Source: a bacterium (GTDB lineage Bacteria; DRYD01). From it: a stretch of 33,254 bases of DNA. The position numbers and the translations under genes were made by a program. The DNA lies in assembly GCA_030549815.1 (NCBI GenBank), contig JAUQQQ010000014.1, positions 1 to 33,254 on the forward strand, read 5' to 3'. The notes under the pieces are model-generated. The model was not told the DNA's origin. It searched no databases and was given only the letters and a program-made list of their open reading frames with translations. Shown one piece after another: positions 1 through 33,254 of the stretch. How positions within the stretch are numbered: position 1 is the first letter of the stretch; every line of letters starts with the position of its first letter.

Positions 1-102
1 CTCTATATCCTCAGTTAACACAGGTTTCCTATATTTCGTCGAAAACACTATGTGATAATTACAGTTATATACACATGTCCTTGCATGTTTAAGTTTCTTC
101 AT
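1..102 (-). CDS. tnpA: IS200/IS605 family transposase TnpA, N-terminal part (runs off window)
   Basis: Reading the minus strand from an ATG at 100-102 gives 34 open codons to the window edge, starting MKKLKHARTCVYNCNYHIVF and continuing with a STKYRKPVL-like stretch. This YHIVFSTKYRKPVL signature is the first beta strand region of the small Y1 (HUH) transposases of the IS200/IS605 family, which move single-stranded DNA by cutting next to terminal hairpins. The HUH motif and catalytic tyrosine would lie outside the window, so activity cannot be judged. A good promoter and a hairpin sit just upstream, as expected for the left end of such an element. Family assignment is by motif recognition and is fairly firm. 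No TnpB is visible. Confidence 0.85.
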   Translation of the reverse strand, partial: MKKLKHARTCVYNCNYHIVFSTKYRKPVLTEDIE

Positions 103-109
103 AATACAT

Positions 110-138
110 ATAGTATATTACTTTTCTCAAAATGTCAA
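110..138 (-). promoter_or_regulatory. Predicted sigma-70 promoter of tnpA
   Basis: On the minus strand a consensus TTGACA box (133-138) is followed after 17 bases by TACTAT (110-115). The spacing is ideal, and the -10 box ends 7 bases before the tnpA ATG. That makes the transcript nearly leaderless, which fits the weak translation usual for IS200/IS605 transposases. This is a sequence-only prediction. Confidence 0.6.
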
Positions 139-180
139 GTATTTTTTCTGCATTTAGGCAATACATATGGTTGCTTTCAT

Positions 181-200
181 CTCTCCTTTAAAAAGGAGAG
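181..200. mobile_element. Terminal hairpin at the left end of the IS200/IS605 element
   Basis: Positions 181-189 (CTCTCCTTT) and 192-200 (AAAGGAGAG) are perfectly complementary around a 2-base centre. IS200/IS605 elements carry subterminal hairpins recognised by TnpA, with the cleavage site some bases outside the hairpin foot. Here the hairpin lies between the tnpA 5' end and the neighbouring methyltransferase gene, so the element tip is probably within about 201-218. I did not fix the cleavage tetranucleotide or the other end. Confidence 0.55.
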
Positions 201-218
201 GATTCCCGCAACTTTATC

Positions 219-956
219 CTAAAAATTGTTCTTCAAATAAAAATAATACAAACAAATACCTAAAGCTACTGATGTGTTTAAACTTTCAACGTTTTCAATG
301 GGTATCCTTATGCCTTCTGATAATTCTTTTAATTTAGGTTCTATGCCCTTCTCCCCTCCCAAGATTAATAAGATTTTTGAATTTTTTATTTCATCATTAA
401 TATCATTTAAACTTTTTTTTGCTTTTGTATCTAAGCAATAGATTTTGTATCCCTTTGATTTAAGATTTAACGCTGTTTGGAATGCATTAGTTGTTCTATG
501 GACTAAAATATTGGCATTTCTACTTGCGTTTATAACTGTTTCATTAACAGGACTACTATCTTTTGATGTTATGATTACTCCTTTGATTCCAAAAGCTGCT
601 GAAGTTCTCAATATCGCTCCTAAATTGCGGGGGTCTTTTACTTTGTAAGCAAGTAGGATAATATTAAGCCTACCTTTGTTTTTTTCAATTGTTTCTAATG
701 ATGAGTATTCAAAATCTGAGATTTCTAAGATTAAGGGTAATTGGGTAACATCTTTACCTACGTTAATATTTTGAAATCTTATAAAATTGGTATTTACTAC
801 AGGTATTTTTAATTCTCTTGCTAATTTGATTATTTTTTTGGATTTTGTTGAGAATTGAGATTTAGTGTTTACATAAAGTTTAACTGCTTTTGTGTGGTTA
901 GGTGAATTGAGAAATTCTTCTATTAGAGTTTTTGAATAAAGGAAGTTATGGGGAAT
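219..956 (-). CDS. SpoU/TrmH-type RNA 2'-O-ribose methyltransferase, probable ATT start
   Basis: The frame encodes a complete SPOUT methyltransferase of about 245 residues, the usual length for RlmB/TrmH-like enzymes that methylate a ribose 2'-OH in rRNA or tRNA using S-adenosylmethionine. The N-terminal part resembles the SpoU substrate-binding domain (LIEEFLNS...KAVKLYV). All three SpoU motifs are present: NLGAILRTSAAFG, ILGGEKGIEP and the C-terminal SLNTSVALGI knot segment. There is no ATG, GTG or TTG between the upstream TAA (960-962, same frame) and motif 1; the only TTG lies inside motif 1 and would destroy the binding domain. I place the start at ATT (954-956) because a GGCGGG Shine-Dalgarno-like run lies 7 bases upstream. 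The stop is next to the IS200/IS605 end. Which RNA it modifies is unknown. Confidence 0.8.
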   Translation of the reverse strand: MPHNFLYSKTLIEEFLNSPNHTKAVKLYVNTKSQFSTKSKKIIKLARELKIPVVNTNFIRFQNINVGKDVTQLPLILEISDFEYSSLETIEKNKGRLNIILLAYKVKDPRNLGAILRTSAAFGIKGVIITSKDSSPVNETVINASRNANILVHRTTNAFQTALNLKSKGYKIYCLDTKAKKSLNDINDEIKNSKILLILGGEKGIEPKLKELSEGIRIPIENVESLNTSVALGICLYYFYLKNNF

Positions 957-959
957 TTT

Positions 960-2882
960 TTATCCCGCCTTTGCTTTCTCGATCTTTTCTTTAATTTCTT
1001 CTAATTCTTTTTTTAATTTATTTAAATTTTTTTCATATTCTTCGTCACTGATTTCGCCAATACTTTTTAAGAATTTTAGTTCATTAATTTTCTTTATAAT
1101 TTCATTTTTTCTATTATTAAGTTTTTCAACATCTTCTGCTGTTAGTTGGGTTTTTATTTCTATTGTTATTCCTTCTTCATTACTAACTTCTTGAGAAATC
1201 ACATTTATTTCATGTTTCTTTTCTTTTTCAATTTTTGTTTCTAATTTTGATAAAACTTTTTCTAAATTTATTTCTTCTTTTTCTGTTTTTTCTTGTTTTT
1301 CTATTTTTTGTATATTTTTTTCTTCTTTGGATTCAGAGGGTATTTTTATTGCTATTTCATCTATTTTTGGTGGTTTTTTTTCTAATTCTATTTGTGGATC
1401 GAGTTCCAATTTGTATTTATTTGGAAAGCTTTGGGTTGGTTCTGTTTTCAGTGTTTCTGTTGAGTTTTGAGAAATTTTTAATGTTTCTGTGATTTCTGTT
1501 TTTGGGATTTCGGTTTTTTCCGTTTCTTCAAGGAATTTAAAGAACGAGGAAGGATCGTATTTTATTTCTTTTATTTCGCTTTTAACTTCTTCTAATATTT
1601 TTTGATTTAATGCATTTTCATCTATAATATTTTTAGATAATTTTGGTTCTGTTTCTTCTTTTTCTTTATTATTTTTTTCTTGTTCTGTTTTTACTTGTTC
1701 TTTGCTTACTTCTTCTTTTTTTTCTGAAGTTTCTATAGTTTTTTCTGCTTCTAAGATAAATTTATCAAATAGATCTTTCTTGGGTTCTTGTATTTTTGTA
1801 GTTTTTTCTTCTTCTGTTAGTTTTAATAATTGATTTGTTTGTGATTGTATAGAAGCTTTTTGTTTTTTTTCTTGTGCTTTCCATCTTACAGTTTCTAATT
1901 TGAAGTTTTCATAAGTGTAGAAGAACATGTCAGTAGGGAGTTTAAATTGTTTTAAATAAATGGTGATGACATCTTCGTAGTTAGGGAAGAGGATAACCCA
2001 GAATGGGAATCCCAAACTATCAACATCTGTCATCAAGAAATGCACGTATTTTTGACCATGTTTATCAACTATTACGACCTCAGGGTATGATTTATTTTTT
2101 AATACAAAATACATTGGAGTGAAGTTAATGATGGTAAAATCTTCTATGTTTATCTCTGTTTTTATAATGTTTTTGGTACCGTTTATTCCAACGAAGTATA
2201 TTCCTTTCTTTTGTTCTTCTTTTAATATGAATGCACAATCTCCTTGGTTATTAACAAAGAAGTCGATGATTTCAACATTGTCTATGGAGAATGATAGTTC
2301 TTCGGAATAATTCAAAAGGTTAATTAATTGTATAGCCATATTTTCAGGGTCTGCTACTAAGATATGATTTCCAAATGGAGAGATTTTAAATAGATAAAAA
2401 TCGTCGTATCTATTGGCTTTTTTAGTTAATATAACTTCTTCCCTTTTTGAATTAAGATTAAGAATTGTTAATTCTTGGATAAATAGGTCTTTTTTTGCCA
2501 ACTTTGCAAATATTGACTTATCTTCATTAACTCGCATAAAAAATATTTTGTTATTTGGTATGAGTAGGAAATCTGTTAACTTTCCCCCTTCCTTGAAATA
2601 GCTGTTTAATTCTACTGGTTGAAATTCATTTCTTTCGCTTAATTTATAAAGCATTAATAAATTGTTTTGTAGGACCAATAATTCACCTCTGTCTGAAAGA
2701 GATATTACTTTTAAATCGAGACCCTTTAATTCAACTTCGGTAATAAAAGTTCTCTCTCTGTAAAGATAAAACTTATTGTTATGAAAAAAGCCAAAATATT
2801 TTAGGTTAGAAGATGCCAAAAACAATAACCCATGAGATCCTATATACATCCCAATATTCTTATTTGCTAAAAATTTATACAT
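960..2882 (-). CDS. Predicted beta-propeller-like protein with long Lys/Glu-rich region and C-terminal coiled coil
   Basis: About 640 residues, family not recognised. Residues 1 to about 340 are beta-rich with recurring short hydrophobic strands separated by turns (for example GMYIGSHGLLFLASS, NNKFYLYRERTF), suggesting a propeller or WD-like fold. About 340 to 580 is low-complexity Lys/Glu/Thr-rich sequence, probably disordered. The last 60 residues form a charged helical hairpin with LKSIGEISDEEYEKNLNKL, a pattern seen in SHOCT-like short C-terminal helical modules. I chose the ATG at 2880-2882 because AGGAAGGA lies just before it; a longer frame to 2999 would overlap the divergent receiver gene. 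No signal peptide is seen, so it is likely cytoplasmic. Its stop is in the same frame as, and just upstream of, the methyltransferase gene, so the two are probably co-transcribed. Confidence 0.7.
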   Translation of the reverse strand: MYKFLANKNIGMYIGSHGLLFLASSNLKYFGFFHNNKFYLYRERTFITEVELKGLDLKVISLSDRGELLVLQNNLLMLYKLSERNEFQPVELNSYFKEGGKLTDFLLIPNNKIFFMRVNEDKSIFAKLAKKDLFIQELTILNLNSKREEVILTKKANRYDDFYLFKISPFGNHILVADPENMAIQLINLLNYSEELSFSIDNVEIIDFFVNNQGDCAFILKEEQKKGIYFVGINGTKNIIKTEINIEDFTIINFTPMYFVLKNKSYPEVVIVDKHGQKYVHFLMTDVDSLGFPFWVILFPNYEDVITIYLKQFKLPTDMFFYTYENFKLETVRWKAQEKKQKASIQSQTNQLLKLTEEEKTTKIQEPKKDLFDKFILEAEKTIETSEKKEEVSKEQVKTEQEKNNKEKEETEPKLSKNIIDENALNQKILEEVKSEIKEIKYDPSSFFKFLEETEKTEIPKTEITETLKISQNSTETLKTEPTQSFPNKYKLELDPQIELEKKPPKIDEIAIKIPSESKEEKNIQKIEKQEKTEKEEINLEKVLSKLETKIEKEKKHEINVISQEVSNEEGITIEIKTQLTAEDVEKLNNRKNEIIKKINELKFLKSIGEISDEEYEKNLNKLKKELEEIKEKIEKAKAG

Positions 2883-2938
2883 TCCTTCCTTTTTTGCTAA
2901 ATTTTTTAAAAAGAATATTTTTTTTTGTGTAGAATATG

Positions 2939-2944
2939 TATAAT
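2939..2944 (+). promoter_or_regulatory. Predicted -10 element for the receiver gene
   Basis: A perfect TATAAT preceded directly by TG lies 31 bases before the receiver ATG, in the 93-base gap between two divergent genes. The region where a -35 would sit is only T-rich, so this may act as an extended -10 type promoter. A GGGGG ribosome binding run follows at 2961-2965. Confidence 0.45.
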
Positions 2945-2975
2945 GTAAGTATATTATTAAGGGGGTAAAAGAGTA

Positions 2976-3377
2976 ATGGAAAAAATAGGAAATAATCAAA
3001 AAATATTAATAATCGATGATGAGGAAAATATTGTTGACCTACTTTCTAATATTCTATCTCATTCTGGTTTTATAACCATAGGTGCTTTTAATGGAGAAAG
3101 TGGTTTGGAAAAAGCCAAAAAAGAAAAACCACACATCATCATTCTTGATATAATGATGCCTGGGATGGACGGGTTTGAAGTTTTGAAAAGATTAAAAGAA
3201 AATGAAGAAACTGCTGAAATACCTGTTATAATGCTAACTGCTAAGACTGAAGACTCTGCTGTTATCGAAAGCTGGAGAAAAGGAGCAGAATTCTATATAC
3301 CTAAACCATTTGAAATTGAAGAATTATTGCATGTAATTAATCTTATCCTTAAATCCAAATACGCAGAAACTAATTAG
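2976..3377 (+). CDS. Stand-alone response regulator receiver (CheY-like)
   Basis: A 133-residue protein made of a single receiver domain with no output domain. The acidic pair D14-D15, phospho-acceptor D58 (ILDIMMPGMDG), switch T88 (MLTAKTE) and K110 (YIPKPFE) are all present, so it should be phosphorylated by a histidine kinase and signal by protein contact. No kinase gene is nearby. It starts 10 bases after a GGGGG ribosome binding site and is divergent from the propeller-like gene. The pattern is that of CheY/Spo0F/PilG-type regulators; PilG-like control of pilus function is possible given the pilin genes elsewhere in the window, but that is inference. Confidence 0.9.
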   Translation: MEKIGNNQKILIIDDEENIVDLLSNILSHSGFITIGAFNGESGLEKAKKEKPHIIILDIMMPGMDGFEVLKRLKENEETAEIPVIMLTAKTEDSAVIESWRKGAEFYIPKPFEIEELLHVINLILKSKYAETN

Positions 3378-3453
3378 GATTATTGAGTATCCCAAAAATT
3401 CTGCATGCCAGAAATTGAAGCAAACAAGTGAGAAAAAGTAAAAGGAGGATAAT

Positions 3454-6120
3454 ATGAGAACTTTGTTTTATGTATTTTTTATTAGTATTTTTGTCATGAG
3501 TATAGTTTTTGCAAATGAAAGTATGGCCTCAAAAAATATTATTGAAGCTCTACAAAAATCGCAAAAATTAGAAGGCTTATTTACTATTTACAAGCAAAAG
3601 AATAAATACTACTTGGAAATACCTACTAACAAATTAAACAAAGATTATTTTGTTAGTTTGCAAATATCTAAAGGAATTTCGGTGTATCCATTTTTAGGTG
3701 GATTAACTATACCCGTGTTTGGTTATTCGGATTATACGCAAGTTGTATATTTTGACTCTCCTGTATTGAAGGAGAAAAATGAGCTTAAGGAAGGGGAAGT
3801 AGTTGATGTTAATTTTTATGTAAAAAATTTAAAATACCGAGCATCTTTTGATGATGCTTCCCAAAAATTACTTCAAAAATCATTCTCTGATAATTTATTA
3901 TTGAAAACAAAAGGGATATATAGTAGTGGTAAAATTTATATTAATTTAAATGAATTTGCTGAAAATTTGGATTTGTCATTAAACAGTTTTCCTGCAAAGC
4001 TTTTCAAAATTAGTTTTGAAAGTTTAGAAAATGTAAAAAACTATCCTAAAAATACTATCCTTTACTTTTCTTATCTTGTTTCATTCGGAAAAGGTAGGAT
4101 AGATGCTGATTTTATGTCTAATGGTTTAGGAAGGTATTTAAATAGTTTAAATTTACTTTCTTCTAATGAGGTTGTTTTAGCACTTAATATTTTTGAATAT
4201 GAAGACAAGGATTACAAGCCAAGGCAATATGATGATAGGGTAGGATATTTTGCTACGACTTTTTCTGATGTATCATCGGTAGAAGGTAAAGACGGTGGAT
4301 ATAGGACGATAAAAAAATACATAAACAGATGGAATATAGAAAATGGTAAAAAAATTAAAATATGGATAGAGAATACATGGCCTGAAGAATACAGGGAAAC
4401 TGTCAAAGAAGCCGTTTTAGAATGGAATAAAGCTTTTAATAAAATAGGTTATGATAATCCTATTGAAGTGGATGTTCAGCCTTATAATTCAGAATGGGAA
4501 CCAGAGGATATAAGGTATTCAACCATAAGATACCAGGATGCAAGTTTAACTGCTTTTGCTATAGGTCCATCTATTGCTTTGCCTACTACAGGCCAAATTG
4601 TGGATGCTGACGTAGTTTTTTATGCTCCTATGCTGAGACTGATAAACTTCAGGTTTGACACTTTCTTCGATACTGTTTTACCTTCTGCTATAAAGTATCA
4701 AACTAATCCTTTATACAGAATTAGTAAAGATATAATGTTTAAATATAAGGACGGGTTAACTTTACCTGAATTATATAGTTTCATAATGGATGGATTGAAA
4801 GATAATAATCAAAGCTTTAGAATTGAAGATGTTTGTACTTATCAGATGGAAAAAGCGGAGTATTCTGCTTTAGCACTTACAGCATTAATGATTTCTGACC
4901 CCATGAATTTTAACCTAAACAAAGAAAAATTCGCAAAGGATTATGTAAAAGATGTTATTATCCATGAGGTTGGGCATATACTTGGGTTAAGGCATAATTT
5001 CAAAGCTTCTTCTTTTGTAACTATTGATCAATTACGGGATAAAAGTTATACAAGTGCTAACGGGATCGCTTATTCATGTATGGATTATAATCCTCCAAAT
5101 ATACACTGTGAAAATGGAAAGCCTTATATTGCTTCTGACGTTTTTATGACAACAATTGGAAAATATGACTATATGGCAATAGAGTATGGATATACAAAAG
5201 ATGAAAGTAAGCTTAAATCAATAGCTGCAAAAGCTGGAATATACTATGGACCTGACGAGGATGTTTTCGCTTTAGATCCAAATATAAGGAGATGGGACTT
5301 ATCAAGTGAAAGTTATAAATGGAATGATAATTTCGCTCAATCGTATAAGTATGTTATTGATAATGCACCATATAAATTGTCAAAAACTGGTACTAACCCA
5401 AATCTCATATATTGGTTAACTCAAAGAGGCCTTGATGCATATATTGATATTAAAATTGATAACTTAATATATTATTTAGCAGGAAAGCATATAAATAGAA
5501 CTTTCTTTGGAGATTATAATGTTAAAAACGTTGATTTATTGGATAAAAAACAACAGGAATATATAATGGATACGATAATAAATGATTTAAAAATTGATAG
5601 GCCGTTGATTAATCAGGATGTTTTACAAAATTCAATTCTTTTTGGATCTATTGAGTGGGGATCTACTTCTTATCCTACTTTAGCTTTATTTGATGATGCT
5701 TATTATTCTGAGAGGATTTATAGATTATTATCGATGTTAGTTTTAATTTTACCTGTTTCTCCCCAGTATGAATATTATTATGATCAAGAAACGGTATCAA
5801 AAAATATAAGAAAAATTTACTTAGCATTAACTTCGGATATAAAGTTTAATAAGGATATAAGTCAAATTAGGCAGCAAAGTATCGAAGATTTTATATATTT
5901 ATTACTTTTCATTAATGGATATACCAAATTTAATTCTAAATTTGATATTATCTTTTTGAATTTGATTTACTTACCCAATTCAAGGAATCAAGCTTTCGAA
6001 ACATTAGAAAAGTTGAAATCTAAGTTGGAAGGCATAAAAAATAATCCTCTATCTACAAGACAAAATAAACTTTTTGCAAATAGGATGTTAAAGTTAATCG
6101 AGGTATCAATGGATGATTAA
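3454..6120 (+). CDS. Secreted zinc-dependent met-zincin protease (DUF5117/DUF4953 type)
   Basis: An 888-residue protein with an N-terminal signal peptide (hydrophobic core at about 3-20), so it is exported. The catalytic core shows the extended zinc motif HEVGHILGLRHNFKAS with H504, E505, H508 and H514, followed by a Met-turn SCMDYNPPN (M543). This HEVGH-GLRHNF/MDYNPP combination is the hallmark of the DUF4953 family, which usually follows a DUF5117 N-terminal domain; the length and the beta-rich N-terminal half agree. It probably degrades extracellular or periplasmic protein, but the substrate is unknown. An ideal AAGGAGG ribosome binding site precedes the ATG. The 76-base gap before it holds only a weak imperfect palindrome and no clear promoter. 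The atpA gene follows after 21 bases, so the two may be co-transcribed. Confidence 0.88.
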   Translation: MRTLFYVFFISIFVMSIVFANESMASKNIIEALQKSQKLEGLFTIYKQKNKYYLEIPTNKLNKDYFVSLQISKGISVYPFLGGLTIPVFGYSDYTQVVYFDSPVLKEKNELKEGEVVDVNFYVKNLKYRASFDDASQKLLQKSFSDNLLLKTKGIYSSGKIYINLNEFAENLDLSLNSFPAKLFKISFESLENVKNYPKNTILYFSYLVSFGKGRIDADFMSNGLGRYLNSLNLLSSNEVVLALNIFEYEDKDYKPRQYDDRVGYFATTFSDVSSVEGKDGGYRTIKKYINRWNIENGKKIKIWIENTWPEEYRETVKEAVLEWNKAFNKIGYDNPIEVDVQPYNSEWEPEDIRYSTIRYQDASLTAFAIGPSIALPTTGQIVDADVVFYAPMLRLINFRFDTFFDTVLPSAIKYQTNPLYRISKDIMFKYKDGLTLPELYSFIMDGLKDNNQSFRIEDVCTYQMEKAEYSALALTALMISDPMNFNLNKEKFAKDYVKDVIIHEVGHILGLRHNFKASSFVTIDQLRDKSYTSANGIAYSCMDYNPPNIHCENGKPYIASDVFMTTIGKYDYMAIEYGYTKDESKLKSIAAKAGIYYGPDEDVFALDPNIRRWDLSSESYKWNDNFAQSYKYVIDNAPYKLSKTGTNPNLIYWLTQRGLDAYIDIKIDNLIYYLAGKHINRTFFGDYNVKNVDLLDKKQQEYIMDTIINDLKIDRPLINQDVLQNSILFGSIEWGSTSYPTLALFDDAYYSERIYRLLSMLVLILPVSPQYEYYYDQETVSKNIRKIYLALTSDIKFNKDISQIRQQSIEDFIYLLLFINGYTKFNSKFDIIFLNLIYLPNSRNQAFETLEKLKSKLEGIKNNPLSTRQNKLFANRMLKLIEVSMDD

Positions 6121-6141
6121 AAAACAAAGGAGGAATAAATT

Positions 6142-7674
6142 ATGGCGGAAATAAAGATAGACGAATTATCGGAGATAATAAAAAAGCAGATAGAGGGATA
6201 TGAAGGATTAACAGTAGAACAGCAAGATATAGGTACAGTTCTGCAAGCAGGAGACAATGTTGTTTTGGCTTATGGATTAAAGGGTGTAAAGTATGGAGAA
6301 ATAGTGGATTTTGGGAATGATAGGTATGGTTTAGCGTTTGACTTACAGGAAGAAAGTGTTGGTATTTTGCTACTCGGTAATTACAGTGATATATATGAGG
6401 GGGATATTGTTAAGAAGACAAACAGGGTTTTGGAAATACCAGTTGGTGAAGGGTTAATAGGAAGAGTAGTTAATCCGTTAGTTCTTCCGCTTGATGGTAA
6501 GGGGCCTATAAGGGCTTCATCTTATAGGCCACTTGAGGCACTTGCTCCTGGTGTTATAGATAGAAAACCTGTTGAAGAACCGTTATATACAGGTATTAAA
6601 GCTATAGACATGCTTATACCCATAGGTAGGGGACAGAGAGAATTGATTATTGGTGACAGACAAACAGGAAAATCATCAATCCTTATTGATACCATAATAA
6701 ATCAGAAAGGGAAAGATGTTATTTGTATTTATGTTTCGATAGGTCAAAAAGCTTCTTATGTATCTTCTGTTATACAAACACTGGAAAAATACGGTGCAAT
6801 GGATTACACTATAGTTGTATCTACTGTTTCAACTGATGTTCCTTCGCTTCTTTACCTTGCTCCTTATGCAGGTTGTGCTATAGGGGAATACTTTATGTAT
6901 AAAGGAAAGCATGTTTTGGTTGTTTATGATGATTTAACAAAACATGCTCAAGCTTATAGAGAAATATCATTACTTTTAAGAAGGCCGCCAGGAAGGGAAG
7001 CTTATCCAGGTGACGTTTTTTATTTACATTCAAGATTATTGGAAAGGGCTGCAAAACTTAATGATAGTTTAGGTGGTGGTAGTTTAACTGCTTTACCAGT
7101 TATACAAACTCAATTAGGTGACGTTTCTGCTTATATTCCAACTAACGTTATATCTATTACTGACGGACAAATATATTTAGATAGTAATCTTTTTAATAAA
7201 GGTCAAAGGCCTGCTATAGATGTGGGATTATCTGTGTCAAGGGTTGGTGGTGCTGCTCAAATTAAAGCTACTAAGCAAGTAGCTGGTCAATTGAAACTCG
7301 ATTTGGCTATGTTCAGAGAATTGGAATCATTTACCAAATTTGCATCAGAATTGGATGAAGCAACTCAAAAACAAATAACAAGAGGGCAGGTATTGATGGA
7401 ATTATTGAAGCAGGATTTACATCAGGTTATGCCAATAGAAGAACAAATTTTATCGATATTTTTAGGTACAAAAGGATTTCTCGATGATATACCTTTGGGT
7501 AAAATAAGAGAAGTAGAAGCTAAGTGGTTGGAATATTGCAAAGCAAATAAAAAGTACATCATTGAGGAAATCCAACAAAAGCAAAAGTTATCAGATGAAA
7601 GCTTGAAAGACCTTGAGGAAACCGCAGTAAAATTTAAACAAAACCTATTAATGGAAATGAAATTAAAAGGTTAA
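6142..7674 (+). CDS. atpA: F1F0 ATP synthase subunit alpha
   Basis: A 510-residue full-length F1 alpha subunit. It forms the alpha3beta3 hexamer of the membrane-attached ATP synthase and carries the non-catalytic nucleotide sites. Seen here: the N-terminal beta-barrel region, Walker [10 protein letters not shown] (G171-S179 with K177), the [12 protein letters not shown] segment, and [10 protein letters not shown] containing the arginine finger R367. An AAAGGAGG ribosome binding site precedes the ATG. No other atp subunit gene (beta, gamma, delta, epsilon, a, b, c) is adjacent: a protease gene lies upstream and an M14-like hydrolase gene downstream. So the atp genes are dispersed in this genome, or this is an extra copy. 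Identity of the protein is certain. Confidence 0.97.
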
Positions 7675-7682
7675 GTGATTAA

Positions 7683-8855
7683 ATGGATTTCAGAAAATTA
7701 TTTTTGACGTTATTTTTTGTTATCTCTATTTGTTTTTCACATGTTTATAGAATACCGTCTTCTGATGATATAGATGCTTTTTATGTTGATAATAATTCCT
7801 TGTATAATGTTTTGGTCGTTTGTTCTATTCATGGAAATGAGCCTTTGGGTAGTCGGGTTATTGGAAAAATATTGTCAGATAAGGTAGATCTTTTACCTTC
7901 AAATCTAAATTATTGTATTATATTAGAGCCAAGTAAATACAGGATCCAAAGGAATAGGAGAACTAATTTTGAAGGTTTTGATCCTAATAGGACTTTCATT
8001 AATTTGTTTTCAAATAGTGCAAAATTTATCGTATCTATGATTAACAAATATGATCCTATTTTGTTGTTGGATATTCATCAAGCCAAAAGAGAGAACATAG
8101 ATTTTATGTATAGCTTTGGTAGTTTTTGTAGAACAATAGGATCAATATATAGGCAAGATGAAGTTTTTGGTATTTCGAGAGATACAATATACACTTCGGA
8201 TTATTACGTTTTGTCTGATTTACAGAAAGATTTGGAAAATAAGAGCATAGAATTATTTAAGAAGAAGGTGCCAAGAGTTGAGAAGTATACTGCTTTAAAT
8301 AGGGAGGATTCTTATGATAGTATATCAGTTTTGAGGAATTTTGCTGCTTCTAAAGGAATATTCTCTGTGCTTTTTGAAATACCTTATTATAAAGGTAATG
8401 ATAAAAATCTTGAAATGGTTTTTCTTGATTATCTTAGGTTTGTTTCTGAAGAAAAAGAAAATTTAAAAAGATACAAAGATTTGGCAAAAAAGATTCAAGA
8501 AAAGTATTTTAAATCGAGATTTTTCTTAATTCCCACTAATTTTGAAAATTTTAATACGAGCTTTTTTGATACTTTCGGTATTAATTATTACAAGGCAAAG
8601 ATTGAAAATAAAGTAGTTTTAGGTTTTGATATACAGAAAATATCGACAATTTCAAAAGATGAATTCAAAAATTTTTTATATTTGGATATTGATGTAAGGG
8701 TTAATTCGGTTCGTTTTGATCAAGTGGATTTCTATTTAATAAAGGCAGATGTTTTAAGTAGTTTTGTTTTTAATCCGATATACAAGGAAAGTGTGTGGAA
8801 TTTTTTTGCGATTCCTTTTTCAATAAAATTTATTCCCGTTTATATTTATGAATAA
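7683..8855 (+). CDS. Exported M14-like zinc carboxypeptidase / succinylglutamate desuccinylase-type hydrolase
   Basis: A 390-residue protein with an N-terminal signal sequence (hydrophobic 6-19). The M14 zinc signature is clear: HGNEP (H50 and E53 as zinc ligands), FDPNR (D100-R103, substrate carboxylate arginine), LDIHQA (H132 as third ligand) and a plausible catalytic glutamate in LFEIPY (E232). In this superfamily such short HGNE...DPNR...DIH proteins include AstE/AspA deacylases and peptidoglycan-trimming carboxypeptidases. An exported location favours peptide or cell-wall peptide cleavage, but the substrate is not determined. The C-terminal 150 residues are not recognised. It starts 8 bases after the atpA stop with a poor ribosome binding site, which suggests translational coupling. 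Confidence 0.75.
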   Translation: MDFRKLFLTLFFVISICFSHVYRIPSSDDIDAFYVDNNSLYNVLVVCSIHGNEPLGSRVIGKILSDKVDLLPSNLNYCIILEPSKYRIQRNRRTNFEGFDPNRTFINLFSNSAKFIVSMINKYDPILLLDIHQAKRENIDFMYSFGSFCRTIGSIYRQDEVFGISRDTIYTSDYYVLSDLQKDLENKSIELFKKKVPRVEKYTALNREDSYDSISVLRNFAASKGIFSVLFEIPYYKGNDKNLEMVFLDYLRFVSEEKENLKRYKDLAKKIQEKYFKSRFFLIPTNFENFNTSFFDTFGINYYKAKIENKVVLGFDIQKISTISKDEFKNFLYLDIDVRVNSVRFDQVDFYLIKADVLSSFVFNPIYKESVWNFFAIPFSIKFIPVYIYE

Positions 8856-9006
8856 ACTTGAAAAATTGCAGGAAGTAAAGAAAAGTATAAAGAAAGATTA
8901 TATTGAGATAGTCAAATGGAGAGTGGAGTATATTGTAAGACTTGTATTTTTCACGATAAAAATATTAATAAAACTTGCTTTTTTGAAAATAAAAGGTAAA
9001 ATATAA
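8848..9006 (+). CDS. Small Lys-rich protein with hydrophobic C-terminal helix, 52 residues
   Basis: An ATG at 8848-8850 overlaps the end of the M14-like gene and opens a 52-codon frame to TAA at 9004-9006. The product begins MNKLEKLQEVKKSIKKDYIE and continues with a hydrophobic, basic stretch (about 28-48) that could be a membrane-associated or amphipathic helix. The overlap style matches the neighbouring real genes, and the frame fills almost the whole gap before the branching enzyme. No family is recognised and there is no strong ribosome binding site, so it may also be chance. Confidence 0.4.
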   Translation: MNKLEKLQEVKKSIKKDYIEIVKWRVEYIVRLVFFTIKILIKLAFLKIKGKI

Positions 9007-9033
9007 CCGCCTTCCTGTCAATTTAGGGGGCGG
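9007..9033 (+). promoter_or_regulatory. GC-rich hairpin in the leader of the branching-enzyme gene
   Basis: CCGCC (9007-9011) and GGCGG (9029-9033) form a 5-bp stem, with an inner CCT/AGG pairing possible. This is one of the few GC-rich stretches in an AT-rich region. No U-run follows, so it does not look like a standard intrinsic terminator; it may affect mRNA processing or translation of the gene starting 26 bases later. Confidence 0.3.
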
Positions 9034-9058
9034 AATAGAAATTAGAGGGATAAAAGAT

Positions 9059-10705
9059 ATGATTGAAAAGAATATAGATAAAAAAGGTATAATAACATTA
9101 GTTCTTCATTCTCACTTGCCTTTACTTTATTATCCTGAATACAATGAGTCATTGGAAGAAAGATGGTTGTTTGAAGCTGTTAGGGAATCATATATACCAT
9201 TGTTGATGGTGTTCGAAGAAATATATCAAAAATATGGTTATGTAGGTGTTACTATTTCCTTTTCTGGTTCTCTATTAACGATGTTGTCTTCCGATTTTTT
9301 TAAAGAAAGGATATATAGGCATCTTAAAAAGGCAGTCGAGTTAGGAGAGAAAGAAATTGAACGCACTAAGAATACTCAGTTTTACAAAGTATCTTCTTTC
9401 CTTTTTGAAAAATTTTCTCAAATTCTTAAAAAATTTGAGGAGCTAAATGGAGATGTTTTGAAAGGTTTTAAAAAGTTAGCAGAAAATGGAGCAATACAGA
9501 TTATAACAAGTAACTTAACGCATTGTATATCTCCGTTTTACTTTGTAGATAGTGCTAATACTAAGTTATTAGAAATTCAATTTTACCAAGCTATTAGTAA
9601 TTTTGTTGATTATTTTGGTTTTCATCCTGAGGGTGTTTGGTTACCTGAGTGTGCTTATGTTCCATTCTTGGATGAGATTTTACGAAAGTATGGTATAAAA
9701 TACACGTTTGTTGAAAGTCATGGAATAATATTTAGTAGAGATGTTTGTAAGTATGGGACGTTTCTGCCATATCAAACAAGGCAGGGTTTAATCGTGTTTG
9801 GTAGGGATTTAGAATCTTCTAAGCAAGTTTGGTCGGCAAAAGAAGGGTATCCTGGTGATTTCTGGTATAGAGAGTTTTATAGGGATATCGGATATGATTT
9901 GGATTATGATTACATAAAACCGTATATTCATGAAAGTGGTGTAAGGGTGGATACAGGATATAAGTATTACAGGATAACTGGAGTTGATGTGCCCTTGTCT
10001 GCTAAAGATGTTTATGATCCTGATATTGCTTTGAAAAAATCTTTCGAGCATGCTGCTAATTTTATATTTAATAGAGAAAGACAATGTGAATATTGGTATA
10101 ATGCTTTAAATTCTAATGTTCCTTTGAATATAGTTGCAATGTATGATACCGAGTTGTTTGGGCATTGGTGGTTTGAAGGAGTTTATTTTATAAAGAATTT
10201 GTTGTCTTTGTTAAATGAGGAACCGAGGTATTTGGTTGGAGCTCTGAGTATATCAGATTATATAAAATTACTTGAAAGTAAAAGTTTTAAACTGGATGTT
10301 TTGGAACCTAATAGTAGCACATGGGGATGGAAGGGATATTTCGAGTATTGGCTTAATGGATCCGTTGATTATATGTATAGACATTTACATGTTAATACTC
10401 AAAGATTTTTTGAAATTGTTAAGGAAAGGAAAAATGAGATAGAAAGGGATGAGGGTTACAAAGAGTTAGTCGAAATGGGTATAAGTGAGATATTACAATC
10501 TCAATGTAGTGACTGGCCTTTTATTGTTTTTACAGGGCAAGTATCTCAATATGGACATCAGCGATTTAAGGAACACATTACTAATTTGATAAGGATTAAT
10601 AATGCTATTTTTGAACGCGGTTGTCTCGAAAATTTGGAAAAAGTAAAGAATGTGAAAAATATGTATAAAATTGATTATAATAAATTGGTTAATATACTTC
10701 AATGA
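9059..10705 (+). CDS. GH57 family 1,4-alpha-glucan branching enzyme (DUF1957 type)
   Basis: A 548-residue cytoplasmic glycoside hydrolase of family 57, of the length and motif pattern of characterised GH57 branching enzymes, which create alpha-1,6 branches in glycogen-like glucans. Visible motifs are HSHLP near the N-terminus (residues 17-21), GVWLPECAY with the predicted nucleophile E197, and MYDTELFGHWWFEG with the predicted acid/base D363. The C-terminal helical domain contains STWGWKGYFEYWL and a VNTQRF stretch. An AGAGGG ribosome binding site lies before the ATG. Its stop overlaps the start of the next gene (ATGA). No other glycogen gene is in the window; the downstream neighbours are a helical-repeat protein and a ureohydrolase. 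Branching activity is inferred from the family; some members have amylase activity. Confidence 0.88.
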   Translation: MIEKNIDKKGIITLVLHSHLPLLYYPEYNESLEERWLFEAVRESYIPLLMVFEEIYQKYGYVGVTISFSGSLLTMLSSDFFKERIYRHLKKAVELGEKEIERTKNTQFYKVSSFLFEKFSQILKKFEELNGDVLKGFKKLAENGAIQIITSNLTHCISPFYFVDSANTKLLEIQFYQAISNFVDYFGFHPEGVWLPECAYVPFLDEILRKYGIKYTFVESHGIIFSRDVCKYGTFLPYQTRQGLIVFGRDLESSKQVWSAKEGYPGDFWYREFYRDIGYDLDYDYIKPYIHESGVRVDTGYKYYRITGVDVPLSAKDVYDPDIALKKSFEHAANFIFNRERQCEYWYNALNSNVPLNIVAMYDTELFGHWWFEGVYFIKNLLSLLNEEPRYLVGALSISDYIKLLESKSFKLDVLEPNSSTWGWKGYFEYWLNGSVDYMYRHLHVNTQRFFEIVKERKNEIERDEGYKELVEMGISEILQSQCSDWPFIVFTGQVSQYGHQRFKEHITNLIRINNAIFERGCLENLEKVKNVKNMYKIDYNKLVNILQ

Positions 10706-11859
10706 ATAAAGAAAAGGTAGATACCGTTATAAATTCTGTTGTTTTTACGATAGAGAAGCTGTTATTGTTTGTACCTAGAACAAACTATCTTGTAGATGCT
10801 TATCTGAATTTTTTGAGTTTTTTAATAAGAAATTACAAGGTTTATGATAAGGTTGATATATACTTAAATTTTTTGCTGCATTATAATAAGTATAGTGTAA
10901 AGAAATTAAAGAAAATTATAAGGTGGGTATTGAGTAGTGTTTTACCCGAAGTGGATGATTTTTATTTAAAATCTCGCTTGTATTATTGTGTTTCAAAATC
11001 TTTCTTTTATTTAAAGGAATACAATAAGGCTCAAAATTTTGCTATTAAATCTTTGAAGTATTTCTATAATGTTTTTGATAAGGATAGTTTGATGCATTTT
11101 TTGTATTATTTTGAATTAAATCTTTTGATAGCAAAGTTGGCTTTTTATCGAGGTAAGTACGTAATGTCGTATAATTTACTTCAGCATGTAATTTCAAAAG
11201 TTTTAAATTCCAACTTAGATGGGATTCTTGAGAATAATTCGATCTACCTCCTTCTTGAATTTTTCTTATGGTTAGTTGTATCTTACCTTTATATTAATAA
11301 GGAAAATCCAAATTTGGAAAATTTAAAAGAAATACTTGATTATTTCATTGAAATTGTTATAAACTTTAATGTTTATATCGACACTGAAAAGGTAAGGGAT
11401 TACGTGTTGACAATATTATTAAAGAACATAAATAGACTATTTTTGGAAAGTAGAGTAAAGGTAAGAAAAAGAAAGAGAAGAGAATTTAAAGAGTTGATAA
11501 AAATTCTTTCTGGATTTTATGAAAGATTAGAAGATATACCTAACATGGGTAAAATTTTGTCCTCACTTTACAAAGATTATATTCTCAATTTTATAATTTA
11601 TTATCCTGATAATTACAGATTAGCCAGTAGGTTTGTTTTTAAATCGATCTATTTAAATTATAAGTATATCAGGTCTAATAATTTGATAGCACTTTCTAAA
11701 TTTTTGCTTTTCAAAATAATGAAAATGCAAAAAATATATACTGATCTGGTTGATTATATGAAAACTGTTGATGTTAAAGAATACATAATGAATAATTCAG
11801 AAATCTCGGAAGAGGTAGAAGAAGATATAATGAAGAAAAGGATGGTGTACTACAGTTGA
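10702..11859 (+). CDS. Predicted all-helical repeat protein, function unknown
   Basis: A 385-residue protein that I do not recognise. It is rich in Leu, Tyr, Lys and Phe and looks entirely alpha-helical. The stretch around 92-125 (SKSFFYLKEYNKAQNFAIKSLKYF) has the spacing of a TPR-like helix pair, and similar hairpins seem to continue through the protein. No signal peptide or clear membrane segment is seen. A basic patch (KVRKRKRREFKE, about 253-264) is notable and could bind nucleic acid or be a linker. It overlaps the branching enzyme by 4 bases and the next gene by 4 bases, so it is translationally coupled in the operon. A scaffold role is possible but not shown. Confidence 0.7.
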   Translation: MNKEKVDTVINSVVFTIEKLLLFVPRTNYLVDAYLNFLSFLIRNYKVYDKVDIYLNFLLHYNKYSVKKLKKIIRWVLSSVLPEVDDFYLKSRLYYCVSKSFFYLKEYNKAQNFAIKSLKYFYNVFDKDSLMHFLYYFELNLLIAKLAFYRGKYVMSYNLLQHVISKVLNSNLDGILENNSIYLLLEFFLWLVVSYLYINKENPNLENLKEILDYFIEIVINFNVYIDTEKVRDYVLTILLKNINRLFLESRVKVRKRKRREFKELIKILSGFYERLEDIPNMGKILSSLYKDYILNFIIYYPDNYRLASRFVFKSIYLNYKYIRSNNLIALSKFLLFKIMKMQKIYTDLVDYMKTVDVKEYIMNNSEISEEVEEDIMKKRMVYYS

Positions 11860-12686
11860 GGATTTTTCCTTTTGTCAAAAAATTTTCTACCCTTGATAAG
11901 TCGAAATTTATGATAATATCAATACCTTATGAAGGTTATGTAAATAGTAGATTAGGAACTTTTTATGCTCCTAAATTCATTAGAACATATTCTGAGTGTA
12001 TAGAAACTTACAGTAATTACTTTAACAGATCATTGGAAGAAGTTGATTATTTTGATATAGGTGATATTAAAATTTTACATTCTTTGAATAATGATGAGAC
12101 GATTGGGGAGTTATATAATACTTTGAAGTCTATAGTTGTTAGTAAAGAAAAGAGATATATTTTTATTGGGGGGGATCATAGTATAACGATTGCTTGTTTT
12201 TGGGCTTTAAAAAGTCTTTATAAAAATTTAATTTATATACATCTTGATGCTCACGCAGATTGCCATAATTTGTATTGTGGGCAAAAGTATTCTCACGCCA
12301 GTGTTTTAAGAAGAATATCCGAGGAAAATGTTTGTATATCTGTAGGAGTTAGGACGTGGGATGACTTTGAAAAATCATATTTTTTCTCAAGGATTATAAA
12401 TATTGAGCTCAATAATTTGGATAAATTGTTAGATTACGTTAGAGGCTACGTTTATTTATCTGTTGATATGGATTTTTTTGATCCTTCTATTTCTTGTGCT
12501 GTATCAAATCCTAATTCTAATGGTGCGACTTTTCAAGATTATATAAAAATATTAAACATTTTATCTAATGAGAGAGTAGTTGGATTTGATGTGGTTGAGT
12601 TGAATCCATTTCTGGATTATCCATCTTTCAAAACGACGATATTAGCAGCAGAAGTAATAAGGGAATTCATGTTGTCTTCAAGGTAA
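11856..12686 (+). CDS. Ureohydrolase family protein (agmatinase/arginase/formimidoylglutamase)
   Basis: A 276-residue protein with the full binuclear manganese signature of ureohydrolases: GGDHS (H108), LDAHADCH (D131, H133, D135) and SVDMDFFDP (D204, D206). These enzymes hydrolyse guanidino or formimino groups to urea or formamide. Length is slightly below the usual 290-310. The best start is TTG at 11856-11858, overlapping the upstream TGA; no ATG or GTG lies in frame upstream, and AAGGATGG lies 9 to 16 bases before it. Substrate cannot be settled: no polyamine or histidine-degradation gene is adjacent. It overlaps the next gene by one base (TAATG). Confidence 0.88.
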   Translation: MRIFPFVKKFSTLDKSKFMIISIPYEGYVNSRLGTFYAPKFIRTYSECIETYSNYFNRSLEEVDYFDIGDIKILHSLNNDETIGELYNTLKSIVVSKEKRYIFIGGDHSITIACFWALKSLYKNLIYIHLDAHADCHNLYCGQKYSHASVLRRISEENVCISVGVRTWDDFEKSYFFSRIINIELNNLDKLLDYVRGYVYLSVDMDFFDPSISCAVSNPNSNGATFQDYIKILNILSNERVVGFDVVELNPFLDYPSFKTTILAAEVIREFMLSSR

Positions 12687-15004
12687 TGAAAGACGAGTTA
12701 ATAGAAAAGAAAATAGAAGTATTAGAGAAAACTCTGAGTTATAAAAAGGACCCTAACATATTATTAGAGTTAGCTTTACTTTATGATTCTTTACAAAGGT
12801 TTGTTGATGCACATAAGAAATTTGAAGAATTATTACAAAATGTAAGATTCTTAAAAGGTTACTTTTTTTATATTATTTTCTTAACTAAATGGGGCAGGAA
12901 AGATAACTTTTTTGATATGGTTGAAAAGTATTTTTATACTAAATTTTTTGAAGAAATTCCACCTCATTTTTTGCCTAGTAATGAGGATATAAGGAAACAT
13001 ATGCACATTTTCAGGGATGTTTTGGATTCTGTTGAGCAATCTCTTAAATTTAATCAAAATTCTCTTATTGATTTTATTATAAAAGCTTTTGTTTTGTATT
13101 GTTTAAATAATAGAGAATATGAAGAATTGTTCGATTATTTGTTTGAGAATTTCAAGGGTAATTTTAAGGTTCAATTTTTGTATTCTTTGATAAATATTGA
13201 TTCTCAGGATTATCCTAAAGCAATAATGCAATTAAAGAAGATAGTAGAGGATAATCCTATGTTTGATGATGCTTATCTTTTGTTAGGGTATGTATATTTG
13301 AGACAAAATCTTTTTAGTCAGGCACTTTCTTTTTTGAAAAAAGCGGCGGAGTTAGATACCAAAAGAGCTACTGCGAGTTTGTTACTTTCTAAATATTTGA
13401 TAATGTTAGAAAAATATGATGATGCTATTGAAATTATTCATAATAAAGCCAGGATGATAGAACCCAATAATCCTCTTGTTTATTATTACTTAGCTTTAGC
13501 TTATAAAGGTAAGAACGAATATGAAAAAGCTTTGAAATTATATGAAAATTTGAAATATTATAACTATGTAACACCGCAAATAAAAAAGGAAATGGCAGAT
13601 ATTTATATTTATCTGGGTGAGTATAACAATGCACTAAAGATACTTAATGAATTAAAGGAAGAAACAATATTGTTTGATGAGGAGATATATGAGAAATTGA
13701 TTTTGATTAACGAAAGATTGGGTAATTTGGATACTGCTTTGTTATTAGTGCGTGAGGCTTTAACTTTTCGGGAAAGTTTGAATTTTTATCAAATCGGTGC
13801 TAAAATTGCATTTAAGAACGGTGATTTCGAAATTGCTTATAAGTGGTTCAAGAAAGTTTTGGAATACAATCCAAGAGATTTAGAAGCACTTTATTCCTTA
13901 GGAATAATAGAGCTTAGTAAGATGAGGTTTGGTGTTTCTGAAAAATATTTAGAAGATGCGGTAAGTATTAATCCAACGAAAAATGAAGCTAAGTATTTTT
14001 TGGCTCTTAATTATGCTTTTCAGGATAAAATGGATAAGGCAATTGACATTTTAACAAAAGTTAGAGAAAATTTGAAAGATAACCTTAAGGCTAAAATAAT
14101 ATCTTTTAATATTGCTTCTGCCTATTCCATGTTAGGCGATGTTGAAAAAACTGAAAAATTCCTTTATGATTCTATAGAGGATTTTACTAAGCACTTGAAA
14201 AACATTTCTGAACAAGATATCTTATTTTTCTCTACACTTTTATTTCAAACTAGGGTTGTTTTGGAAGCTTCGAAGAGTATTAAAGAACTTGAGGAGTCTC
14301 AAGCCAGAACTATACAAGCTATGATCGATGCTATACAGGCAAAGGATAATTATACAAAAGATCATACTCAAAGAGTTACAATCCTTTCAGTAGAGATAGC
14401 AAAATCTATGCAGCTTGAACCGGAAATAATAGATGTTTTATTAGTTGGTACTTTGGTTCATGATATTGGGAAAATAGGAATTCCTGACAGTGTTTTGAAT
14501 AAACCGGGAAGGCTTACTGATGAGGAATTCGAAATTATGAAACAACATACTATAATAGGTTATGAAATAGTAAAGAAAATGAAATTCCCTAAGCTCAAAG
14601 AAATAAAATCGACAGAGAGATTTGAGAATATAGGGACAGTAGCGGATTGTGTAAGGTATCATCATGAAAAGTGGGATGGAACAGGATATCCTGATAGATT
14701 GAAAGGTGAACAAATACCATTGTTAGCAAGGATAATAGCAGTTGCAGATGTTTTTGATGCTTTAATGAGTGAGCGACAATACAAAAAAGGGATTCCAGCT
14801 TTTAAAAGTATAGAAATAATTGAACAATCAAAAGGGACTCATTTCGACCCTCTTGTCGTTGACCATTTTCTCAAAATCGTCGATGAGATGGTTATCATTC
14901 TTTATGCAGGTGGTAAAGGAACAAGAGAATACTTTGATAGAAGTGTTGAAGAATTATTAAAAATGTCTAAAGAAGATATACTAAGAGATATCGGAAGATT
15001 ATGA
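12686..15004 (+). CDS. TPR-repeat protein with C-terminal HD-GYP phosphodiesterase domain
   Basis: A 772-residue cytoplasmic protein. Residues 1 to about 530 are tandem TPR-type helical repeats (for example FDDAYLLLGYVYLRQNLFSQ, then NPRDLEALYSLGIIEL). Residues about 540-740 are an HD-GYP domain with HDIGK (H592-D593), HHEKWDGTGYPDRLKG (G667-Y668-P669) and ARIIAVADVFDAL. HD-GYP proteins hydrolyse cyclic di-GMP (or related cyclic dinucleotides) with a bi- or trinuclear metal centre. The key residues look intact, so it should be active. A short insertion (about residues 633-645) separates the two motifs. TPRs replace the usual receiver as the input module, implying control by protein contact. 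Start and stop overlap both neighbours. Confidence 0.92.
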   Translation: MKDELIEKKIEVLEKTLSYKKDPNILLELALLYDSLQRFVDAHKKFEELLQNVRFLKGYFFYIIFLTKWGRKDNFFDMVEKYFYTKFFEEIPPHFLPSNEDIRKHMHIFRDVLDSVEQSLKFNQNSLIDFIIKAFVLYCLNNREYEELFDYLFENFKGNFKVQFLYSLINIDSQDYPKAIMQLKKIVEDNPMFDDAYLLLGYVYLRQNLFSQALSFLKKAAELDTKRATASLLLSKYLIMLEKYDDAIEIIHNKARMIEPNNPLVYYYLALAYKGKNEYEKALKLYENLKYYNYVTPQIKKEMADIYIYLGEYNNALKILNELKEETILFDEEIYEKLILINERLGNLDTALLLVREALTFRESLNFYQIGAKIAFKNGDFEIAYKWFKKVLEYNPRDLEALYSLGIIELSKMRFGVSEKYLEDAVSINPTKNEAKYFLALNYAFQDKMDKAIDILTKVRENLKDNLKAKIISFNIASAYSMLGDVEKTEKFLYDSIEDFTKHLKNISEQDILFFSTLLFQTRVVLEASKSIKELEESQARTIQAMIDAIQAKDNYTKDHTQRVTILSVEIAKSMQLEPEIIDVLLVGTLVHDIGKIGIPDSVLNKPGRLTDEEFEIMKQHTIIGYEIVKKMKFPKLKEIKSTERFENIGTVADCVRYHHEKWDGTGYPDRLKGEQIPLLARIIAVADVFDALMSERQYKKGIPAFKSIEIIEQSKGTHFDPLVVDHFLKIVDEMVIILYAGGKGTREYFDRSVEELLKMSKEDILRDIGRL

Positions 15005-15849
15005 CGAAATTTTTAATTAATATTTTAATAAATATATTTCTGATTTTACTGCTTTTTTCTTTGTATTCTTGTGAAACAAAAAAATTTATAACCATATTTG
15101 AGATTGATCAGTCAACCGGTATTTTCATACCATTATCTTTTCAATATAAAAGTGTGAAAGAAGATTCAAAAACTATTGTTGAAAGATTGTGTAAAGTCAA
15201 TGTGAAGAATGTAGAAGTAAAGAATGATAAAATAGAAATTTCACTACAATCAATACCAAATATAAAGTATGATTATGATTCTTACTTACTCTATTCTTCT
15301 CTATATCTTTCTTTTTTTAATAGTTTTCTGGTTAAGAATGTGGATTTTTTGTATAATCAAGAAACTGTTATATTGGCAGGAATAGAGTATAAAATGGATT
15401 ATAATGATTATTATAAATATCCTATAAATGATATTTTTTCAATAGGGGATGTAAGAAAAGGTAAATACTACCTTTTTAGCTATACTTCCTACTATATACC
15501 TGTGCTAATGAGTGATTATTATGATTTAAATAAATATTTTCAAAATAGTGTCGAGGAGATAAAGAAAAGAAATCGGGATCTTAGTATAGAAACATTTGAT
15601 AAGCTGTTAAAAAAGAAGGAAAATATTGATTTGGTCAGTTTTGATAAGGATAAAGTTGTATTGAAGACAAATAACTTTTTTAAATTTGTTAATCTTCTTT
15701 TTAATAAAAGTAACCTTTACTTTTTGTTTTATTCATCGGATATAAATGTTTTAAAGATTAAACAGAAGTTTTTATGGATGGATTTGGAGTTTAATGTATT
15801 AAGGCCTAAAAATCTTTACTTAAACTTGTATCCAATTAATCCACAATGA
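15001..15849 (+). CDS. Predicted lipoprotein, function unknown
   Basis: A 282-residue protein with a type II signal peptide: a hydrophobic stretch (4-20) ending in the lipobox LYSC with C24 as the lipidation site. The mature part is beta/alpha mixed and rich in Tyr, Phe and Asp. Its first 100 residues loosely resemble the arrangement of GerMN domains (a strand, a helix carrying an ERLCKV-like segment, then a strand KIEISLQ followed by a helix), but the similarity is too weak to claim. ATGA overlaps on both sides tie it to the HD-GYP gene before and the membrane HD gene after, so it may sense or transmit an envelope signal; that is inference. Confidence 0.75.
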   Translation: MTKFLINILINIFLILLLFSLYSCETKKFITIFEIDQSTGIFIPLSFQYKSVKEDSKTIVERLCKVNVKNVEVKNDKIEISLQSIPNIKYDYDSYLLYSSLYLSFFNSFLVKNVDFLYNQETVILAGIEYKMDYNDYYKYPINDIFSIGDVRKGKYYLFSYTSYYIPVLMSDYYDLNKYFQNSVEEIKKRNRDLSIETFDKLLKKKENIDLVSFDKDKVVLKTNNFFKFVNLLFNKSNLYFLFYSSDINVLKIKQKFLWMDLEFNVLRPKNLYLNLYPINPQ

Positions 15850-17081
15850 TGATAGTATTAGCTTTTTTAATAGGGTTTATACTTAATAGTATTTTTAGAA
15901 GATTACAGAATTACACTGTTTATATTTATGGCAAAAGGGTTTTTAAGGAAGATTATTTCATCTCTCCTACGGATCCTTTGTTTTTCTTCATAGTTTTTCT
16001 TTTTCATCAGGATTTGTTTTTTATTTTTTTTCTGTATTTAGGGTTTATTTCTAATCCCATGGTTAGGAAATTTTTGTTTGGAAAAAGAGAAATAAGATTA
16101 AAAAATGTTTTTTTAAGTCCTTTAAGTTTTTTCATTCCTCTTTTCTTTATGTCCTTAATTTTGAAATTTTTTGCTCACTCTTATATGGATTTTCATGTTT
16201 ATTTGTTTTCTTTTGTTGTATATTTATTTTCAAATAAATTTTTGTCGATATTTATCATGGAATCGATTTCAAAAAAGAAGGTTAGTTTTATACAAATATT
16301 GAATAGAGTTTTTCCACTAGGTTTTGCTGAAGGTTTTATTTTTTCTCAATTTATTTTAACATACACTGGTTTTATATTTTTTGTTGATAAGCAATTTATA
16401 AATTTTTTTATGATTACTTTGGTTCAAATTATTTTAATAAGGATGCTTTACTTTGCAAATTCTATTCTTGCTGCTTATCAAAATATAGTTGATATGTTGT
16501 TAAAATTGTTGCAGGAGTATGATATGGATACATATGCGCATTCAGAGAGGGTATCTATTATAGCAAAGATAGTTGCCAAAAATTTTGGATTAACTAAGGA
16601 GGAAATAGAATCTATTATTTTGGCTGCTAAATTACATGATATAGGAAAGATTGATACTCCCACTTCTATTTTGCGTAAAGAAGGAAAACTAACTGAAACT
16701 GAGTTCAAGATAATAACCTTGCATCCAGTTGTTGCTGCTCAGATAGTAGAGGATATAGTATCAGAAGAACAGACTAAATTTATTAAATACCATCATTTTT
16801 ATCCTACAGTTTTTGATAAGCCTGTGACATACAATGATATACCAGTTGGGGCACGAATTATAATGACCGCTGATGTTTATGATGCATTAATAAGTAAAAG
16901 AAAATATAAACCTGCGCTTACACATAGCCAAGTTATTGTTGAAATGTTTAAAATGGTGGAAAAAAGATTAATTGATCCTAAAATTTTTAGTACTCTTATC
17001 TCGTCGGTCGAAGAATTTAATTATTTATACGAGGAAGAAAACAAAGAAAATCGAAATATTGAGGGAGAAAGCATAAAGTAA
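15846..17081 (+). CDS. Membrane protein with C-terminal HD domain and degenerate GYP region
   Basis: A 411-residue protein. Residues 1 to about 210 contain about six or seven hydrophobic segments forming a membrane domain of unknown type. Residues about 225-390 resemble an HD-GYP domain: YAHSERV, LAAKLHDIGKIDTP (H264-D265) and ARIIMTADVYDALISKRKYKP are intact. In place of HHE-DG-GYP there is HHFYPTVFDKPVTYNDIP, so the GYP signature is lost although the two histidines remain. It could be a phosphodiesterase with altered nucleotide preference, or a sensor. The start ATG overlaps the lipoprotein stop. The pairing of a TPR-HD-GYP, a lipoprotein and a membrane HD protein in overlapping genes suggests one signalling unit. 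Confidence 0.85.
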   Translation: MMIVLAFLIGFILNSIFRRLQNYTVYIYGKRVFKEDYFISPTDPLFFFIVFLFHQDLFFIFFLYLGFISNPMVRKFLFGKREIRLKNVFLSPLSFFIPLFFMSLILKFFAHSYMDFHVYLFSFVVYLFSNKFLSIFIMESISKKKVSFIQILNRVFPLGFAEGFIFSQFILTYTGFIFFVDKQFINFFMITLVQIILIRMLYFANSILAAYQNIVDMLLKLLQEYDMDTYAHSERVSIIAKIVAKNFGLTKEEIESIILAAKLHDIGKIDTPTSILRKEGKLTETEFKIITLHPVVAAQIVEDIVSEEQTKFIKYHHFYPTVFDKPVTYNDIPVGARIIMTADVYDALISKRKYKPALTHSQVIVEMFKMVEKRLIDPKIFSTLISSVEEFNYLYEEENKENRNIEGESIK

Positions 17082-17096
17082 GAATAATGTAAAGAA

Positions 17097-17900
17097 ATGA
17101 AATTAAATTTGCAAACTCCATCAAAGGAAGTAATAAAGATAACTCCTATAGATAGTGGGATAGAATATATAAACAAGCTTTTTTATTATCTGGATTTTGA
17201 TGAAAATAAGCTAAAAATTCTTGGGGGGTATCCAGCAAATTCAGTGATAAATATAATAGGGGAAGCGGACACTGGTAAATCTCTACTATGTCATTTGGCA
17301 GTCGTATCCAATAGTGTTAAAGGTTTGAAAACTCTATACGTATCTGTTGAAAACCCAGCTTCTTATGCATCAATGTCACTTAAAAGAATATCGAGTATTA
17401 AAAAGATAGATTATTCATTTATTTTAAATAATGTAAAAATATTGGATTTGTCTAATTATTATTCGTTGTCAAACAATGTTGAAAATTTTCTTAAGGAGTT
17501 TTATATCTTGGCTAAAGGTTTTAATATATGTGTTTTTGATTCTGTAAGCGGATTGTATGAGAATAGAGAAGTTATGGCGAGGTATATAGTAAGGAGGATA
17601 TTCCAAATTTCAAAAAATTTAAAGATGACAACTTTTTTGATATCCCAGAAAAGGGAAGAAAGTCCATTTAGTTCTCGTTCTGCCGGAGGCTTGACAATTT
17701 CTCACATAGCCGATTGTAATATCGTTCTTTCTAAAGTGATAGTCTCCTCTTTTGGCGAGAAAAAAATGTATAATGCTGAAGTGGGAGATATCGTTAGGAT
17801 ATTTAGGATAGATGGTTGTAGGCTTTGTGGGCATAGCTCTAAAAATCACTTCTTCAAAATAAATGAATACGGGTATATAGTTTTTAAAACAAATGAATAA
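17097..17900 (+). CDS. RecA/RadA/KaiC-superfamily ATPase with C-terminal CxxC
   Basis: A 267-residue single-domain P-loop ATPase of the RecA/KaiC group. Walker A is GEADTGKS (G55-S62), Walker B is the hydrophobic strand ICVFDS (about 144-149), and LYVSVENP and TTFLISQKRE match the central strands of KaiC/RadB folds. ISHIADCNIVL resembles the loop near the subunit contact in this group. Near the C-terminus CRLCGHSSKNH (C241, C244, H246) may bind a metal. It lacks the Lon-like domain of bacterial RadA/Sms and is too short for RecA, so it is a RadB/KaiC-like paralogue. KaiC-like ATPases often serve signalling or motility; the HD genes next to it agree but do not prove this. The last 8 bases overlap the next gene. 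Confidence 0.82.
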   Translation: MKLNLQTPSKEVIKITPIDSGIEYINKLFYYLDFDENKLKILGGYPANSVINIIGEADTGKSLLCHLAVVSNSVKGLKTLYVSVENPASYASMSLKRISSIKKIDYSFILNNVKILDLSNYYSLSNNVENFLKEFYILAKGFNICVFDSVSGLYENREVMARYIVRRIFQISKNLKMTTFLISQKREESPFSSRSAGGLTISHIADCNIVLSKVIVSSFGEKKMYNAEVGDIVRIFRIDGCRLCGHSSKNHFFKINEYGYIVFKTNE

Positions 17901-18957
17901 AAAAGCAGTTTATTTAGTCTTTATCTTTATTCTTTATTTATTTCTATTGAAAGATTATTTCAATTTAATTCTTGCTACTATTGTATTTGCGTATTTCACT
18001 GAAGTATTTATAGATGTTTTTAGTAAATTAAGAGAAAAGGTAGTAAATTTATGGGACAAAAATTTTGATAATGATAAAATAAAAAAAATCCAATTAATCA
18101 CTTTGTTTATCGGTTTTTTTAGAAAGTTAAGGATTAATGTGCTTTTTGTTTATATTTTTTATTTGTTTTCTATCATTTTTTTAGTATTGTTTATTTTTAT
18201 TCCAGTTATTAACAATGTGAAAAATGTTTTGTCTATTGGTGTATCAAAATTTCCTTTAGTTTTGGAAAATGTAAAAAATTTATTAGTTAAGTATAATATT
18301 CCGGTTGATGTCAGTAAAATCCCCGTTGATATTGGGAAAGTTGTTGATTTTGTATTGAATTATTTAATAAAATTAGTGGGTAATTTAGCTTCGAATTTAG
18401 GAGATTGGTTTATTCTTATACTTGTTCCTCTTTTAAGTATGTACTTTATTAGTGCTAAAAAACAATTCCTTGAATGGATAAAGGAAAGGGAAGGTGGGTT
18501 ATTATCACATTTTTTTATACAGTTTGATAGGTACCAAAAAGTTTATGTAATGGCTATTTTAACAAATATATTAAGTATAGTTGTTTTGTCTTCTATTGTA
18601 TTCAGTTTGGTTTTGGGTATTGAGGGTATTAGTTTTGGTGTGGTTTATGGTTTATTTTCTTTTATTCCGTTAGTTGGTCCTGTTGTTGGTAGTTTACCTG
18701 TTATAATAGTTTCTTTTAGTCATTCTGTGTTTTTTGGTTTTGGTATGATTTTTGTTGTTTTTATTATTCAGCAGATTTCGGATAATTTTATAATGCCTAA
18801 GACAGTTGAAAAATTTTTAACGATTAATCCTTTTTTATCCATTATATCGATTTTGGGTTTTTATAAATTTTTGGGTTTTTGGGCGGTATTTTTAGCTGTT
18901 CCTTTAGCTCTTACTTTAATAAGTCTGATTGAGAAATTTAATCAGCAAAGTGAATAA
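17893..18957 (+). CDS. AI-2E family transporter (PerM/TqsA-like membrane protein)
   Basis: A 354-residue integral membrane protein with about seven or eight hydrophobic segments. The family signature is visible in the second half: VYGLFSFIPLVGPVVGSLPV and the QQISDNFIMPK stretch, followed by NPFLSIISILGF and AVFLAVPLAL. These are the conserved glycine-rich and DNxxxP(K) motifs of the AI-2E/PerM (UPF0118) family. Members have been linked to autoinducer-2 or ion export, but the substrate of most is unknown, so the name should not be read as function. An insertion of about 35 charged residues (about 40-80) follows the first membrane segments. It is the last gene of the packed run, overlapping the ATPase gene by 8 bases. 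Confidence 0.9.
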   Translation: MNKKAVYLVFIFILYLFLLKDYFNLILATIVFAYFTEVFIDVFSKLREKVVNLWDKNFDNDKIKKIQLITLFIGFFRKLRINVLFVYIFYLFSIIFLVLFIFIPVINNVKNVLSIGVSKFPLVLENVKNLLVKYNIPVDVSKIPVDIGKVVDFVLNYLIKLVGNLASNLGDWFILILVPLLSMYFISAKKQFLEWIKEREGGLLSHFFIQFDRYQKVYVMAILTNILSIVVLSSIVFSLVLGIEGISFGVVYGLFSFIPLVGPVVGSLPVIIVSFSHSVFFGFGMIFVVFIIQQISDNFIMPKTVEKFLTINPFLSIISILGFYKFLGFWAVFLAVPLALTLISLIEKFNQQSE

Positions 18958-18963
18958 AAAGTT

Positions 18964-19030
18964 AAAAATGTAAAAAAATTTTTTATTTTTTTAAAAAAAT
19001 GTTAAGGGATTTTTGATGGTTTTGTATAAT
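18964..19030 (+). promoter_or_regulatory. A/T palindrome and predicted promoter ahead of the pilin genes
   Basis: After the permease gene, runs of A and T (about 18972-19000) can fold on themselves and may end the upstream operon, although a stem of only A-T pairs is weak. Then TATAAT (19025-19030) preceded by TG is a good extended -10 box. TTAAGG at 19002-19007 would be a poor -35 at 17 bases. A strong GGGGAGGAG ribosome binding site follows at 19052-19060. Confidence 0.4.
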
Positions 19031-19067
19031 AAAAATAATAGGGAAGAATTTGGGGAGGAGATAAGAA

Positions 19068-19532
19068 GTGAGGAAGAATAAGGGGTTAAGTATTCTTGAA
19101 GTGGCTTTCTCTGTTGCTATAATAGGGTTGGTTATCATTTTTGTGATAGGTATGTACTCTACATTTTTTACAAGTGGAACGAAATTGAATGACGAAAATA
19201 TTGCTAACTTTTTGGCTAAGTCTTACCTTAATAGATACATGGTTTATGCCAATAGTGAAGATGAAAACTTAAGAAAAATAGTAAGGGATTTAGCAAATAA
19301 TCAATCTACAAATCAAGTGTATCAGGCCCAGTTTGGGGTTAGGGAAGCACAATTCGTTGGTAGAAGAAATTTTAACATAGAAGTTACTGGTCGATTATTA
19401 TATAGCGGTGATGTTTCTGATACGATTTTAGTTAGTGTCACTGTTTCTTGGATGGCTCAAACAAGGGGTTTAAAACAGGGATACGGAAGGACAAGCCTGA
19501 CCTTGGAAAAATCAGTAAATGTTCCTAAATAA
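19068..19532 (+). CDS. Type IV prepilin-like protein (PilV/GspI-like)
   Basis: A 154-residue protein starting with GTG behind a strong GGGGAGGAG ribosome binding site. It has a class III prepilin signal: a short basic leader MRKNKG, then LSILEVAFSVAIIGLVIIFV. Cleavage is expected after G6, with E11 as the +5 glutamate that aligns pilin subunits. The C-terminal part is a small beta-rich globular domain without recognised family. It is followed after 14 bases by a second prepilin gene, so these are likely minor pilins or pseudopilins of a type IV pilus, competence or secretion apparatus. Which machine is not clear; the assembly ATPase and peptidase are not in the window. Confidence 0.85.
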   Translation: MRKNKGLSILEVAFSVAIIGLVIIFVIGMYSTFFTSGTKLNDENIANFLAKSYLNRYMVYANSEDENLRKIVRDLANNQSTNQVYQAQFGVREAQFVGRRNFNIEVTGRLLYSGDVSDTILVSVTVSWMAQTRGLKQGYGRTSLTLEKSVNVPK

Positions 19533-19546
19533 GGAGAGTGAAGAAA

Positions 19547-20191
19547 ATGAAAAAAGGGATGACTTTGATAGAGGTTCTTTTTGCTACTGCTATCTTTTCT
19601 TTTGTTTCTATCACTTTATTCGCTTTATTTAAGTTGGGCCAAATTTATTGGGGAAGAGGAATGAGTTATAACATGATTCAAAACGACATGAAGAAAACAT
19701 CTACATTGTTGGAAAAATATCTTAAGCAAAGTGATATAAAGTATGTTAGTGTTTACCCACCTTCGACTACTATTTCTCAACGTGATTCTATTGTATTTCC
19801 TGTTCTTAGAGAGGACGGAATGTTTGAATATATTGGATTTTTTTCAACTACTGATCAGGTTCCACCTGATAATACGGGTTTCCTATATTTCATAACTTTC
19901 AGACCGGCACAAAATTTTGCAGGTTCTCCTTCTTTTACGCCTACTCCCATTACAAGGAGTAATATATCAAATTTATCTCTGACTATAAGCTCATCAACTT
20001 CTAGGACTACTATTTCTCAAAAAAACATAATTCTTTTGTCTGATAACATTTCTGTTTTTGACGTAGAAAAAAGGGATAATGACAATTTAGTAATAATTAG
20101 GATGAGTTTTTTGAAGCGGACGATAGGTGAGGGAACGGATCAGGTTGTTGGTGCTTCACTTTTTGTAACTCCTATGAATAATTTTCAGTAG
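19547..20191 (+). CDS. Type IV prepilin-like protein (PilW/GspJ-like)
   Basis: About 214 residues. The leader MKKG is followed by MTLIEVLFATAIFSFVSITL, a typical class III signal with cleavage after the glycine and a glutamate at +5. I chose the ATG at 19547 over a GTG at 19538 because the GGAG ribosome binding site (19533-19536) is only 1 base from the GTG but 10 from the ATG. Downstream of the helix, a region NDMKKTSTLLEKYLKQSDI and beta-rich domain follow, the layout of GspJ/PilW minor pilins. Together with the preceding gene it likely primes pilus assembly. Confidence 0.85.
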   Translation: MKKGMTLIEVLFATAIFSFVSITLFALFKLGQIYWGRGMSYNMIQNDMKKTSTLLEKYLKQSDIKYVSVYPPSTTISQRDSIVFPVLREDGMFEYIGFFSTTDQVPPDNTGFLYFITFRPAQNFAGSPSFTPTPITRSNISNLSLTISSSTSRTTISQKNIILLSDNISVFDVEKRDNDNLVIIRMSFLKRTIGEGTDQVVGASLFVTPMNNFQ

Positions 20192-20234
20192 TTTTCTCAA
20201 GGTAAAGTTATAAAAATGTCAAATTTTCTTAATA

Positions 20235-20825
20235 ATGGAGGAGTTATCCAAATTAGGTTTTAGATATAGAGCTCTTTTTCCAATCCCTCTGGCTATACTT
20301 ACGATTATTTTCGCTAATCCCACAATTAGTTCTTTAATTTATGGCTCTATTCTTGTTTTGCTTGGTTCTATTATAAGGGTTATTTGTTTAGGTTATTTAG
20401 GTGTGAAAAGTAGGGATGAGATTCCTAATATAGCTAATCTTATAACAGCCGGGCCTTATAAGTATTCTCGTAATCCCGTGTATATTGCTAATACAATCAT
20501 AGCCACTGGTTTTGTTATTACAGCTTTTGGTGGCTATGGAATGATTGTAACTGTACTTGTTTCATTAATTACTGTAATTATTTATATTTCTTTTTATAAT
20601 TTTCTTGTTATACCTTCTGAAGAGAAATTTTTAGAAGAAAAGTTTGGGCAGGAGTATTTGGAATACAAGCAAAATGTCCCCCGCTGGCTAATTAATTTCA
20701 AAAATATAGAAGAAAAGGGAAGATTCAGATTTTTGCCCATCTTTAGAACAGAATATTGGACGTGGATAATTATTATTGCTCTTTATTTGATTATACTTGT
20801 AAAAGGAAAAATAATTAAAATATGA
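20235..20825 (+). CDS. Isoprenylcysteine carboxyl methyltransferase-like membrane methyltransferase
   Basis: A 196-residue membrane protein with about five hydrophobic segments. The ICMT/PEMT signature is present: TAGPYKYSRNPVYIANT (SAM-site GPYxxxRNP) and PSEEKFLEEKFGQEYLEYKQNVPRWL with the EE...FG.EY..Y...VPR motif. In bacteria these proteins methylate small molecules or lipids in the membrane, and the substrate is usually unknown. The ATG is not preceded by a good ribosome binding site; a GGAGGAG run overlaps the first codons instead. The next gene follows after 12 bases. Confidence 0.85.
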   Translation: MEELSKLGFRYRALFPIPLAILTIIFANPTISSLIYGSILVLLGSIIRVICLGYLGVKSRDEIPNIANLITAGPYKYSRNPVYIANTIIATGFVITAFGGYGMIVTVLVSLITVIIYISFYNFLVIPSEEKFLEEKFGQEYLEYKQNVPRWLINFKNIEEKGRFRFLPIFRTEYWTWIIIIALYLIILVKGKIIKI

Positions 20826-20837
20826 GGGAGTCAGGAT

Positions 20838-21527
20838 ATGAAAATAATTTACCTTGGACATTCTTCTGTTTTAATAAAGACGACAAAAGGTTCTAAAATC
20901 GTTATCGACCCTTATAATTTAAAAGTAAATAGAAAATTTCCATTAGTAGAAGCTGATATAGTTTTGGTATCACATGGACATCCTGATCACAACGGTGCTT
21001 TTTTAGTTAAGGGTAATCCTAAGGTTTTACGTAGAACTACTGATTTTCTATCTTCTTTTGAAATGAAAACTGATAAAGGTGAAGTTATAGAATTTATTGC
21101 TGTACCTACGTTTCATGACAATTTTGAAGGTAGGAAATATGGTCCTAATACCATTTGGGTTTTTACAATAGAGGGTATAAAAGTCGCTCACTGTGGAGAT
21201 TTGGGGCATACATTAAAAGAAAACCAGTTAAAGGAGATAGGTATAGTTGATGTATTGATAGCTCCTGTTGGTGGAGGAGAGTATACTATAGGCCCAAAAG
21301 AATTTCTGATAGTTATGGAACAACTAAAATCAATGATTGCTATTCCTGTTCATTACAAAACATCATTTACTCCGTGGATCCATTCCTCTGTTGATGAGAT
21401 AAATTTTCCAGGTAAAGAAATATTGGAAGATTATTGGATTGAAATTAGGACTTTACCCCAGCTCCCGAAAATCTTTGTTTTTCCTGAAAGTGTTTGGTCT
21501 AAGATACCTGAGCAGATAAATGAATAG
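20838..21527 (+). CDS. UPF0173 family metallo-beta-lactamase-fold hydrolase
   Basis: A 229-residue protein of the metallo-beta-lactamase fold. Metal-site residues are seen in SHGHPDHNG (H46, H48, D50, H51), in VPTFHDN, in AHCGDLGH (bridging aspartate) and in PVHYKT (last histidine). The short, single-domain layout matches the UPF0173/UlaG-like hydrolases. The natural substrate is unknown. A GGGAG ribosome binding run precedes the ATG, and the stop directly abuts the next ATG, so it is coupled to the SpoU methyltransferase gene. Confidence 0.9.
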   Translation: MKIIYLGHSSVLIKTTKGSKIVIDPYNLKVNRKFPLVEADIVLVSHGHPDHNGAFLVKGNPKVLRRTTDFLSSFEMKTDKGEVIEFIAVPTFHDNFEGRKYGPNTIWVFTIEGIKVAHCGDLGHTLKENQLKEIGIVDVLIAPVGGGEYTIGPKEFLIVMEQLKSMIAIPVHYKTSFTPWIHSSVDEINFPGKEILEDYWIEIRTLPQLPKIFVFPESVWSKIPEQINE

Positions 21528-22331
21528 ATGAAAATATTTTCTCTTATTGAGCGAATAAAGAGTGATTCTCGATTCTGTAAAAAAGAAAGGATAACTTTAA
21601 TAGATGATTTTGAAACTTTCAAAACTTTTATTAAATTACAGGCATATAAAAAGTTTCCCTTACAAAGGATCATATTAGTTGAAAAATTTAAAGATAAATT
21701 TGAAAAAGAATTTGCAAATATGGAGGGAGTTTCTAAAACAAAGATTGATATAGTAGATGAGGAAAAATTAAGGAAAGTTTTGAAAATTGATAATCCATCC
21801 ATTTGTGCTTTGATAAATATTAAGCAAGATTTTTTTGATTTGGAAAATTTTTTTAGTGGTGGAAGATTTTGTGTAGTTTTGGATTCTATTCAGAATCCTT
21901 GGAACATGGGTGGTATTTTCAGAACTAACTCTGCTTTTTCTATCTTCGATGTTATCGTTTTAAATAACTCAGTATTCCCTTTTAGTCCAAGGGTTATAAG
22001 AGCTTCTAAAGGATTTGTATTTGAACAGAATATAAGAATGTTAAATAATGTTAGGGATTATCTTGATGAAAAATGTATTTCCCTTATCTTTGAGAACAAA
22101 AAAGATTCATTGGATATAAGAGATAAGAAAATTGGTGAAAAAATAATGAATAGTAATGTTATGTTGGTTTTTGGTAATGAAGAATATGGAGTGGTTAGTA
22201 AGGAAATTTTCAAGAATTATATTAGCGTAAAGATAGTTACAAAGATAGATAGTTTGAATGTATTTTCTGCTCATTCTATAGCATGTTTTTACTTAACTAA
22301 TTTGATATCTTCCAATGACAAGCCATCGTAA
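21528..22331 (+). CDS. SpoU/TrmH-type RNA 2'-O-ribose methyltransferase (second in window)
   Basis: A 267-residue SPOUT methyltransferase with all motifs: DSIQNPWNMGGIFRTNSAF (motif 1), VMLVFGNEEYGV (motif 2) and SLNVFSAHSIACF (motif 3). The first 100 residues form a substrate-binding domain of low similarity to the standard one. It is clearly different from the methyltransferase at 219-956 and probably modifies another tRNA or rRNA position. It begins immediately after the UPF0173 stop. The target cannot be told from sequence. Confidence 0.88.
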   Translation: MKIFSLIERIKSDSRFCKKERITLIDDFETFKTFIKLQAYKKFPLQRIILVEKFKDKFEKEFANMEGVSKTKIDIVDEEKLRKVLKIDNPSICALINIKQDFFDLENFFSGGRFCVVLDSIQNPWNMGGIFRTNSAFSIFDVIVLNNSVFPFSPRVIRASKGFVFEQNIRMLNNVRDYLDEKCISLIFENKKDSLDIRDKKIGEKIMNSNVMLVFGNEEYGVVSKEIFKNYISVKIVTKIDSLNVFSAHSIACFYLTNLISSNDKPS

Positions 22332-22603
22332 CTGAGGAATGAATTGTTTTCACAAAATCTAAGTTTGTGTAATTATAAAAATACAACTGAACGTTAACAA
22401 TTATCAGTTTTCTGACGTAATAGATATCTTTCAAGTAAGAACTTTGAAAAACATAAAGGTCAATAGCAAATGTAAAACAGATACTATCAGGATTGCAACG
22501 TGTGTGGGAAATGATTTTCTAACACTCACTTGACGGATTATTTTTTAAGATTAGGGAGTTTCTCTATTTTTGACCAAATATAATAATGGGAGGGTGGTTA
22601 AGT
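22332..22603. other. Intergenic stretch without recognisable gene
   Basis: About 270 bases with short frames only and no family-like coding. A TATAAT at 22579-22584 lies just before the GGGAGGG ribosome binding site of the GNAT gene and could be its -10 box, which would leave a very short leader. A TTGACG at 22530-22535 is too far from it to be the -35. I saw no terminator hairpin or RNA gene that I could defend. Confidence 0.4.
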
Positions 22604-23161
22604 ATGTTAATCGTGAATAGGAAAACTATTTATTCTAAGGACAATTTCACCTGAAACTTAGTTAAATTCGTAGAAATCGAGGATAGTCAAGATTTCTACG
22701 AATTTATAAATAAAATGGTTAATTTATATGAACAAGCTTATAAGACGATGGATGATTATCATTACAAGGATCACGATGATGTTGTTGATTATATTAAATG
22801 GTTATTTGAACACAATAGAGATTCTTCATTGATAATCTTAGCTATAAAGGATCAAAGATTAATAGGATTTATCGCAGGTGATACTTACTATTACGACAAA
22901 GATTTAGAAGAAAATGTAATGAATATTCATGAATTGGTCGTTGATCCAGAATATAGAGGAATAGGTATAGGTACGCATCTGATATATGAATTTATAAAAA
23001 GAGCAAAGGAAAAAAATAAAGAAAAAGGTAAAAAAGTAAGTCAGGTTATACTCTGGGTTGGTAAAGAAAATGAAAAAGCACAAAAGTTATACACTAACCT
23101 GGGATTTTCTTCTTGTAAAAGAAGTGGTAAATGGATAAAAATGAAAATGGGTATCCTTTAA
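22604..23161 (+). CDS. GNAT family N-acetyltransferase with in-frame UGA at codon 17
   Basis: From an ATG at 22604, with GGGAGGG 10 bases upstream, the frame reads 16 codons (MLIVNRKTIYSKDNFT), then TGA (22652-22654), then stays open for 168 codons. The downstream part is a GNAT acetyltransferase with NIHELVVDPEYRGIGIGTHLIYEF (acetyl-CoA-binding motif A) and KLYTNLGFSSCKR near the end. The segment between the UGA and the next ATG (22715) encodes LVKFVEIEDSQDFYEFINK, which looks like the first strand and helix of the GNAT fold. A start at 22715 (148 residues) would therefore lack them. So the real protein spans the UGA (185 residues if read through) or the gene is broken. A perfect 16-bp hairpin begins 9 bases after the UGA. 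Substrate unknown. Confidence 0.7.
22663..22706 (+). repeat. Perfect 16-bp inverted repeat (stem-loop) just after the UGA
   Basis: TAAATTCGTAGAAATC (22663-22678) and GATTTCTACGAATTTA (22691-22706) are exact reverse complements around a 12-base loop GAGGATAGTCAA. No U-run follows, so it is not a normal terminator. It lies inside the acetyltransferase reading frame, 9 to 52 bases after the in-frame UGA, with the loop starting 25 bases after it. Confidence 0.9.
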
Positions 23162-23291
23162 TAGATGTTTTTAAATAATATAGATGTTTTTGGGAGTATA
23201 TTGAAGTTTTTAAAATGAGAAAGAAGTTTATATAAAATGTGTCTATACCAATCCGGATGCCGAGGATTATTGTTTTAAATGCAGTTCTTCT

Positions 23292-23756
23292 TTGCCTAAA
23301 AGATCTTATGCTATTATTTGCCCTGAAACAAAGATTACTAAAAATTATGATACGATAAAACTAAAGGTAGAGCAATTGTTAGCCTATGAAATATCTGTTG
23401 ATGAATATCTCGAGGTCTTAGATAATATTTATTCAAAGCTAGAAGAAACAGCAAATACAGTATCCAGTATGGAAATTCCGGAAGACCTTATGCCTTATTT
23501 TAAAGAACAAATAGAGATAGGCTTAACAGGTATTGATATGTTTCTGCAAGCTATAAATGAGTTAAGAGTTTTGGCTGAATTAGTGAAAGAGTTGGATGAA
23601 ACAAAATCTGAGGAAGTACGACAAAATTTACTCCAAAAAATAAAAAAGATAAAAGAGCAAGGTTTAGGTTTAGCTGCAGAAGCTATTGAACGTCTTAACA
23701 TCGCATCTAACATGGCAATCAAAAATATGATTAAGTGGAAAGCAAAAGAAAATTAA
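23292..23756 (+). CDS. Zinc-ribbon paralogue, upstream copy, lacking a normal start (possibly decaying)
   Basis: 154 residues if started at TTG 23292. The body is a helical domain closely similar to that of the gene at 23859 (KNYDTIKLKVEQLL, YSKLEETANTVSSMEIPEDL), including a 47-base stretch of identical DNA (23460-23506). Upstream of the TTG the frame continues with a recognisable zinc-ribbon remnant, VYIKC...NPDAEDYCFKC, back to about 23214. The codon aligning with the paralogue's GTG start is GAG (23217-23219) and the first ribbon cysteine is tyrosine. An out-of-frame ATG at 23215 gives only MRKKFI. So either a ribbon-less protein is made from the TTG, which has no good ribosome binding site, or the copy is becoming a pseudogene. 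Confidence 0.55.
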   Translation: MPKRSYAIICPETKITKNYDTIKLKVEQLLAYEISVDEYLEVLDNIYSKLEETANTVSSMEIPEDLMPYFKEQIEIGLTGIDMFLQAINELRVLAELVKELDETKSEEVRQNLLQKIKKIKEQGLGLAAEAIERLNIASNMAIKNMIKWKAKEN

Positions 23757-23858
23757 TAAGGTTTAATTACATAGAGAATATAGAGTATTAGAAGGGATAT
23801 TTTTTTTAAAGTAGAATTTTAAAATATAGAAAAGTATTTTTCTTAAGAGGTTTCAAAA

Positions 23859-24416
23859 GTGAGCAGAATTTGTATAAGGTGTGGTCATACTAATCCAGAT
23901 ACAGAAAATTATTGTGTGAAATGTGGTGCTACTTTGCCTAGAATTTCACAGGCTGTTGCTCGCCCGGCCAGAGTGAAAGTTACTAAAAACTATGACACTA
24001 TAAAACTAAAAGTAGAGCAATTATTGTCCTATGAAATATCTGGTGATGAATATCTTAATGTTTTGGATAATATATACTCAAAGGTGGAGGAAGCTGCGAA
24101 TACCGTATCCAGTATGGAAATTCCGGAAGACCTTATGCCTTATTTTAAAGAGCAAATGGAAATAGGCTTAACTGGTATTGATATGTTTTTGCAAGCTATA
24201 AATGAATTAAGGGTTTTACCAGAATTACTCGAAGAATTGGATAACGCAGAATCTGATGAGGTCAGGGAAAATTTACTCCAAGAAATAGAAAAGATAAAAG
24301 ATCAAGGACTAAGTTTAGCAGCAGAGGCTACTGAACATCTTAATATCGCACTTGATATGGCAATTGAGAATATGTCTAAGTGGAAAGAAGAAGAAACCGG
24401 CGGATTCTATGTATAA
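23859..24416 (+). CDS. Zinc-ribbon protein with helical domain, intact paralogue
   Basis: A 185-residue cytoplasmic protein starting with GTG behind AAGAGG. The N-terminus is a zinc ribbon, CIRCGHTNPDTENYCVKCG, with four cysteines in two CxxC pairs. A short linker (about 33-46) leads to an acidic, all-helical domain (KLKVEQLLSYEISGDEYLNV onwards) of about 130 residues with coiled-coil character. I do not recognise the helical family; a role as an adaptor or regulator is possible. It follows a diverged tandem copy after about 100 AT-rich bases, and the two share blocks of near-identical sequence, pointing to duplication with some gene conversion. Confidence 0.75.
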   Translation: MSRICIRCGHTNPDTENYCVKCGATLPRISQAVARPARVKVTKNYDTIKLKVEQLLSYEISGDEYLNVLDNIYSKVEEAANTVSSMEIPEDLMPYFKEQMEIGLTGIDMFLQAINELRVLPELLEELDNAESDEVRENLLQEIEKIKDQGLSLAAEATEHLNIALDMAIENMSKWKEEETGGFYV

Positions 24417-24455
24417 ATAATCCATGTCAATATGGCTGTCAATATGACTTTGGAA

Positions 24456-24485
24456 AAATCCTGGAGTGATAGAAGCCAAGGATTT
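24456..24485 (+). terminator. Possible weak terminator hairpin after the zinc-ribbon gene
   Basis: AAATCCT (24456-24462) pairs with AGGATTT (24479-24485), extended by GG/CC across one bulged base. The downstream sequence is only partly T-rich, so termination efficiency is doubtful. Confidence 0.3.
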
Positions 24486-24528
24486 CTAAAATTGTTTCTT
24501 TGTTATTGATACAAAAAAGAAGGTATTA

Positions 24529-26037
24529 ATGTATTCTAAAACCTACACTTTTTTTGTTAATCCTTCATTAATAACAGTTGAATGTCAGGTATCGAGAGGG
24601 TTACCATCTTTTAACATCATAGGTTTGCCATCAAAATCTATACAGGAATCAAAGGATAGGATTAAAAGCGCACTTAGCTTTATTGGAATAGATTTACCAC
24701 CTAAAAAAATAACGATTAATCTTAACCCTGTCGATATATCCAAGCAAGGGAATCATTTTGACCTGCCAATGGCCGTATCTTTACTAAAAGCATTAAACCT
24801 TATCAAGATTAAGGATAACATAATTTTCGCAGGAGAATTGTCATTAAATGCTCAAATCTTACCCGTAAGGTCTGTGATAAACTACCTTATGGAAATAAAT
24901 GGATCAGAATACGAATTGGTTTTACCTTCAGGTAATAAACAAGAGGTTTCTGTTCTTAAAAATTATATAAATTTTAATGTTAAATTTATATCTCATTTAT
25001 CTGAATTGTTCGATTTTGATAAAATAAAAGTATTTTGTGATTTTGATATTTTTTATGAAGGGGAAAGTAAAGATGTTAATGAATTAATAGATTTGTTTGA
25101 GAGTGTAAGGGGGCAGGAATTTGCTAAGTATGCTTTATTGGTTTCCTCTATTGGTAAACATAATGTGTTGATGGTAGGTCCTCCGGGAACTGGTAAATCT
25201 ATCCTTGCTAAATCTTCTCTTTGTTTATACCCTAAACCAAGTGAAGAGGAATTTATTGAGATTGCAAGGATATACAATTTGGCAGGTTACGAGTATGATT
25301 ACTGGATTAAGTTTAAGAATGTTAGGCCGTTTAGGAGTCCACACCATACTTCTTCATATGCTTCAGTTGTGGGTGGGTCCAGAGATGCTAAAGTTGGGGA
25401 AATCACGCTTGCACACAAGGGGATATTGTTCTTGGATGAATTTCCTGAATTTCATAGAAACGTGTTGGAGGCTCTTAGGGAACCCTTGGAAAACAAAAGA
25501 ATAACTATATCGAGGGCAGAGATAAAAGTTGAATACCCTGCGGATTTTGTCTTGATTTCTGCAATGAACCCTTGCCCTTGTGGATATTACCAAACTAATG
25601 TAAAAGAATGCACTTGCACTTCTTTTCAAATCTCAAAATATTGGTCTAAAATTTCAGGACCTTTGTTAGATAGAATAGATATATTTATCGAAGTTAGTAA
25701 CGTTGATTTTCAACAAGTAATATCAAATAGAAAATCCGTTATTAATTACTATAAAGAATTGTTTCTTAATGCTATTAATACAAAAGAGCAAAGGAAACAA
25801 GAGAAAGCAAATTCTGAATTAAGTATAGAGGAAATTAATCAATATTGTTTGACTTTATTAACGAATGAAGCAAAGGAAATAGTAGAAAAGATTTATAATC
25901 AACAGAGGTTGTCTATAAGAAAATTTCATAAGATTCTTAAAGTTGCAAGAACAATTGCAGATATAAAGCAAAGCATTAATATAGATAAAGAATCTCTTCT
26001 TAATGCTTATAAACTAACGATTAATAGGTATGTTTGA
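24529..26037 (+). CDS. comM: ComM/YifB family Mg-chelatase-like AAA+ ATPase
   Basis: A 502-residue protein of the YifB/ComM family. The N-terminal Lon-protease-like domain contains GLPSFNIIGLP and NLNPVDISKQGNHFDLPMA. The AAA+ domain has Walker A GPPGTGKS (G217-S224), FRSPHHTSS, Walker B ILFLDEFPEF, and NPCPCGYY...CTC, the cysteine motif typical of the family, then SGPLLDRIDI. In naturally transformable bacteria ComM is a hexameric helicase that promotes branch migration when incoming DNA is integrated. An AGAAGG ribosome binding site lies before the ATG. It is monocistronic or the last gene in its direction; a convergent gene follows. The family is certain. The transformation role here is inferred, with nearby pilin genes as mild support. 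Confidence 0.95.
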   Translation: MYSKTYTFFVNPSLITVECQVSRGLPSFNIIGLPSKSIQESKDRIKSALSFIGIDLPPKKITINLNPVDISKQGNHFDLPMAVSLLKALNLIKIKDNIIFAGELSLNAQILPVRSVINYLMEINGSEYELVLPSGNKQEVSVLKNYINFNVKFISHLSELFDFDKIKVFCDFDIFYEGESKDVNELIDLFESVRGQEFAKYALLVSSIGKHNVLMVGPPGTGKSILAKSSLCLYPKPSEEEFIEIARIYNLAGYEYDYWIKFKNVRPFRSPHHTSSYASVVGGSRDAKVGEITLAHKGILFLDEFPEFHRNVLEALREPLENKRITISRAEIKVEYPADFVLISAMNPCPCGYYQTNVKECTCTSFQISKYWSKISGPLLDRIDIFIEVSNVDFQQVISNRKSVINYYKELFLNAINTKEQRKQEKANSELSIEEINQYCLTLLTNEAKEIVEKIYNQQRLSIRKFHKILKVARTIADIKQSINIDKESLLNAYKLTINRYV

Positions 26038-26295
26038 TTTATCTATTTTCTTTACTTTTCTTTTATATTGCCTTTTTCTATCAATACTATTTTTTTTTAT
26101 CAAATCCTATTCTACTGACGATTTGTCAATTCCATTTGTTATACAAGTACAAACATAATCCCCCTACCCCACAAAACTGCTAATTCCTATAGGTAATTTT
26201 TTCATTTACAACACCTCTTGATAAGAATTCTTTTTATTACTTATACCCCACAATGCTACTTATTAAGAATGTTTACTTAAAGAAGGAAGGATTAA
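26038..26295. other. Convergent intergenic region, T-rich
   Basis: About 258 bases between comM and the large pilin-like gene, which read toward each other. The first 60 bases are very T-rich. AATTCC (26182-26187) can pair with GG and AATT (26192-26198, one bulge) ahead of a T-run, a weak terminator candidate for comM. No coding frame or RNA gene is recognisable. Confidence 0.35.
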
Positions 26296-29200
26296 CTACC
26301 ATTTATTTATTCTTAAACTTGTTAATAAGTAATTTAGTGGAGAGGATGAAGAAGGTAATCTTATAGGACTTTGCCATGAACCATTCTTGTAAATTAACAA
26401 ATCAAGCCTTGTTTGACCTATTCTTACTGTATTAACTACGATATAAACTGTCCCATCGGTATCTACAAAAATATCTCCATACGGACCTATTGAAGAAAAT
26501 GTTGATCCAAATAAATTATTATAAGTTAATAGTAAATTATCATTGGTTAATCCTACATTTTCAAACAGATTCGTGTTGTTGTTAAAAACTCTGTAATATG
26601 CTGTTTTGATAACTAAAGGATTTGGATCGTTTGAGGAAAAGCTTAAAATATGTAATTTCCCTGTATTATCAAGGAATGTCCTAATGTTATAATTTGCTAA
26701 TCCTGCAATAATTGGTTGATAGTTAGACCATGTCCCACTTGCATACTTTGTAATGATTAATTGATTTAAGGAATTTCTGTGAACTATGTTAATAAAGTTT
26801 TGGTTTGCTTGCAAGTTTATATCTCGAGCAGCATTTGATGAGTTTGCAGTTTGAACTTGCCAACTTTGTCCCCCATCTACCGATTTAGCAAATCTTAACC
26901 TCAGATTTCCACTTATCAATTCTGAATACGCAACATAAATGATTCCATTAACGATTTTTACATCATTATAAAAACCGCAGCTTCTTGAACCATCTATATC
27001 TGTTGAATTATTAATATCAAACCTTCGGTTTCCATCGATCTCTGTTGTAAAACCATTTATATTTAGTTTTATATCATTTATTGAATTTGCTACTGGTACT
27101 GATGTTTCATTTGAATTGTTATCACAATATGAAATTACAAAATTACTTCCTTCTGCACTTGCATTAATTGACCTATAGTAAGGAATTGAATCGTGAACGA
27201 GTAAAGTGTTGAGCGAATTATTTACAGTTAAAGTTGGGCTATTGGGGTAGAGGTAGATAACTTCTCCTAAACTTGAGGAAGTAGAAGAATATGTTAAAAT
27301 ATGCAGATAATTATCTTGACCTATTGCTATTCCATTCATTACTCCGTTGTTTATGTCAGATGAAAAGAGTATTTGATTATCAATACTTGTTGTGTTAACT
27401 GTTAAGTTATCATCAATACTTGGGTTTATTCTTTCAAATATGGGTGAAGCAGGGTTTGAAATTCTTATGTATTCAAGGTCTCCAGTAGAAAGATTATATG
27501 CAGAAACGTGAAGAAATGAACCAACAAACGTGCTGTCTATGCATCTTAAAGTATTGTTAGGTAGAAAGGTTGTGTAAAGAAAGTCTGTGTTAAGTGAATT
27601 TGTTATTGTTTGTCTTATGTAATAGTTATTAGTTCCACCATTAGCAATAATATTAACATATCCTCCTCCTATGGAAATAGAAACAGAGGAAAATGTTAAA
27701 GAAGAAACATTACCTGTTGGGTAAACATTGTAAATAGCGGGATTATTGAAATTATTTTTTCTCATATAGATTAATTTGTCCTTGTTACCATTCCATACAT
27801 TTTGTGCTTGTCCTGAAATTGAAAAAACTATGTGTATTCCGTTGTTATCAATAGTTGCATCGAGGTCTCTTATAATTCGTATTTGTATTGGGCTATCTGT
27901 GTTCATGTATGTAGGATTGGATATGTTTATTTCTTGAATTGTTGAAAAATTATTTAGATCGTTTGTTGAAAGGTAAGCAATTCTGTATCTGTCATTACCT
28001 GTATTTGTTCTCCAATTAACAAAGATGAAATGTAATTGATTTGTGGTTCCGCTTAAGTTTCCGATTAATGGAATAACAAAGAGGGGGTTGAGTTGAGATT
28101 CAGTAGAACCATAGATTTTTTTATCTATGTTTATGATATACCAGTTTTTTCCATCTATACTACCTGCGTAATAAAAATCATTGATTGCTGGAGAAAGAGC
28201 CTTAGTCCCTACGCAGAATGTAATGTGGATATTGTATCCTGCAGCATTTCCATAAGCAATTCTAACAAACCTTATTGTTCCTCTTGTTGCTCCTCCAATG
28301 TCCGCTCTCCTAATGGAAAATATCCTTTTTTTCATCCAACTTGCTTTAATGGTGCTGCCTGTATTAGGTCCAGGAAATCCAGAAATTAATTTCCTATAGG
28401 CAAAATAAACAGAATAATAATTTTCGAATGACCCCGAAGAAGAGTTGTATATACTTTCCTGAACTGCATAAGCAGTGTATAGGTAATTACCTACACTTAT
28501 TACTTTTATCCAATCGTTATCTGAACCAGGGGTTGTATTAATGTCTCTTGTAAAGTTTTGTATTGTATCAACAAAATCATAAATGAAACTTTCATTTATC
28601 GAATTTTTAGAAAATTTCCATAGTTGGTAAGTTGAGGTCGTAGATATTCTAACAGGAGCAACGATGTTATACGAGGAAATAAATGTATCAAGATTTAGGG
28701 TGTTTAAAGATGTTCTATTGGAAATGGGAGTAAATGGTTGGAAAGAGCCTATATTACCATAGGAGTGTTCAATCAAATTGACGACATTACTGTTGATGTC
28801 ATCATTACTGTTGATGTCATTATTTATTCCACTAATCAAAAAATAGCTTTGTGTTTCCTTTCTTATTTTAACTAAAAATTGGTGATTTCTTGTTAGTTTT
28901 GAATTGGGATAAAATGTTTTGTATGAGATATAAACTAATTTGGCTTGGGTTGGTGGGGTTGAAGTTTTAAAGACGATTTCTTCTATGTTTGATGTATTGG
29001 GTATTAAAAACCAGGTATACCCTCCATCTATTGATTTTTCTAATCTTTTTGTGGATTTGTTTAATCTGTATGCGTATATGTAATTATTAACTTCTAAGTA
29101 TATTGCTCTTGTTGGGGTATTGTAGATATTTTTTACTTGATTTGCTTCTTTTATTGTTTTAGAAAGTTCAAAGAATATGGTCCTATACGTTGATGAATCT

Positions 29201-29328
29201 TTAAAGACATCGAATGGAGGGAATTGGTAAAAATAGAGTAATGTTGATGTAATGATAACGAAAAATATCATGATGATAGACACTGAAACCATTAGTTCTA
29301 ATAACGTAGCTCCTAATTTTTTTAACAT
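26296..29328 (-). CDS. Giant prepilin-like protein with Asp-box beta-propeller (possible pilus-tip adhesin)
   Basis: A 1010-residue protein behind a very strong GAGGAGGGG ribosome binding site. The N-terminus is a class III prepilin signal: MLKKLG, then ATLLELMVSVSIIMIFFVII, with cleavage after G6 and the +5 glutamate E11. After a pilin-like helix and a short beta domain, the rest is beta-rich and Asn/Ser/Thr-rich. It contains sialidase/BNR-type Asp-boxes (S-x-D-x-G-x-x-W), for example SIDGGYTW (99-106) and SVDGGQSW (about 820), and a partial one SIDGKNW (about 390), so a large propeller or several are likely. A full sialidase active site is not evident. A tandem 18-base repeat (28786-28821) encodes a DINSN repeat. 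Anchoring a propeller on a pilin stem suggests surface binding at a pilus tip. Confidence 0.82.
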   Translation of the reverse strand: MLKKLGATLLELMVSVSIIMIFFVIITSTLLYFYQFPPFDVFKDSSTYRTIFFELSKTIKEANQVKNIYNTPTRAIYLEVNNYIYAYRLNKSTKRLEKSIDGGYTWFLIPNTSNIEEIVFKTSTPPTQAKLVYISYKTFYPNSKLTRNHQFLVKIRKETQSYFLISGINNDINSNDDINSNVVNLIEHSYGNIGSFQPFTPISNRTSLNTLNLDTFISSYNIVAPVRISTTSTYQLWKFSKNSINESFIYDFVDTIQNFTRDINTTPGSDNDWIKVISVGNYLYTAYAVQESIYNSSSGSFENYYSVYFAYRKLISGFPGPNTGSTIKASWMKKRIFSIRRADIGGATRGTIRFVRIAYGNAAGYNIHITFCVGTKALSPAINDFYYAGSIDGKNWYIINIDKKIYGSTESQLNPLFVIPLIGNLSGTTNQLHFIFVNWRTNTGNDRYRIAYLSTNDLNNFSTIQEINISNPTYMNTDSPIQIRIIRDLDATIDNNGIHIVFSISGQAQNVWNGNKDKLIYMRKNNFNNPAIYNVYPTGNVSSLTFSSVSISIGGGYVNIIANGGTNNYYIRQTITNSLNTDFLYTTFLPNNTLRCIDSTFVGSFLHVSAYNLSTGDLEYIRISNPASPIFERINPSIDDNLTVNTTSIDNQILFSSDINNGVMNGIAIGQDNYLHILTYSSTSSSLGEVIYLYPNSPTLTVNNSLNTLLVHDSIPYYRSINASAEGSNFVISYCDNNSNETSVPVANSINDIKLNINGFTTEIDGNRRFDINNSTDIDGSRSCGFYNDVKIVNGIIYVAYSELISGNLRLRFAKSVDGGQSWQVQTANSSNAARDINLQANQNFINIVHRNSLNQLIITKYASGTWSNYQPIIAGLANYNIRTFLDNTGKLHILSFSSNDPNPLVIKTAYYRVFNNNTNLFENVGLTNDNLLLTYNNLFGSTFSSIGPYGDIFVDTDGTVYIVVNTVRIGQTRLDLLIYKNGSWQSPIRLPSSSSPLNYLLTSLRINKW

Positions 29329-29410
29329 TTTCCCCTCCTCTTACTACTTCAATTTCCTATAATAATTTTAATCAATTGGATTATAAAATCCTTTTTACTA
29401 AAGGAGGGTT

Positions 29411-29438
29411 TTGGATGGGTTTGTAGAAATAGTATATT
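29411..29438 (+). promoter_or_regulatory. Predicted promoter of the initiator tRNA
   Basis: TTGGAT (29411-29416) and TATATT (29433-29438) are separated by 16 bases and lie just before the tRNA, so transcription would begin at or very near the mature 5' end. Sequence-only prediction. Confidence 0.4.
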
Positions 29439-29444
29439 AAGGAT

Positions 29445-29519
29445 CGCGGGATGGAGCAGTGGCAGCTCGTTGGGCTCATAACCCAAAGGTCGTGGGTTCG
29501 AATCCCACTCCCGCAACCA
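29445..29519 (+). tRNA. Initiator tRNA-fMet (anticodon CAU)
   Basis: A 75-base cloverleaf with encoded ACCA end (29516-29519). Acceptor CGCGGGA pairs with TCCCGCA except for the first pair, C1 opposite A72, which is the mark of bacterial initiator tRNA. The anticodon stem TTGGG/CCCAA around CTCATAA carries the three consecutive G-C pairs needed for P-site binding. T arm GTGGG-TTCGAAT-CCCAC is perfect. The D loop is short (7 bases). It stands alone between the pilin-like gene and murE. Confidence 0.95.
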
Positions 29520-29621
29520 CTCTACTAAGGAATCCACCGGTGGTCGAAAAAGTATAATTTATTATAATTTATTGTCGATAGTGAAGCTTTGGATGCTACA
29601 TTCTTCCAATGTAATTGCTTT

Positions 29622-31190
29622 CTATGTAATCGTAGGTTCTATAGTTACTTGCTTCAAAATTTCTAAGGAAAATTCCTTGTCAGAAAATGGGATTATTTTA
29701 TTTCCGATTATTTGATATTTTTCATGCCCTTTTCCTGCGATTAAGATTATATCATTCTTTTTTGCTATTGATATTGCTTTCTTTATTGCTTCTTTTCTAT
29801 CTAATTCAATCATCACTTCTTTTCTATTTTTATCGATTCCTTGCTGTATTTGTTGGCATATAGTTAAGGGATCTTCGTTTCGTGGGTTATCTGATGTTAT
29901 TATGATGATGTCTGCTATTTTGGAAGCTACTTTTCCCATTAGTTTTCTCTTTGATTGATCTCGATTTCCTCCTGCCCCAAATACTAATATTAATCTGCTA
30001 TTTACTAATCTTTTTCCAAATTCTGAAAGCGTTTTTAGGGAATTTTTCAAAGCATCAGGGGTATGAGCGTAATCGATAAAAACAAAAGGATGATTATGTA
30101 TCTTTTCTAATCTGCCAGTATCTTCCAACAAAGTGGAAGAATGTCTCAAGATATTTTTTATTTTTTCCATTATTTCTTTTTTGTTTTCAACGGTCAGTAA
30201 GTAGTGTATTAGTAGGTAGCTTGTTATAAAAACTGTTGCTAAGTTTTCTAAGTTGTATCTTCCCAATAAATCCGTTTCAATAATTTCTTTTACTTTTTTA
30301 TTTGTTATAGGATCGGTGAATGAAAGAAGAAAGGAGGTTGTTTCTGGTTTTTGTTCTTTTACTCTTAATGAAAAAGTTATCGCATCTTTTATTTCATTGT
30401 ATAAAATCTTGCCATATTTATTTATTTTGTTAATGATTTTGAAAGTTGATTTATATTGTGTAAATAATTTCTTTTTTGCTTCGAAGTAATTTTTCATGGT
30501 TTTGTGGTAATCAAGGTGATCTCTTGATAGGTTCGTGAAGGAGGTTATTTTAAATTCTATTCCTTTAATTCTGTCTTGATCCAATGAATGTGAGGAAACT
30601 TCCATAAAAATATTCTTTACATTTTCTTTTTTTGATAGATTTAGCAGGTAGTAGATAGTGCAGATATCTGGTGTTGTAAGGGGTATTGTAGATGTAGATG
30701 ATTCTAATATTATTTTGTTGCCTATTATGTATTTTATTGTTCCTATTAGGGTTGATTTGAAGATGAGGTCGTTTAGTTGGAAAAATACTTTATGTAGAAG
30801 GGTTGTGATTGTTGTTTTCCCGTTTGTTCCCGTAACACCAAAAATATTGAAATCTTCCATTTTTATTGAGTAAAAATATTTCAAAACTTTGTCTAAGTTT
30901 TCCTTTAAGTCTTTTATTACTATGAAGTTAATGTTTTTGGGTATGTTTTGGTAATTGCATTCGACGTCTGCGATTATAAGTAATGGTTTTATTTTGAGGA
31001 TTTCATCAAGGTATTTTTCTAAAGGATCTTCCTTACCTTTTAGAGCAATAAATCCTATTTTTTCACTTTTAAATATTTCTCTTGTTTTTGTGTTAAGTAT
31101 TAAGCTTTCTATTTTTTCGTTTTGTGTTATGCTTTTCTTTATGCAATCAAAATTGCTTTCTAAGAAAGATACTAATTCATTTATTAGCAT
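29622..31190 (-). CDS. murE: UDP-MurNAc-tripeptide ligase, meso-diaminopimelate type
   Basis: A 522-residue Mur ligase that adds the third amino acid to UDP-MurNAc-L-Ala-D-Glu in the cytoplasm, using ATP. Seen: P-loop GVTGTNGKTT (118-127), SSTSTIPLTTPD and MEVSSHSLDQDRI in the central domain, NLSRDHLDYHKTM, YFEAKKKLF with the likely carbamylated lysine, IDYAHTPDAL, and DNPRNEDP (434-441). The DNPR motif is the specificity loop of enzymes that add meso-diaminopimelate, so this organism probably has DAP-type peptidoglycan. The length is slightly above the usual 480-500. The ribosome binding site before ATG 31188-31190 is weak, and a stop lies close upstream in frame. No other mur or division gene is adjacent. 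Confidence 0.95.
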   Translation of the reverse strand: MLINELVSFLESNFDCIKKSITQNEKIESLILNTKTREIFKSEKIGFIALKGKEDPLEKYLDEILKIKPLLIIADVECNYQNIPKNINFIVIKDLKENLDKVLKYFYSIKMEDFNIFGVTGTNGKTTITTLLHKVFFQLNDLIFKSTLIGTIKYIIGNKIILESSTSTIPLTTPDICTIYYLLNLSKKENVKNIFMEVSSHSLDQDRIKGIEFKITSFTNLSRDHLDYHKTMKNYFEAKKKLFTQYKSTFKIINKINKYGKILYNEIKDAITFSLRVKEQKPETTSFLLSFTDPITNKKVKEIIETDLLGRYNLENLATVFITSYLLIHYLLTVENKKEIMEKIKNILRHSSTLLEDTGRLEKIHNHPFVFIDYAHTPDALKNSLKTLSEFGKRLVNSRLILVFGAGGNRDQSKRKLMGKVASKIADIIIITSDNPRNEDPLTICQQIQQGIDKNRKEVMIELDRKEAIKKAISIAKKNDIILIAGKGHEKYQIIGNKIIPFSDKEFSLEILKQVTIEPTIT

Positions 31191-31365
31191 ACTCTTATAT
31201 CAACATACTCTTTAATCTCATATTTCTTCAAATTTTGAATTCTTCCCTTTTTGCTTTTTAAAAATTATAATATTATTTAAGATAGAGTTGCTTTTTATTG
31301 AAGGATATGGAAGTGATGGGGATTAATTAAATAAATAGGAAGAAATATTGGAGGTGTGAATTTTA
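31191..31365. promoter_or_regulatory. Divergent promoter region between murE and the carboxyltransferase gene
   Basis: 175 AT-rich bases. TATAAT at 31266-31271 is a candidate -10 for the plus-strand gene, without a convincing -35. GGAGGT at 31350-31355 is its ribosome binding site. I compared the region with the fluoride riboswitch because crcB lies downstream, but found no convincing match. Confidence 0.35.
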
Positions 31366-32991
31366 ATGTTAGTCGATATTAAATTTAACAGGATAGAAAG
31401 CAAAGTGGATAAAAATTCTTTGGAATATAAGAATAATTACGAAAACTATAAGAGGATTGTTGATGAGTTATATGAAAGAATGGAAAGGATAAAGCAAGGT
31501 GGTCCAGAGGAAGCAAAAGAAAAACACGTAAAAAGAGGAAAATTATTGGTAAGAGATAGAATAAAAGAACTTATAGATCCGGGAACTGAATTCTTTGAAC
31601 TTTCTATTTTTGCAGGTTATGAAATGTATGAAGATTATGTGCCTGCAGGTGGGATAATCACAGGTATTGGGATTGTTGAAGGAAAATTTTGTATGATTGT
31701 TGCTAACGATGCAACTGTTAAAGGAGGAACATACTATCCCATAACTGTAAAGAAGCATATAAGAGCTCAGGAAATAGCGATGCAGAACAGATTACCTACG
31801 ATATATTTGGTTGATTCAGGTGGTGCATTTTTACCTTTACAGGCTGAAGTTTTTCCTGATAAAGAGCATTTTGGTAGGATATTTTATAATCAAGCACGAA
31901 TGTCTGCTGCAGGAATACCACAGATAGCGGTAGTTATGGGGTCATGCACGGCTGGTGGAGCTTATGTTCCTGCAATGAGTGATGAAGTTGTTATTGTTAG
32001 GAATCAGGGAACGATATTTTTGGGAGGACCACCTTTAGTTAAAGCTGCTACGGGAGAGGAAGTCACTGCTGAAGAACTTGGTGGAGGAGATGTCCATACA
32101 AGGATATCAGGAGTTGCAGACTATTTAGCGGATGATGATAGACACGCTATAAAAATAACAAGGCATATCGTTAGAAACCTTAACTACAACATTACTCCTT
32201 CTATAGAGCAGTTTGATGTTGAAGATCCTTATTATGACCCCGAAGAAATATATGGGATTATTCCTTCTGATTTAAGGAAGCCCTTTGATATAAGGGAAGT
32301 AATAGCAAGGATAGTTGATGGAAGTTATTTTCATGAATTCAAACCTCTTTATGGTACAACATTGGTTTGTGGGTTTGCGAGAATATATGGTTATCCTGTT
32401 GGTATAGTTGCGAATAATGGTGTTTTGTTTTCTCAATCTGCTTTGAAAGGTGCTCACTTTATTCAATTATGTAACAAGAGGATAATACCTATTGTATTTT
32501 TGCAAAATATAACTGGTTTTATGGTTGGAAAGCAGTATGAGCATGGGGGTATAGCAAAGGATGGAGCCAAGATGATAAATACCGTTGCCAATTCAGAGGT
32601 CCCGAAATTTACGATAATCTTAGGTGGATCATTTGGTGCAGGAAATTATGGAATGTGTGGAAGAGCTTACAATCCTCGATTCCTTTTTATGTATCCTAAC
32701 GCGAAGATTTCTGTAATGGGTGGAGAGCAAGCCGCCCTTACTTTGCTAACTGTTAAAGAACAACAACTGAAAGCTAAGGGATTAACAATGAGTGAGGAAG
32801 AAAAACAAGAGTTTATGAAAAAAATAATGGAGAAATATGATTATGAAGGAAGTGCTTATTATTCTTCGGCAAGGCTTTGGGATGATGGAATAATCGACCC
32901 TGTTAAAACACGAAAAGTATTAGGAAAGGTTCTGAGTGTAGCTACTTATCAAAGTATTCCCGAGACAAATTATGCAATATTCAGGATGTAA
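31366..32991 (+). CDS. Acyl-CoA carboxylase carboxyltransferase (beta) subunit, methylcrotonyl-CoA carboxylase-like
   Basis: A 541-residue carboxyltransferase with two crotonase-fold halves. It transfers CO2 from carboxybiotin to an acyl-CoA. The N-half shows [44 protein letters not shown] and [17 protein letters not shown]; the C-half shows [43 protein letters not shown] and [20 protein letters not shown]. The KGGTYYPIT and SGGAFLPLQ variants are those of methylcrotonyl-CoA (and geranyl-CoA) carboxylases rather than propionyl-CoA enzymes, but acyl specificity is not certain. The biotin carboxylase/BCCP partner is not next to it. GGAGGT lies before the ATG; TAATG links it to crcB. Confidence 0.93.
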
Positions 32992-33254
32992 TGGGGAAAT
33001 ATTTACTCTTGTTTTTCGGAAGTTTCTTGGGAGCATTACTTAGATATTTATTATCAGGGTGGGTTTATAAATATTTCCGACCAACTTTTCCTTATGGAAC
33101 AATCTTTGTAAATTTAATAGGATGTTTAGTTATCGGTTTTTTCTGGGGAGTTTTTGATAACAGGATTTTGTCAGTTAATTTTAGAATATTTTTATTTATT
33201 GGTTTTATTGGATCTTTTACAACTTTCTCAAGTTTTGCTCTTGAGAATTTTAAT
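32991..33254 (+). CDS. crcB: CrcB/Fluc fluoride channel, N-terminal part (runs off window)
   Basis: 88 codons to the window edge, starting at an ATG that overlaps the upstream TAA by one base. The small four-helix membrane protein family is clear: GSFLGALLRYLL at the start, YGTIFVNLIGCLVIGFFWG in the middle with the conserved Asn in GT-VN--G, and GFIGSFTTFSSFALE with the TTFS motif that lines the fluoride pathway. These proteins export fluoride as dual-topology dimers. Only the last part is missing. No fluoride riboswitch is seen upstream. Confidence 0.92.
   Translation, partial: MGKYLLLFFGSFLGALLRYLLSGWVYKYFRPTFPYGTIFVNLIGCLVIGFFWGVFDNRILSVNFRIFLFIGFIGSFTTFSSFALENFN

Follow-up and report, generated by a model that had tools for sequence, protein, structure and literature searches.

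An in-frame UGA shared by four species ahead of a GNAT acetyltransferase domain, a probable case of bacterial stop codon readthrough

In-frame stop codons located at the same position among orthologous bacterial genes have been described before, with dN/dS values below 1 downstream of the stop, and have been attributed to readthrough, by which expression is reduced (Belinky et al. 2021, PMC7918605). Most of these cases are short-lived, of the age of polymorphisms and frequently reversed (PMC7918605). The gene presented here, which encodes a GNAT acetyltransferase, likewise carries a stop codon at the same position among its orthologs, but its UGA spans two genera whose synonymous sites are strongly diverged, and it is found at codon 17 to 21, directly after a conserved leader. 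For cellular bacterial genes, little is documented on in-frame stops that persist over long times and are passed with an unchanged genetic code and with neither selenocysteine nor pyrrolysine. The GNAT case, which offers four orthologs, a short leader and a well-delimited position of the stop, bears on whether bacteria use readthrough within one frame as a lasting gene switch.

A second system with clear likeness is the early, autoregulatory UGA of prfB, the gene for RF2. In both, a short first frame ends in UGA, where RF2 stands against an alternative way of decoding. The ribosome escapes this stop in prfB by a +1 frameshift, however, whereas in the GNAT gene the frame does not change across the UGA. 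According to a review from 2016, no RF2 gene with in-frame readthrough is known, and the frameshift is not replaced by such readthrough in any known organism (PMC5009743). Regulated redefinition of a UGA within one frame, if true for the GNAT gene, would be the counterpart of the prfB switch that was described as unknown. In termination-arrest leaders of the TnaC type, RF2 is blocked at a UGA by a conserved nascent peptide. The GNAT leader peptide is conserved in sequence, and is at most a candidate for such an arrest.

The gene and its in-frame UGA

The window analyzed here is a stretch of 33,254 nucleotides (contig JAUQQQ010000014.1), and the genome it belongs to is referred to as G000. A preliminary description, made from the sequence of the window, had noted an ATG with a ribosome binding site that opens a frame, meets a TGA and continues into a GNAT gene, and this layout was confirmed (Table 1). 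Behind the Shine-Dalgarno-like GGGAGGGTGG, the frame from the ATG reads MLIVNRKTIYSKDNFT*NLVKFVEIEDSQDF..., remains open to 23158 and closes with TAA at 23159-23161. No canonical start codon is present in the post-UGA frame between the UGA and an ATG at 22715, and the translated stretch 22715-23158 matched the GNAT domain PF00583 with an E-value of 7.6e-19. Gene finders would probably start the enzyme at this internal ATG, by which the first strand and helix are lost, and genes of this kind may be wrongly annotated as truncated.

Table 1. Positions of the leader, the UGA, the enzyme frame and the inverted repeat in the window
Feature	Position	Strand	Basis
Leader Shine-Dalgarno-like GGGAGGGTGG	22588..22597	+	Read from sequence
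Conserved 16-codon leader MLIVNRKTIYSKDNFT, GNAT frame	22604..22651	+	Purifying selection; alignment
In-frame UGA, codon 17, A at +4	22652..22654	+	Sequence; conserved in G002, G003 and G004
Post-UGA GNAT acetyltransferase frame, including TAA stop	22655..23161	+	PF00583
Inverted repeat of 16 bp, 5' arm, species-specific	22663..22678	+	Not a full stem in orthologs
Inverted repeat of 16 bp, 3' arm, species-specific	22691..22706	+	Not a full stem in orthologs

The read-through protein, modeled with Trp at the UGA, was predicted by AlphaFold2 with a pLDDT of 85.9. Strand 1 (residues 20-24) and helix 1 (residues 28-46) of the predicted fold both lie after the UGA, in agreement with the earlier reading of the post-UGA residues as the strand and helix that open the fold. 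Residues 1-13 are predicted to be disordered (pLDDT < 50), so that the leader is no evident part of the fold. The closest solved structure, in both fold and sequence, is PH1933 (PDB 1wwz; profile E-value 1.9e-22, TM-score 0.75-0.87), although its alignment begins only at query residue 32. An RGIGIG motif was found in the alignment of the read-through protein, which thus shows both the acetyl-CoA binding motif and the fold of a GNAT, and from its sequence the gene product can be firmly assigned as a GNAT acetyltransferase.

Conservation of the UGA and selection on the flanking frames

A contig search with one genome per species identified a relative in the metagenome-assembled genome SKW172 (G003), with 65% identity over residues 1-167 after the UGA, and whole-genome searches yielded two further members, in G002 and G004. 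G002 and G003 are congeners of G000, while G004 belongs to another genus of the same family. The DNA at the site reads MLIVSRKTLYSKDNFT-TGA-NLIKFFEIEDNQDF in SKW172 and MLMVNKTTLYYKDNYKDKFR-TGA-NFIKFLLIEDKTDF in G004, and the Shine-Dalgarno position is occupied by GGGAAGGTGG in G003 and G002, and by GGGAGAGGTGAT in G004. A UGA is found at the equivalent site in all four species from two genera (n = 4 sequences, 3 of them from one genus). It is preceded by a leader of 16-20 residues (16 codons; 20 in the genus of G004) with the pattern MLxVxxxTxYxKDN..F-UGA-N[LF][IV]KF, and its immediate flanks, F[TR]-UGA-N[LF][IV]KF, are conserved in all four.

A profile built from the four read-through proteins and searched against 386 genomes detected GNAT relatives in 13 of these (E <= 1e-12). 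A single internal TGA was found in exactly the four genomes mentioned above, while the nine other significant relatives had no stop and matched only from profile position 23 or beyond. No additional UGA-bearing members were present among the 386 genomes or in viral contigs, and the profile had no match in the two family genomes G001 (71% complete) and G005 (87% complete). Every homolog that has the UGA column has a UGA in it, and the remaining relatives begin downstream of the column; those from outside the family carry neither leader nor UGA, and in most of them the sequence starts a few residues ahead of strand 1. The retention in four species places the UGA far beyond chance, and the leader and UGA together are a family-specific addition ahead of a complete GNAT. 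The preliminary description had proposed homologs as a check on both the UGA and a hairpin that follows it: the former proved to be conserved, the latter did not.

Selection was measured by Nei-Gojobori counts between G000 and each of the other species. Synonymous sites were heavily diverged in these comparisons (pS 0.59-0.94). For leader codons 2-16, pN/pS was 0.10-0.12 against the congeners and 0.23 against G004; for codons 18-37, these values were 0.29-0.37 and 0.45, respectively, and for the remaining codons of the enzyme, pN/pS was about 0.3. These ratios show purifying selection on the leader as well as on the enzyme, with the leader conserved at least as strongly as the enzyme. As the leader is conserved yet probably unfolded, a role during translation is suggested. 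In G004, no in-frame ATG, GTG or TTG occurs from the UGA until codon 136, so that an internal canonical start cannot yield the enzyme there. Taken together, the synonymous divergence, the peptides kept on both sides, and the lack of a start in G004 strongly argue that the UGA is passed, and we consider it very probable that translation does so. Two of the features by which a readthrough gene is recognized, the same stop at an orthologous site and purifying selection on the frame on both sides of it, are found here.

Proposed readthrough and the competing explanations

In the mechanism that we propose, translation would start at the leader ATG, behind its strong Shine-Dalgarno sequence, and the majority of ribosomes would stop at the UGA, releasing the short leader peptide. 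A fraction would instead decode the UGA by a near-cognate tRNA, most likely tRNA-Trp(CCA), to give the full GNAT. The UGA could then attenuate GNAT synthesis, either to a constant degree or in response to RF2 or charged tRNA-Trp, and the conserved leader peptide may help to slow termination. We infer readthrough, the insertion of Trp, the low yield, and the slowing of termination by the leader alike. A conserved leaky or programmed readthrough of the UGA, most likely as Trp, that limits or regulates GNAT synthesis is in our view the probable explanation of this locus. Its regulated form, in which the nascent leader slows RF2 at the early UGA and readthrough by ordinary tRNA-Trp, and with it enzyme output, reports on RF2 activity or charged tRNA-Trp, is proposed tentatively, as a possibility that we would not favor at present.

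The 44 tRNA genes of the genome, all accounted for, include a single tRNA-Trp, with anticodon CCA. In the six family genomes (G000-G005), this tRNA has the anticodon stem GUGGA/UCCAU, with a G27.U43 wobble as its top pair, and A9 and G24 in their standard state (numbering our own). The same pair is G-C in G322 and C-G in G027. Opening of the top anticodon-stem pair of tRNA-Trp in Escherichia coli led to more reading of UGA (PMC13092985), and wild-type UGA readthrough in a Bacillus subtilis reporter was 6% (PMC7918605). The family resembles the case of UGA decoding by a tRNA-Trp(CCA) with a weakened anticodon stem (PMC13092985) in that its only tRNA-Trp is of the CCA type and has a weak G.U at 27-43, but differs in that the wobble remains a pair and is not open, and in that UGA does not generally stand for Trp in this family. 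Because of this weak pair, the E. coli data and the readthrough in B. subtilis, Trp is the likeliest residue at the UGA, giving ...NFTWNLVKF...; the homologs show no sense codon at this position. The A at +4 is no rarity, as it follows 49% of ordinary TGA stops, and the immediate context of the UGA is therefore not special.

No early in-frame UGA or shift site was seen in prfB of G000 and G002-G005, for which reason prfB autoregulation was rejected as part of the GNAT case. The lack of this frameshift site in the RF2 genes of the family is of note in itself, as 87% of bacterial RF2 genes are reported to have one.

Alternatively, the UGA could close a regulatory leader peptide, and a separate initiation event, lacking a canonical in-frame start, would produce the enzyme, either through reinitiation at the NUG that overlaps the UGA (N-UGA) and a subsequent +1 slip, or from a non-AUG codon. 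An AAGGA that precedes the NUG by 9 nt in three of the species, the strong conservation of the leader peptide, and the start of relatives outside the family near the point of the UGA are all in line with this, and the shifted sequences MKL-VKF, MKL-IKF and MKF-IKF (NUG-AAA-YUU plus one extra base) resemble, by our reading, a natural GNAT start. However, the four species have CUG, CUG, UUG and AUG as the NUG, and a start there is thus not conserved; the -1 frame runs into a stop after 4-11 codons, which makes a second unusual event, the +1 slip, necessary. Nor is an in-frame non-AUG start shared, the third codon being GUU here and AUA in the others. Readthrough is the simpler explanation, since it takes one event rather than two, and we regard a fresh start of translation as unlikely.

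The UGA might also be ambiguous throughout the family, a stop that is weakly read as Trp through misreading by tRNA-Trp, in which case the UGA in the GNAT gene would be tolerated and have no regulatory role. The family-wide G27.U43 wobble fits this explanation, as do two more in-frame UGAs in the genome. When 1.507 Mb of the genome were scanned for coding potential, three TGAs turned out to be flanked by coding-like sequence on either side, including that of the GNAT gene. One of the others lies in a gene for an M48-type peptidase (G000 C3:46818-46820, minus strand), at a position occupied by Gly in G002 and Asn in G004, and is by this comparison a genome-specific nonsense change or a sequence error. 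The other lies in a pilin-like gene (G000 C9:48735-48737), in the context ANPG-TGA-NGETF; its sole relative (G005) has Tyr, which marks the position as aromatic, and Trp would fit there. As neither UGA is conserved in relatives, both were rejected as fellow members, and the UGA of the GNAT gene is the only conserved one among the three candidates. A further screen covered 0.63 Mb of G002 (part of that genome, with alignments judged by our own reading); in it, the GNAT gene alone had a TGA aligned to a TGA in the same frame that combined a high coding score with a convincing alignment before and after the stop. Other TGAs conserved with G002 were found at gene ends or just ahead of gene starts.

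Usage across the genome also speaks against an ambiguous UGA: TGA is the stop codon of 27% of the long genes (275 of 1,005), versus 2,930 UGG codons. Moreover, a UGA that is only tolerated should revert over such divergence, and in-frame stops in bacteria reportedly do not last long (PMC7918605). We therefore consider a family-wide ambiguity of UGA improbable. General reassignment of UGA to Trp, or a suppressor tRNA, was rejected altogether, based on these TGA stops, the presence of RF2 in the genome, and the absence of a tRNA with anticodon UCA among the 44 tRNAs; the earlier statement that UGA is not generally reassigned holds genome-wide.

A nonsense mutation, a dying gene or an assembly error had initially been rated at least as likely as recoding, and in-frame stops are indeed common artefacts in assemblies, of which the M48 and pilin-like cases may be examples, but for the GNAT gene this rating was overturned by the orthologs that keep the UGA: with this UGA recurring in four species from two genera, each of them assembled separately, and purifying selection on both sides, an error or fresh nonsense mutation was excluded as an explanation, and a defective gene is very improbable.

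Selenocysteine and the downstream hairpin

In the window species, the GNAT gene shares with bacterial selenoprotein genes an in-frame UGA and a strong hairpin close downstream, which could be taken for a SECIS element, but it differs from them in that the selenocysteine machinery is absent, the hairpin is unconserved, and no Cys or redox motif lies beside the UGA, and insertion of selenocysteine is hardly credible. The search of the genome for selA, selB and selC that had been suggested at the outset was extended to six relatives (G000-G006 in all) and found none of them. For selA there was no match; the selB model gave only matches below the cut-off, of the sizes of EF-Tu and other translation GTPases; and the tRNA-Sec model matched only tRNA-Ser and tRNA-Leu in the loci that were read. 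The distant genome G027, used as a positive control, scored above the cut-off with all three models, so that the search would have detected selenocysteine genes. Of the initial proposal of selenocysteine insertion or programmed readthrough, the second half is borne out by the UGA and its flanks, conserved across two genera, while the first half was ruled out by the missing selA, selB and tRNA-Sec. The remark that no CxxU-type redox motif is nearby was correct.

The inverted repeat itself is as first described: it is exact, with 16 bp and a 12-nt loop, and starts 9 bases after the UGA. It is the sole perfect inverted repeat of at least 16 bp (loop 3-20 nt) in 1.507 Mb of the genome, in which only two reach 14 bp. 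The full 16-bp stem was found in the window species and in none of the orthologs in G002, G003 and G004, where the folding z-scores of this stretch are -0.3, -1.0 and +1.2, versus -5.2 in the window species. The top six pairs of the stem (counting G-U) persist in G002 and G003. In the orthologs, 7 of the 16 stem pairs depart only by unpaired cells, and covariation is at the level of shuffled alignments. As it is not conserved, the hairpin cannot account for the shared UGA, and the idea that it is a conserved recoding signal, put forward in the preliminary description, was rejected, given that the orthologs retain the UGA without the 16-bp stem. It may be a species-specific stimulator or a product of chance. 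Template switching, which would leave a local burst of changes, was considered as the origin of the repeat. Within the final 10 bases of the 3' arm, 5-7 positions differ from each ortholog, but G003 and G004 also differ from one another at 5 of these 10, so that this pattern is not distinctive.

Two further observations concern the surroundings of the gene. Right after the GNAT stop, ATAGATGTTTTT occurs twice (window 23161-23191), at 23161 and 23180, 19 nt apart. In addition, the order of genes encoding an SpoU-type RNA methyltransferase, the GNAT, a zinc-ribbon protein and a YifB/ComM ATPase is common to the window (21528-26037) and SKW172.
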